A stretch of DNA of 53,247 nucleotides from Actinomycetales bacterium (lineage in GTDB: Bacteria > Actinomycetota > Actinomycetes > Actinomycetales > Kineosporiaceae): assembly GCA_012719445.1 (NCBI GenBank), contig JAAYAH010000218.1, positions 1 to 53,247 of the forward strand, given 5' to 3'. Of the stretch, positions 1 through 53,247 are shown piece after piece; within the stretch, counting starts at the first letter, position 1; each line of letters opens with the position of its first letter. The position numbers were made by a program, and so were the translations under genes. Below the pieces are notes generated by a model, which did not search any database, was not told where the DNA came from, and was given only the letters and a program-made list of their open reading frames with translations.

Positions 1-405
1 ACCTTCGGCAACGTGCACGGCGTCTACAAGCCGGGCAACGTCAAGCTGCGCCCGGAGATCCTCAAGGAGATCCAGGACGCAGTCGGGGCCAGGTACGGCA
101 AGGCCAAGCCGTTCGACCTGGTCTTCCACGGCGGCTCCGGCTCGCTCCCGCAGGAGATCTCGGACGCCGTCGACTACGGCGTGATCAAGATGAACGTCGA
201 CACCGACACCCAGTACGCGTTCACCCGCCCCGCCGTGGACCACATGTTCCGCAACTACGACGGCGTGCTGAAGGTCGACGGCGAGGTCGGCAACAAGAAG
301 GTCTACGACCCGCGCTCGTGGGGCAAGGCCGCCGAGAACGGCATGACCGACCGGGTCGTCGAGGCCTGCAAGGACCTGCGTTCCGCGGGAACCCACGTCG
401 CCTGA
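1..405 (+). CDS. fba: Class II fructose-bisphosphate aldolase, C-terminal part
   Basis: Partial gene, open at the left edge; 134 codons are visible from base 1 to the TGA at 403-405. The enzyme cleaves fructose 1,6-bisphosphate to dihydroxyacetone phosphate and glyceraldehyde 3-phosphate in glycolysis, and runs in reverse in gluconeogenesis. The visible part carries class II (zinc) hallmarks: the FGNVHG stretch with a metal-ligand histidine at the very start, the FHGGSGS phosphate-binding loop (about residues 42-48), and the GVIKMNVDTDTQYAFTRP segment near residue 60. It ends in the usual short helical tail. A strong hairpin follows 15 bp downstream, so it is probably the last gene of its transcript. 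Family assignment is secure; the start lies outside the window. Confidence 0.96.
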   Translation, partial: TFGNVHGVYKPGNVKLRPEILKEIQDAVGARYGKAKPFDLVFHGGSGSLPQEISDAVDYGVIKMNVDTDTQYAFTRPAVDHMFRNYDGVLKVDGEVGNKKVYDPRSWGKAAENGMTDRVVEACKDLRSAGTHVA

Positions 406-420
406 GCCCTCCGGTATCGC

Positions 421-453
421 ACGGGGCCCGGTCCACCACGGACCGGGCCCCGT
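421..453. terminator. Hairpin terminator after fba
   Basis: A perfect 14-bp GC-rich stem (421-434 with 440-453) closes a 5-nt loop, 15 bp after the fba stop codon. There is no clear T-tract, as is common in actinobacteria. The rest of 454-636 holds no recognisable gene. Confidence 0.8.
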
Positions 454-636
454 CGCATCGGTCAGGGGCGGGTGAGGGGTCAAGCACGGCGCGGCGACGG
501 CCGATGACGGGGAGGTATCCATCTCGCCCGGGCATCGTCTCGTTCGGGGACTGTCGGGATCCGGGCGCACCGGCCGGTACCGCGGTCCGACCCGCCGACC
601 GGCTCGGGTGTCCTTCGCGCGTTCGGGGGGCTGGGC

Positions 637-1422
637 ATGCTCGTGTACCGGCGCCGGCGGTCGATCCGTCTCCGGCATGTGGTCGCGGTGCTCGCCCTCG
701 GCGGGTGTCTGGTCGCCACCGGCCCGGTGCAGGCCACGGCGACGGGCCGGCAGCGGGCGGCCTCGGACCGGGTGGTCGCGGCGGAGGAGAGTGCCGCGCT
801 GGTCCATCGGATCCGCCTGCTCAGCGGCCGGGTCGTCACCTGGCAGGGTCGGATCGAGATCCAGGCCCTCGTCGAGGGACCGGAGGAGGCCCTGGCCCCG
901 GAGGGGTACAACCGGCGCGGCCAGCTCGCCGACGTCGCGGAGATCAACAGTGCCATGAAGCGGCTGGACCGACGGGAGCTGCCGCTGCGCGAGCGGTCCC
1001 GGATCGACAGCCTGGTCACCACCTGGCGGGCCTGCCGGGCCAGGGACGGGGACCTGGTGAGGCTGATCGAGCGGGTCGGAGCGAGCCGTCCCGAGGTGAC
1101 CGTCGCCTTCATGGAGGGGCCGGTCCGGGAGTCGTGGGACATCCTGTTCGAGGAGGCCGCGGGGCTGGAGACGTCGCTGGACGGGTGGATCGCCCGGCAG
1201 TCGGTCACCGCGTGGCGGGCGCAGGCGGTGTCCCGGTTCACGCCGCCCGCGCGCGGGCTGCTCGTCCTCGCCCTCCTGGCGATCGCGGCCGGCGGCCTGT
1301 CCGGACGTCGCTCGCGGGGGCGGTCCTCCGGAGGACCGCGCGCGCCGGGAGGACGTTCCCCTCAACGACTTTGGCGCGCCGGATTCCGTCCCCTGCCGCG
1401 GGCCCGACGCGCCACTACGTAA
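637..1422 (+). CDS. Membrane-anchored protein with helical extracytoplasmic domain, unknown function
   Basis: 261 residues, not recognised. A basic N-terminus (YRRRRSIRLRH) precedes a hydrophobic segment at about residues 14-32 that could be a signal anchor. A roughly 165-residue stretch rich in Arg, Glu, Ala and Leu follows, then a second hydrophobic segment (GLLVLALLAIAAGGL, about 207-221) and a basic Arg/Gly/Pro-rich tail. This N-TM, helical domain, C-TM, basic tail plan resembles the sensor part of four-helix-bundle ligand-binding proteins without any output domain; that is inference. ATG 637 is preceded by a G-run at 625-630 that can serve as ribosome binding site. It ends in TAA, rare here. 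It lies 53 bp upstream of the LuxR-type gene in the same direction. Confidence 0.6.
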   Translation: MLVYRRRRSIRLRHVVAVLALGGCLVATGPVQATATGRQRAASDRVVAAEESAALVHRIRLLSGRVVTWQGRIEIQALVEGPEEALAPEGYNRRGQLADVAEINSAMKRLDRRELPLRERSRIDSLVTTWRACRARDGDLVRLIERVGASRPEVTVAFMEGPVRESWDILFEEAAGLETSLDGWIARQSVTAWRAQAVSRFTPPARGLLVLALLAIAAGGLSGRRSRGRSSGGPRAPGGRSPQRLWRAGFRPLPRARRATT

Positions 1423-1435
1423 TGATGCACGCTGG

Positions 1436-1474
1436 TTGCTGACAGTGGCGTCCTCTCCATGCCATTGTCAGTAA
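1436..1474. promoter_or_regulatory. Hairpin/operator-like inverted repeat ending 1 nt before the LuxR-type start codon
   Basis: Arms 1436-1449 and 1461-1474 pair over 14 bp with two G-T wobbles, around an 11-nt spacer. The right arm contains CATTGTCA. The repeat ends one base before ATG 1476 and leaves no room for a Shine-Dalgarno sequence. It could be an autoregulatory operator on a leaderless promoter, or a structure controlling translation. Confidence 0.5.
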
Positions 1475-1475
1475 C

Positions 1476-2459
1476 ATGCCATCGACGATGGGTGCCCTGG
1501 CCGTTCTCGGCCTCCACAGCGATACCGAAACCCTCTACCGGGCCCTGCTCCGGGGGCAGTCCGCACCCGGCCGACCGGTCCTGCCGCCGGGCTGGTCCGT
1601 GGACCGGGCCGAGGCCACCATGGACGAGCTGCGCACCGTGGGGCTGGTCGAGGACGAGGGCGGTTCGGCACGGGTCGTCGATCCGGCCGTCGCCGTCCGG
1701 CGGCTCCTGGCCCGGGAGGAGCGCGAGATCGAGCGGCGCCGGCGCCGGCTGGCCGAGGCGCACGAGGCCATCGAGCAGATGGAGTCGGACTACCAGCGGG
1801 CGAGGGTGGAGGTGCTCGGCAACCCGCAGATCGACGCCGTGGACGCCGCGCTCGCTCCCGCGGCCCTCGTCGCGCTCATCCGGGCAGGCCACGGACCGGT
1901 GAGCACCCTTCACCAGGGAGCGAGCGAGCGCAGCCCCGCCGACAGGGCCCTGTTCGAGGCCCTGGCCGAGGCGGCCTCCTCGGGGCGGGTGCTGCGCGGC
2001 GTCTACCCGCGGGCGCTGCTCGACGACCAGCTCTGGGAGGCGTGGGCCCGACGCCGGGCCGCCCTCGGCGAGCGACAGCGTCTGTCGAACCGGCCGGTCC
2101 CCGCCGTGGTGATCATCGGTGGGGAGGCGGTCGCCATCGGCGGCGGGGCGGATCGGCCGGCCAGCGTCGTGCTCATGTCACGGGCGCCTCAGCTGGTCCA
2201 GGCGTTCACCGACACGTTCGAGGCCTGGTGGCAGAACTGCTCGCCGTTGCCCGGCGGGCAGGACCAGGGGGAGGGAGTCGACGAGCAACAACGCCTGCTC
2301 TCCCTGCTCGCCGCCGGCTGCAAGGACGAGACGGTCGCCCGGCTGCTCGGGCTGTCCGTGCGCACCGTCCGCCGTCGGGTCGCCGAACTCATGGACAGCA
2401 GCGGCGCCAGCACCCGGATGCAGCTCGGGGTCCAGCTGGCCCGTCGCGGTCTGGTGTGA
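1476..2459 (+). CDS. Orphan LuxR-family transcriptional regulator
   Basis: 327 residues. The C-terminus (about 260-327) is a LuxR/GerE-type helix-turn-helix: [20 protein letters not shown], then [18 protein letters not shown]. The N-terminal part has a TrmB-like winged-helix feel (residues 1-70), an Arg/Glu-rich helix ([20 protein letters not shown], about 88-107), and then a domain with a [13 protein letters not shown] strand-turn-strand as in the phospholipase-D-like sensor domain of orphan actinobacterial LuxR regulators. There is no receiver domain or kinase partner. ATG 1476 has no Shine-Dalgarno; a 14-bp inverted repeat abuts it. The CATTGTCA core of that repeat recurs before the lipoprotein gene at 11626, a possible shared target. 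The ligand cannot be predicted. Confidence 0.8.
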
Positions 2460-2680
2460 CCGGTCCCGGCGTCAGCACCGGGCGGTCGTCGTGGCCTGGA
2501 GACCCGGCGTGCGCCTCGGCGGGCCGATACCCCCGTTGGGATACCCTCGCGGGGGCTCGTCGCGGCATCCGGTGCGCATCCGGTGCCGTGGCCCGGCCCT
2601 CGGCCGGTCCGGGCGGCCCCGCCGTCCGGGCGGCCCGGTGGTTCCGGGATCCGTGGATCAGTGAGGAAGGTGAACCGGCG

Positions 2681-3960
<1,280 letters not shown>

Positions 3961-3967
<7 letters not shown>

Positions 3968-4057
3968 CGCGTCGTCACGGCTGCGGGGCTGCGCCCTGTC
4001 CCGGCTGCGGGGCTGACATGTCGTCCCGATTGCTGGGCTGCGCCCCGTTCCGGCTGC
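3961..4057. repeat. Two-copy direct repeat over the purA stop codon
   Basis: Copies at about 3961-4008 and 4010-4057 (period 49 bp, roughly 80-85% identical by eye) begin with GGGCTGAC and end with CCGGCTGC. The first copy contains the purA TGA (3965-3967). The remainder of 4058-4316 shows no convincing gene. Confidence 0.6.
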
Positions 4058-4316
4058 GCGGCGAGGGACGGACAAGGTTGCGTTAAGGCAGCCGCGGTGG
4101 AATGTCCCCATCGGTTGCCGCGACCCCCCGGTCCACTCCGCCTCTGGATTGTCCGGGTCTGGGGGGTCACGACGGTCGATGCGTCGGATCGGACGGCGGA
4201 GGCAGGCGTACAGGTACACGGGCAAGGTCACTGGGAGAAGGCACGGCGGGCTCCGCTCGGTCCGGTCGCGTGGTAGGGGGCACGAGGCGCGGTCGCCTGA
4301 CCCGTGCCGCGGGAAC

Positions 4317-4355
4317 GGGGGGATGATCCGGAGCTCAGCTCCGGGTCATCCCCCC
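4317..4355. terminator. Near-perfect hairpin with the SARP gene stop codon in its loop
   Basis: Arms 4317-4334 and 4338-4355 pair over 18 bp with a single G-T wobble. The 3-nt loop 4335-4337 (TCA on plus) is exactly the TGA stop of the minus-strand regulator gene. It can end transcription from both purA and the regulator. Confidence 0.75.
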
Positions 4356-6935
4356 GCCCCGAGCCGGAGGGGACGGCACGGGGCACGACCCCGTCGCGAG
4401 GTCGAGGGCCGAGCGCCACAGTCGGTGCGCCTCACCGCTCCGTCCGCAGGCGAGGTGGACGTGAGCCAGCTCCGCCGCGGCCACGGCCCGGCCGATGGCG
4501 TCGCCGGACCTCGTCGCCCGGTCGAACGCGTCCTGGTGGTGCAGCAGCGCGGCGTCCGGTCCCTCGCTCACCGGTGCCGGTTCCCCGTCCGACGGATGGT
4601 CCCCGCCTCCCGTGCCGTCGGGCGCAAGAGCCTCGATCAGGTGGTCCCGCGCCTGCGCCGAGCGGCCCCAGGCCCACAGCACCTCGGCGAGCCCCAGCAG
4701 GGCGAGGCGTTCGACCGAGGGATCTGCCGTGGGACCGGCCACGGGGTCGGCCGTGGGACCGGCCACGGGGTCGGCCGTGGGACCGGCCACGGGGTCGGCC
4801 GTGGGACCGGCCACGGGATGGGCCGGGTCCCGCGCGGCGCGCAGCGCGGCCTCGGCGACCGCCAGCGCGTCGGTCCGTCTGCCCGCGGCCAGGAGGAGCG
4901 GCCGGAGCCGCTCGGCGAGCCGGAGCACCGGTCCCGGCCGCCCGTCGGCCGCGACGTGCTCGACGAGCGTGACCAGGGCGTCCCACCCGTCGTCCACCCG
5001 GTCGTCGCCGGCAGGTCCGTCGCGGGCGAGCACGGCGAGGCGGTGGTCGAGCACCCGGTCGACGGCGTCGTGGCGCGCGCTCGGGGGGTCCACGGCGAGG
5101 GCCCGGGACCGGGCGTCCGCCAGGACGGCGTGGGGCACCCGGAACCGGGAGGGTGCGACGTCCTCCACGAGCCGGGACCGCACCAGCAGGTCGAGGGACT
5201 CCCCGGCGGCCTCGGTCGTCTCCCCGGTGAGGGCCGCGACCAGCTCGGCGGACCAGGGCAGACCGGGGAGCAGGCCGAGCAGCCGCAGGGTCCGCGCCGG
5301 GCCGGACGGCAGCCGGCGATGCGCCCAGGACAGGACGTCGCGCAGCGCGGCGGCCTCGACGGTGGTCTCCTCCTCGGCCCTCCCCGGAGCGACGAGCTCG
5401 GCCGCCAGCTCCGTGGCGAGGTCGGCCGGCGAGGACTCCGGTCGGGACACCGCGAACGCCGACGCGACCCGGACGGCGAGGGGGAGCCGGGCGCAGCGCT
5501 CGACGGCTGCGGCGAGGGCACGGGACTCCGCGGCGGCCCTATCGTCCACCAGCGTCCGGGCGAACGTCACGGCGTCGGCGGGAGGGAGCGGCCCGACGGG
5601 GATCCGCCGGGCACCGTCCCTGGCGACGAGCCCCGGCAGCGGGTTCCCGCTGGTGACCAGGACGACGCAGGACGGGGTGCCGGGGAGGAGCGGCCGGACC
5701 CGGCCCACCGACGTCGCGCCGTCCAGCACCACGAGCATCCGCCGTCTGGCCATCACGGTCCGGTACCGGGCCGACCGCTCGGCGAGATCGAACGGGATGT
5801 CGGTCGCGGCGACCCCGAGGGACTTCAGCGCGCCGGTGAGCGCCCGACCGCACGCCCCCTCCCGGTCCGCGGCGTGCTGGAGATCGACGAACAGCAGCCC
5901 GTCGGGGAAGCGATCGGCGACCCGGCGCGCCCAGTGCGCGGCGAGCGTCGTCGTGCCCACCCCGTCGGGTCCGGTGAGCGCGACGATGAGCATCGTCCGC
6001 TGCGGGTCGGCCTCGCCGAGCAGCGTGTCCAGCGCGGCGAGCTCCTCCCGCCTGCCGGTGAACGACGGGGGGTCGGCCGGGAGCCGGGATCCCGTCGGCT
6101 GCTCCGGCCCGGCGGGGGACGCCGCCCGCGACGTCGTCGAGGCGCCCGCGGGGGACGGCCCCCGGCCGCCCGCCCCCGGGTCGTCGACCTCCCCGCGGAG
6201 GATCAGGGCGTTGAGGTGGACCAGGTCGGGCCCGGGGCCGGTCCCCAGCTCCTCGTCGAGGCGCTGCCGGGTCTCGGCGAAGCAGCTCAGCGCCTCGGAC
6301 CGGCGGCCGTCGACGCACAGCGCCCGCATCCGCAGCCCGACCAGCGGCTCGGCCAACGGGTACTCCTCGGCCACCCGACCGAGTTCGGTGAGCACCGCCT
6401 GGACGGCGCCGAGGCGTAGGGCGGTCTCACCCCACCGGACGAGGGCGTCCTGATGGTGCCGTCGCGACGCGTCGCGCACCTGGTCGACCCAGGAACCGGC
6501 CAGCCCGGCCAGCGGGGTGCCCCGCCACTCGTCGAGCGCCGAGCGCAGGAGCCGCTCCCGTGCCGCGTCGTCGCGCTCCCGGCGGGCGGCGTCACCGAGC
6601 CTCCGGCACCGGTGCAGGTCGATCCGGTCCGGAGCGACGGTGAGCAGGTAGCCGGTCGGTCGGCGGTCCAGCTGCACCGGGTCGTCGGCCGGCTCCAGCT
6701 CGGCGGCCCGGCCGAGGAGCCGGCGGACCCGGGTGAGGTTGACGTAGAGGGCGTTGCGCGCCTGCCGCGGCGGGTCGTCGTCCCACACCCGGCGGACGAG
6801 AACGTCCAGGGGGACCGCTCGGCCGACGTCGACGAGCAGGGCCGCGAGGACGGTGCGCTGCTGACGTGGTCCCAGCTCCAGCGGGACACCCCCGGCGTGC
6901 AGCTGCATCTCCCCGAGCAGCCGGAAGTCGGCCAC
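4335..6935 (-). CDS. SARP/AfsR-type regulator with BTAD and NB-ARC domains
   Basis: 866 residues, GTG start at 6935. Layout: OmpR-type winged helix (about 1-95, FRLLGEMQLHAGG...ALYVNLTRVRRLLG), bacterial transcriptional activation domain (about 105-250), an NB-ARC/STAND ATPase (about 290-600), then a helical repeat region. Such proteins activate secondary metabolism or developmental genes through direct repeats. The P-loop reads GPDGVGTTT (322-330), with Thr328 where AfsR-type proteins have the essential Lys, and the Walker B region is LVVLDGA rather than ..LDDA. ATP binding may therefore be weak or lost. An 8-residue repeat PVAGPTAD occurs four times at about 704-736. No target cluster is visible; purD and a lipoprotein lie divergently. 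An AGGAG is about 10 nt before the start. Confidence 0.88.
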   Translation of the reverse strand: MADFRLLGEMQLHAGGVPLELGPRQQRTVLAALLVDVGRAVPLDVLVRRVWDDDPPRQARNALYVNLTRVRRLLGRAAELEPADDPVQLDRRPTGYLLTVAPDRIDLHRCRRLGDAARRERDDAARERLLRSALDEWRGTPLAGLAGSWVDQVRDASRRHHQDALVRWGETALRLGAVQAVLTELGRVAEEYPLAEPLVGLRMRALCVDGRRSEALSCFAETRQRLDEELGTGPGPDLVHLNALILRGEVDDPGAGGRGPSPAGASTTSRAASPAGPEQPTGSRLPADPPSFTGRREELAALDTLLGEADPQRTMLIVALTGPDGVGTTTLAAHWARRVADRFPDGLLFVDLQHAADREGACGRALTGALKSLGVAATDIPFDLAERSARYRTVMARRRMLVVLDGATSVGRVRPLLPGTPSCVVLVTSGNPLPGLVARDGARRIPVGPLPPADAVTFARTLVDDRAAAESRALAAAVERCARLPLAVRVASAFAVSRPESSPADLATELAAELVAPGRAEEETTVEAAALRDVLSWAHRRLPSGPARTLRLLGLLPGLPWSAELVAALTGETTEAAGESLDLLVRSRLVEDVAPSRFRVPHAVLADARSRALAVDPPSARHDAVDRVLDHRLAVLARDGPAGDDRVDDGWDALVTLVEHVAADGRPGPVLRLAERLRPLLLAAGRRTDALAVAEAALRAARDPAHPVAGPTADPVAGPTADPVAGPTADPVAGPTADPSVERLALLGLAEVLWAWGRSAQARDHLIEALAPDGTGGGDHPSDGEPAPVSEGPDAALLHHQDAFDRATRSGDAIGRAVAAAELAHVHLACGRSGEAHRLWRSALDLATGSCPVPSPPARGGGMTRS
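4729..4824. repeat. 24-bp tandem repeat inside the SARP gene
   Basis: Four copies of a 24-bp unit (GTGGGACCGGCCACGGGG...) at 4729-4752, 4753-4776, 4777-4800 and 4801-4824. The first three are identical; the last has a few changes. The unit keeps frame and encodes PVAGPTAD, so copy-number change would alter linker length only. Confidence 0.9.
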
Positions 6936-7162
6936 GGTGCGCCGTTCTCCTCTCCCGCAGGACGCCGTCGAGCCGGCGTTGCCCCAAGAGTGCCCTACCC
7001 CGGCGGTGGTCCGAGCGGGCCAGGGGGATCGGGGGGTGTTGCGAAGTGGACGAAACGCCTCGGATTTCGTTGATTGAAGGCGTCGGAGTTGTCAGAAGGC
7101 GTGGCATTCGTGCGAGGATGACGACCGAATCCGTGGGCGCCGGGAATTTCCGGAGGAACCAG

Positions 7163-7729
7163 ATGGCAGCAGAGCAGCGCCGGACCCGCACCGGGCCGGC
7201 CGCGTCGACGACGGTGGTCCGGGCACTCGCCGTCGTCCTCGCCGGCGGGGCTCTGGCGGCGTGCGGGCAGGGGGTCACCCCGGCCGGCGAGTACGTGCCA
7301 CCGACCCCGGTGTCGGTGTCCCGCGCGGTGACCTCCACGTCGACGGAAGGCGCTCCGTCCGTGCGCGTCTCCGGCCTGTCCGACGGCGACCGGGTGAAGG
7401 CCGAGCAGGAGATCCGCGGCACCGCGGCCGGGCTCTCCCGTCACCTCCAACTGTGGGTCGTGGTGCGCGACGTGCGGGCCGGGGTGTTCCGACCGCAGGA
7501 CGACGCGATCTCGCCGGAGACGTGGGGCAACTGGTCGGTCCGGGCGCGGTTCGGCGGCGAGAAGGCCCGTGGCGGGAGGTACGAGGTCCTCGTCGTGGCC
7601 GCGACGACGAAGGCGGGCAACGTCTTCTACCAGTACCTCTACGCCACCGCGGGGAAGGACGGTCCCGGGCTGGAGGACCTGCCCCGCGGGGTGCGCACCC
7701 TCGCCGACGTCACCGTCACCCGGTCCTGA
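7163..7729 (+). CDS. Secreted lipoprotein, unknown function
   Basis: 188 residues. N-terminus MAAEQRRTRTGPAAS, a hydrophobic stretch, then lipobox LAAC with the lipidated Cys at residue 34, so it should be exported and anchored outside the membrane. The mature part begins with a Pro/Thr/Ser-rich linker. It then forms a compact beta-rich domain (SVRVSGLSDGDRVKAEQEIRG...LQLWVVVRDVRAGVF) that looks like a bacterial Ig-like or surface-binding fold; this is inferred from the beta-strand pattern only. ATG 7163 is chosen because GGAGG lies at 7152-7156; the frame is open further upstream without lipoprotein features. The 227 bp to the divergent SARP gene probably carry both promoters. Its stop codon falls inside an imperfect direct repeat. 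Confidence 0.75.
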   Translation: MAAEQRRTRTGPAASTTVVRALAVVLAGGALAACGQGVTPAGEYVPPTPVSVSRAVTSTSTEGAPSVRVSGLSDGDRVKAEQEIRGTAAGLSRHLQLWVVVRDVRAGVFRPQDDAISPETWGNWSVRARFGGEKARGGRYEVLVVAATTKAGNVFYQYLYATAGKDGPGLEDLPRGVRTLADVTVTRS

Positions 7730-7809
7730 TCGGGCGTCCCCCGGGTCTGATCCGGTGCTCACCCGGTCCCCGATCGGTGGACACCGGTCCTGATCCTGTG
7801 TCCCCCGGG
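7721..7809. repeat. Imperfect direct repeat over the lipoprotein stop codon
   Basis: CGGTCCTGATC, four variable bases, then GTCCCCCGGG occurs at 7721-7745 and again at 7785-7809 (period 64 bp). The first copy includes the TGA at 7727-7729. The second copy runs into a GC-rich potential hairpin (7802-7808 with 7822-7828) that may act as terminator before purD. Confidence 0.5.
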
Positions 7810-7872
7810 GGTCTCCGGTCGCCGGGGGCCTCTCCGGGAGGTGCGGCCGGTCGGGCTCGGGTGATCCCCGCA

Positions 7873-7878
7873 TAGGGT
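7873..7878 (+). promoter_or_regulatory. Putative -10 element of purD
   Basis: TAGGGT sits 8 nt before GTG 7887. This fits an actinobacterial -10 (TANNNT) with transcription starting at or next to the start codon. No convincing -35 is seen. Confidence 0.45.
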
Positions 7879-7886
7879 GAGCTCTC

Positions 7887-9164
7887 GTGAAGGTTCTCGT
7901 CATCGGCTCCGGCGCACGCGAGCACGCCCTCGTCCGTTCCCTCACCGAAGACCCCGCCGTCGACGCGGTGGTGGCCGCCCCCGGCAACGCCGGGATGGAC
8001 GCCTCCGTGCTGTGTCGCGCGGTGGACGTCATGGACCCCGACCAGGTCGCCGCGCTCGCCACCGAGCTCGCGGCCGACCTCGTCGTCATCGGTCCCGAGG
8101 CGCCGCTCGTCGCCGGGGTCGCCGACACCCTGCGGGTCAGGGGCGTGCCGTGCTTCGGTCCGTCCAGGGCTGCGGCGCAGCTCGAGGGGAGCAAGGCCTT
8201 CGCCAAGGAGGTCATGGCGTCGGCGGAGGTCCCCACCGCGATGGCCCGGGTGTGCACGACCCTCGACGAGGTCGACGACGCCCTCGCCTCCTTCGGCGCG
8301 CCGCACGTGGTCAAGGACGACGGCCTCGCCGCGGGCAAGGGCGTCGTCGTCACGGACGACCGGCAGGCCGCGCTCGACCACGCCGCGGTCTGCCTCGCGA
8401 GATCGGACGGCCGGGTCGTCGTCGAGGAGTACCTCGACGGTCCGGAGGTCTCGCTCTTCTGCATCACGGACGGCCGGACCGTCGTCCCCCTGGTCCCGGC
8501 CCAGGACTTCAAGCGGGTCGGCGAGGGTGACGCCGGCCCCAACACCGGTGGGATGGGCGCCTACTCGCCGCTGCCCTGGGCCCCGAAGGACCTCGTCGAC
8601 GAGATCGTCGCCCGGGTCGCCCAGCCGACCGTCGACGAGATGGCCCGCCGGGGGACGCCGTTCTCCGGGGTCCTCTACTGCGGGCTCGCCCTCACCTCCC
8701 GGGGGATCCGGGTCGTCGAGTTCAACGTGCGGTTCGGCGACCCGGAGCTCCAGGTCGTGCTCGCCCGCCTGGTGTCCCCGCTGTCGTCCCTGCTGCTCGC
8801 GGCCGAGAACGGGACCCTCGACGCGCTCCCGCCGCTGCGCTGGCGGGACTCCGCGGCCGTGACCGTCGTCGTCGCCGCCGAGAACTACCCGGGGACGCCG
8901 CGCACCGGTGACCCCGTCGGCGGCCTGGACGAGGCAGGGGAGGTGGACGGCGCCTGGGTGCTGCACGCGGGCACCCGCAGGGACGCCGTGGGCCAGGTGG
9001 TCAGCGCCGGTGGCCGGGTGCTCTCGGTCGTGGGCACCGGGGCCGACCTGGACGCCGCGAGGGACCGCGCCTACGCCGCCGTCGACCGGATCGACCTCTC
9101 CGGCTCGCACCACCGCCGCGACATCGCCGCCCGGGCGGCCAAGGGCGAGATCTCGGCCGGCTGA
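7887..9164 (+). CDS. purD: Phosphoribosylamine-glycine ligase (GAR synthetase)
   Basis: 425 residues, typical length. It joins glycine to phosphoribosylamine with ATP, the second step of purine synthesis. The N-terminus KVLVIGSGAREHALV is the family signature. The ATP-grasp core includes the VKDDGLAAGKGV loop (about 148-159), the NTGGMGAYSP motif (about 219-228) and the FNVRFGDPE metal-binding motif (about 280-288). GTG 7887 is used because it begins the family N-terminus directly. A TAGGGT element 8 nt upstream suggests a short or absent leader. It follows a divergent SARP/lipoprotein region and precedes purC by about 420 bp. Confidence 0.98.
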   Translation: MKVLVIGSGAREHALVRSLTEDPAVDAVVAAPGNAGMDASVLCRAVDVMDPDQVAALATELAADLVVIGPEAPLVAGVADTLRVRGVPCFGPSRAAAQLEGSKAFAKEVMASAEVPTAMARVCTTLDEVDDALASFGAPHVVKDDGLAAGKGVVVTDDRQAALDHAAVCLARSDGRVVVEEYLDGPEVSLFCITDGRTVVPLVPAQDFKRVGEGDAGPNTGGMGAYSPLPWAPKDLVDEIVARVAQPTVDEMARRGTPFSGVLYCGLALTSRGIRVVEFNVRFGDPELQVVLARLVSPLSSLLLAAENGTLDALPPLRWRDSAAVTVVVAAENYPGTPRTGDPVGGLDEAGEVDGAWVLHAGTRRDAVGQVVSAGGRVLSVVGTGADLDAARDRAYAAVDRIDLSGSHHRRDIAARAAKGEISAG

Positions 9165-9230
9165 CCCGTTTCTCCCGACACCCCGGGAGGTCCGGGGGAG
9201 GTCCCTGGAGGTCCACCGGGACGCCGACCG

Positions 9231-9596
9231 TCAGAGCGCGAGGGCGAGGACCGTCACCAGGACGGCGGCGAGCAGCACCGCGAGCACCGTCACCCGCAGC
9301 CGGCTCCCCGCCGCGGTGGCGTGCCGGGCGTTGGTGTGCTCGGCGACCTGCCGGGGAGCGCGTCCGTGCCGCGCCCCCACCTGGACGGGGTGCGCGTGCC
9401 GTGCGCTCGCGACGTCGGTCACGCGCCGGTTGTCGGCCCGTCCCGGCACGGCCTTGAGACCGGCCCGGCCGGAGCGGCCGCGGCGACGCCCCGCTGTTCC
9501 GGCCGCCTGGCCGCCGGGTGAGGTGTCACCGGGGGCGGTACCGGTCGACGATCGGTGTCCGCGCGGGGTCGCTAGGCTGCTCGTGATGGACCTCAT
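9231..9596 (-). CDS. Possible small tail-anchored membrane protein
   Basis: A minus-strand reading frame of up to 121 codons between purD and purC. The last 22 residues (LRVTVLAVLLAAVLVTVLAL...) form a convincing transmembrane helix preceded by a basic segment rich in Arg and His. That is the layout of a tail-anchored or single-pass protein. The ATG at 9596 overlaps the first 11 bases of purC; a GTG at 9422 would give a 63-residue form. Neither has a good Shine-Dalgarno. No known domain is recognised. It could be a chance frame, so treat it as tentative. Confidence 0.35.
   Translation of the reverse strand: MRSITSSLATPRGHRSSTGTAPGDTSPGGQAAGTAGRRRGRSGRAGLKAVPGRADNRRVTDVASARHAHPVQVGARHGRAPRQVAEHTNARHATAAGSRLRVTVLAVLLAAVLVTVLALAL
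9573..9578 (+). promoter_or_regulatory. Putative -10 element of purC
   Basis: TAGGCT lies 7 nt before ATG 9586, with no Shine-Dalgarno in between. This suggests a leaderless purC transcript. Confidence 0.5.
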
Positions 9597-10419
9597 TCAC
9601 TCCGGCAAGGTGCGTGACCTCTACGCCGACGGGGACGATCTCCTCCTCGTCGCCTCCGATCGAGTATCGGTCTACGACGTCGTCCTGCCCACCCCCGTAC
9701 CGGACAAGGGGCGCATCCTCACCCGGATGTCCCTGTGGTGGTTCGAGCGGTTGGCCGACCTGTTGCCCAACCACGTCATCTCCGCCGAGGCCGTGCCCCC
9801 GGAGTTCGCCGGCAGGGCGATCCGCTGCCGCCGGCTGGACATGGTGCAGGTGGAGTGTGTCGCCCGTGGCTACCTCACCGGGTCGGGGCTGAAGGAGTAC
9901 CGGCGGACCGGGACCGTGTGCGGCATCGCGCTGCCCGACGGCCTGGTGGACGGCTCTCGGCTGCCCGAGCCGATCTTCACCCCCACCACCAAGGCGCCGC
10001 AGGGCCAGCACGACGAGGCGATCACCTTCGCCGACGTCGTGGCGCAGGAGGGTGCCGAGCGGGCCGAGGAGCTGCGCCGGCTGACCCTGGAGATCTACCG
10101 CAGGGGGTCGGAGCTGGCCGCGGAGCGCGGGATCATCATCGCCGACACCAAGGTCGAGTTCGGGCGTGCCCCGGACGGAACGCTGGTGCTCGCCGACGAG
10201 GTGCTGACCCCGGACTCGTCCCGGTTCTGGCCTGCGGAGGAGTGGGAGCCGGGCAGGTCGCAGCACGCCTTCGACAAGCAGTACGTCCGGGACTGGGCCG
10301 CCGCGACCGACTGGGACCGCAGATCGCCGGCCCCGGAGATCCCTGCCGACGTCGTCGAGATCACCAGGGCCCGCTACGTCGAGGCCTACCAGCGGCTCAC
10401 CGGCCTCCCCTGGAGCTGA
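9586..10419 (+). CDS. purC: Phosphoribosylaminoimidazole-succinocarboxamide synthase (SAICAR synthetase)
   Basis: 277 residues. It condenses CAIR with aspartate using ATP. N-terminus MDLIHSGKVRDLY is the family start, with the Gly-rich nucleotide loop GKVRDLY. Later motifs include LPNHVIS, RRLDMVQVECVARGYLTGSG (about 85-104) and the IIIADTKVEFG motif (about 184-194), plus the C-terminal LADEVLTPDSSRFW signature. The frame is open upstream of 9586 but that translation is not family-like. A TAGGCT hexamer 7 nt upstream argues for leaderless expression. An alternative GTG at 9583 would add one residue. Confidence 0.98.
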   Translation: MDLIHSGKVRDLYADGDDLLLVASDRVSVYDVVLPTPVPDKGRILTRMSLWWFERLADLLPNHVISAEAVPPEFAGRAIRCRRLDMVQVECVARGYLTGSGLKEYRRTGTVCGIALPDGLVDGSRLPEPIFTPTTKAPQGQHDEAITFADVVAQEGAERAEELRRLTLEIYRRGSELAAERGIIIADTKVEFGRAPDGTLVLADEVLTPDSSRFWPAEEWEPGRSQHAFDKQYVRDWAAATDWDRRSPAPEIPADVVEITRARYVEAYQRLTGLPWS

Positions 10420-10489
10420 GGACCGGCGCGTCCGGGGCGGTCGCTACGCTGGCAGCGCCCCAGACCAACGACCCCAGGAGCCCGTCGCC

Positions 10490-10780
10490 ATGGGACGCGT
10501 CGTCATCGACGTCATGCCGAAGCCCGAGATCCTCGACCCGCAGGGCAAGGCCGTCGCCGGTGCCCTCGCCCGGCTCGGCTTCTCCGAGTTCGGCGCTGCC
10601 CGGCAGGGGAAGCGGTTCGAGCTCGAGGTGGACGGTCAGGTGACCGAGGAGGTGCTGGCCCGCGCCCGCGAGGCGGCGACGACCCTGCTGAGCAACCCGG
10701 TCATCGAGGACGTCGTCCGGGTGGTCCCGGCCGACGCGGCCCCGGCGGACGGCGCGACGTCCGGAGGTGGCCCGGCATGA
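10490..10780 (+). CDS. purS: FGAM synthase subunit PurS
   Basis: 96 residues. It is the small subunit that bridges PurL and PurQ in the three-part formylglycinamidine ribonucleotide synthase. The first 80 residues match the family: [19 protein letters not shown], then [22 protein letters not shown]-like beta-alpha-beta, then [14 protein letters not shown] short Ala/Gly/Pro tail follows. Its TGA overlaps the purQ ATG by 4 bp, so the two are translationally coupled and made in balance. TACGCT at 10445-10450 is a possible -10, about 40 bp before the ATG. Confidence 0.95.
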
Positions 10781-11490
10781 GGGTCGGTGTCGTCACCTTC
10801 CCCGGCTCGCTCGACGACGTCGACGCCGCCCGCGCGGTCCGGGTCGCCGGCGGCGAGGCCGTGCCGCTGTGGCACGGTGACGAGGACCTGCGTGGGGTCG
10901 ACGCCGTCGTCCTACCGGGCGGGTTCTCCTACGGCGACTACCTGCGCTGCGGGGCCATCGCGCGGTTCGCCCCGGTCATGCGCGAGATCGTGCGGTTGGC
11001 CGGGCCGCCGGACCAGGCCCGGCCGGGCCTGCCGGTGCTGGGCATCTGCAACGGCTTCCAGGTGCTGTGCGAGTCGCACCTGCTCCCCGGTGCGCTGATC
11101 CGCAACGACCACCGCAAGTTCGTCTGCCGGGACCAGCGGCTGCGGGTCGAGCGGACCTCCACGGCGTGGACGAACCAGTACCAGGACGGCGAGGAGATCG
11201 TCATCCCGCTGAAGAACGGCGAGGGCGGGTTCGTCGCCGACGACGCCGTCCTGGACCGGATCGAGGGGGAGGGTCGGGTGGCCTTCCGCTACCTCGACGG
11301 CAATCCCAACGGGTCCTACCGGGACATCGCCGGCATCTCCAACGCCTCCGGGACCGTGGTGGGGCTCATGCCGCACCCCGAGCACGCCGTCGATCCGCTG
11401 TTCGGCCCGGACGTCGCCGCCGACGGGCAGCCCGGGACCGACGGCCTGCGGTTCTTCACCTCGGTGCTCAAGGCGGTCCTCGCCGCCTGA
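10777..11490 (+). CDS. purQ: FGAM synthase subunit PurQ (glutaminase)
   Basis: 237 residues. Class I glutamine amidotransferase that supplies ammonia to PurL. The nucleophile elbow [10 protein letters not shown] places the catalytic Cys at residue 91, and the His-Glu pair is in [12 protein letters not shown] near the C-terminus (about 204-215). The early [17 protein letters not shown] segment (about 44-60) is diagnostic of PurQ. ATG 10777 overlaps the purS stop. purL itself is 4 kb downstream, separated by genes of unrelated function. Confidence 0.98.
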
Positions 11491-11550
11491 CCGCGGTCGC
11501 CTGTCGACGGTCGCCGTGAGCGGACCCCCGCGTTCGCCGGGATCCGCCGT

Positions 11551-11570
11551 GTGGCATTGTCATTACTGCG
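11551..11570. promoter_or_regulatory. CATTGTCA motif shared with the LuxR-type gene leader
   Basis: GGCATTGTCATTACTGC before the lipoprotein gene resembles GCCATTGTCAGTAAC in the inverted repeat before ATG 1476. It could be a binding site for that regulator. The region 11491-11625 has no gene. Confidence 0.3.
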
Positions 11571-11625
11571 CGTATTCATGTGACTACGCATAGGTGATGC
11601 AGATCTGGGCGATGCTGGGGTGGCC

Positions 11626-12291
11626 ATGAGCAGCGGTGACAGCAGGGGGAAGCGGGACGTCCGACGGCTCACGGGAGCGCTCGCCGCGGTGACGGTCGCG
11701 CTCACGCTGGCCGGGGGGTGCTCCTCCGACGACCCGCCGTCGGGTGCGGGCAGGGCGGCGGGATACCTGAACGCCGTCGACCGGGTGGTGCTGGAGGCCG
11801 AGCGCGGAGGGGCGTCGACGGAGCAGCTCGACATCCTGAGGCGCAGGGCGGCCACCTCGGAGCTGCCCTTCGAGGACTACGAGCGGGCGGTCCGCAGCGC
11901 GCTGACGTGCGTGCAGAAGGCCGGGGTCGAGGTCGAAGGCCCCCGGGTCGCCGAGCGGCAGGGGTTGAAGGTCCTCACCTACGGGACGGGCACCTCCGGC
12001 CGCACGCAGGGCACGACGACCGACGTGGCGCACGAGTGCTTCCTCAGGAACAGCTGGTGGGTCGAGCTGGAGTACGAGCGGACTCCGGCGGCGATCAGCG
12101 CGAAGTTCAAGCACTTCGCCCCCTACCGGGCGCCGCTGGTGGCCTGCCTGACCCGGTACCGGGTCAGGGCGACGATGGGCGAGCAGCCGGCGGAGCTCTT
12201 CCGCAAGGCCGAGGTGCTGCTGCAGCGGCGGGCCTCGGCGGACTGCCTCACCGAGTCCGGGTTCCCGGTCGAGGCCGGGTACAGCTGGTGA
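11626..12291 (+). CDS. Secreted lipoprotein, unknown function
   Basis: 221 residues. MSSGDSRGKRDVRR, a hydrophobic segment and lipobox LAGGC (Cys about residue 31) show lipid-anchored export. The mature part begins SSDDPPSGAGRAAGYLNAVDRVV and is mainly helical and charged, with two or three further Cys residues (LTCVQKAG, HECFLRNSWW, ACLTRY, ADCLTESG) that could form disulphides. No family is recognised; similar Cys-containing small lipoproteins are common in Pseudonocardiales. GTG 11620 would add two residues. It lies 135 bp after purQ and converges on the metalloprotease gene across a strong shared terminator. A CATTGTCA motif upstream suggests control by the LuxR-type protein encoded at 1476. 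Confidence 0.7.
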   Translation: MSSGDSRGKRDVRRLTGALAAVTVALTLAGGCSSDDPPSGAGRAAGYLNAVDRVVLEAERGGASTEQLDILRRRAATSELPFEDYERAVRSALTCVQKAGVEVEGPRVAERQGLKVLTYGTGTSGRTQGTTTDVAHECFLRNSWWVELEYERTPAAISAKFKHFAPYRAPLVACLTRYRVRATMGEQPAELFRKAEVLLQRRASADCLTESGFPVEAGYSW

Positions 12292-12401
12292 CCGGCCGCT
12301 GAGCCGGGGCGCCGACGGCGTTCCCGGCGGCGGGTGAGCCCCGGGGGCGACCCCGGCGGCGGGCCCCGGGCGGACGGTCGGGCAGCCGGGTGGGCAGACA
12401 C

Positions 12402-12439
12402 CGACGGTGGGCAGGGACCGGGATCCCTGCCCACCGTCG
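12402..12439. terminator. Bidirectional terminator between convergent lipoprotein and protease genes
   Basis: A perfect 16-bp stem (12402-12417 with 12424-12439) closes a 6-nt loop between two convergent genes. It is one of the strongest hairpins in the window. Confidence 0.85.
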
Positions 12440-12474
12440 CTCGGGTCACGACCGGATGGTGTGCGACCGCTCGG

Positions 12475-13923
12475 TCAGGCCTTGGCCACCTTGACGGTGT
12501 ACCGGCCGAGGCTGCCGTAGGTGCTGTAGCCGGAGTTGACCGTCCCGTAGCCGGTCCCCTTGACCCGTACCTTGTAGGTGCCGGCGCTCAGCACCTTCAC
12601 GATCTTCGCGTTCATCCCGGTGGCCGAGGAGTCGGTCACCTCCTTCACCGTCGGGTTGGACCAGCCGAGCGTCGTGCCGCTGCTCTTGTAGAGGTCGACC
12701 CGGGCGTCCAGGTTCGGGCCCGCCGTCCGGGGGGTCAGCGTGATCGTGACCACGCCCGAGGCCGTGGTGAAGGTGAACCAGTCGTTGTCGTACCTGCTGC
12801 CGATGATCCCCGACTTGGCCTTGCCGACGGTGAGCAGGGTCGCCGACGACGAGGAGTTGGCGTGGTCGTCCTTCACCCGGGCTGCGCCGTTCTTGGCGAC
12901 GACGGCCAGGTCGTCCTCGGTGTTGCTGGCGCCGCTGTACTCGCCCTTGCTCCACTGGGTGACCGGGTGGTAATAGCCGGCACCCATGATCGGCGCCCAG
13001 GGGCCGTGTCCGGTGTAGTACTCCACGGAGCCGGAGATGCCGTCGTGGCTCAGGCCGAGGTTGTGCCCGACCTCGTGGGTGGTGGCCTCGGCGACGCTCT
13101 GGGCGTTGCCGCCGCCGTTGCTGCCGACGATCAGGGCCGGCTGGTAGTAGTCGTGCGAGGAGCTCTCGTCGAACACCCCGACGTAGGCCTGGCCACCGCA
13201 CCCGCAGGCCGCGGCGAACACCGAGTCATGGGTGATCACTGCCCGGGTGCCGTAGTACAGGTCGCTGGAGCTGCTTCGGGTGATCTTCGACTGGCCGGGG
13301 TCCTTGGTGGTCACGTTGACGTCGAACGGCGCGTAGTCCTCGGAGACGCGCAGCCAGATCTCGTAGATCGCGTTCTTCTCCGCGGTGGAGAAGGTCGAGG
13401 CCTTCCCGTCGAGGTCGTAGCCCTTCAGCCAGCGGCTGCTGCCGAACTGCGAGGAGTAGTACGAGTTCCAGGCGGTGTCCTTGACCGTGAACCCGTTGAA
13501 GTCGAGGTAGATCACTCGCTTGGACGCCGAGCGGCTGTTCAGCGCGAACACGTCGGTCCCGGACGGAGCGGCGATGCCGGACGGCCCTGCCGCCGCGACG
13601 GCCGCCCGCTCGGCCGCCGACATCGGCGGGTCGACGTAGAACAGCCGGGCACACCGGTCGAGGCGGGCGGTCGGGTCGTCGGTGAGGATCGTGGACAGCT
13701 TCTGGGAGTCCATCCCGTTGATCGCGGCCGCGGCGGCGAGGCCGGGGCCGAGGTCCTCGACGGCCGCCTCGCCGCTCAGCGTCGCCCCGAGGACGGGCAG
13801 GCAGGGCAGGGTGGCGTCGGAACGGGTGGCGTCGGCCGGACCTGTCCCTACGAGCAGGGGTCCGGCGAGGCCGAGGACGGCGATGGCGGCGGTCCGCGCG
13901 CGGCGGTGATCGGCGAGGCGCAT
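12475..13923 (-). CDS. Secreted metzincin-type zinc metalloprotease with C-terminal pre-peptidase-like domain
   Basis: 482 residues. A basic start and hydrophobic core ending GTGPADA (about 1-32) form a signal peptide. The zinc site is HEVGHNLGLSH (residues 283-293): HExxHxxGxxH with a following Asp, and a Met-turn candidate in PIMGAGY (Met313). The mature protein has a pro-like region with paired Cys and an AACGCGG cluster. The last 110 residues (NSSSSATLLTVGKAKSGIIGSRYDNDWFTFTTASG...) look like a PPC-type beta-sandwich that targets or is cleaved from secreted proteases. ATG 13923 is preferred to the upstream GTG 13959 because GGAG lies 5-6 nt before it. The product probably degrades extracellular protein. 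Confidence 0.88.
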   Translation of the reverse strand: MRLADHRRARTAAIAVLGLAGPLLVGTGPADATRSDATLPCLPVLGATLSGEAAVEDLGPGLAAAAAINGMDSQKLSTILTDDPTARLDRCARLFYVDPPMSAAERAAVAAAGPSGIAAPSGTDVFALNSRSASKRVIYLDFNGFTVKDTAWNSYYSSQFGSSRWLKGYDLDGKASTFSTAEKNAIYEIWLRVSEDYAPFDVNVTTKDPGQSKITRSSSSDLYYGTRAVITHDSVFAAACGCGGQAYVGVFDESSSHDYYQPALIVGSNGGGNAQSVAEATTHEVGHNLGLSHDGISGSVEYYTGHGPWAPIMGAGYYHPVTQWSKGEYSGASNTEDDLAVVAKNGAARVKDDHANSSSSATLLTVGKAKSGIIGSRYDNDWFTFTTASGVVTITLTPRTAGPNLDARVDLYKSSGTTLGWSNPTVKEVTDSSATGMNAKIVKVLSAGTYKVRVKGTGYGTVNSGYSTYGSLGRYTVKVAKA

Positions 13924-14168
13924 GCTCGCTCCATCGGTCCGCGTCCCACGGGAGATCACCCGGCCCGCCGCGCGTCACCTGTCGGCAGCACGCCGGTCAC
14001 CTCGAGGACGGCGCCCTCACCCGACCGGTCCCGCCACCCCGTCGTCCCCCCACCCCGCCAACCCCGACGATCCGTGCGATCCGGGCGGGAGAGGTCGCGG
14101 GGTGCTGTCTCCCGGCCCCCGTCCGGGGGGTGCGCCCGTCCGGGGAGGGCGTCAGCGGCAGGGCGGTC

Positions 14169-15200
14169 TCAGCGCGAGGGCGGCGCGGTCGAGGCCCGCA
14201 CCACCAGTTCCGGCCGGAACCCGACCTGCTCGTGCCGGTGCTCCTGGTCGGCCTCGTGCAGCAGCAGGTCGGCCGCCGCGCGGCCGAGGTCGTACTTGGG
14301 CTGACGGACCGTGGTCAGCGGAGGGGAGAGGACCTCGGAGTCGGCCAGGTCGTCGTACCCCACCAGGGAGACATCCCGCGGCACCGCGACGTCGCGCCGG
14401 GTGAGGCAGCGGAGCAGTTCGGTGGCCGACTGGTCGTTGAGGCAGAAGATCCCGGTCGGCAGCGGCGGGCGGGCCAGCATCCGCTCGACGACGGCCTCGG
14501 CGTCCGGGGCGAGGTGGGGGAGCTGGAAGGCGTACCGGGTGACGTGCCGGGCCGGGTCCAGTCCGGCGTCCCGGACTCCGTCGAGGAACCCCTCCATCCG
14601 CTCCCGGACCCCGAGGATCTCCGGGTCGGCGGTGAAGATCGCCAGTTGCCGGTGTCCGAGCCCGACGAGGTGGTCGGCCGCCAGCCGCCCGCCCGCCCGG
14701 TGGTCCACCTTGACGGCGCACACCGGCAGGTCGGCGCGGTCGTGGTCGAGCAGGACGACCGGTGAGCCCTGGGCGACGATCCGGCGGACGGCGCCGGGGT
14801 CGACGGTGACCGGGTTGAGGATCAGGCCGCGCGGCCGCTGGGCCTGCAGCAGGGACAGGTACCGGGTCTCGCGGGCAGGGTCGAGGTCGCTGCTGCAGGT
14901 CACGGCGATGCACCCGCTGGCGTGCAGGTGATCCTCGACACCGCGCAGCACCTCCCCGAAGAACGGGTTGCCGATGTCCAGGACGACGCAGCCCACCAGC
15001 GGGCTGAGCATCCCCCGCATCAGCCGGGCCGACGCGTCCGGGACGTACCCGGTCTCCGCGATCGCCTGCTCGATGAGCTCCCTGGTGCGCCGGGAGACCC
15101 GTTCCGGCCGGTTGATGGCGTGGCTGACGGTCGTGGGCGAGACGCCGGCGACCCGCGCCACGTCGCGGATCCCGACTCTCGTCGTCCGGGGCGTCTCCAT
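14169..15200 (-). CDS. LacI-family transcriptional regulator
   Basis: 343 residues. N-terminal LacI helix-turn-helix ([20 protein letters not shown], about 10-29) with hinge, followed by a periplasmic-binding-protein-like effector domain ([20 protein letters not shown] onwards; [21 protein letters not shown] near the C-terminus). It should repress sugar-utilisation genes and release DNA on binding a sugar or related metabolite; the ligand is unknown. ATG 15200 has GGGAG about 7 nt upstream, and the family motif starts within ten residues. It is divergent from purL across 228 bp, but nothing in the protein indicates purine sensing. The 245 bp between its end and the protease start hold no gene. 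Confidence 0.92.
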
Positions 15201-15428
15201 GGGCCGTCTCCCGCTGCCGGTTGCGATCACGCGCGGAGGTCCCATCGGACGGGGACGCCGGAACATCCGCCTGACGGTCGCAGCGCTGAGGGCGGCAGGA
15301 TCCTACGGCCGGACGGCGCCGTCCCGCGAGCAGCGCCATCGGCCGGAGCCGGTGACCGGGCGGAGGGGGGCCTGCTGCCGCTCGGTACCGTTGCGGTGCC
15401 CCCACTCCGCCGAGGAAGGTACCCCGTC

Positions 15429-17828
<2,400 letters not shown>

Positions 17829-17835
17829 ACCGAGG

Positions 17836-17905
17836 GAGTGATCGCCGTCTGCGGGCGCAGACGACCGTCGTAGCGACCGGTTCGGCCCCCGGACGGCGAT
17901 CACTC
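17836..17905. terminator. Long inverted repeat after purL
   Basis: Arms 17836-17849 and 17892-17905 pair perfectly over 14 bp, around a 42-nt GC-rich centre that itself holds short hairpins. It begins 8 bp after the purL stop and lies between convergent genes, so a two-way terminator is likely. Confidence 0.65.
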
Positions 17906-17944
17906 TGTGAGCCCGCCGGGCGGGGCCGGCCGACGGGGCAGGGG

Positions 17945-18997
17945 TCAGTCGATGGGGGCCGGGATCTCACCGGATCCGCGCCGGACGAGCCGGGTCGGCA
18001 CGATGTGGGTCGCCGCGGGGCTGGTGTCCCCGGCGATCCGGTCGAAGACGATGGTGGCCGCGGTCCTGCCGATGGCCACCGGGTCCTGGGCGACCACGGT
18101 GAGGCCGGGGCTGAGCAGGTCGGCGAGGAGGAAGTCGTCGAAGCCGACCATCGCGATGGAACGCTCCAGGCCCAACCGGCGCAGCGCCCTCGCCGCGCCG
18201 ATGGTGACCATGTTCTGGGCCGTGAACAGGGCTGTCGGTGCGTCGGGGCGCACCAGCAGGGCGGTCACGGTGCGCTCGGCGAGATCGATCTGACCGACGT
18301 CGTGGGCGACGATGGCCTGGTCGACCGGGATCCGCAGGGTCTGCAGGGCGTCGCAGTACCCCTGGTAGCGCTGCTGCGCGGTGACGATCGACGGGTGGTC
18401 GCCGAGGAAGGCGATCCGGCGGTGGCCGGTGCTCGCCAGGTGCCGGACCGCCTCGGCGGCACCGCTGGCGTTCGTGGTGAGCACCGAGTCGACCTTGAGG
18501 TTGCGGGCCTCGCGGTCGACGCACACGATCGCCATGCCCGAGCGCAGCTCGCTCTCCAGGTAGGACTGGTCGTCACCGGCCGGCGCGATGATCAGTCCGT
18601 CGACCCGCCGGGCGCTCAACGCCCGCGCCAGCTCGCGCTCCCGGTGCGGGTCCTCGTCGAGGCTGGCGGAGAAGACCATGACACCCCGGGGGAGGGCGAC
18701 GTCCTCGACCGCCCGGTGCAGCGCGGAGGAGAAGGGGTTGGCGACGTCCTCGAGGAGCAGCCCGACGGTCGCCGTCTTGCCGTCGGCCCGGCGCAGGCTG
18801 CTGGCCCCGACGTTGGGACGGAAGTCGAGCTCCTCGATGGCCCGGCGGACCCGGGCGACGAGCTCGGCTGACACCCCGCCCTCGTCGTTGACCACCCGGG
18901 AGACCGTCTTGAGGCTCACACCCGCCCTGGCCGCGACGTCCCGCATCGTCGGCCGCCTGCGGTCCGGGACGATGGGGTCGTCGGAGGTGGCGCTCAT
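17945..18997 (-). CDS. LacI-family transcriptional regulator
   Basis: 350 residues. The helix-turn-helix is TMRDVAARAGVSLKTVSRVV (about 15-34), then the hinge FRPNVGASSLRR and an effector domain (TVGLLLEDVANPFSSALHRAVED; VDGLIIAPAGDDQ; IAMVGFDDFLLADLLSPGLTVV). It is a sugar-type repressor, ligand unknown. ATG 18997 is set by AAGGAG 5 nt upstream; the frame extends to 19102 without family similarity. A palindrome with arms GTTGACA and TGTCAAC (19113-19130) lies about 115 bp upstream and is a candidate auto-operator. The neighbouring purL and purF are not expected targets of a sugar repressor, but no sugar genes adjoin. Confidence 0.92.
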   Translation of the reverse strand: MSATSDDPIVPDRRRPTMRDVAARAGVSLKTVSRVVNDEGGVSAELVARVRRAIEELDFRPNVGASSLRRADGKTATVGLLLEDVANPFSSALHRAVEDVALPRGVMVFSASLDEDPHRERELARALSARRVDGLIIAPAGDDQSYLESELRSGMAIVCVDREARNLKVDSVLTTNASGAAEAVRHLASTGHRRIAFLGDHPSIVTAQQRYQGYCDALQTLRIPVDQAIVAHDVGQIDLAERTVTALLVRPDAPTALFTAQNMVTIGAARALRRLGLERSIAMVGFDDFLLADLLSPGLTVVAQDPVAIGRTAATIVFDRIAGDTSPAATHIVPTRLVRRGSGEIPAPID

Positions 18998-19112
18998 GGT
19001 TCTCCTTCGTCCGGCACGCGGCCAGTCTGGAGGAGCGGGCCTCTCCTCGGTGTGGCGGTGACCGTCATGGCAGCCGTGCTCGTCCGGGATGCCATCCCGC
19101 ATGCTGGGCCCG

Positions 19113-19130
19113 TGTTGACAAGGATGTCAA
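19113..19130. promoter_or_regulatory. Candidate LacI-type operator
   Basis: GTTGACA, 4 nt, TGTCAAC: a perfect 7-bp-arm palindrome upstream of the minus-strand LacI gene. A second palindrome, CGGGAT-GCC-ATCCCG, lies at 19085-19099. The GTTGACA arm also resembles a -35 hexamer, but no matched -10 is clear. Confidence 0.45.
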
Positions 19131-19321
19131 CGGCTGACACGCCACGTCACCTCGGAGTGCTCACCGGCGGTCGGATCGCTCTCGATGGGCGACGATTCCT
19201 CGACCACCCGTAGTGTGCACGCATCCTAACCGTCCGAATATGCCGAGATGGTCGGTTGAACTCCCACGTTTCGTGATCGCGACGCTATCGCGTCCGCGAG
19301 GACTCGTGGCAGCATGCAGAG

Positions 19322-19726
19322 GTGCTTCCACGTCGTCGGGCCGCCGCCTCGGAGGGGCGGTCGGCCCTGAGCGCGTGGGTGGCCGATCCGACCCGGGTCA
19401 CCCGGGGCACCGTCGCCACCGCCGTCCGGTACACCCTCCAGGTGCTGGTGGAGCGGGCGCCGGGGGGATCGACGGAGGTGCGGGTCCCGCCGTTCGGGGT
19501 CGTCCAGTGTCTCGACGGCCCTCGGCACACCCGGGGCACGCCGCCGAACGTCGTCGAGACCGGCCCGGAGACCTGGCTGCGGCTGGCCTGCGGGTTCACG
19601 AGCTGGGCCGAGGAGGTCGAGGCCGGGCAGGTGCGCGCCAGCGGGGTGCGGGCCGACCTCTCCGGGCTGCTCCCGCTGGTGACGGACCTCGGGCTGTCGG
19701 AGGGCGGGCCTCGGCCGGAGGGATGA
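19322..19726 (+). CDS. Sterol-carrier-family-like protein next to purF
   Basis: 134 residues, GTG start. Alpha/beta protein with RGTVATAVRYTLQVLVERAPGGSTEVRVPPFGVVQCLDG, then TWLRLACGFTSWAEEVEAGQVRASGVRADLSGLLPL. This pattern (ADVTRVARGTVATAVR..., ending in a short helix-LSGLLPL) matches the small SCP2-like gene commonly found directly upstream of purF in mycobacteria and relatives. Its biochemical role is not established; lipid binding is suggested only by fold. It ends 72 bp before purF and probably shares its direction of expression. The start is uncertain because no strong Shine-Dalgarno is present; the 217 bp upstream to the LacI palindrome region has no other gene. Confidence 0.75.
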   Translation: MLPRRRAAASEGRSALSAWVADPTRVTRGTVATAVRYTLQVLVERAPGGSTEVRVPPFGVVQCLDGPRHTRGTPPNVVETGPETWLRLACGFTSWAEEVEAGQVRASGVRADLSGLLPLVTDLGLSEGGPRPEG

Positions 19727-19798
19727 CCGCAGTGCCCCGGACAGCCGTCCGGGGCACTCCCCGGGTCGGGCGGACCGGGGCTGTGCGACACTCTGGCC

Positions 19799-21526
19799 GT
19801 GGCTCGCGGCGACGGACGTCTCTCCCACGACCTGATCCCCGGCGAGAAGGGCCCGCAGGACGCCTGCGGGGTCTTCGGCGTGTGGGCTCCCGGCGAGGAG
19901 GTGGCCAAGCTCACCTACTTCGGGCTCTACGCGTTGCAGCACCGCGGGCAGGAGTCCGCCGGGATCGCCGTCAGCAACGGCGAGCAGATCCTCGTCTACA
20001 AGGACATGGGCCTGGTCGCCCAGGTGTTCGACGAGACCGCGCTGGCGTCCCTGACCGGGCACATCGCCGTCGGTCACTGCCGCTACAGCACCATGGGCAG
20101 CTCCTGCTGGGAGAACGCCCAGCCGACCCTCGGCCCGACGGCAGGCGGCACCGTGGCCCTCGGCCACAACGGCAACCTGACCAACGTGCACGAGCTCCGG
20201 CAGCTCATCGCCAGCCGCTACGGCGAGGAGGAGGCCCAGGGCGAGTTGGCGCACGGCAACACCACCGACTCGGCCCTGGTCACCCGGTTGCTGGCGGGAA
20301 TGCCCGAGGGCACCCTCGAGGCGACGGCCATGGAGGTGCTGCCCCGGCTGGCGGGTGCCTTCTGCCTGGTCTTCATGGACGAGAACACCCTCTACGCCGC
20401 GCGGGACTCCCGTGGCATCCACCCGTTGGTCCTCGGTCGCCTGGAGCGGGGCTGGGTGGTCGCGAGCGAGACGGCGGCCCTGGACATCGTCGGCGCCAGC
20501 TTCGTCCGCGAGGTCGAGGCGGGCGAGCTGGTCGTCGTCGACGCCGACGGGCTGCGCAGCCGCCGCTTCGCCGAGCAGCGGGCCAACGGGTGCGTCTTCG
20601 AGTACGTGTACCTGGCCAGGCCGGACACCACAATCGCCGGCCGGGTCGTCCACGACTCCCGGGTGGAGATGGGACGCCGGCTCGCACGGGAGCACCCGGT
20701 CGAGGCCGACCTGGTGATCCCGGTGCCCGAGTCCGGGACCCCGGCCGCCGTCGGCTACGCCCAGGAGTCGGGCATCCCCTACGGCCAGGGCCTGGTGAAG
20801 AACGCCTACGTCGGCCGCACGTTCATCCAGCCGAGCCAGACGATCCGGCAACTCGGCATCCGGCTGAAGCTCAACCCGCTCCGGGAGGTGATCCGGGGCC
20901 GGCGGCTGGTGGTCGTCGACGACTCGATCGTCCGCGGCAACACCCAGCGGGCGCTGGTCCGGATGCTCCGGGAGGCCGGCGCGGCCGAGGTGCACGTGCG
21001 GATCTCCTCAGCCCCGGTGATCTGGCCGTGCTTCTACGGGATCGACTTCGCGACCAGGGCCGAGCTCATCGCGACCGGCCTCGGCGTTGACGAGATCAGG
21101 GCCAGCATCGGTGCGGACAGCCTCGGCTACGTCTCGTTGGAGGGCATGGTCGAGGCGACTCGGCAGCCACTGTCCCGGCTCTGCGCCGCCTGCTTCACCG
21201 GCGAGTACCCGGTCCCGCTTCTCGACCCTGCCCTGCTGGGCAGGAACAGCCCCGAGGACGACGACGTCGACCTCCGCGGCGCTCCCGGCGGCTGCGCCGT
21301 GGACGGCGACCATCACGCCCTCCGCCGCTCCGACCCGGACCGGGTGGACCTCGACCACCCCGACGTCGGCGGGGTCGATCTCGACCGGGTCGCCGGGGGG
21401 ATCTCGGGAGCGGCACCCGACGTCAACGGTGCCAGGGCCGACACCGGTGCCGGGGCGTTCACCGACGCCGAGGGCGTGCCGACAGGGCTCGCCGGCGGTG
21501 CGGCCGACGCGCTGACCCGTCCCTGA
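19799..21526 (+). CDS. purF: Amidophosphoribosyltransferase
   Basis: 575 residues. It transfers glutamine amide to PRPP, the first committed step of purine synthesis. A short propeptide (residues 1-22) precedes Cys23 in DACGVFGVW, which becomes the N-terminal nucleophile after cleavage. The glutaminase half shows LQHRGQESAGI and GHCRYSTMGS. The phosphoribosyltransferase half shows VPESGTPAAVGYA and the PRPP loop LVVVDDSIVRGNT. Cys residues in RLCAACFTGEYP fit the iron-sulphur-containing subfamily. The last about 75 residues (from EDDDVDLRGAPGG) are an Asp/Gly/Ala-rich extension not seen in usual PurF proteins of about 500 residues. GTG 19799 starts 6 nt after a GACACT -10-like element. Confidence 0.97.
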   Translation: MARGDGRLSHDLIPGEKGPQDACGVFGVWAPGEEVAKLTYFGLYALQHRGQESAGIAVSNGEQILVYKDMGLVAQVFDETALASLTGHIAVGHCRYSTMGSSCWENAQPTLGPTAGGTVALGHNGNLTNVHELRQLIASRYGEEEAQGELAHGNTTDSALVTRLLAGMPEGTLEATAMEVLPRLAGAFCLVFMDENTLYAARDSRGIHPLVLGRLERGWVVASETAALDIVGASFVREVEAGELVVVDADGLRSRRFAEQRANGCVFEYVYLARPDTTIAGRVVHDSRVEMGRRLAREHPVEADLVIPVPESGTPAAVGYAQESGIPYGQGLVKNAYVGRTFIQPSQTIRQLGIRLKLNPLREVIRGRRLVVVDDSIVRGNTQRALVRMLREAGAAEVHVRISSAPVIWPCFYGIDFATRAELIATGLGVDEIRASIGADSLGYVSLEGMVEATRQPLSRLCAACFTGEYPVPLLDPALLGRNSPEDDDVDLRGAPGGCAVDGDHHALRRSDPDRVDLDHPDVGGVDLDRVAGGISGAAPDVNGARADTGAGAFTDAEGVPTGLAGGAADALTRP

Positions 21527-21529
21527 CGT

Positions 21530-21554
21530 GACCGGCCGCCCGACGCGGCCGGTC
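21530..21554. terminator. Terminator after purF
   Basis: A perfect 10-bp stem, 21530-21539 with 21545-21554, and a 5-nt loop, starting 3 bp after the purF stop codon. Confidence 0.75.
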
Positions 21555-21684
21555 CCGGCTCCGACCGCTGGGAGCGGAGGACGCCGGCCCGATCAGGGCG
21601 GGGAGTGACCGGAGGGTGACTCAGGGTCGACGCGCCTCGGCGCGGCGACGCGCAGGGTCCGGTCGGTGCGGCGAGGATGGACCC

Positions 21685-22581
21685 GTGCCTCTCCCCTCCC
21701 GCCTGATCGTGACGTGCACTCTGGTGGCAGCGGTTCTCATGATCCCGCCGGTGACGGCGAAACCCGATCCCGCGGACGCGGCCCCTGGCTCTGCCCGGAC
21801 CGGGGCCGTGGAACCGACCGGGGGCCCGACGGCGGCCCTCCCGGCCGGGACGACCGCGGTCTCGGGAGGGGCGAGGACCGCTGCCGCCCGGGTCGGGAGC
21901 GCCCGCCCCCGGGGGGTGCTGGCCGGGAAGGTCGTCGTCATCGACCCCGGACACCAGCTCGGCAACTCCCGGCATCCGCGGCAGGTGCGTCGTCTCGTCG
22001 ACGCCGGGGGCTTCCGGAAGGCCTGCAACACCACCGGGACCCAGACGAACAGCGGCTACCCCGAGGCGACGTTCACCTTCTCCACGGCGCGTCACCTCAA
22101 GGCCCGGCTGGAGGCCCGCGGCGCGCGGGTGTACCTCACCAGGACCCGGAACAGCGTCAAGGCGTGGGGGCCGTGCATCGACGTCCGGGGCCGGTTCGCC
22201 GCCTCCGTGCACGCCGACGCGCTGGTCTCCGTGCACGCGGACGGCACGGCCTCCGACCGGCGCGGGTTCTTCGTCATCCGTCCCGCCGACCGGAAGGGCT
22301 GGACCCGGGACATCTACCGGGAGTCCCGGGTGCTCTCCCTCGACGTCCGCGCCGGCCTGCGCGGGGCTGGGCTCGACTACGCCGACTACGTCGGCGGGGA
22401 CGGCCTGGACACCCGGGGGGACCTGGGCACGCTCAACTGGAGCGACGTCCCGGCGGTCATGGTGGAGCTGGGGAACATGCGCAACCGTCGGGACGCCGCC
22501 CGGATGCGGGACGCGCGGTGGCGGTCCGGGGTGTACGCCGAGGGCCTCGCCGACGGCCTGACCCGGTTCCTCACCCGGTGA
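21685..22581 (+). CDS. Secreted N-acetylmuramoyl-L-alanine amidase (amidase_3 type)
   Basis: 298 residues. GTG 21685 starts a signal peptide (PLPSRLIVTCTLVAAVLMIPPVTA) with an Ala/Thr/Pro-rich linker after it. The catalytic domain starts at KVVVIDPGHQLGNS (about 85), with the zinc-ligand His of DPGH. It continues with YPEATFTFSTARHLKARLEARGARVYLTRT (Glu ligand) and ASVHADALVSVHADG (second His ligand), and ends VMVELGNMRNRRDA with the catalytic Glu. It cleaves the bond between MurNAc and L-Ala in cell-wall peptidoglycan and acts outside the membrane. GAGGAT at 21673-21678 could be either Shine-Dalgarno or -10. An earlier in-frame start (21616) lacks signal features. It lies between purF and purM. 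Confidence 0.9.
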   Translation: MPLPSRLIVTCTLVAAVLMIPPVTAKPDPADAAPGSARTGAVEPTGGPTAALPAGTTAVSGGARTAAARVGSARPRGVLAGKVVVIDPGHQLGNSRHPRQVRRLVDAGGFRKACNTTGTQTNSGYPEATFTFSTARHLKARLEARGARVYLTRTRNSVKAWGPCIDVRGRFAASVHADALVSVHADGTASDRRGFFVIRPADRKGWTRDIYRESRVLSLDVRAGLRGAGLDYADYVGGDGLDTRGDLGTLNWSDVPAVMVELGNMRNRRDAARMRDARWRSGVYAEGLADGLTRFLTR

Positions 22582-22616
22582 GTCGGGGCCGGGACGGCAA
22601 CGATCATCGGGGTCAC

Positions 22617-22622
22617 TAAGCT
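22617..22622 (+). promoter_or_regulatory. Putative -10 element of purM
   Basis: TAAGCT lies 7 nt before ATG 22630 with no Shine-Dalgarno between, so transcription would begin at the start codon. Confidence 0.5.
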
Positions 22623-22629
22623 CGCCGCC

Positions 22630-23781
22630 ATGGAGCCGGTGACGTACGCGGGATCAGGGGTCGACGTCGAGGCGGGGGACAGGGCCGTCCAGCTCATGAA
22701 GGCCTCCGTCGCCGGAACCCACGGTCCCGAGGTGCTCGGCGGGATCGGCGGGTTCGCCGGCCTCTACGACGCCTCGGCCCTCACCGGCTACCGCCGCCCG
22801 CTGCTGGCCACCTCGACGGACGGCGTCGGCACCAAGGTCGCCGTCGCCCAGGCGATGGGCGTCCTGGACACCCTCGGGTTCGACCTCGTCGGCATGGTGG
22901 TCGACGACCTCGTGGTCTGCGGGGCGAAGCCGCTGTTCATGACCGACTACGTCGTCTGCGGCCGGGTCGTCCCGGAGCGGGTCGCCGACCTCGTCCGCGG
23001 GATCGCCGCCGCCTGTCTCCAGGCCGGGTGCGCCCTGGTCGGGGGCGAGACCGCGGAGCACCCCGGCCTGCTCGAACCCGACGAGTTCGACCTCGCGGGA
23101 GCAGCGACCGGCGTCGTCGAGGCGGAGGAGGTGCTCGGCCCGGACCGGGTGCGGCCAGGCGACGTCCTCGTCGGCCTGGCCTCCTCCGGCCTGCACTCCA
23201 ACGGCTACTCGCTGATCCGGCGGGTGGTCGAGGTCTCCGGGTGGGGTCTCGAACGCCAGGTCGACGAGTTCGGGCGGACCCTCGGCGAGGAGCTGCTCAC
23301 CCCCACCCGGGTGTACGCGGCCGACGTCCTCGACCTGGTCGCCGCGACCGGGGACCGGGGCGGGCCGGAGGGCTCGTTCCGGCCGGGCGTGCACGCCGTG
23401 TCCCATGTGACCGGCGGCGGGCTGGCGGCGAACCTCGCCAGGGTGATCCCCTCCGGCCTGGAGGCCGTCGTCGACCGCTCGACGTGGACCCCGGCGCCGG
23501 TGTTCGAGCTCCTCGCCCGGCTGGGGTCGGTGCCGAGGCCGGACCTCGAGCGCACCCTGAACCTCGGCGTCGGGATGGTCGCCGTCGTCGCCGCGGAGCG
23601 GGCGGGTGACGCCGTCGGTCGGCTCGCCGCCCGCGGGGTGCCGGCGTGGGTGCTCGGCGAGGTCCGCGAGGCGGGGGACGGCCCGGGGGACACCGGCACC
23701 GCGGACGGTGACGTGGTCGTCCGGGGGACGAAGGGGGTCGACGCAGGGGCGGTCCGGATGGTGGGTCGGCACCCGGGCTGA
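22630..23781 (+). CDS. purM: Phosphoribosylformylglycinamidine cyclo-ligase (AIR synthetase)
   Basis: 383 residues. It closes the imidazole ring of FGAM with ATP to give AIR. Motifs: VTYAGSGVDVEAGDRAVQ at the start, LLATSTDGVGTKVAVAQ (about 58-74), GMVVDDLVVCGAKPLFMTDYV (about 88-108), GCALVGGETAEHPGL, VGLASSGLHSNGYSLIRRV and HVTGGGLAANLARV. The fold is shared with PurL. The tail after residue about 345 is a Gly/Asp-rich extension (EAGDGPGDTGTADGDVV). ATG 22630 begins the conserved N-terminus and has a TAAGCT -10-like element just before it. A 14-bp palindrome (23790-23803) follows the stop. Confidence 0.98.
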   Translation: MEPVTYAGSGVDVEAGDRAVQLMKASVAGTHGPEVLGGIGGFAGLYDASALTGYRRPLLATSTDGVGTKVAVAQAMGVLDTLGFDLVGMVVDDLVVCGAKPLFMTDYVVCGRVVPERVADLVRGIAAACLQAGCALVGGETAEHPGLLEPDEFDLAGAATGVVEAEEVLGPDRVRPGDVLVGLASSGLHSNGYSLIRRVVEVSGWGLERQVDEFGRTLGEELLTPTRVYAADVLDLVAATGDRGGPEGSFRPGVHAVSHVTGGGLAANLARVIPSGLEAVVDRSTWTPAPVFELLARLGSVPRPDLERTLNLGVGMVAVVAAERAGDAVGRLAARGVPAWVLGEVREAGDGPGDTGTADGDVVVRGTKGVDAGAVRMVGRHPG

Positions 23782-23789
23782 GGGCCCCG

Positions 23790-23803
23790 GCCTCCCGGGA
23801 GGC
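23790..23803. terminator. Palindrome after purM
   Basis: GCCTCCCGGGAGGC is a perfect 14-bp palindrome 8 bp after the purM stop. It is short but could contribute to termination. The rest of 23804-24102 has no gene apart from a CRP-like site. Confidence 0.35.
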
Positions 23804-23845
23804 ATCGGAAGGTCCGGGAGACCCGGGAGGTGGCGACCGGCCCGA

Positions 23846-23861
23846 CGTGACGGATGTCACG
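23846..23861. promoter_or_regulatory. CRP/GlxR-like site between purM and DUF3073 genes
   Basis: CGTGACGGATGTCACG contains GTGA-N6-TCAC, the core of CRP-family sites. It lies between convergent genes with no obvious promoter nearby, so function is doubtful. Confidence 0.3.
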
Positions 23862-24102
23862 GTGGCGGAGGCCGCGTCGACGGACGTCAGCGACGGGCGT
23901 CGCGTCGTGGGGTGCGCCGGCGAGGGCCGGATCGGCTGTCCCGCCGTGGGCGGACGACGCCGGGCCGACACCGGAACTCGACGGCCGGCTCGGGATCGGT
24001 GTGGGGTCGGAGAGGTCGGGTGGTGCCCCGAAGGGGGCGGCCTGGGCTCGCGGCTCCCGTCAGGACGGGCTCACCCGGGTGCCTGGGGTGCTTCGGACGA
24101 GG

Positions 24103-24321
24103 TCAGAGTTCGCGCTGCGCGGTCCACCGCGCCCACTCGTCCGTCTCGCCGTCGTCTCCTTGCAGATCGTCGCCTCCGGAGTCCCCGGATTCCTCGAGAC
24201 GGGGGTCACTCTGCCCGTTGGCGAGCTCCCTCTGGAGGGCGTCGTAGTCGGTCGCGGGGCTGTAGTACTTCAGCTGCCGGGCGACTTTCGTCTGCTTGGC
24301 CTTCTGACGGCCGCGCCCCAT
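24103..24321 (-). CDS. DUF3073 family protein
   Basis: 72 residues. MGRGRQKAKQTKVARQLKYYSPATDYDALQREL is the full DUF3073 signature: a strongly basic N-terminus, then YYSP and an acidic C-terminal half (ESGDSGGDDLQGDDGETDEWARW). The family is actinobacterial and usually next to purM, as here; its function is unknown. The basic/acidic split suggests nucleic-acid or ribosome contact, which is inference. ATG 24321 begins the conserved motif and has a GAGGGGG stretch 9-10 nt upstream. The frame continues open to 24516 but that part is not family-like. Confidence 0.93.
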   Translation of the reverse strand: MGRGRQKAKQTKVARQLKYYSPATDYDALQRELANGQSDPRLEESGDSGGDDLQGDDGETDEWARWTAQREL

Positions 24322-24688
24322 GGCGTCGACCCCCTCATGCGTCGAACCGGGGCAGGCGCCCATGGCGGGGCCCCGGAGTTGGTCATCAGTCCTCTCGTGA
24401 CCGCAACGGTACAGGGTCGGCAGGAGTTCCGGCATCCCGCAGGGGGTCTCCGGCGTCCGTGCGGGTGATCCCCCATGTCCCTGGGGGTGGACGTGCAACC
24501 AGGAGGCACCGGGCAACCCGCCTCGAACCGGGCGCCTGGCGGCGGTCAGACGGGTGGACCGGCGCCGGTGACGTCACACGGAGCGGTGGCCGGCGCCGTG
24601 GTCACCGCAGGACGACGCAAGGTGATCATCCTAGCCGCGATCCGGCCGTACCCATGACGGGACGGCGCCGGGGTGTGACCATGGACGC

Positions 24689-25474
24689 GTGACGCCGCAC
24701 GCGAGCCCGCCGGGACCCCCGGTCACGCAGTTGCGGGTCTACGAGCCCCTGACCGCCTTCCCGTCGTCGGCCCGCCGGTACTGGACGAGGTACGCCGAGA
24801 ACGTCCCGTCCCGGTCGCGGATCGTCGATCTGGAGCGCAGGGAGTGCTGGCGGCGGGTCGTGCTCGGCCCCGAGGCGGGGGCGCTGGACGTCGACGGGCG
24901 GAACGCGAGGGTCCTGGTCCGCGACGACGAGGTGTTCCTCTGCCCGCTGCAGCTCCGGGAGCGCTGGGCCGCCGCGATGCGGGTGGCCAACGAGGTCCTC
25001 CCGCCCATCGTGACCGCGGTCGCGTTCGGACGGACCGAGGACGCCGCCGACGCCCCCGAGAGCAGCGTGCCGCTACGGACCCTGGTGGCCGCCTGGAGCC
25101 TCCCGTTGGAGTGGTTGGTCCTGGTGACCGCGGAAGACCGGGAGAACGGCGTCTACCTCGTCTCCATGGCCCGTGCCAGGGCACGGGCCGCCCGTGCCGT
25201 CGGCACCCTCCGGGAGTGGCTGGGGGACGGTGGGCTGGCCCGTGAGGTCGAGGGCGTCACGGGGTGGCTGAACCGGTTCGACGCCCGGTCGTGGCTGGAG
25301 CTCGACGACGGGCCGGTGTCCCGGCTCGCGGGCGACGGTGACGGCGACGCGGTCGAGGACGTGCGGTTCGGCCTGGAGTCCCTGGCGGCGGGGGACGCGA
25401 CGAGTGTCGCCGCGGCCTACCGGCGCCTGCGTCGTCGCGCCGAGCGCCTCGTGATCCTGTCCCGCTCGTCCTGA
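24689..25474 (+). CDS. Conserved-looking protein of unknown function upstream of bldC
   Basis: 261 residues, GTG start; not assigned to a known domain. It begins TQLRVYEPLTAFPSSARRYWTRYAE, followed by a beta-rich stretch (ALDVDGRNARVLVRDDEVFLCPLQLRERW, about 69-97), a hydrophobic stretch around WSLPLEWLVLVTAEDR (about 135-150), then Arg/Ala-rich helices. The protein looks cytoplasmic, with no signal peptide or strong membrane helix. A gene of this size sits beside bldC in several actinomycete genomes as I recall, which suggests a link with development, but I cannot confirm that here. The region 24322-24688 between it and the divergent DUF3073 gene contains no other gene. Confidence 0.65.
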   Translation: MTPHASPPGPPVTQLRVYEPLTAFPSSARRYWTRYAENVPSRSRIVDLERRECWRRVVLGPEAGALDVDGRNARVLVRDDEVFLCPLQLRERWAAAMRVANEVLPPIVTAVAFGRTEDAADAPESSVPLRTLVAAWSLPLEWLVLVTAEDRENGVYLVSMARARARAARAVGTLREWLGDGGLAREVEGVTGWLNRFDARSWLELDDGPVSRLAGDGDGDAVEDVRFGLESLAAGDATSVAAAYRRLRRRAERLVILSRSS

Positions 25475-25632
25475 GTCGCTGGTAGGTCCCGCTCGTCCCG
25501 GCCCCCCACCCGTCGACCGGGTCGTCACCGGGAGGCCGGGTCGTCACGGCGCGGTCCGCTCGTCCCGAGGAGAACGACGCCTGCCGGTGTGCGCGCGTGT
25601 GCGGCGAGTCGTCGGGGTTCGCGCCTCGATCC

Positions 25633-25670
25633 GTGGCAACGTTTACGGTGGTCCGTGGGAACGTTTCCAC
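25633..25670. promoter_or_regulatory. Tandem AACGTT palindromic motifs upstream of bldC
   Basis: GTGGCAACGTTTACGG (25633-25648) and GTGGGAACGTTTCCAC (25655-25670) repeat with a 22-bp period, close to two helical turns. A third related site is at 25819-25824. They resemble LacI/CcpA-type operators. Together they lie in the 509-bp gap before bldC, which has no gene. Confidence 0.45.
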
Positions 25671-25815
25671 CGAGACCCGGTCGGGGGGTCGGCCGCTACG
25701 GCGGCGTCCCTCCCTCGGTTCCCGTGTGGGATGGCGGACCTGCCGGTCTTGGGATCTTTCTTGCAGATTTGACCCCGAGGCTCGGTGACGCGACACATCC
25801 GGAGGATTGCGGAGC

Positions 25816-25828
25816 GTAAACGTTTGGT
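25816..25828. promoter_or_regulatory. Third AACGTT motif upstream of bldC
   Basis: GTAAACGTTTGGT, centred on AACGTT at 25819-25824, about 165 bp before the bldC ATG. It belongs to the same motif family as the pair at 25633-25670. Confidence 0.35.
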
Positions 25829-25983
25829 AACATTCCGTGTGTGTCGCTGGTGGAGCATCCTCCGGATGGGGGATCATCCAGTCGAAATGTTCCCCAAGAC
25901 GTGCTTCACAGGGCACGATGTGGACAGACGGGGCATCCGCCCCAGTCGTTAACGGGGACTGTGGCCCGGTCCTGGAGGATGAA

Positions 25984-26193
25984 ATGACCACCCGAACGCC
26001 CGACGCCGAGCCGTTGCTGACGCCGGCCGAAGTCGCTGCGTTGTTCCGTGTAGACCCGAAGACGGTCACTCGCTGGGCGAAGGCAGGGAAACTGTCCTCG
26101 ATCCGTACGCTAGGTGGTCATCGGCGGTACAGAGAGTCCGAGGTCCGGGCTCTCCTCGCCGGTATCCCCCAGCAACGGGGCGAGGAGTCCTGA
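25984..26193 (+). CDS. bldC: Developmental transcriptional regulator BldC
   Basis: 69 residues. A single MerR-like winged helix-turn-helix without effector domain: LLTPAEVAALFRVDPKTVTRWAKAGKLSSIRTLGGHRRYRESEVRALL (about 11-58). BldC proteins bind DNA cooperatively as head-to-tail multimers and hold back the switch to sporulation in Streptomyces, while also acting on secondary metabolism. GGAGGATG just before ATG 25984 is a good ribosome binding site. The long upstream gap with repeated AACGTT sites implies complex control. Convergent with the CAP-domain gene; a hairpin over that gene's end can terminate both. Confidence 0.95.
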   Translation: MTTRTPDAEPLLTPAEVAALFRVDPKTVTRWAKAGKLSSIRTLGGHRRYRESEVRALLAGIPQQRGEES

Positions 26194-26276
26194 CTCGCAC
26201 CTCCTGAGGGTGCGTTCGAGGGAGTGACCTTCCCCCTGAAGGTGACCTCCTCGGCGCCCTGAGGCGTGGGACAAGG

Positions 26277-26316
26277 CCAGGTGTTCGGGATCGGTCAGGT
26301 TCGCCCGAACACCTGG
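26277..26316. terminator. 13-bp hairpin with the CAP-protein stop codon in its loop
   Basis: Arms 26277-26289 and 26304-26316 are perfectly complementary over 13 bp. The 14-nt loop contains TCA at 26295-26297, the minus-strand TGA stop. It lies between convergent bldC and CAP genes, so it probably ends both transcripts. Confidence 0.7.
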
Positions 26317-27119
26317 ACCCACGCTCCAGGTCCGTACTCGGGAAGTACCGTCCCGGCCGCGTAGCCGATGCCGATGACGGTGTAGTCGCAGTTGAGGATG
26401 TTGGCGCGGTGCCCGCTGCTGTTCATCCAACCGTTCATGACGGCCTCGGCGTCGGTGTAGCCGACGGCGATGTTCTCCCCGACCCCTGAGGGGAAGCCGG
26501 CCGCCTGGGCACGGTCGGAGGGCGACTTGCCATCCGGGTTGACGTGGTCGAAGAAGGTTCGTTCGACCATGTCGGCCGCGTGACCCCTCGCCGCCTTGAT
26601 CAGGCGAGTGTCGATCTTCAGCGGCCCGCACCCGTTCTCCTCGCGGTGGGCGTTCGTCAGGGTGAGCACGCCCTGCTCACGGCTGGTGAGCTCGCTCGCG
26701 GCGGAACTGCTGGTCGTGGTGCGGGAGGTCGTCCGCGTCGTCGTGCGGCGGCTGGTGCGCGTCGTGCGCGTCGTCGTGGTGGTCTTCGGGGCCGCCTCGG
26801 TCGTCGCGGCGGTCGTCACCACGGTCGTCGTCGGTGTGGTGGGCGTCGGTTCCTGCGTCGGGCTCATCGAGTCGGTCGCCGGCGTGATCGCCGGTGCCAG
26901 CGAGAGCGCGGTCCCGGGACCCTGGGTTCCGGTGCCGTGTGCACTGAGCGACCCGGACAGGGGCCCGTTCACGGCGAGAGCCGATCCCGCGGCGAACCCG
27001 GCGACCACGATGGTCGCGAACGTGGCCCCGGCGGGCGACCACCTCCGGTTCCGCGGACCGGCGTGCCTGGGTGCCTGGCGGCGTGTCATCCCGATGTCTC
27101 CCGAGTCGTTCTGCGTCAT
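26295..27119 (-). CDS. Secreted CAP-domain (SCP/PR-1-like) protein
   Basis: 274 residues. An N-terminal basic segment and hydrophobic helix (FATIVVAGFAAGSALAV, about 33-49) give a signal peptide or anchor. A long Thr/Ser/Arg-rich linker with TTRTTRTSRRTTTRTT follows (about 75-145). The CAP domain (about 148-274) shows LTNAHREENGCGPL, ARGHAADMVERTFFDHVNPDGKSP, GENIAVGYTDAEAVMNGWMNSSGHRANIL and GIGYAAG, with the paired His and Glu of the CAP cleft. Bacterial CAP proteins are extracellular; their activity is mostly unknown. ATG 27119 overlaps the upstream gene's TGA by 4 bp (ATGA), so the two are co-translated. The linker may be glycosylated, by analogy with Thr-rich actinobacterial surface proteins. 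Confidence 0.9.
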   Translation of the reverse strand: MTQNDSGDIGMTRRQAPRHAGPRNRRWSPAGATFATIVVAGFAAGSALAVNGPLSGSLSAHGTGTQGPGTALSLAPAITPATDSMSPTQEPTPTTPTTTVVTTAATTEAAPKTTTTTRTTRTSRRTTTRTTSRTTTSSSAASELTSREQGVLTLTNAHREENGCGPLKIDTRLIKAARGHAADMVERTFFDHVNPDGKSPSDRAQAAGFPSGVGENIAVGYTDAEAVMNGWMNSSGHRANILNCDYTVIGIGYAAGTVLPEYGPGAWVQVFGRT

Positions 27120-27604
27120 TCGTCGGCGGGCGGGGGCTCATCCGTCGTCGTGGTCGGCGTCGGAGTCTCCGTCGTCGTCGTGGTGGTCGTGGTGGTCCTC
27201 GTCGTCCTCGGCGGTGTGGTCCGCGTCGTCCTGGTCGTGGACTTCGACGTGGACCGCGAGGTGGACCTCGTGGTCGTCGTGGTCAGGGCCGGCTGTCCCG
27301 TCACGACGGGCGTGATGGTCGTCGGCACGCCGTCGGGGGGCGTCGTCACTGCCGGGGCGAGCGTCGTCTCCCCGGGGGCACTCGTCTTCGTGGGGTCCGG
27401 CCAGTTCTCGTCGCCCTGCTCGATGGCGTTCTGCGGCGTCTCGATGGTGGCGCCCGGCTGACGATCGGGGGCGACCGAGGCGCCGGTGAGCACCCCGGCG
27501 ACGATGAGCGCGGGTCCGCCGATGGTGGTGGCGAGGAGGGCACCTGCGGCGACCGGCCGTCGTAGCAGTGGGCGCGGAGCACGATGCGCTCCGACGTACC
27601 GCAT
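27116..27604 (-). CDS. Thr-rich mucin-like membrane protein, first gene of the CAP operon
   Basis: 162 residues. MRYVGAHRAPRPLLRRPVAAG plus a hydrophobic stretch (ALLATTIGGPALIVAGVLTG, about 22-41) anchor it in the membrane. The rest is an extended low-complexity domain: acidic/Pro linker, then Thr-rich runs such as TTTTTRSTSRSTSKS and TTRTTTTTTTTTETPTPT. No catalytic domain is present. This looks like a cell-surface stalk or O-mannosylated protein. GGGAGGT lies 5-6 nt before ATG 27604. Its stop overlaps the CAP gene start, so both should work together at the cell surface; its linker resembles that of the CAP protein and may share ancestry. Confidence 0.78.
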   Translation of the reverse strand: MRYVGAHRAPRPLLRRPVAAGALLATTIGGPALIVAGVLTGASVAPDRQPGATIETPQNAIEQGDENWPDPTKTSAPGETTLAPAVTTPPDGVPTTITPVVTGQPALTTTTTRSTSRSTSKSTTRTTRTTPPRTTRTTTTTTTTTETPTPTTTTDEPPPADE

Positions 27605-28055
27605 GAAGACCTCCCGTCATGGACGACGGTGGCGCTCTTCGCGGGGCCACCTGGCCGGTCACCCGGTGTCGACAGCCCGTACCACCTCACGCGCCCACAT
27701 GCTCCGTGGACGACGCTCGCGGGTCGTCATCCGAGATCCTGGCCGGTCTCGGTGCGCCCCGCGGTCACCTCTCGTGCCGGGTCACCCTCCCCGTCGCCGG
27801 GTGACTGTCTGTTGTCATGACTCCCTGTCGCGCTCCCCGGGCTACGGCATCGCCGCCGAACGTACTGCTTTGGCGGCGCGGATGCGAGGGCTTGGCAGGG
27901 AACCTGACAGAGAGTAATCGAACAAGTACATACTGCATGGATTACCGGTGGGGAATGATCCTATATGGGCGCTGTGGGCAGGATCGCCGGATCGTGAAGG
28001 TGATAGCTGTCGGTGCACGGCGGTGGCTGTGCTCAAGCGACCCGTCGCCCCGTCC

Positions 28056-28173
28056 GATGATCGCGACGAGGCACCCGAACGGGTGACGGAGACGAGGCGC
28101 CCGGGCAGGGCGGGACGACGTGACGAGACACCCGGACGGGCGGGACGATGTGACGAGGCACCCGGACGGGCGG
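28056..28173. repeat. Four degenerate 29-30-bp tandem repeats upstream of the GH13 gene
   Basis: Units begin at 28056, 28085, 28114 and 28144; each contains a GACGAG-gCaCCCGgaCGGG core. The last two are nearly identical. Unit lengths of 29, 29, 30 and 30 shift the reading frame, arguing that the array is not coding. The rest of 27605-28055, including an AT-richer patch at about 27900-27965, has no gene but likely carries the promoter of the minus-strand Thr-rich gene. Confidence 0.7.
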
Positions 28174-28220
28174 GGTGGGCCGGCCGGACGGGGAGTCGAC
28201 CGGAGGGACGGGGAGTCCGC

Positions 28221-30083
28221 GTGGGCGTGCGCAGCGTGTCGGAACTGGACCTGGCCGGAGCCTGCAGCGGCACGACGACGCCGTCGCCGGCGGCGTGGGA
28301 GGACGAGGTCCTGTACTTCCTCCTCCTCGACCGGTTCGCCCGCGGCGTCGAGGAGGGGTACCCGACCCCGCCCGACCTCACCCCCGGGGAGCTGATCCCC
28401 AGGTTCGTCGCGGCGGACGCCGGCAACGCGGTCACCGACGAGGAGTCGGCGGCCCGCTGGCGTGAGGCAGGCCGTGGCTGGGTCGGCGGCACGCTCGCGG
28501 GGGTCCGCAGCAAGCTGGGGTACCTGTCCCGGCTCGGGGTCACCGCGCTGTGGATCAGTCCGGTGCTCAAACAGGCCAGGACCCCGCAGGGCTGGGCCGC
28601 CAACTATCACGGCTACGCGACCCAGGACTTCCTCTCCGTCGACGAGCACTTCGGTACCGCGGAGGACCTGCGCACCCTGGTGCGCGAGGCGCACGAGCAC
28701 GGGCTGAGGGTGATCCTCGACGTCGTCCTCAACCACGCCGGTGACGTCTTCGCCTACGAGGAGCCCTCGCCGCGCTGGGACGGCAGCCCCCGTGCCGTCG
28801 CGGGCTGGCTGGACGGAGACCGTGGGCTGGTCCCGTTCACCCCCGAGGCGGCGGCTGCGGCGTGGCCGGACGGAGCGGTCTTCCCCTCGGAGCTGCACCC
28901 CCCGCACACCTTCACCCGGCGTGGCGCGATCTCCGACTGGGACAACCACCCCGAGTATCTCGAGGGCGACTTCTGCGCGCTCAAGGACATCGACCACGGA
29001 TCGGGTCCCGTGGACGCCTTCCGCCCGTCGGCGGCCCTGGAGGCGCTGATCCGGGCCTACTGCTGGTGGATCGCCACGGCCGACCTGGACGGGTTCCGGG
29101 TCGACACCGTGAAGCACATGGACCCCGGCGCCGTCCGCCACCTCGCCACCGTGGTGCACGAGTTCGCCCAGTCCATCGGCAAGGACCGCTTCTACCTCAT
29201 CGGCGAGATCACCGGGCCACGGGAGCACGCCGTCCACACCATGGAGCTCACCGGGCTGGACGCAGCCCTCGGCCTCGCCGACGTGCAGTACCAACTGGAG
29301 GCCGCCGCGAAGGGGTGGACCGACCCGGCCCGGTACTTCGAGCTGTTCCGCAACTCGGCCCTGCTCGGCAAGGACTCCCACACCTGGCTGCGGCACACGG
29401 TGGTCACGACCCTCAACGATCACGACATGGTCCGCCAGGGCGGGGACAAGGCCCGCTTCTGCGCGGACCCGGAGGGACCGGCGCTGGCCCTGGCCGCGTT
29501 GACCCTCAACGTGCTCACCCTCGGCATCCCGTGCATCTACTACGGCAGCGAGCAGTGCCTCGACGGCAGGGGAGGCGGCGCCGAAGCCGACCGCTACCTC
29601 AGGGAGGCCATGTTCGGCGGTGAGTACGGCCCGTTCCGGAGCCGGGGCCGGCACGTGTTCGACGAGCAGCACCCGGTGTACCGGGAGCTCGCGAAGGTGC
29701 TGGCGTTGCGCGGGCGGGAACGCGCGCTGCGCAGGGGACGGCAGTACCTCAGGGAGATCTCCGGCGACGGCCGGGACTTCGGGTTCCCGACCGCCCTCGG
29801 CGGGGACCGCGTCCTCAGCGTGGTCGCCTGGTCGCGGATCCTCGCCGACCGGGAGCTGATCTGCGCCGTCAACACGGATCCGGCCGGGTCCAGGGCCGCC
29901 TGGGTGACCGTCGACGCCGGGCTGCACCGGCTCGGCGACACGCTGGAGTGCCTGTACCGCAGCGACGGCGGCACCAGCCCGTCGCCGCCCGTGGTCGAGG
30001 GCAACGGGAAGGCCGTCCGGGTCGAACTGCCCCCTGGTGGGGTCGCCGTCTACGGCCCGCACTCCGGTGCCCCTGGCCGATGA
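28221..30083 (+). CDS. GH13 alpha-amylase-family glucosidase or glucanotransferase, cytoplasmic
   Basis: 620 residues from GTG 28221 (GGGGAG about 5 nt upstream). All four GH13 regions are present: I DVVLNH, II GFRVDTVKH with the nucleophile Asp, III LIGEITG with the acid Glu, IV LNDHDM with the transition-state Asp. The barrel begins VLYFLLLDRFARG. There is no signal peptide, so it acts on cytoplasmic alpha-glucans, trehalose-type sugars or maltodextrins. An 80-residue insertion between barrel strands and the C-terminal beta domain (RVLSVVAWSRILADRELICAVNTDPAG) are normal. Exact specificity cannot be read from the sequence. Nearby glgA suggests glycogen turnover. The frame is open to 27948, but the upstream part is repeat DNA. 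Confidence 0.9.
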   Translation: MGVRSVSELDLAGACSGTTTPSPAAWEDEVLYFLLLDRFARGVEEGYPTPPDLTPGELIPRFVAADAGNAVTDEESAARWREAGRGWVGGTLAGVRSKLGYLSRLGVTALWISPVLKQARTPQGWAANYHGYATQDFLSVDEHFGTAEDLRTLVREAHEHGLRVILDVVLNHAGDVFAYEEPSPRWDGSPRAVAGWLDGDRGLVPFTPEAAAAAWPDGAVFPSELHPPHTFTRRGAISDWDNHPEYLEGDFCALKDIDHGSGPVDAFRPSAALEALIRAYCWWIATADLDGFRVDTVKHMDPGAVRHLATVVHEFAQSIGKDRFYLIGEITGPREHAVHTMELTGLDAALGLADVQYQLEAAAKGWTDPARYFELFRNSALLGKDSHTWLRHTVVTTLNDHDMVRQGGDKARFCADPEGPALALAALTLNVLTLGIPCIYYGSEQCLDGRGGGAEADRYLREAMFGGEYGPFRSRGRHVFDEQHPVYRELAKVLALRGRERALRRGRQYLREISGDGRDFGFPTALGGDRVLSVVAWSRILADRELICAVNTDPAGSRAAWVTVDAGLHRLGDTLECLYRSDGGTSPSPPVVEGNGKAVRVELPPGGVAVYGPHSGAPGR

Positions 30084-30144
30084 GTTCGCGGCGGAGGGCT
30101 GGTCCAACCGGTGACAGGTACCCGGAAAGGGAAGGGGAGTCACC

Positions 30145-30942
30145 ATGCCCGCACGAACCGCGGCTCCGGTGGGCGCACCGTGCTGGATCGACCTGCAGAC
30201 CTCGGACCCCGGGCGCAGCCGGGAGTTCTACGCGCAGCTCCTGGGCTGGACGCCGGAGGAGGCCTCCGCGGAGTTCGGCGGCTACTTCAGGTTCACCCGT
30301 GACGGCGTCCCCCTCGCCGGCTGCATGAAGAGCGACGCCGAGGCGCCGATGCCGGACGTGTGGTCGATCTACCTCGCGACGGACGACATCGAGAAGACCC
30401 TGGAGGCCGCAGGGCGGCACGGCGGGCAGGTCGTCGTCCCCGCCATGCCGGTCGCCGACCTCGGGACCATGGGGTTCGTCGTCGACGTGTCCGGGGCCGC
30501 GATCGGGCTCTGGGAGGCGGACCAGTTCACCGGCTTCGGCGTCGTCGAGGAGCCGGGCGCCCCGGCCTGGTTCGAGCTGTTCGCCCGGGAGTACCGGGCC
30601 GCCGTCGACTTCTACCGGGAGGTGTTCGGCTGGGACACGGAGGTCGCGGGGGACACCCCGGAGTTCCGGTACACCACCATGCGGGACCCGGGCGGCGACG
30701 GCGAGCTCGCCGGGATCATGGACGCGTCCGGGTTCCTGCCCGAGGGCGTGCCGTCGCACTGGTCGGTCTACCTCGCCGTCGAGGACGTCGACCGCACTCT
30801 GGCCCGCGCCGTCCAGCTCGGCGGATCGGTGCTGCGGGAGGCCGAGGACACCCCCTACGGTCGGCTGGCCCAGCTCGCCGACAGCACCGGGGCCGCCTTC
30901 AGGATCGTCGACCCGGACGCCCGCACCCGGGCGACGCCCTGA
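30145..30942 (+). CDS. Two-domain VOC (glyoxalase/bleomycin-resistance-like) family protein
   Basis: 265 residues made of two tandem VOC domains of about 125 residues. Each starts with a strand-helix motif (CWIDLQTSDPGRSREFYAQLLGW, about 13-35; AWFELFAREYRAAVDFYREVFGW, about 139-161) and each ends in a strand that packs the shared metal or ligand cup (VWSIYLATDDIEKTLEAA; HWSVYLAVEDVDRTLARA). Several members of this 27-kDa class are labelled hydroxylase or glyoxalase, but the substrate here is unknown. Start ATG 30145 is preceded by GGAAAGGGAAGGGGAG, a good ribosome binding site. It follows the GH13 gene by 61 bp and may share its transcript. Confidence 0.85.
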   Translation: MPARTAAPVGAPCWIDLQTSDPGRSREFYAQLLGWTPEEASAEFGGYFRFTRDGVPLAGCMKSDAEAPMPDVWSIYLATDDIEKTLEAAGRHGGQVVVPAMPVADLGTMGFVVDVSGAAIGLWEADQFTGFGVVEEPGAPAWFELFAREYRAAVDFYREVFGWDTEVAGDTPEFRYTTMRDPGGDGELAGIMDASGFLPEGVPSHWSVYLAVEDVDRTLARAVQLGGSVLREAEDTPYGRLAQLADSTGAAFRIVDPDARTRATP

Positions 30943-30972
30943 CCGTCCCCCGCGGCCCCGACCGCGCCCGGG

Positions 30973-31443
30973 TCACGGCGCGGTGAGCACCGCGGCCGAG
31001 AGCCGCTCCCTCGCCCGCAGGTACCGCACCCGCAGCCGGGCGGCCGTTGCCGGGTCGACGACGGCGAGGTCGTCGAGGCCGGTGAGGTTGTGCCAGTTGT
31101 CGGCGAGCTTGACCAGCCGGCCGAGCGGGTCGGCGCAGGCGCGGCCGACGAGCTCGTCGTAGGACTCGTCCGCGCGGCGGGTCACCGACCCGACGGCACG
31201 CACCACCGCGGCGCCGACACCCGCCTCCACCAGGTCGTCGAGGGTCAGCGCGGTGTCCTCGACGACGTCGTGCAGCAGCCCGGCCGTCGCGGCGTCGACC
31301 CCGTACGGCAGCAGCAGCCGGGCGATCGGGAGCAGATGGGAGTGGTAGTAGTTCCTGCCCTGCCGGTCCACCTGACCGTCGTGGGCCCGCCGCGTCATGG
31401 CGAGGACCTCCGGGTCCACGAGGTCCTCGACATCCGCTCGCAC
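30973..31443 (-). CDS. HD-domain hydrolase of the Mesh1/SpoT (small alarmone hydrolase) type
   Basis: 156 residues from GTG 31443 (AGGAG 7 nt upstream). The predicted metal ligands match those of Mesh1 and the SpoT hydrolase half: His36 (YYHSHLLP), His58-Asp59 (GLLHDVVED) and Asp115 (VKLADNWHN), plus the ED pair Glu62-Asp63 that activates water. An RQG-xxYxxH approach segment also fits. Such enzymes cleave the 3'-diphosphate of (p)ppGpp or NADPH-like substrates. There is no synthetase, TGS or ACT domain. It is convergent with the VOC gene across 30 bp and divergent from the tryptophanase-family gene. The family is a judgement from motifs and should be confirmed by structure search. Confidence 0.8.
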   Translation of the reverse strand: MRADVEDLVDPEVLAMTRRAHDGQVDRQGRNYYHSHLLPIARLLLPYGVDAATAGLLHDVVEDTALTLDDLVEAGVGAAVVRAVGSVTRRADESYDELVGRACADPLGRLVKLADNWHNLTGLDDLAVVDPATAARLRVRYLRARERLSAAVLTAP

Positions 31444-31613
31444 CGCACAGCTCCTGTCCCCGCCCCGACACGTCGTCCTGACGAGAGACGTACGTCGCTC
31501 GCCGACGCGGAATCCGCCACTACTCTGCCCGACGAGTCGGGCAGGGCGATCAGACCCCCCGTGTGACCAGGGCTCGCGTGGGCAGGTCCTGGGTGAGCAG
31601 TGACGGAGACGAC

Positions 31614-33062
31614 ATGACAAGGGTGAGGTTCCACAGCGGCGACCAGCTTCCGCTGGAGATGCACAAGGTGCGGATCGTGCAGAAGCTCATCCTTCCGCCG
31701 GTCGAGCGTCGGCTGGAGGCGGTCACCGAGGCCGGGAACAACACCTTCCTGCTGCAGAACGCCGAGGTCTTCCTCGACATGCTCACCGACAGCGGCACCA
31801 ACGCGATGAGCGACCGGCAGCAGGCCGCCATGCTCATGGCCGACGACAGCTACGCCGGGAGCGCCACGTACACCCGGCTGGTGACCGTGCTCAAGGACAT
31901 CTTCGGGATGGACTACTTCCTGCCGGTGCACCAGGGGCGCGCGGCGGAGCACATCCTGTCCCAGGTGCTGGTCACCGAGGGCAGCGTCGTCCCGATGAAC
32001 TTCCACTTCACCACCACCAAGGCGCACATCGTGCTGCGCGGCGGGGCGGTGGAGGAGCTGCTCACCCCGGCAGGGCTGGAGGTCACCAGCACCGAGCCGT
32101 TCAAGGGGAACATCGACATCCCGGCGCTGCGGAAGCTGGCAGCCGAGCGCGGTACGGCGGGCATCCCGTTCGTTCGGGTCGAGCTCGGTACGAACCTCAT
32201 CGGCGGCCAGCCGGTCTCGCTGGCGAACATCCGCGAGGTGCGCGAGGTCTGCGACGAGTTCGGGCTGCTGCTCGTGGCCGACGCGAGCCTGCTGGCCGAC
32301 AACCTCTGGTTCATCAAGACCAGGGAGGCCGAGTTCGCGGACGCGAGCCTGCGGGACATCACCCGCCTGATCGCCGACCAGTGCGACATCCTCTACTTCT
32401 CCGCCCGCAAGGTGGGCTGCGTCCGCGGCGGCGGCATCTGCATCCGCAGCCAGGAGCTGCACGACCGGATGCGACCGCTGGTCCCGCTCTACGAGGGCTT
32501 CCTCACCTACGGCGGCATGTCGGTCCGGGAGATGGAGGCCATGGCGGTCGGCCTGGAGGAGACCATGGACCTCGACATGGTCAGCCAGGGGCCGCAGTTC
32601 ATCAGGTACATGGTGGACGAGCTGGACCGGCGCGGGGTCCCGGTGATCACGCCGGCCGGCGGCCTCGGCTGCCACGTGGACGCGATGCGCTTCCTCGACC
32701 ACGTCCCGCAGGAGCAGTACCCGGCCGGAGCGCTCGCCTCGGCGGCGTTCATCGCCGGCGGCATCCGCGGCATGGAGCGTGGCACCCTCTCCGAGCAGCG
32801 CGAACCGGACGGCACCGAGCGCCTGGCCCAGATGGAGCTGCTCCGCCTGGCGCTCCCGCGGCGGGTGTTCACCCTCTCCCAGGTGCGCTACGCGATCGAC
32901 CGGATGGACTGGCTCTACCAGAACCGGCACCTGGTCGGTGGCCTCCGCTTCGTCGAGGAGCCCGACGTGCTGCGGTTCTTCTACGGGCGGCTGGCGCCGG
33001 TCTCGGACTGGCAGGAGCAGCTCGTCGCCGCCTTCCGCCGCGACTTCGGGGACAGCCTGTAG
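31614..33062 (+). CDS. Tryptophanase/tyrosine phenol-lyase-family PLP enzyme, divergent
   Basis: 482 residues, ATG 31614 with GGAGAC about 4-9 nt upstream. Fold type I PLP lyase. Diagnostic: LTDSGTNAMSDRQ (about 57-69), VHQGRAAEHIL (about 105-115) for the PLP phosphate, VELGTNLIGGQPVS (about 189-202) and the PLP-lysine segment YFSARKVGCVRGGG with Lys266. Tryptophanases and tyrosine phenol-lyases have SAKKD or SGKKD here; this protein has ARKV. They also have an Arg three residues after the PLP-pyridine Asp (DSAR/DATR); here it is DASL (Asp223, Leu226). The enzyme may therefore have a different substrate or reaction. It is divergent from the HD hydrolase gene. A 7-bp hairpin (33068-33085) follows the stop. 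Confidence 0.85.
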   Translation: MTRVRFHSGDQLPLEMHKVRIVQKLILPPVERRLEAVTEAGNNTFLLQNAEVFLDMLTDSGTNAMSDRQQAAMLMADDSYAGSATYTRLVTVLKDIFGMDYFLPVHQGRAAEHILSQVLVTEGSVVPMNFHFTTTKAHIVLRGGAVEELLTPAGLEVTSTEPFKGNIDIPALRKLAAERGTAGIPFVRVELGTNLIGGQPVSLANIREVREVCDEFGLLLVADASLLADNLWFIKTREAEFADASLRDITRLIADQCDILYFSARKVGCVRGGGICIRSQELHDRMRPLVPLYEGFLTYGGMSVREMEAMAVGLEETMDLDMVSQGPQFIRYMVDELDRRGVPVITPAGGLGCHVDAMRFLDHVPQEQYPAGALASAAFIAGGIRGMERGTLSEQREPDGTERLAQMELLRLALPRRVFTLSQVRYAIDRMDWLYQNRHLVGGLRFVEEPDVLRFFYGRLAPVSDWQEQLVAAFRRDFGDSL

Positions 33063-33086
33063 CACCCCGCCGGCCGATGCCGGCGC

Positions 33087-33100
33087 GTGATCACGGTCAC
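33087..33100. promoter_or_regulatory. CRP/GlxR-like site upstream of glgA
   Basis: GTGATCACGGTCAC is GTGA-N6-TCAC. It ends one base before a TACGAT -10-like hexamer, so binding would block RNA polymerase. GlxR-type control of glycogen genes is known in corynebacteria. Confidence 0.5.
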
Positions 33101-33106
33101 TACGAT
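33101..33106 (+). promoter_or_regulatory. Putative -10 element of glgA
   Basis: TACGAT, 8 nt before ATG 33115, consistent with a very short leader. Confidence 0.45.
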
Positions 33107-33114
33107 GGGTGATC

Positions 33115-34716
33115 ATGCGAGTCCTCCACGTAGCGGCTGAGTGTCACCCGCTGGCGAAGACCGGGGGTCTCGGAGACGTCGTCGGCGCCCTGCCCCGGGC
33201 GCTGGCGGCGGCGGGTGTCGACGCGCGGGTGCTGCTCCCGGCCTATCCGGGGGTGCGCGACGGGCTCGGCGCCGAGGCGCGGGAGGTCGTCGGCCGGGAC
33301 GACCTCCACGGCCATCCGGCGCGGCTCCTGGCCGGGACCGCGGCCACCGGTCTTCGGGTGCTGGCGCTCGACGTGCCGCGGCTCTTCGACCGCCCCTCCG
33401 GCGGTCCGTACCAGGCCGGGGACGGGCGCGACTGGGAGGACAACCACCTCCGGTTCGGTGCGCTGTGCCGGGCCGCGGCGACGGTCGCCGTCGACGGCGT
33501 CCCCGGCTGGCGGCCCGACCTGGTCCACGTCCACGACTGGCACGCCGGGCTCACCCCGGCCCTGCTGCGCCTCGGTGCCCGGGACGCGCCGCCCACCGTG
33601 CTGACGGTCCACAACCTGGCCTATCCCGGGCTGTTCCCCCCGGAGGCCGCGGTCGCGCTCGGCCTGTCGGAGGACCACCTCGCCGGGGCGGGGCCCGATC
33701 ACGACGGCGGGCTCGGCTTCCTCGAGGCGGGCCTGGTGCACGCGGACCACGTCACCACGGTCAGCCCCACCTACGCGCGGGAGATCCTGTCCCCCGACGG
33801 GGGCATGGGGTTCGACGCGCTGCTCCGGGCGCGCAGCGCCGGGGGTCGGCTGACCGGGATCCTCAACGGGATCGGCCCGGAGTGGGACCCCGGGCACGAC
33901 GAGCACCTGCCGGTGGACGCGCGGTACTCGGCGTCGTCCGTCGAGCGGAAGGCGGTGTCCCGGGCCCGCCTCCAGGTCGAGTTGGGGCTGGCGGCCGACC
34001 CTGGCCCCCTCCTCCTCGGCACGGTGAGCCGGCTGACCCCGCAGAAGGGCCTCGACCTGCTCCTCGACGCCCTGCCGACGCTCCTGGACACCGCACCGGC
34101 TCCGCCGACGGCCCCCGGGGTGCAGGTCGCCGTCCTCGGCCGCGGTGACGCCGACCTCGAGCGTCGCCTGACCGACGCCGCCCGGTCCCGCCCCGGCCGG
34201 ATGGCGGTCCGGGTCGACGTCGACGAGCGGCTGGCGCACCTCCTGCAGGCCGGAGCGGACGCGGTCCTGGTGCCGTCCCGGTTCGAGCCCTGCGGGCTCA
34301 CCCAGCTCTGCGGCCTCCGGTACGGCACCCTCCCGGTGGTTGCAGGTGTCGGCGGCCTCGCCGACACCGTCGTCGACGCAACACCTGCCGCCCGCGCGGA
34401 CGGCACCGCGACCGGGTTCGTCTTCGCGCCCGGGTCGGTGCCGGGGCTGCTCGACGCGGTGCGGCGGGCCGTGGCGCTGCGGGCGCGCGGCTCCGACTGG
34501 CGGCGGGTCCAGCACCGGGCCATGACCAGGGACGTGGGGTGGGGCCCGTCGGCGCGGGCCTACGCCCTGCTCTACGCCGACGTCGTGTCGGGCGCCCGCC
34601 GCCCCGTCGGCTGCGGGTCCGACGGCGCCGACCGGGGGGACGGGACCGAGCCGGCCCCGTGCCCGGAGAGGTACCGCCAGGCGCCGTCGGCGTCGAGCGG
34701 GCGGGACAGGTGGTAG
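33115..34716 (+). CDS. glgA: Glycogen synthase, GT5 type
   Basis: 533 residues. ATG 33115 starts the family N-terminus MRVLHVAAECHPLAKTGGLGDVVGALP with the KTGGLGD ADP-glucose site (residues 15-21); GTG 33109 is the alternative. HVHDWHAGL (about 141-149), VLTVHNLAYPG, TVSPTYAREI and GTVSRLTPQKGLDLLL follow, then the LVPSRFEPCGLTQL motif near residue 385. It transfers glucose from ADP-glucose (or UDP-glucose) to alpha-1,4-glucan. The last about 40 residues, beyond the usual end YALLYADVVSG, are Gly/Asp/Pro-rich and overlap the convergent EAL gene by 145 bp. A GTGA-N6-TCAC site abuts the -10. It is unrelated in strand to the downstream regulators. Confidence 0.95.
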   Translation: MRVLHVAAECHPLAKTGGLGDVVGALPRALAAAGVDARVLLPAYPGVRDGLGAEAREVVGRDDLHGHPARLLAGTAATGLRVLALDVPRLFDRPSGGPYQAGDGRDWEDNHLRFGALCRAAATVAVDGVPGWRPDLVHVHDWHAGLTPALLRLGARDAPPTVLTVHNLAYPGLFPPEAAVALGLSEDHLAGAGPDHDGGLGFLEAGLVHADHVTTVSPTYAREILSPDGGMGFDALLRARSAGGRLTGILNGIGPEWDPGHDEHLPVDARYSASSVERKAVSRARLQVELGLAADPGPLLLGTVSRLTPQKGLDLLLDALPTLLDTAPAPPTAPGVQVAVLGRGDADLERRLTDAARSRPGRMAVRVDVDERLAHLLQAGADAVLVPSRFEPCGLTQLCGLRYGTLPVVAGVGGLADTVVDATPAARADGTATGFVFAPGSVPGLLDAVRRAVALRARGSDWRRVQHRAMTRDVGWGPSARAYALLYADVVSGARRPVGCGSDGADRGDGTEPAPCPERYRQAPSASSGRDRW

Positions 34717-36872
34717 CCCTGCCCCATGGCGCAGCCCAGCCGGCGCAGGGTGTCGAGCTGGTCCTCGGTCTCGATGCCCTCGGCCACGGTCTGCAGCCTC
34801 AGCGCGCTGCCCAGCTCGATCACGCTCCGGACCACGGCCAGATCCTCCGACCCGCTGTTCACCTGAGCGATGAAGGCACGATCGATCTTCACCTGGTCCA
34901 CCGGGAACCGCCGCAGATAGGACAGCGACGAGTACCCGGTACCGAAGTCGTCCACGGCCAGGCGGACGCCGAGCGCCTTGAGCCGGTCGATCTGGTGCGC
35001 CGAGGTGTCCGGGTCGTACATCAGCGCGGTCTCGGTGAGCTCGAGGGTGAGCGTGCCGGGAGGCAGCGCCACGGCGGCGAGGATCTGCTCCAGGTGCGGG
35101 ATGAAGTCCTTGTCGACGAGCTGCCGGGCCGACACGTTGAGGTTGAGCGTCAGGGCGGGCAGGTCCTCCCGCCACCGGGCCAGCTGCCGCACCCCCTCCT
35201 GGAGGACCCACCGCCCGATGTCGACGATGAGCCCGCTCTCCTCGGCCAGGCCGATGAACGCCAGCGGCGGGACGGTCCCCCGCCGCGGGTCCGTCCAGCG
35301 CAGCAGGCCCTCCGCGCCGACCGGGTGCCCGCTGCCCAGGTCCACCACCGGTTGGTAGTGCAGCCGGAGGTCGCCCCGGCTCAGCGCGCGCTGCAGGTCG
35401 GCGAGCAGGTCGAGCCGCTCGACGGTCTCGCTGTGCATCCGCGGCTCGAAGACCGCCACCTGCGAGGCGCCGCGCTTCTTGGCGACGTACATCGCGACGT
35501 CGGCGTTGCTGAGCAGGTCGTCAGCTCCGTCGAGGTGGGTGCGGCTGTCCGCGAGCCCGACGCTGGCGCCGATCACGACGTTCCGTGAGGCGATACGGAA
35601 CGGCTTCCGCAGCGACTCGATGAGGCGCTCCGCCACGCCGACCCCGACCTCCTGGGGGACGTCGCGGAGCAGGACGGCGAACTCGTCCCCCCCGATCCGG
35701 GCCGCCGTGTCGTCGGTGCGCAGGCAGGCCCGGATCCGGTGGGACACCGCCGCCAGCAGTTCGTCGCCCGCCCGGTGCCCCAGGCTGTCGTTCACCGCCT
35801 TGAACCGGTCGAGGTCGATGAACAGGACGATGTGATCGCCGCCTTCGGCGAGGGTGTCGTGCAGCCGTTCGAGGAACAGGGCGCGGGTGGGCAGGCCCGT
35901 GACCGGATCGTGGTTGGCCAGGGTGACGGCCTCGACGGTGCGGGCGTCGGTCAGGGCGAGGCTCGCCTGCTGGGCGAACGCCGTCAGCAGGGCACGGCGT
36001 CCGCCCCGGTGCGGGTCCGCGTCCCGGTCGTCGCCCTCCGGGGCGCGGGGGACGGCCACGAGACATCCGCCGACCTCGCCGTCGACGGAGACGGGCACCG
36101 CCACGAGCCGGGTCGACCCGGTCGTGGTCTCCACCACGGCCCCTGCCGCGATCGCCTCGGCGGCGGCGTCCAGCACGGTCCTGGTCGTTCCGACGTCGGC
36201 GGCGACGTCGGGTTCGCTCCCCGAGGCGACGGTGAGCCCTCCGTCGGCGAGGGAGTCGGTGAGCAGGAGAGCCACCCGCACGCCGTCCAGCAGGTCCGCG
36301 GCCCCCGCGGTGACGGCGTCGAGGACCTCCGGCAGCGGACGTCGGCTGGACACGGCCCCCTGGATGGCCAGCAGCCGCTCCAGGAGCCGCTGCCGGGTCC
36401 GCAGCTCCTCCAGCAGCCGGAGCCGTTCGGCGGCCTCGCGCTCCTTGTCCTCGCGCAGGGCTCGCTCCGCCGCCAGGGTGCGCACGTTGCGGAGGACCAG
36501 GCCGAGCAGCTGGGCCATGGCCTGGAGCAGTTGACGCTCCTCCGCCTGCAGGGGGGAGTCCTGACGGGCGACGACCAGGACGTCGTCCCCGGAGCCGCGC
36601 AGGCTCGCCGCGGAGCCGTGCAGCGTGCCCAGCCCCGGGAGCACCACCTCGCGCGCCGGGCCGGTCAGGGGCAGGAGCTCCGCCCCGTCCTGGTCGTGGC
36701 CGAGCCCCCAGGTCGCCCGGACCCGCCCGTCGATGACGACGGCACCGACCTCTGCCTCGAGGGTCTCGGTCGCCCGCTCCACGGCCTGCTGGAGGGCGGC
36801 GCCCTCGTCCTCGGTGCCGCTGATCCCCGAGAAGTACTCGGTCAGCTGCAGGGTCGACCAGTGGTTCGGCAT
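34572..36872 (-). CDS. Cyclic-di-GMP protein with GAF, GGDEF and EAL domains
   Basis: 766 residues, soluble. Two GAF-like sensory regions (about 15-145 and 175-305) separated by a charged coiled-coil, then GGDEF (about 315-480) and EAL (about 490-735). The GGDEF signature is intact (ARIGGDEFAVLL), with an RxxD inhibitory site (RTDD) before it, so cyclase activity and product feedback are possible. In the EAL domain the name motif reads EGL (GAEGLLRW) with the Glu kept, and the DDFGTGYSSL loop is canonical. Net activity cannot be told. Its C-terminal tail overlaps glgA on the other strand. The 479 bp upstream contain a 36-bp triple repeat. ATG 36872 is the first start of the frame. Confidence 0.92.
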   Translation of the reverse strand: MPNHWSTLQLTEYFSGISGTEDEGAALQQAVERATETLEAEVGAVVIDGRVRATWGLGHDQDGAELLPLTGPAREVVLPGLGTLHGSAASLRGSGDDVLVVARQDSPLQAEERQLLQAMAQLLGLVLRNVRTLAAERALREDKEREAAERLRLLEELRTRQRLLERLLAIQGAVSSRRPLPEVLDAVTAGAADLLDGVRVALLLTDSLADGGLTVASGSEPDVAADVGTTRTVLDAAAEAIAAGAVVETTTGSTRLVAVPVSVDGEVGGCLVAVPRAPEGDDRDADPHRGGRRALLTAFAQQASLALTDARTVEAVTLANHDPVTGLPTRALFLERLHDTLAEGGDHIVLFIDLDRFKAVNDSLGHRAGDELLAAVSHRIRACLRTDDTAARIGGDEFAVLLRDVPQEVGVGVAERLIESLRKPFRIASRNVVIGASVGLADSRTHLDGADDLLSNADVAMYVAKKRGASQVAVFEPRMHSETVERLDLLADLQRALSRGDLRLHYQPVVDLGSGHPVGAEGLLRWTDPRRGTVPPLAFIGLAEESGLIVDIGRWVLQEGVRQLARWREDLPALTLNLNVSARQLVDKDFIPHLEQILAAVALPPGTLTLELTETALMYDPDTSAHQIDRLKALGVRLAVDDFGTGYSSLSYLRRFPVDQVKIDRAFIAQVNSGSEDLAVVRSVIELGSALRLQTVAEGIETEDQLDTLRRLGCAMGQGYHLSRPLDADGAWRYLSGHGAGSVPSPRSAPSDPQPTGRRAPDTTSA

Positions 36873-36952
36873 CGGCGGGAACGGGTCAGACGAGGCAGAA
36901 CGGGACGACGGCTCCCTGCGTCACCGGCGTCGTCCGGAGGGCGGGCACACCA

Positions 36953-37060
36953 GGGGCGCTCAACTCAGGGTGGGGTGCGGGGCGATTCGGGGCGCTCAAC
37001 TCAGGGTGGGGTGCGGGGCGACTCGGGGCGCTCAACTCAGGGTGGGGTGCGGGGCGACGA
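36953..37060. repeat. Three 36-bp tandem repeats upstream of the GGDEF-EAL gene
   Basis: Units at 36953-36988, 36989-37024 and 37025-37060 begin GGGGCGCTCAACTCAGGG and differ by only a few bases. On the minus strand one frame reads PAPHPELSAP-type 12-residue repeats in a 68-codon ORF, but no ribosome binding site or known protein supports translation. The region between repeats and the next gene at 37352 has no gene. Confidence 0.85.
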
Positions 37061-37351
37061 CACCCGGCGGGACCCGCGATGAGATCGAGCACACCATCTC
37101 ATCGGTGGGAACGCCGCGAGCCTGAACACCCACCGTCCGGAACCTCCGGGAGCGCGCGCGGATGACGGAGTGTCGTCCGTGCCGCGGGGAGCACCCAGGC
37201 GGGGCCGAGCCAGCGGCCGGAGGCTCAAGGCCGCGAGCCGATCCTCCGACATCTCGGAGTGCGTCAACGGTACGGCAGAGCACGGCCACGGCACGGCAGA
37301 GCACGACGTCGGCCCGGCGTGGACGGGACGCCGAGACACGTGGAGTCGTGA

Positions 37352-39346
37352 GTGCGCCTGATCGCGATCATCGCCACCGGTATGGACACGTATCAGACAC
37401 GTGTCGTCGCCGGTCTGACCAGGGAGCTCTCCCGGCACGGGATGGCGACCGTGGTGTGGGTGAACGATCCGTTCGTCGCCGGCCCGACCCCCGCCTTCCG
37501 GAGCTTCGTCCGCCGGACGCCGCTCACCGGATTCGTCATGATGAACTGCATGGCTCCGGCCGAGGAGCGCGACTACGAGGCGCTGTTCGAGGCGACGGGC
37601 GCACACGCCGTCCGGATCGGTGTCGCAACGTCCGGCGCGTCCTGGGTCAGGGGGGACAACCAGACCGGGATGCGGGAGCTGATGAGCCACCTCCTGGACG
37701 GGTGCGGGGCCCGGCGGGTGGTGCACGTCCGGGGCATCCCGTACCAGCCCGACGCGATGGACCGGGAGCGGGTGTTCCGCGAGGAACTGCTGCGGCGCGG
37801 CATCGCGTGCGACGAGGGCCTGTTCGTCGACGGCAGCTTCGACCGGACGGCGACCTACCGGGGGGTCCGGGAGCTGCTCCGGCGACGCACGGACGTGGAT
37901 GCGGTGGTGGCCGCGAACGACCTGTCCGCGCTCGGTGCCCTGCGGGCTGTCCGCGACACCGGTCTGCGGGTCCCCGAGGACGTCATGATCACCGGCTTCG
38001 ACAACGAGGGTGTCGCTGCGGTCAACTGGCCGGGGCTGACAACGGTCGACCAGGATCTGGAGGGCCAGGGGGAGGTCGCGGCGCGGCAGCTGGTGGCCGA
38101 GATCGAGGGCGCGGCTCCGGTCGGCGAGCTGGTCGTCCCCTCCCGGCTGGTGATCCGGGGGTTCACCTATCCGTCGGGGGCCTCCCTCGCCGACCGGCTG
38201 GCCACGGTGACGGACATGGCGCAGGAGGCCTGTGACCAGTTGGCCGTCCAGGACGCCGTCCTCGGCCTGAGCCGGCACATCCACCACTGCGCCACCCTGG
38301 ACGAGGTGGTCGAGGTCCTGGTCACCCAGTTCGACGAGCTGGGGATCAACCGGTGCTTCGTCGCCCTCCGCGAGGACGCGGCCCAGCCGTCCGTCGACGA
38401 TCACGAGGTGGCGGTCCGCCTGGTCCTCGACTACCGCGACGGGCGCTTGCACACCCCGTTGCCGGGACCCTTCCCGGCCCGGCTGTTGCTCCCCGTGGAG
38501 CTGCACGGCGAGCTCGCCGTCGGCGCGCTGATGATGCAGCCCCTCTCGGTGGCGGGACAGGAGTTCGGCTACCTCCTGTTCGAACGGGTCGGCGGGCACG
38601 TCAAGGCCAGCGAGGCGCTGCACCAGGACCTGAGCCTGACCCTCGAGGCGCTGTTCATCACCGACCAGCTGCGCAACCAGGCGGCGAGGCTGGAGGCGCT
38701 GGTCTCCCGCAGGACCCGGGAACTGGAGAGCGAGGTGGCGACGCGGCAGCGGGCGGAGGCCGAGCTGAAGCTGGCCAACGACGAGCTGCACCGGCTGCTG
38801 ATGCGGGACGGTCTGACCCGGATCGCCAACCGGTCGGCCTTCCAGCGTCATCTGGAGCACCACTGGCAGCTCCACCTGCGCGAGGGCAGGGACCTCGCCC
38901 TCCTGATGATCGACATCGATGCCTTCAAGAACTACAACGACCACTACGGTCACCTCGGCGGGGACAACGCGCTCCGGGTCGTTGCGTCGTGTCTCAACGA
39001 GGCCGTCCGGGAGCCCCAGGACCTCGCCTGCCGCTACGGCGGCGAGGAGTTCGCCGTCCTGCTCCCGGAGGCCACCGCCGACTCAGCCCTCGCGGTGGCG
39101 AGGAGGTTCCAGACCCTGCTGGCCGCCGAGGCCATCCCGCACGCCGCGTCCCCGGTCTCCGACGTGGTCACCGTCAGCATCGGCGTCGCCATGGCCCGGA
39201 ACACCGGGGGTGCGCAGTGGCAGTCGCTGGTCGAGGCGGCGGACCGGGCCCTCTACCGGGCGAAGGCCCTCGGCCGTGACCGCATCGTCGGGCTCGACGC
39301 GGCCGGCCATGGCGTCGTGATGGCCGGAGCCGACGCGCCCGGGTGA
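37352..39346 (+). CDS. LacI-type sugar-sensor fused to a GGDEF diguanylate cyclase
   Basis: 664 residues, GTG start. Residues 1-275 are a periplasmic-binding-protein-type sensor as in LacI repressors (LIAIIATGMDTYQTRVVAGLTREL; VAANDLSALGALRAVRDTGLRVPEDVMITGFDNEG) but with no helix-turn-helix and no signal peptide, so the sensor is cytoplasmic. A GAF-like domain (about 290-430), a coiled-coil ([34 protein letters not shown], about 450-483) and a GGDEF domain (about 485-655, RYGGEEFAVLLPEA) follow. The feedback RxxD is absent: the position has ExxD. It probably makes cyclic-di-GMP in response to a sugar or nucleotide ligand. It starts 480 bp from the GGDEF-EAL gene, divergently, so both may share control. 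Confidence 0.88.
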   Translation: MRLIAIIATGMDTYQTRVVAGLTRELSRHGMATVVWVNDPFVAGPTPAFRSFVRRTPLTGFVMMNCMAPAEERDYEALFEATGAHAVRIGVATSGASWVRGDNQTGMRELMSHLLDGCGARRVVHVRGIPYQPDAMDRERVFREELLRRGIACDEGLFVDGSFDRTATYRGVRELLRRRTDVDAVVAANDLSALGALRAVRDTGLRVPEDVMITGFDNEGVAAVNWPGLTTVDQDLEGQGEVAARQLVAEIEGAAPVGELVVPSRLVIRGFTYPSGASLADRLATVTDMAQEACDQLAVQDAVLGLSRHIHHCATLDEVVEVLVTQFDELGINRCFVALREDAAQPSVDDHEVAVRLVLDYRDGRLHTPLPGPFPARLLLPVELHGELAVGALMMQPLSVAGQEFGYLLFERVGGHVKASEALHQDLSLTLEALFITDQLRNQAARLEALVSRRTRELESEVATRQRAEAELKLANDELHRLLMRDGLTRIANRSAFQRHLEHHWQLHLREGRDLALLMIDIDAFKNYNDHYGHLGGDNALRVVASCLNEAVREPQDLACRYGGEEFAVLLPEATADSALAVARRFQTLLAAEAIPHAASPVSDVVTVSIGVAMARNTGGAQWQSLVEAADRALYRAKALGRDRIVGLDAAGHGVVMAGADAPG

Positions 39347-39421
39347 CTGCCGACGGCGGGCCGACCGACGCGCCCGGGGACGGCGATCAGCCGATCTACC
39401 CAGGGATGTTTACAGGGAGCA

Positions 39422-39437
39422 ATAGTGTTGTCACTAT
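39422..39437. promoter_or_regulatory. AT-rich palindrome upstream of the binding-lipoprotein gene
   Basis: ATAGTG-TTGT-CACTAT lies in an AT-rich patch (39405-39450) and could be an operator or part of the promoter. A short direct repeat CCACTGAGA occurs at about 39559 and 39579, just before the start. Confidence 0.35.
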
Positions 39438-39594
39438 CAGTAGTTATTCCTCGTGCTCCCGGACGAGTGGGTGACCACGGGGAGGTGCGGTGGCTCGGTC
39501 TTCGGTCGGCTGCTCTCGCACCGCGACGTCCCATCGAAAAACGATCACCGATCCTCTGCCACTGAGACTGATCTCCGACCACTGAGAGCGACTG

Positions 39595-40674
39595 ATGATG
39601 AGGACCACCTCGCACAGCGTCAGCAGGCGCCGGCTGATGGGAGCCGCCGCCGTCACGGTCACCGCAGTGCTCCTCTCGGCCTGCGGTGCCGGCGGTGATG
39701 CCTCCTCCACGTCCGACAAGGCCAACGACGGGAAGACGCCGGTACGCATCGGCTACATCGCGAACATCCCCTATGCCCCGGCCATGGTCGCGGACAAGGA
39801 GGGGTTCTTCCGGACCCGGCTCGGTGAGGGAGTCACGATCCAGATCCACAAGACGGCCGGGGAGGCCACCAAGGCGCTCTCCGACGGATCGGTGGACATC
39901 GCGTACGTGGGGCCGATGTCCGCGGTCTCCGCCTACGTCCGGTCCGGGGGGGCAGCGATCCGGGTGATCTCCGGTGCCACCTCGGGAGGCGCCTCGCTGG
40001 TGGTCAGGAAGGGCATCACCGACGCCGCCGGCCTGAAGGGCAGGAAGATCGCGACCCCGCGGGGAAGCACCCAGGACGTGGCCCTGCGGTACTGGCTCTC
40101 CCAGCAGGGGCTCACCAGCGACGCCAAGGGTGGTGACGTGAAGATCGCGTACCTGAGCAGCCCGACGGCTGTCCGGGCGTTGATCTCCCGCCGTATCGAC
40201 GGCGCCTGGCTGTCCGAGCCCTACGTGACCCAGCTCACCGAGAAGGGGGTGACGGTCCTCGTCGACGAGCGGACCCTCTGGCCCGACCGAAAGTTCGTCA
40301 CGACCAACGTCGTCGTCCTCACGACGTTCCACGAACAGCACCCCGAGGTGGTGAAGGGGTTCCTCGAGGCTCACGTCGACGCCATGGACCTCCTCGAGAA
40401 GGCACCGATGCAGGCCCAGGCGGACGTGCTCGCCCAGATGAAGTCCCTGGGCGGGGGGAGCTTCGAGACGCGGACCGTGGCGAAGGCCTGGACCAACATC
40501 ACCTACACCATGGATCCGCTGCCCCAGACGCTGAAGGCGACCGCAGAGCACGCCGACGCCGTGGGACTGCTGGGGGACAAGCCGACGGACGGCCTCGAGA
40601 AGCTCTGGGACCTCGACATCCTCAACAAGGTACTCAAGGCGCGCGGCTTCCCCGAGGTGACGGTCGCGACGTGA
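39595..40674 (+). CDS. ABC transporter substrate-binding lipoprotein, SsuA/NMT1 type
   Basis: 359 residues. SVSRRRLMGAAAVTVTAVLLSACGAGG gives a signal peptide with an RRR motif and a lipobox LSAC, Cys about residue 30. The mature protein is a bilobed periplasmic-binding fold of the nitrate/sulfonate/taurine/thiamine-precursor (NMT1) group: IGYIANIPYAPAMVADKEGFF at the start, GSVDIAYVGPMSAVSAY, the signature KGRKIATPRGSTQDVALRYWL (about 140-160), and DGAWLSEPYVTQL. The ligand is not clear; aliphatic sulfonates are the commonest. No permease or ATPase gene adjoins, so it is an orphan receptor in this window. ATG 39595 and 39598 are both possible. Two hairpins follow before the convergent KAP gene. 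Confidence 0.9.
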   Translation: MMRTTSHSVSRRRLMGAAAVTVTAVLLSACGAGGDASSTSDKANDGKTPVRIGYIANIPYAPAMVADKEGFFRTRLGEGVTIQIHKTAGEATKALSDGSVDIAYVGPMSAVSAYVRSGGAAIRVISGATSGGASLVVRKGITDAAGLKGRKIATPRGSTQDVALRYWLSQQGLTSDAKGGDVKIAYLSSPTAVRALISRRIDGAWLSEPYVTQLTEKGVTVLVDERTLWPDRKFVTTNVVVLTTFHEQHPEVVKGFLEAHVDAMDLLEKAPMQAQADVLAQMKSLGGGSFETRTVAKAWTNITYTMDPLPQTLKATAEHADAVGLLGDKPTDGLEKLWDLDILNKVLKARGFPEVTVAT

Positions 40675-40680
40675 CACCGG

Positions 40681-40735
40681 GGCCGCTCGCCCACCGGTGA
40701 GCGGCCGCGGCTGATCCGGGGCCGCCGTCGGCGGC
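40681..40735. terminator. Double hairpin between binding-protein and KAP genes
   Basis: Hairpin 1: GGCCGCTC/GAGCGGCC, 40681-40688 with 40699-40706. Hairpin 2: GCCGCC-GTC-GGCGGC, 40721-40735, directly beside the KAP stop codon (40736-40738). They lie between convergent genes. Confidence 0.6.
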
Positions 40736-43294
40736 TCAGCTCACGCAGTCCCGGATGGCCGCGGCGTCGAGGGGCCCGCCGAGTTCCGAGCGGACGACCG
40801 CGCGCAGGTCGGGGTCGGTCCTCAGGTCCTTCAGCGCTGCCGGTGGGTCCTCCGTGGTCTCGTCGCCGAGGTGGACGACGTCGTCGGGGTGGTGGGCCAG
40901 GTGTTCGGCGACCTCGGGCCAGCGCAGCCGGAGGATGGTCCACAGCGCGAGCGTCTCCCGCGACGTGGCGCGTCCCTCCAGTCTCCGGATCCGGCGGGTC
41001 AGGTCGTAGGCCATGATCGCTCTCTTGAGCGCTCTGGGGTTGGGCTCCATCAGGTCGGTGTACCGGCTGAGGAAGTGCTCGGTCGCGCTCAGCGGTGAGA
41101 GGTCCTCGAGCCGGTCGACGACGTCCCTGGCCAGGGCGACCTGAGCGCTGTGGTCGACGCTGCCGAAGATCGAGACGGCCTCCTCCTCGTTCCGGGCGCG
41201 GGCAAGGCTCGCGCGGGTCGCGGCGAGGGAGTCGGCCTCGGTGGAGCGACGGTCCGGCGCGTTCGGGGAGCCGGGCAGCCTCGTCGCGGCGACGGGGTCG
41301 GTGGTCCCGAGGAGGTAGGTGAGGTAGTTCGCCTGCCGGGTCCTGCTCATCTCGGGGACCGGAACGGTGAGCTGGAAGATCTTGTCGAGGAACAGGTACC
41401 CCAGCGGTCGGCCGATGTCCCGGACGGACTCGCGCAGGGAGGCGAACCGTTCCTCGTAGCTGCTGCGGATCCACCGGCCGTCGGCGGAGACCAGGAAGAA
41501 CACGGCGGGACGCCGGTCGGACGACGTCGCGGGGGACGTCCGGCGGATGACGGTCGTCACGGCGTCGAGGAGTTCGACGACGTAGGCGGGCTCGCACCGG
41601 TCCAGGTCGTCGACGAGGAAGAGGACGTTACGTCGGCTCCTGGACGTGAGCCAGGCGAAGTGGGCCGCCACCTGGTCCATGGGGCGCGGCTGGGACTTCT
41701 CGAAGATCCCGGCCCCGGTGGCGGAGTCCCAGAAGAGGAGCCGAGCCATCACCCGGCAGCCTCCCCAGACGAGTCCGATGGATCCCGCGGCGCCCAGGAG
41801 GGTGCACAGGGTCTTCAGGGCTCCGTCGGTCGCCGGTCCGGTGCAGGCCGCCCTGAAGAGGGCGATCGCGAGGACGAGGAAGATCAGGAACGTGAGGGAG
41901 TGCAGGGCGACGTTGCGGCGCACCCGTTCCGTCGTCTCCCGGAGCCGGAAGGTCCATCGTGCCCACCAGTGGGTCCTGCCGACGACGGCCCGCCGCAGCG
42001 CGGTGAGCAGGGCCCACCACGCCGGTCCGGCATGGGACTGGCGCCAGGCGTCGAACTCGACGACGAGCCACGCCGAACGGTCCAGTCGCGTGGAGAGGAG
42101 TCGGAGCAGGGTGCTCTTCCCCGACCCCCATCGACCGTCCAGGTGGATGACGAAGGACTGGCCGGAGTGCTCCGGATCCACGGACAGCCGCTGGAGACGT
42201 TGCGCGAGGATCTCGGCGAGGAGCGACCGGCCGAGCAGGTCGTTGATCGTCGGGTTGTCGGGGCGCCAGCGCACGCTCTCCCGGACGTCCGCCGTCGCCA
42301 GTGACCCGAAGAGCTGCTGTTCCAGAGCCTTCGCGTCGATGCGCATGGACGCGAAGAGAGGGTGCGACAGGGCCGACTGCGGTGCCCTGATCAGCGCGAT
42401 CAGGAGATGCGCCGGATCGACCGTCTCGCTGCCGAGTTCCCCGGCGATCGCCGGGGCCAACTCGTCGAGCACCTTGCGGGTGTTGGCGCTGCGCGGCAAC
42501 TGGCCCGACGGCCGCTCGCGATCCGGTGCGGACCCGGGCTTCTTCGCCTTGTCGATGGTCGCCGCGACATCACGAGCGTGGTCGAGGTCGATGGTTCCGA
42601 CGGCTGCTCGGATGCACGGCGACTGGTCCTGGAGAAGGGCGAGGGCCAGGTGGGTGGTGCCGACGAAGGGGTAGCCGACCCATCGTGCCTCCCTGGTGGC
42701 ACGCTCGATCACCCGGAGCGAGTCCTCGCTGAACCTCGCCGTCGGATCGAGGAGTGCGCCCGGTGCGTCCGTGTAGTCGGGATACTTCGCTGCGAGTCGC
42801 TGGTAGAGGCTGAGCGAGAGGACGAACACGCGAAGGCAGGAGCCGCGGGCGGCCGTGGACAGGAAACCAGAGGCCAGAGCCTCGAGCGCGATGTCGAAGT
42901 CGAGCTGCCCCGCCCCGGTGCCCAGCAACGGCGCATTGATCGTCATCCGGCTCGGCTCCCCGGTCAGGGATCCCAGCCGGGTGCCGATCCGGTGAATGAT
43001 GTCGTGCGATCCCTCGTTGCCCCGAACGCTCGCCGCGTAGACGATCTCCTGGGCCTTCACCTGCTCGTCGGGGAGCGGGAGAACGGTGATGTCACCCCAC
43101 TCCAGGGTGGTCGTGAGCTCCGGGGCACGCACTCTCTGCACGGCTTCGGCGGCATACGGCGAGAGAGTGCCGGAGGTACTGCACGGCACGACCACGACGT
43201 CGGCGTCGGTGCCGAACACGTCCCCGTGGGCCAGGCGGACCACTCCGTGGTGGCGTGACTGCTGCGGGATCTTCGACTCCGTCTGGGACTGCAT
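40736..43294 (-). CDS. Membrane-associated KAP P-loop NTPase with macro-like and Clp-N-like domains
   Basis: 852 residues from ATG 43294 (GGGGGGAG just upstream). Residues 17-165 resemble a macro (ADP-ribose/nucleotide-binding) domain: HGDVFGTDADVVVVPCS at the start and INAPLLGTGAGQLDFDIALEAL at the phosphate-loop position. Residues 187-335 look like two Clp-N repeats (SLRVIERATREARWVGYPFVGTTHLALALL; ANTRKVLDEL...VDPAHLLIALI), as in ClpA/ClpC N-domains. From 350 a KAP NTPase has Walker A DGRWGSGKST (386-395) and Walker B VLFLVDDLDRC (557-567), with two membrane helices between (about 465-484 and 494-515). KAP NTPases act in membrane-linked signalling and defence. This single gene with its own AT-rich promoter region could be a standalone defence or stress module. 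Confidence 0.85.
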   Translation of the reverse strand: MQSQTESKIPQQSRHHGVVRLAHGDVFGTDADVVVVPCSTSGTLSPYAAEAVQRVRAPELTTTLEWGDITVLPLPDEQVKAQEIVYAASVRGNEGSHDIIHRIGTRLGSLTGEPSRMTINAPLLGTGAGQLDFDIALEALASGFLSTAARGSCLRVFVLSLSLYQRLAAKYPDYTDAPGALLDPTARFSEDSLRVIERATREARWVGYPFVGTTHLALALLQDQSPCIRAAVGTIDLDHARDVAATIDKAKKPGSAPDRERPSGQLPRSANTRKVLDELAPAIAGELGSETVDPAHLLIALIRAPQSALSHPLFASMRIDAKALEQQLFGSLATADVRESVRWRPDNPTINDLLGRSLLAEILAQRLQRLSVDPEHSGQSFVIHLDGRWGSGKSTLLRLLSTRLDRSAWLVVEFDAWRQSHAGPAWWALLTALRRAVVGRTHWWARWTFRLRETTERVRRNVALHSLTFLIFLVLAIALFRAACTGPATDGALKTLCTLLGAAGSIGLVWGGCRVMARLLFWDSATGAGIFEKSQPRPMDQVAAHFAWLTSRSRRNVLFLVDDLDRCEPAYVVELLDAVTTVIRRTSPATSSDRRPAVFFLVSADGRWIRSSYEERFASLRESVRDIGRPLGYLFLDKIFQLTVPVPEMSRTRQANYLTYLLGTTDPVAATRLPGSPNAPDRRSTEADSLAATRASLARARNEEEAVSIFGSVDHSAQVALARDVVDRLEDLSPLSATEHFLSRYTDLMEPNPRALKRAIMAYDLTRRIRRLEGRATSRETLALWTILRLRWPEVAEHLAHHPDDVVHLGDETTEDPPAALKDLRTDPDLRAVVRSELGGPLDAAAIRDCVS

Positions 43295-43483
43295 GGCTCC
43301 CCCCGGGCAATGCGATCGATGAGTTGGTCGCCGGTCCGCGCACACCAGCCGGCGATCAGCCGCTCATGGGTCCCGACGACGTCCATCAGCCCGAAGCGCT
43401 CCCTCACTCGGCCCGTCAGAACCACGGAATGAACTATCTGTGATGCAAACTTACCGCTGCGTGTGGGATCTGTGGATGTGTTA

Positions 43484-43511
43484 CAGAGAGATGAGTAGTA
43501 ATTACTCTCTG
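43484..43511. promoter_or_regulatory. AT-rich inverted repeats in the KAP upstream region
   Basis: CAGAGAG (43484-43490) pairs with CTCTCTG (43505-43511). The palindrome AGTAATTACT lies between them. The 333-bp gap before the KAP start (43295-43627) has an AT-rich core at 43440-43540, unlike its surroundings, and no gene. Confidence 0.45.
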
Positions 43512-43627
43512 GTAGGGAATGGAGATCTAGGTCCTTTGTGTCGGCTTCCGGGATCGTTCAGGACGCTGTCCACGTCGTGACCGGGCCACGACCCCCACGG
43601 GAACCGAGAGGTCCTGGGTGAGGGCTG

Positions 43628-43951
43628 TCAGAGCCGGGTGATCGCCTCGCGTCCGGTCATTCCGGGCTTGACACCCCGGGCGGCCGATCCGGTGTTGCCC
43701 TCGGTGACCACCCCGGCGAGCAGGTCGTCGCCGTCGGCGATCGACGGTCCACGGGTCGGGCGAACCCGGGCGGCCGGGATGCCGAGCCGGGCCAACGCGG
43801 CGGGGTCGACCGCGCCGCAGGCAAGGATCCCCCCGGAATCGGTCCTGGCCAGAACCAGGTTCGCCGGCCCCAACGGCACGATCGTCACCTGGATCGACCG
43901 CCCGTCCACGATCATCTCGCCGGACGTGTGGTTGTCGGGATGGCTGTCCAT
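43628..43951 (-). CDS. DUF1805 family protein
   Basis: 107 residues. IVDGRSIQVTIVPLGPANLVLARTDSGGILACGAVDPAALARLGIPAARVR, then SIADGDDLLAGVVTEGNTGSAARGVKPGMTGREAI; this matches the DUF1805 (YunC-like) pattern: strand-rich, a central GxLxCG turn, a DLL element and the C-terminal GVxxGMTGxEAI. No biochemical function is established. ATG 43951 lies inside the last 40 bp of the AraC-family gene, so the two are translationally coupled. Confidence 0.85.
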   Translation of the reverse strand: MDSHPDNHTSGEMIVDGRSIQVTIVPLGPANLVLARTDSGGILACGAVDPAALARLGIPAARVRPTRGPSIADGDDLLAGVVTEGNTGSAARGVKPGMTGREAITRL

Positions 43952-44895
43952 GTCCGCCGCCTTCGTCGAGGGTCCGGCCAGGTCGCCGGAGACCCGTCGA
44001 TGCTCTCCCGGTCGGGCAGCCGGGGATTGTAGAAATGCGACCGGTAGACGGCCGGGGTGAAGAGCGTCCGCGGGGTCAGCCCGGTCAGTGCCGTGACCTC
44101 GTGGATGAAGTGCGCCTGGTCGTAGTACCCGCCGTCACAGGCGACGCGGAGCACGTCGGTGCGGCGCTCGACGAGCAGCCGTCGGGTCACGTGGTGGAAC
44201 CGGGCCAGCCGCTGCAGGCGTTTCGGTGTCATCCCCACCGCCCCGCCGACCAGGCGGGTCAGCTGCCGGGGGCTGACCGCCAGCGCCCGGGCGGTCTGCG
44301 CGACCGACTCGTGTCCGGCGCGGTAGTACAGCCTCGACGCCGCGGCATCGACGAGCTGCTCGCGGGGACGCCGCGCCGTGCCGTGCCGCTCCAGGGTCGT
44401 CAGCAACCAGCGCGCCACCAGCGACGCTCGGCTCCGGAAGCCCACCGCGTCGTCGGGGAACGCCGCGAGTCGCTCGGGCAGGGTCCGCGCCTCCGGACCG
44501 AAGACCTCGTCACCCGGGACGAGCTGGTCGTGCACGTCCGGCAGGGGTACCTGGGTGAAATGCCGCAGTGCGCCGACCCGGAACCGGACCGCCACGAAGC
44601 CGACCGGACCGTCGCTGGTGAGGACGACCGGCCGGTTGCGCGGACACAGCACGTGGCCGGTCGCCAGCCGGGTACGTCGGCCGTGCGGGTCCACCGCCGT
44701 GAACGGGGCGGCCGTGTGCAGGAACAGCTCTGCGCCGGTCCCCGGCAACGCGACGGGCAGGTCGGCGTCCGGACCGGCCGTCCATGACCAGATCCGGTCG
44801 ACATAGCGCCGCAACGGTGGCGGAGGGGTCACGAACCTCCGCTCGACCTGCATCCCGATCAGCGGCAAGTGGACGCGACCGGGGCGGATGCTCAT
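43912..44895 (-). CDS. AraC-family transcriptional regulator
   Basis: 327 residues from ATG 44895. N-terminal beta-rich sensor domain (RFVTPPPPLRRYVDRIWSWTAG... GAELFLHTAAPFTAVDP... VGFVAVRFRVGALRHF), as in AraC proteins with a cupin-less DUF6597-like domain. The C-terminal double helix-turn-helix has SVAQTARALAVSPRQLTRLVGGAVGMTPKRLQRLARFHHVTRRLL and the second helix DVLRVACDGGYYDQAHFIHEVTALTGLTPR, the classic AraC signature. It probably controls itself or the coupled DUF1805 gene and nearby genes. The stop lies 40 bp inside the DUF1805 gene. The 237 bp upstream contain no gene. Confidence 0.9.
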   Translation of the reverse strand: MSIRPGRVHLPLIGMQVERRFVTPPPPLRRYVDRIWSWTAGPDADLPVALPGTGAELFLHTAAPFTAVDPHGRRTRLATGHVLCPRNRPVVLTSDGPVGFVAVRFRVGALRHFTQVPLPDVHDQLVPGDEVFGPEARTLPERLAAFPDDAVGFRSRASLVARWLLTTLERHGTARRPREQLVDAAASRLYYRAGHESVAQTARALAVSPRQLTRLVGGAVGMTPKRLQRLARFHHVTRRLLVERRTDVLRVACDGGYYDQAHFIHEVTALTGLTPRTLFTPAVYRSHFYNPRLPDRESIDGSPATWPDPRRRRRTWTAIPTTTRPAR

Positions 44896-45132
44896 GTGCT
44901 CATCGTTCCTCGTCGAGAGGGTCGGCGCCGCCGATCTGTCGATGATCTCCGTCGGCGGACGGGTCCCCGCCGGGTTCGAAGTACCGGGATTCGGGGGTAT
45001 CCCCGGTCGGTGACGGGCGGCAGGGTGTCTGCGCCGGATCGTTCCGGGACGGCGGCCCGCCGGTCGAATGCCCTGCGGGCCGGTCGCGCGGGGAGTCCAC
45101 TGTTTGGTCATCATTCGATCGGAGAGACGTTC

Positions 45133-45240
45133 GTGAAGCGAGTGCAACGGTTCGTCTCGGTCACCGCGGCCCTGACCGCGCTGATCATCGGGGTGGGGGT
45201 CGGGTCGGCACAGGCCGCGTACGGCGACCTCGTCAACCCG
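45133..45240 (+). pseudogene. Truncated secreted-protein gene (signal peptide only)
   Basis: GTG 45133 follows GGAGAG by 6 nt. It encodes a textbook Sec signal peptide: MKRVQRF, a hydrophobic core (SVTAALTALIIGVGVG) and the SAQAA cleavage site, then a few mature residues (YGDLVNPQA). After about 45240 the frame becomes unrelated and runs antisense through the GH6 gene. On the opposite strand a second truncated start (AAGGAGG at 45313-45319, GTG 45303) points back toward it and reads IDLIYHRLFQVERSE... for about 20 residues. The join of two gene starts suggests a deletion. The end coordinate is approximate. Region 44896-45132 holds no gene. Confidence 0.45.
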
Positions 45241-45429
45241 CAGGCTGTGTCCAGGCTCAGACCTCTCGACCTGGAAGAGTCGGTGGTAGATCAGGTCGAT
45301 CACTTCGAAGGTCCTCCTTGCCTTCGCTGGCTCCGGTCCGCACGCCCGGGTCAGAGCGGTGACGGTCGCTCGAGCCATCGCGCCGACACCGCCCGGAGAC
45401 ACCACCGGGCCCGGTCGGTTCCGGGCCCG

Positions 45430-45524
45430 GCGGTGGATCAGCGGTGGATCAGCAGTGGATCAGCGGGGAGGCAGTGGCGGTTTGGGGCCGGGGACCAGCG
45501 GCGGTTTGGGGCCGGAGATCAGCG
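45430..45524. repeat. Tandem 11-bp and 24-bp repeats over the GH6 gene end
   Basis: Three units of GCGGTGGATCA (third with one change) at 45430-45440, 45441-45451 and 45452-45462, the last containing the GH6 stop codon. Two 24-bp units GGCGGTTTGGGGCCGGGG... (45477-45500, 45501-45524) encode the GPKPPL tail. Confidence 0.8.
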
Positions 45525-46875
45525 GCGGGTCGGCCTGCTGGGCGAGCTCGAGGGCCTGCTGGGCGAACCACTGCCCGGCTGCCGGGTCGACCATGCCCCA
45601 CAGCGGGTCGAAGTGCGACTGGTCCGCGGACGCCACGTTCCACGGGTTGTAGACCTCGAAGTCCCAGGCCCGCGCACCGGCCGCACTGTCGCAGCTGCCG
45701 TCGGACTCACCGGGCAGCTTGACCCACAGGTAGGCGTCGAGCAGCGGTACGCCGGTCCTGGCCGTAGGCCGGAGTCCGAGCCCGCGACCCGGCGGGTTGC
45801 ACCAGTTACCGCTGGCGAGCCGGGAGACGACGTCGGCCGGCTGGTTGTACGGCGCGCCGGCGTAGGCGGACATGTCGTTCGGGCCCTGCCCGTTCCGGCT
45901 GGTGTCGACAACGAAGTGGGTCGTCGGGACGGCGGTGCCCAGGTTGTCGGCATACCACTGGTCGGTCAGGCCCCAGGTGCTGAAGTCGCCGGAACTGGCC
46001 GGGTAGTACTGGCTGCCGCACCAGCTGTAGTTCCCGAGCCGCCAGCCGCCGTCCTGGGGGTTGTTGGCGTAGGCGATGCAACTGGAGATCCAGGTGCCGT
46101 ACTTCTGCTGTCGCTCGGTCGTCTGGTAGTTGGAGACGTTGAGGAAGAAACCCTGTGCGCGCTGCACGCCCGCCTTGACCAGGCGGTCCGCGGCGTCACC
46201 GACACCCAGCCAGCCGCTGTGCGTCGCGTCGAGGTACACGCTGACGTTCGGCTGCCGCCCCAGTCGGTCCACCGCGCCGTTCAGCGCCTTGTAGCGCTCG
46301 GTCGAACTCGCGCCGGGCTGCGGGTTCCCCTCGGTGTCGGCGGGCTTGCACCACTCGGCGTTGCCGTTGATATCGGTGTTGAACGGAATGATGCCGAGGC
46401 CGTCCGGCTCGAGCAGGACGACCGCCTTGGCCTTGCCGATACCGCTGGCGAACCCGTCGATCCAGGCGAGGTAGTCGGCGGTGCTCAGTGCTCCACCCGA
46501 GGAGTACTGCGCGCAGTCCCGGAACGGGATGTCGTAGGCGACGAGCACGGGGACCTCGTGCCGCCTGGTGGCCGCGGCGACGGTGGCCTTGGCCTTGGCC
46601 TTGACCTCGGCCGGGGTGCCACCGGTGAACCAGACAGCCTGCGGGGTGTTGATCATCCGCTTGATGAGGGCTGCGTTCCGGTGCTCCTTGGCGGCTGTGA
46701 GTTCCTTGACCTGGGTGACGGCCCCGGCGTTCGGGGCGGGGACGAAGAACCGGGTGCCGGGCGGGAGCTGACGGGAGGGGGCAGCGGTGGCGACGGGACC
46801 GGTCCACAGGGACGCGAGGCCGATCGCGACAGCGCCCAGTACGGGCAGTCTGCGGCGAAGCGCCGTACGGGACAT
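45460..46875 (-). CDS. Secreted GH6 cellulase (endoglucanase or cellobiohydrolase)
   Basis: 471 residues from ATG 46875, AGGAG 5-6 nt upstream. Signal peptide: MSRTALRRRLPVLGAVAIGLASLWTGPVATA, cut near residue 31-33. The GH6 barrel shows LVAYDIPFRDCAQYSSGG (Asp120, about 111-128), VVLLEPDGLGII (Asp158, the acid position), VYLDATHSGWLG, FFLNVSNYQTT and the C-terminal LWVKLPGESDGSCD, all family signatures. It hydrolyses cellulose by inversion outside the cell. There is no cellulose-binding domain; the C-terminal tail is a short Pro/Gly/Lys repeat. No CebR-type operator was found upstream. It sits between a pseudogene and the NAT gene, in a region with signs of rearrangement. Confidence 0.93.
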   Translation of the reverse strand: MSRTALRRRLPVLGAVAIGLASLWTGPVATAAPSRQLPPGTRFFVPAPNAGAVTQVKELTAAKEHRNAALIKRMINTPQAVWFTGGTPAEVKAKAKATVAAATRRHEVPVLVAYDIPFRDCAQYSSGGALSTADYLAWIDGFASGIGKAKAVVLLEPDGLGIIPFNTDINGNAEWCKPADTEGNPQPGASSTERYKALNGAVDRLGRQPNVSVYLDATHSGWLGVGDAADRLVKAGVQRAQGFFLNVSNYQTTERQQKYGTWISSCIAYANNPQDGGWRLGNYSWCGSQYYPASSGDFSTWGLTDQWYADNLGTAVPTTHFVVDTSRNGQGPNDMSAYAGAPYNQPADVVSRLASGNWCNPPGRGLGLRPTARTGVPLLDAYLWVKLPGESDGSCDSAAGARAWDFEVYNPWNVASADQSHFDPLWGMVDPAAGQWFAQQALELAQQADPPLISGPKPPLVPGPKPPLPPR

Positions 46876-47247
46876 CGTTTCTCCTGACGTGGAGTGCTCG
46901 TGGAGGGAGGACACCCCGCCCTGAGCCGGGGAGGGAGCGCCGAGATCAGGGCGATGATCGAGGATCTTCCCGGGGACCTTGTCTGTCAAGGGTGGAATCG
47001 TCAGTGGTTGCACTCTCTGTGACGGGTCATCCAGGCTGCGGTACGAACCGGTGCCGGCGCGGGGCCGGGATGGCACCGGCGGTCGGAGGACTCGTCGGGG
47101 CCGGCTCCGCGGACCGGATGCTCGACGCAGCCCGCTGCCTGGTCGACGTCGGTACAGATCTCGCACTCGTCGATCCACAGGGTGCGCCGTCCGGCACGAG
47201 TGAGTGCGTCGTCGTGGCGTCGGCTGCGTGGGCGCTGGGGCGGCGGT

Positions 47248-48135
47248 CTAGCGCGTGGTGGACGTCGACTCGGACAGCCAGCGGTGGTGTGCGGCGCTGA
47301 CTCTCGCCCACAATCGTTCCCGTCGCGCGCTGTCGACGTCGGTGAGGTGCAGACCGAACCCGCCGTCGAGCAGGTCGAACCAGGCCGACGCGGTGTCGTA
47401 CACCTTCTTGACGGTGCCCTCACCGGTGACCGTGTTGAGCACGCAGCCACGCAGCAGATACATGCCCGCTTCGTCCCGTCGCTGAGCGGTGATCGTGCGC
47501 AGGAAGTGCGACTGGGGATCGGTGGTCAACTGCTGGTGCATCTCGGCGAAGTCCGCCGCGACGGCCGGGCGCGGGTCGAAGTCCATCCGCCCGAAACAGC
47601 CCGCCGGGTCATGATCGAAACGCCACCCGGAAGGCACGACCTCGGAGCGCGACAGCCGGTAGACGAAGGCGCCCTGGCGATACCGTCCAGGGCGCAGCGG
47701 GACCGGCTCGTACAGCGCGTCGCCCAAGCCGACGTCGACCAACCACTCGCCCTGGGGAGCATCCGCGCCGGGCAGTCCGTGCACGGTGACGACCAGGTGG
47801 TTGCCGTTGGCCCCCACGGGTTCGGTGCTGTCGCGGCCGGTCACCCCGCCTGCGTGCAGCTTCACCTGGTATCCGAGAGCGTTCAGCAGCAGGGAGAACG
47901 CTCCGTTGAGTTGGAAGCAGTAGCCGCCGCGACCCGCGACGATCCGCGCGGCGGACGCGGCGGGATCGACGGTCGCCGGCTCGTCAAGCCAGATCCAAAC
48001 GGTTTCGTACGGGACGCGAGCGACATGCGCGCGATGCAGGGCGTGCAGCCCGGAGACGGAGGGATGGTCGTCACGGCTCGCCCCGAGACGGTCCACGTAG
48101 GCGGAGACACTCCACCGCGAATCGTCTGCGATCAC
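47248..48135 (-). CDS. nat: Arylamine N-acetyltransferase
   Basis: 295 residues, GTG start 48135. The catalytic triad is Cys73 in GRGGYCFQLNGAF, His113 in GANGNHLVVTV and Asp134 in WLVDVGLGD, the fixed NAT order. It moves acetyl from acetyl-CoA to aromatic amines or hydrazines. Length is slightly over the usual 275-285 and ends in a short Ser/Thr tail. The domain between Asp134 and the end has YRQGAFVYRLSRSE and AEMHQQLTTDPQSHF, typical of bacterial NATs. The gap 46876-47247 holds no convincing gene, although fragmentary frames are present. GTG is used because no ATG precedes the conserved N-terminal YVDRLG. Confidence 0.92.
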   Translation of the reverse strand: MIADDSRWSVSAYVDRLGASRDDHPSVSGLHALHRAHVARVPYETVWIWLDEPATVDPAASAARIVAGRGGYCFQLNGAFSLLLNALGYQVKLHAGGVTGRDSTEPVGANGNHLVVTVHGLPGADAPQGEWLVDVGLGDALYEPVPLRPGRYRQGAFVYRLSRSEVVPSGWRFDHDPAGCFGRMDFDPRPAVAADFAEMHQQLTTDPQSHFLRTITAQRRDEAGMYLLRGCVLNTVTGEGTVKKVYDTASAWFDLLDGGFGLHLTDVDSARRERLWARVSAAHHRWLSESTSTTR

Positions 48136-48447
48136 GATGCGACTGTAGGTAGCGGGTCCGACATTCAGAGCCCCTCAACCCCGGGGCCCCCGGGGAGAGG
48201 CCATGACCCGCCGCACGATGATCGTCCGTCAGACCGGGGATCCTGCTGCGCAATGTCGGGGGTCGATTCACCCGGGTCCGAGCCACCCTCGATCGTTCAC
48301 GGCCAGCCGCGTGACGCGAGGTCGGCTGAGGGTCAGGGCGATGGCGTGAACGGTGTTGTCCTCCTTCTTCTGGACGGGTGCGGCCGGAACGCGTTTGCCA
48401 TCCACGCGTCCGCCTTCTTCACGAGGTGGAGGCGCGGCCGCGCGTCG

Positions 48448-48789
48448 GTGACCGCATTGCCGTCTGCGCTGGTCAGGGCAGACCTGGCAGGCACGTCGCG
48501 TCCGACTTCGCGGCACGACGGGTTCGAGTGGCTCTGCGTCCTGTCCGGACGGCTGCGCGTCGTCCTCGGCGAGGCGGACCTGTCCCTGGGTGTCGGGGAG
48601 GCCGTCGAGTTCGACACCCAGGTGCCGTACTGGTTCGGCAGCACCGGAGACGGTCCGGTTGAGGTCCTGAGCATCTTCGGCCGCCCCGGCGAGCGGGTGC
48701 TCCTGCGCGGCGCGGTCGTCGGTCGCTGGTCTACCGGCGTCGGCGTGCCCCCGCCTGGTGCTCCATGCGGTCGTATGTCCGAATCATGA
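48448..48789 (+). pseudogene. Cupin-domain remnant, possibly of an XRE-cupin regulator
   Basis: About 113 codons from GTG 48448. TALPSALVRADLAGTSRPTSRHDGFEWLCVLSGRLRVVLGEADLSLGVGEAVEFDTQVPYWFGS reads as the sensor cupin of XRE-family regulators: HDGFEW for the metal/ligand site, LSGRLRVVLG and the GEAVEFD strand. The helix-turn-helix expected about 80 residues earlier is absent; upstream codons are low-complexity and unlike any protein. It may be a decayed regulator or a small stand-alone cupin. Region 48136-48447 and the stretch 48790-49137 contain nothing else recognisable. Confidence 0.5.
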
Positions 48790-49137
48790 GGTTGTACCTC
48801 ACAGGCTCTCGGCACCCCTGCCGGGGGAGGGCTCGATGCCCTTCTCCGTCTGCCGGTTCCCGTTCGGCGAGCCAGCCGTATGGACCTGCCGCATGATGGT
48901 GCGCGTGAGCAGCCCTCCTGTGCGCCTTGGCTGCCCGATTCGCCGTTCCGCCGGCATGGGGCCGTGCCGTGTCAGCCCGGATACATCGATCGGGTTGGTG
49001 GGATCAGGGTGAAGTTAGGACGCGGGTGGTTCCTGACTCGGGACGATGGGTTTCGCATGGAGATCCACACGTTCCAGGGGAGTTCACCGCGCCCATTTGC
49101 TCACATCTCCGACTGGATCCCCTCGGTACATCCAAGC

Positions 49138-49428
49138 TCAGTGGCCGCCGAAGGCCTCACCGATTCCGAAAGTGAGGACGAGCAGAAGCGTCAGAGACGT
49201 GATCACGATCAGAAGAAGCGACCGCTCCTTCTCCCGCAGGATGGCCACGCCAGCCACGATCAGCGCGGCGATGGCGAGTCCGATGATGGCGATGCCTACT
49301 CCGATGCTGACCGCCCGCCACGAGTCGGGGATCAGGCGTAACACGGACCAGTACAGGGGGTACAGCAGTACGGGCAGCAGCAGCCACAATGCGCGCCGCC
49401 CCATCGAGGTGCTCGGCAGGACGTACAT
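49138..49428 (-). CDS. Small membrane protein with three helices, unknown function
   Basis: 96 residues from ATG 49428, GAGGTGG about 6 nt upstream. Three hydrophobic segments are visible: WLLLPVLLYPLYWSVLRLI (about 15-33), VSIGVGIAIIGLAIAALIVAGVAIL (about 40-64) and LLLIVITSLTLLLVLTFGI (about 71-89), with a charged REKERS turn between the last two. No domain is recognised. It may be a holin-like or accessory membrane protein, but nothing supports a specific role. It stands alone; the 619 bp upstream (49429-50047) has only short unsupported frames. Confidence 0.65.
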   Translation of the reverse strand: MYVLPSTSMGRRALWLLLPVLLYPLYWSVLRLIPDSWRAVSIGVGIAIIGLAIAALIVAGVAILREKERSLLLIVITSLTLLLVLTFGIGEAFGGH

Positions 49429-50047
49429 CTGAGTCCACCTCTCCTCAGCTACCGTGGATCCACGCAGGGAGCCCGGCTCGTTCTCTCAGGACGGCAAGCA
49501 CGCTACTGCAGATGATCAGTGATTCTCCAGGGAGCTGTGTCCATTCCCAGGGTCTGTTCACTGGCTGACGGCAGTGGTGCCTCGGGACCGCGGGAGGTCG
49601 CCCCGAAGTCACGCGAACGCCGGGGCAGCCTCTTCTTAGGTATCAATCACAACAACATGAGGCCTGACGCGGGTCGGGTCTCCTCACGGCCTTATCAGCC
49701 GGTTGCCCATCCCGTTGGGAGCAGGGAATGATCAAGTATACGCCCATGAGGAACCCAGTGCGAGCACGGAGGTGAGCTCTGGGCCGGTCGTCGCCGGGTC
49801 CGCCGTCCGCTGCTGGTCATCAGGCCGGGTAGACGGCGGTGGACGTGCGCGGACGCCGGCAACTGAGAAGGCAACTGAGACGGGTGGCCCCGCGGTGGCT
49901 ACGACGGGAAACCCGGTGGTACACGATCAGGACGGCGTGGCAGCCTGATCGGAACAGGCCGCCGCGGGGTTCAGCAGAGACCCGAACGACCCAGACCGGA
50001 ACGACTCAGAGGACCACGCCCCGGCGTCACCGTGGCAGGAGGCAGTC

Positions 50048-50716
50048 GTGGACACCTGGAGTGTGATCGCTTCCCTTCGGGGGGAGTTCCTCACCCAAGT
50101 CGAGGGGCTGACCCCGGCCCAGTGGGACGCGCCCAGCCTGTGCGTGGGGTGGCGGGTCCGCGATGTCGTCGCTCACCTCGTCCTGCCTGAGCGGTTCTCC
50201 CCGTTCGCCGGGCTCCCGGGCCTGGTCCGGGCCGGCTTCCGTCTCCATCGGGTCCTCCACGCCGACGCGGTCCGGCGGGGATCGGTCCCGATCTCCGACC
50301 TCCTCTCGTCCTTCCGGGAGGCGATCGGACGCCGAACGGTGCCACCCGGCCGCCAGCCCGAGAACGTCCTGGTCGACCTGGTGATCCATCTCCAGGACAT
50401 CCGGAGACCGCTCGGGCTGCCCTGGAGCTACGGCTCCGAGCTGTTGGACACGGTCGCGGGCACGATCCACCGGGACAAGGTGCTCGGGGCGCCGAAGCGG
50501 GTGGCCGGATTGCGGTTGTCCGCCACTGACACCGGATGGTCGGCGGGGACCGGTGACGAGGTCACCGGATCGGCTGAGGCGCTGATCCTCGCCATGTCCG
50601 GTCGTCCGGCAACGCTGTCTTTCCTCTCGGGACCGGGCGTCGCGACTCTCGCGGCTCGGGTCCCGAAGCCCACCGAGGGGCGCGCGGGTCACGGATCGGA
50701 TCGCCTCGCACCGTGA
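50048..50716 (+). CDS. Maleylpyruvate isomerase-family (MDMPI, DinB-like) protein
   Basis: 222 residues, GTG start with AGGAGG about 8-13 nt upstream. TWSVIASLRGEFLTQVEGLTPAQWDAPSLCVGWRVRDVVAHLVLPERFS shows the N-terminal DinB/MDMPI four-helix bundle with the H-x(n)-H metal pair: His43 and later His111 (LVDLVIHLQDIRRPLG). The C-terminal GTGDEVTGSAEALILAMSGRPA is the usual MDMPI tail strand. Such proteins often use mycothiol, found only in actinobacteria. Substrate unknown. It is convergent with the GGDEF-EAL gene and no operon partner is visible. Confidence 0.85.
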   Translation: MDTWSVIASLRGEFLTQVEGLTPAQWDAPSLCVGWRVRDVVAHLVLPERFSPFAGLPGLVRAGFRLHRVLHADAVRRGSVPISDLLSSFREAIGRRTVPPGRQPENVLVDLVIHLQDIRRPLGLPWSYGSELLDTVAGTIHRDKVLGAPKRVAGLRLSATDTGWSAGTGDEVTGSAEALILAMSGRPATLSFLSGPGVATLAARVPKPTEGRAGHGSDRLAP

Positions 50717-50924
50717 CCGCACCGTGTCCGGTTCCTGCTGCGACGTGCGACGACGTGATCGTCTCGACGGCATCCTGCACGAGTACGAATGCGCCGCTTG
50801 ATCAGCATGAATAGCATTTTCGGCAGAGACAACGTCTTGGACGACATGTTCGTTATGCGGAAGGTCCGTTGTCTCGTTCAGCCCCTTGACAGATCCCATC
50901 GCACCCTGCCTTCGCGGCCTGGGG

Positions 50925-52916
50925 TCACGTGGTCACGCCGATCGGGTCGGCGCCTGGGGCCGGCTGCTCCTCGTGGGTCGGCCACTGGTTCTCCGAGTTC
51001 TTGTCGGAACGACGGTTGTCACACCAGGCGAGGAACCGGTCCGGAGGCAGCGGACGGGAAAGGTGGTAGCCCTGCGCGATGTCGCAGCCGTAGGTGGCCA
51101 GTGTCTCCATGACGTCGGACGTCTCGACCCCTTCGGCGATGACGGTGAGTCCGAGGTTCTTCCCGAGATCGGTGATACTGCGGACGATCTGCGCATTCTC
51201 GGGACTCGTGGCCATGGTGATGACGAAGGAACGATCGATCTTGAGATCGGTGACGGGAAGCGTCCTCAGCTGGGCCAGACTCGTGTAGCCGGCTCCGAAG
51301 TCGTCGATGGCGATCCGGATCCCACGGTCGTTGAGCTCACACAGGACCTGCTTTGCCCGCACCGGCTCGGTCATGATCGCCGACTCGGTGACCTCGAGAT
51401 CCAGGAGACCAGCCGGTACCCCGTACTTGTCGAGCAGCGACGAGATGTAGTCGCACAACCGGACGTCCAGGAGATTGCGGGCCGACAGGTTCACCGCGAT
51501 GGGCATCGGATGACCGGCGTCAGCGAACACCCGTGCCTGGGCCAACGCGGCGTCCAGGATGTACTGCGTCAACGGTCCGATCAGGCCGGTGCTCTCGGCG
51601 AGCGGGATGAACTTGTCGGGCGGAATCATGCCCTGTTCCGTCTGCCAGCGGACCAGTGCCTCTGCCCCGACCACCTCGCCGCTGACCAGGCCGACCTTGG
51701 GTTGGAAGTGCAGGAGGAGCTGCTCGTGGTCCAGGGCCCGGCGCAGGTTGCCGAGCATCGCCAGACGCTCGGGGGAGTGCTTGTCGATCTCCGAGTCGTA
51801 GGTGACGACGCCGGCGCTCCGCCGCTTCGCCACATACATGGCCACGTCGGCACGTTGCATCAGGGTGGCCAGATCCTTGCCGTGTGCCCCGGAGACGGCG
51901 ACACCGATGCTCGCCTCGACGGCCAGGTCAACCCCGCCGACCAGGAACGGTTCGGTCAATGCCGCTCGGATCTGTTCGGCGATCGCGACCACCGTGTCGA
52001 CGCCGTCCACGTCGGGGAGCAGCACCGCGAACTCGTCCCCGCCCAGCCGGGCCACGGTGTCGCCGTCACGCAGTTCTGGAACCAACCTGGGACCGATCTC
52101 GGTCAACAGGCTGTCGCCGACGTCGTGGCCGAGGGTGTCGTTGACCTCCTGGAACCGGTCGAGGTCGATGAGCAGGAGTCCGGTCGTGACGCTGCCGCGC
52201 TCTGCGGTGTCCTGGAGCTGTTCGAACCTCTTCTTCAGCCCTCGTCGGTTCATCAGACCGGTCAACGTGTCGGTGACGGACAGCTCCCGCTCACGCTCCA
52301 GCGCATCGCTCAGTTGGTGACGCATCGCCGATATCGGCCAGATCACCATGATCGTGGACACCATGAGCATGCTCAGATGCAGCGCCAGTTCCCCGGCTCG
52401 GTCGCCGCCGTTCCAGAAGATCACCGCTCCCGCGACGATCGCGGCCAGGGTCTGCACGTATCCGCTCCGCCGCCCGTGGAACAGGCCGCAGAAGACGGTG
52501 GGCAGGATGAGAACCAGGGTGCCGACCCGTGCCCCCGTGGGATCCGTACCGGCGAGCTGGGCGATCGTGATGGCGACGATCCCACCCGCGGGGACGAACG
52601 TCGCGATGACCGGTAACAGTCGTTGGCGCAGCAGCACCAGCACCGTGACCCCGCAGACGACACCCATGTCGATCAGGTAGACCACGCGCCAGGTTCCACC
52701 CCGCATACAGCCGGGGATCAACAGCGCCAGGACACACATGGCACTGCAGAGCAGCAGCGCTATGACCATCGCCTGGCAGCGGGGATCGCTTCCCCGCCAC
52801 CGGTAACGGTCCTTCACCCTCGGACTATCGGCACCGAGAGCCCGTCGGTTCACCATCAACGGATGGCAATCCCCTGAAACCGTAGAGACTCCGGTTGATG
52901 TGATCTTGCTGCTCAC
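50925..52916 (-). CDS. Membrane GGDEF-EAL cyclic-di-GMP protein
   Basis: 663 residues if GTG 52916 is used; ATG 52856 would give 643 and is equally plausible because neither has a strong Shine-Dalgarno. Six hydrophobic helices (about residues 48-200) form an N-terminal membrane sensor. GGDEF follows (about 215-385: LGGDEFAVLLPDV, with RxxD site RDGD before it), then EAL (about 395-640: GAEALVRW, VTESAIM, DDFGAGYTSLAQL, AEGVETSD). All expected catalytic residues appear intact in both domains, so it may make or break cyclic-di-GMP. The tail is hydrophilic. The gap 52917-53172 contains a 7-bp hairpin (52960-52977) but no gene. Confidence 0.9.
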   Translation of the reverse strand: MSSKITSTGVSTVSGDCHPLMVNRRALGADSPRVKDRYRWRGSDPRCQAMVIALLLCSAMCVLALLIPGCMRGGTWRVVYLIDMGVVCGVTVLVLLRQRLLPVIATFVPAGGIVAITIAQLAGTDPTGARVGTLVLILPTVFCGLFHGRRSGYVQTLAAIVAGAVIFWNGGDRAGELALHLSMLMVSTIMVIWPISAMRHQLSDALERERELSVTDTLTGLMNRRGLKKRFEQLQDTAERGSVTTGLLLIDLDRFQEVNDTLGHDVGDSLLTEIGPRLVPELRDGDTVARLGGDEFAVLLPDVDGVDTVVAIAEQIRAALTEPFLVGGVDLAVEASIGVAVSGAHGKDLATLMQRADVAMYVAKRRSAGVVTYDSEIDKHSPERLAMLGNLRRALDHEQLLLHFQPKVGLVSGEVVGAEALVRWQTEQGMIPPDKFIPLAESTGLIGPLTQYILDAALAQARVFADAGHPMPIAVNLSARNLLDVRLCDYISSLLDKYGVPAGLLDLEVTESAIMTEPVRAKQVLCELNDRGIRIAIDDFGAGYTSLAQLRTLPVTDLKIDRSFVITMATSPENAQIVRSITDLGKNLGLTVIAEGVETSDVMETLATYGCDIAQGYHLSRPLPPDRFLAWCDNRRSDKNSENQWPTHEEQPAPGADPIGVTT

Positions 52917-53172
52917 GGCACCTATGGATCTTGTCCTGGTTGCGCCGCGCGTATGCGCAGGCAGGCTGTGGCCTGCCGTTGGTGGTGCCCGCCCGGGCTC
53001 GTGGAGGCTGCGGGGTGAAGGGCGGCCCGTTGGGCCGTCGCTGCGGCGACCGCGTCAGCGGCCCTTGAGGCCGGAGGGACGGGCCCGGATACTGCGCGAC
53101 GCCGGTGCTCATCACGCAGCGTGGGGTGCAACCTCAGGGTTTCGGCTGTGACCTGCGAGGACGTCACATGGG

Positions 53173-53247
53173 ATGATCACGGTTGTGGTGGGGAGGACGG
53201 TCGGGTTCCTGCTGGTGCGGCGGCTGCTCGGTGTGATCGGGCTGGGC
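53173..53247 (+). mobile_element. Probable 5' end of an insertion-sequence transposase (integrase-core type)
   Basis: The 25 codons from ATG 53173 to the window edge read MITVVVGRTVGFLLVRRLLG then VIGLG. This resembles the start of actinobacterial integrase-core transposases, which go on with an LRHQLAVLRRQV motif outside this window. If right, an insertion element lies just beyond the edge. Based on recalled similarity only. Confidence 0.4.

What the first reader, a model, noticed from the sequence alone, without database searches (positions are those of the whole stretch)
40736..43294. Macro-like + Clp-N-like + membrane KAP NTPase in one protein
The sequence shows an intact Walker A (DGRWGSGKST) and Walker B (FLVDDLDRC) around two membrane helices, preceded by a Clp-N-like repeat pair and a macro-like domain with a GTGAG loop. 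KAP NTPases and macro domains both occur in known phage-defence and stress systems. The combination could couple nucleotide-signal sensing (ADP-ribose, NAD products) to membrane action, with Clp-N as a substrate or adaptor handle. The gene stands alone in an otherwise patchy region with its own AT-rich promoter.
Basis: partly seen in the sequence, partly recalled or inferred. Interest (0 to 1): 0.75.

Follow-up and report, generated by a model that had tools for sequence, protein, structure and literature searches.

The report
Membrane NTPase with swappable sensor heads
This bacterial gene joins a membrane-anchored energy-using switch, of a kind known from anti-phage proteins, to an unusual front end made of a chaperone-type protein-binding domain and a probable but unproven macro-like domain, and distant relatives of the switch carry quite different front ends such as an immune-type TIR domain or a protease.

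Summary
The observation largely holds. Window 40736-43294 (minus) is an intact 852-residue gene with a KAP-family P-loop NTPase (Pfam 90.4 bits, cut-off 20) interrupted by two hydrophobic segments, preceded by a complete ClpC-type N-terminal domain (residues 186-332, both repeats). The macro-like domain (about 16-174) is plausible but unproven: no Pfam hit, block order right, score only marginally above shuffles, AlphaFold models too poor to decide. Even if it is a macro fold, the VNAAN and GGGV blocks of canonical macro domains are absent; both phosphoarginine-pocket glutamates of Clp_N appear lost too. So 'ADP-ribose sensing' is not supported. The main new result: the KAP part recurs, at 28-41% identity, behind unrelated front ends: TIR+WD40 (a Solirubrobacteraceae MAG), a trypsin-like peptidase (two species of one genus), and two unclassified ones. 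That constant-engine, variable-head layout is typical of NTP-dependent bacterial conflict systems, and KAP proteins PifA, QatA and Tmn are known in phage defence. The gene is solitary, without recognisable defence genes beside it, and my searches found no other protein with this head. Best reading: a membrane-anchored conflict or stress switch, new variant of a known kind; function untested.

The parts
40736..43294 (-). whole gene, 852 aa: macro-like (?) + Clp_N + KAP NTPase with inserted membrane segments
   Evidence: open frame; Pfam; codon composition
42773..43249 (-). residues 16-174, possible divergent macro-like head; GDVFGTDADVVVV at 24-36 and GTGAG at 125-129
   Evidence: block order in hhalign alignment, marginal profile score, post hoc signature; no Pfam hit; fold model inconclusive
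42299..42739 (-). residues 186-332, ClpC-type N-terminal domain (two Clp_N repeats), pocket motifs GTTH (212-215) and DPAH (293-296) instead of GTEH
40739..42277 (-). residues 340-852, KAP engine shared with TIR-, trypsin- and other-headed relatives
42110..42139 (-). Walker A, residues 386-395 (DGRWGSGKST)
   Evidence: core residues invariant in the 5-sequence alignment
41750..41911 (-). two membrane segments inserted between Walker A and B (about residues 462-481 and 491-515)
   Evidence: hydropathy; second one weaker
41594..41620 (-). Walker B, residues 559-567 (FLVDDLDRC)
   Evidence: DLDRC invariant in 5 of 5
43421..43540 (-). AT-rich upstream patch, presumed promoter or operator region
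   Evidence: lowest-GC 100-bp windows of the window; sequence; inverted repeats CAGAGAG/CTCTCTG and AGTAAT/ATTACT inside it

Best explanation
A single-protein, membrane-anchored, NTP-driven conflict or stress switch. SHOWN by sequence: a KAP NTPase engine with a hydrophobic hairpin between Walker A and B; a complete ClpC-type N domain in front of it; the same engine joined elsewhere to other, unrelated heads (TIR+WD40, trypsin-like peptidase). INFERRED: the N-terminal head is the variable sensing or effector part. The Clp_N arm captures a protein or peptide (not phosphoarginine in the canonical way); the macro-like head, if it is one, binds a nucleotide-type ligand without canonical ADP-ribose hydrolysis. 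Capture releases the KAP engine to bind and hydrolyse NTP and assemble at the membrane, where movement of the hairpin disturbs membrane function and stops growth of an infected or damaged cell. Membrane damage is what I recall for the KAP protein PifA (no call); for Tmn the mechanism is called unexplored.
For: KAP and Clp_N over curated cut-offs. Walker motifs and hydrophobic hairpin intact. The KAP region matches L032, L038, L033 and L042 over its length (BLAST E 1.2e-96 to 1.3e-43, 28-41% identity) while the five N-terminal parts show no BLAST similarity to each other (best E 4.5). Heads identified by Pfam: TIR_2 and WD40 in L032, Trypsin_2 in L038; the trypsin form is kept in a second species of the same genus (L083, by reading its translation). 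This protein and the four relatives all match PifA, QatA and PDC-S20 defence models in part. PMC8195603 section 7 (read) lists TIR, caspase, trypsin and other heads on the NTPases of one class of conflict systems (NTPase-FGS) and says the STAND NTPase there may be displaced by a KAP ATPase, known in anti-phage immunity; PMC7159879 (passages) reports ClpN repeats, as rare variants, where a beta-propeller is usual in one class of such systems, and macro domains among effectors. PMC11846954 (passage) calls Tmn a KAP NTPase with two transmembrane domains. Gene sparse: no match at 1e-12 in the 12 other genomes of its family.
Against: No defence gene nearby: 10 neighbours, 0 PADLOC matches at 1e-5; Pfam neighbours are signalling and metabolism genes. 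No second copy of the macro-like head found in the genome, so no homotypic partner. The macro assignment is unproven. The variable-head argument rests on six proteins, one of them cut at its start (L032). In qatABCD, mutation or deletion of the KAP protein QatA did not fully disrupt defence (PMC12424860, passage), so a KAP protein in a defence locus need not be its essential part. I have no functional data for any of these proteins. Relatives also stand in contexts that look ordinary as far as read.
Confidence: 0.42

Rival explanations
1. A proteostasis adaptor: the Clp_N domain mimics the ClpC N domain, competing for or presenting ClpC substrates and adaptors at the membrane; the KAP engine drives release. 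The role is stress handling, not immunity.
For: Whole ClpC-type N domain; the genome also has two Clp_N proteins in frames of 247 and 306 aa, in which I see no AAA+ part, so decoy-like Clp_N proteins occur in this organism; the 247-aa one aligns with residues 187-329 of our protein (26.6% identity).
Against: No Clp_N was reported in the relatives of the same KAP engine that were scanned (L032, L033, L038, L042), so Clp handling is not the engine's general purpose; both GTEH motifs of the phosphoarginine pockets are changed, against 27 of 27 ClpC N domains that keep both.
Confidence: 0.25
2. One reading: the macro-like head senses ADP-ribose or an NAD product and switches the membrane NTPase, with Clp_N as handle.
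For: Order of macro blocks (GDV...DADVVVV; TINAPLLGTGAG) is right in an hhalign alignment over 114 columns and the signature is met in 0 of 200000 shuffles, though the pattern was written after seeing the sequence. A relative carries a TIR head, and TIR domains make ADP-ribose or cyclic derivatives from NAD (PMC9503650, passages).
Against: VNAAN and GGGV blocks absent; profile score reached by 47 of 3000 shuffles; hhalign score reached by 3 of 150 shuffles and 7 of 110 decoys, and a LacI-type control scored higher, 19.19 against 18.15, over 16 columns; structure inconclusive.
Confidence: 0.15
3. A degenerate or recently fused gene without selected function in this combination.
For: No other protein with this head found in the searches made; divergent head motifs.
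Against: Intact 852-codon frame with host-like codon composition, intact Walker A and B and hydrophobic hairpin, own AT-rich upstream region.
Confidence: 0.1

Closest known systems
KAP-family P-loop NTPases (Pfam PF07693; PifA, Tmn, QatA)
   Same: Walker motifs, hydrophobic hairpin inside the NTPase domain; partial match to PifA, QatA and PDC-S20 models
   Different: Long N-terminal head; in 7 of 16 viral KAP loci, those in which my script found both motifs in one frame, Walker A lies only 40-62 residues from the start of the frame. QatA curated score not met (54.2 against 600); no PADLOC match among ten neighbours
STAND-type and ternary NTP-dependent conflict systems (PMC7159879, PMC8195603)
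   Same: Constant NTPase with variable TIR, trypsin, macro or ClpN modules; KAP named there as an alternative NTPase
   Different: Not a STAND NTPase by score (nSTAND_NTPase5 24.4 bits against 34); solitary gene, no EAD or effector partner found
ClpC/ClpC1 N-terminal domain and ClpC2-like stand-alone Clp_N proteins
   Same: Both helical repeats align along their length
   Different: GTEH pocket motifs are GTTH and DPAH; fused to a KAP NTPase rather than a AAA+ unfoldase
Macro domain (PF01661)
   Same: Order of blocks and GTGAG at the STG-loop position
   Different: No Pfam match; VNAAN and GGGV blocks missing; fold undetermined

Membership tests
KAP NTPase (PF07693) | curated Pfam score | tested here: met
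   90.4 bits against 20
KAP NTPase (PF07693) | membrane segments inserted in the P-loop domain between Walker A and B | tested here: met
   hydropathy maxima from residues 462 and 491, Walker A 386-395, Walker B 559-567; second segment weaker (1.47); membrane insertion itself not shown
KAP NTPase (PF07693) | NTP hydrolysis | not testable with these tools
   motifs intact only
Clp_N (PF02861) | curated score and tandem repeat | tested here: met
   29.7 bits against 20.7; two stretches in the isolated region; ClpC N-domain structures match 187-327
ClpC N domain, phosphoarginine reader | pocket glutamates (E32, E106 of ClpC; that they lie in the GTEH motifs is recalled numbering) | tested here: not met
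   GTTH and DPAH here; both motifs kept in 27 of 27 ClpC N domains read, of 28 loci given to the script; role of E32/E106 and pArg pockets from PMC12583610 passages
Macro domain (PF01661) | curated Pfam score | tested here: not met
   no match listed at E up to 10
Macro domain (PF01661) | macro fold | tested here: inconclusive
   single-sequence AlphaFold model pLDDT 51.8, pTM 0.52; no Foldseek match at 0.001, best Z 4.3
Macro domain (PF01661) | VNAAN and GGGV ligand-site blocks | tested here: not met
   22 of 22 and 21 of 22 canonical sequences; absent from residues 1-182 as read
QatA / qatABCD | NCBIfam equivalog score; partner genes | tested here: not met
   54.2 against 600; ten neighbours without PADLOC match at 1e-5
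PifA | match to the PADLOC PifA model along its length | tested here: inconclusive
   E=1.3e-15, two stretches, the best covering model positions 16-123 of 720; no curated cut-off is given and the second stretch was not shown
Tmn | orthology to Tmn | not tested
   no Tmn model was listed among the matches; no Tmn sequence was compared
STAND/EAD conflict system | variable effector or sensor heads on a constant NTPase | tested here: met
   five proteins whose heads show no BLAST similarity on one engine, plus a second species with the trypsin form; distant similarity between the unclassified heads not excluded
STAND/EAD conflict system | STAND NTPase score | tested here: not met
   nSTAND_NTPase5 24.4 bits against 34; NACHT 15.3 against 26.7
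STAND/EAD conflict system | partner effector sharing the adaptor domain in the same genome | tested here: inconclusive
   macro-like head: only itself in its own genome at E 0.01; Clp_N: other strong matches are ClpC/ClpB-type frames and two frames without a visible AAA+ part
Anti-phage defence gene | location near defence genes | tested here: not met
   10 neighbours, 0 PADLOC matches; Pfam annotation
Anti-phage defence gene | protection from phage | not testable with these tools
   needs plating assay

The most novel reading that the evidence does not exclude
The KAP engine defines an undescribed family of one-protein, membrane-anchored immune-receptor-like switches, scattered over distant bacterial groups (the named ones are Solirubrobacteraceae and Pyrinomonadaceae MAGs), whose heads are exchanged as in NLR/STAND receptors. 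In this member the sensing head is a macro domain stripped of its ADP-ribose site plus a ClpC N domain stripped of its phosphoarginine pockets, that is, two housekeeping readers turned into baits or decoys that guard nucleotide or protein-quality pathways which phages attack.
Probability: 0.22. Interest if true: 0.75.

Novelty: new variant of a known kind. Interest (0 to 1): 0.5.

Why it matters
KAP membrane NTPases protect bacteria from phages by mechanisms that are still open (Tmn's is called unexplored in PMC11846954). A clade in which one KAP engine is attached to a TIR, a protease or a Clp_N-bearing head suggests that the engine is a general membrane switch that heads plug into, which makes the mechanism testable by swapping or deleting heads in a harmless laboratory strain.

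Tried and rejected
Macro assignment by sequence: Pfam at E up to 10 gave nothing; PDB phmmer of residues 1-185 nothing; hhalign against 22 macro domains gave probability 1.2% and score 18.15, reached by 3 of 150 shuffles and 7 of 110 decoys, though none of them combined that score with 100 or more columns. In the first, smaller control (8 shuffles, 10 other proteins) one shuffle nearly tied (18.13) and a LacI-type protein scored higher (19.19, 16 columns). The 22 come from 30 macro loci fetched; the other 8 were dropped because my start pattern did not find them. The motif signature was written after seeing the protein and misses 5 of 22 canonical domains; it is only suggestive.

Macro assignment by structure: both AlphaFold jobs had one sequence and low confidence; Foldseek gave no match at E 0.001 and VIA-align best Z 4.3 against baculovirus P35, with no macro domain among the 50 rows shown; I count this as no information. 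The second model was not searched.

Relatives of the head: 6 other of 296 class genomes hit residues 1-185 at E<=0.01; the four I read (L044, L045, L046, L048) are three long multi-spanning membrane proteins and a frame that I judge spurious, so rejected; L047 and L049 were not read. Plasmids and viral contigs: no relative.

Full-length relatives: (396 genomes; 389 match, the best listed non-self matches being Clp_N alone or KAP pieces; as a rule only 2 candidates scored per genome and a capped list, so weak relatives can be missed), plasmids 17 records with none covering 80%, phages 3 records matching the Clp_N part, viral contigs none with the single protein; with the five-member profile, 16 distant viral KAP loci. 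A1 and A3 searches over groups scored only up to 5, 6, 7 or 24 candidates per genome, so frequencies are lower bounds. L039, L041, L084 and L085 (E 1e-21 to 1e-28) are more distant KAP branches and were left out of the family; L040 (E 1.7e-43) is cut by its contig end and was left out.

Solved structures for this KAP branch: none convincing (best E 0.0044, an ABC-F P-loop).

Literature: searches for KAP NTPase + macro domain + Clp-N, two of three and Clp N-terminal domain + macro domain + NTPase + Actinobacteria + anti-phage, four of five listed no paper that I could see to be on this combination. The original KAP paper (PMC416466) and PMC7985843 are not held.
Full report
What is there. The window's minus strand carries an uninterrupted frame from ATG at 43294 to a stop at 40736 (852 residues), with host-like codon composition (GC3 0.90) and a purine-rich stretch just before the ATG. 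Pfam finds KAP_NTPase (90.4 bits, cut-off 20) and Clp_N (29.7 bits, cut-off 20.7) and nothing for the first 180 residues. Walker A is at 386-395 and Walker B at 559-567, with a strong (from 462) and a weaker (from 491) hydrophobic segment between them: the layout named in the title of the founding KAP paper (seen only in a reference list).

Clp_N. The region is a whole ClpC-type N domain. Solved ClpC and ClpC1 N domains match residues 187-327 with E down to 2.1e-7, and both repeats align with ClpC sequences of the order (six shown). ClpC carries two phosphoarginine pockets, with E32 and E106 at them (PMC12583610, passages); that these are the glutamates of the two GTEH motifs is my recalled numbering. 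All 27 ClpC N domains that my script could read, of 28 loci given, keep GTEH in both repeats; here they are GTTH and DPAH. So this arm is unlikely to read phosphoarginine in the known way; the hydrophobic substrate groove described in that paper was not examined.

Macro-like head. The blocks run in macro order: a strand ending in GDV at the usual GDI place, DADVVVV where macro domains have VDAIVN, and TINAPLLGTGAG where they have TVAFPSISTGAYG. hhalign aligns 114 columns in that register. The statistics are weak: 2.5 bits, reached by 47 of 3000 shuffles (highest 7.1) but by none of 110 windows from 21 real genes of this region; the hhalign score is reached by 3 of 150 shuffles and 7 of the 110. 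A hand-made signature is met by 17 of 22 canonical domains, this protein, 0 of 200000 shuffles and 0 of 110 decoys, but I wrote it after seeing the sequence. AlphaFold with a single sequence gave pLDDT 51.8, pTM 0.52 and an alternating strand/helix order that would suit a macro domain (recalled topology), with no usable structural match; the 334-residue model was worse. I call the macro assignment likely-looking but unproven. If it is right, it is a divergent one: the VNAAN block (22 of 22 canonical) and the G[GA]G[VI] loop (21 of 22) are missing here (read), so ADP-ribose hydrolysis of the usual kind is not expected.

Relatives. A scan of one genome for each of 84,980 species with exact peptide patterns, which finds close relatives only, returned two loci, both matching the KAP part. 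L032, a Solirubrobacteraceae MAG, is TIR_2 + WD40 + KAP, its start cut by the contig end. L033, a Pyrinomonadaceae MAG, has a 180-residue unclassified front. A profile of these three (A1) then found L038 in the window's class, with a Trypsin_2 domain (E=1.7e-13) before KAP, and L042 in the phylum of L033, with an unclassified front; a five-member profile (A3) found L083, the trypsin form in a second species of L038's genus. The tallies at E<=1e-20 were 3 of 296, 3 of 249, 2 of 199 and 4 of 61 genomes, including the starting genomes and some more distant KAP branches. In BLAST comparison the KAP parts match over their length (28-41% for this protein against the others, E 1.2e-96 to 1.3e-43), while the front parts show nothing (best E 4.5). 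Viral KAP proteins seen here have the P-loop close to the start of the frame, without such heads (7 of 16 viral loci readable by my script).

Context. The gene has a convergent NMT1-type binding-protein gene on one side and a DUF1805 gene 333 bases upstream; further out are GGDEF/EAL, AraC-type, GH6 and arylamine N-acetyltransferase genes. None of ten neighbours matches a defence model. None of the 12 other genomes of the family held has the gene at E 1e-12 (all candidates scored). The relatives' neighbours look ordinary as far as I read translations and scanned a few with Pfam; they were not scanned against defence models, and two could be of interest (a weak, below-cut-off PNP_UDP_1 match about 3.3 kb upstream of L033's gene, and an Exo_endo_phos gene beside L042). 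The best reading of 'alone' is a solitary gene, not part of an island.

Mechanism. One constant membrane NTPase with exchangeable TIR, protease or binding heads is the logic described for NTP-dependent conflict systems: PMC8195603 section 7 (read) lists TIR, caspase and trypsin heads on the NTPases of NTPase-FGS systems and says that a KAP ATPase may take the STAND position there; PMC7159879 (passages) reports ClpN repeats, as rare variants, where a beta-propeller is usual in one such class, and macro domains as effectors. KAP proteins PifA, QatA and Tmn belong to phage defence (QatA: PMC12424860 passage, where loss of QatA did not fully disrupt defence; Tmn; PifA: model name, function recalled). 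I therefore favour a membrane-anchored conflict or stress switch in which the Clp_N arm, and perhaps the macro-like head, sense a protein or metabolite state and license the NTPase to act on the membrane. The engine, the hydrophobic hairpin, the Clp_N arm and the exchange of heads are shown by sequence; trigger, ligand, membrane effect and phage protection are inferred.

Weighing. Against this stand the lack of any defence neighbour, the small number of relatives (six proteins in all, one cut at its start), search settings that undercount, and the unproven head. A proteostasis role through Clp_N is the main rival; it explains the Clp_N arm but not the relatives that lack it.

Noticed in passing
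window 43421-43540: Most AT-rich 100-bp stretch of the whole window (GC 0.45-0.46), just upstream of the gene, with short inverted repeats (CAGAGAG/CTCTCTG; AGTAAT/ATTACT) that could be an operator.
   Followed up: partly
window 34572-36872, 37352-39346, 50925-52916: Three cyclic-di-GMP genes (GGDEF, EAL) within about 18 kb; the middle one fuses a LacI-type periplasmic-binding-like domain to GGDEF.
   Followed up: no
own genome G000:C96:58361-58735 and G000:C27:15042-15668 (L104, L107): Two frames (247 and 306 aa) with paired Clp_N matches and no visible AAA+ part, like ClpC2-type decoys; the second reads GTVH and TEAH at the pocket motifs.
   Followed up: partly
L081 4565-8774: The KAP relative L042 follows two closely spaced uncharacterised frames on the same strand (255 aa without family; 447 aa with a DUF3761 match), possibly an operon; an Exo_endo_phos gene lies on the other side.
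   Followed up: no
L033 5370-6347: About 3.3 kb upstream of the KAP relative, a 325-aa frame with a weak, below-cut-off PNP_UDP_1 match (E=0.0056); PNPase-type domains are listed as effectors in PMC8195603.
   Followed up: no
L032 1-3006: TIR + WD40 + KAP in one protein in a Solirubrobacteraceae MAG; its TIR also matches a SAVED-TIR defence model. The start is cut by the contig end.
   Followed up: partly
L080 7604-9832 and L083: Trypsin-like peptidase fused to the same KAP engine, kept in two species of one genus of the window's class.
   Followed up: partly
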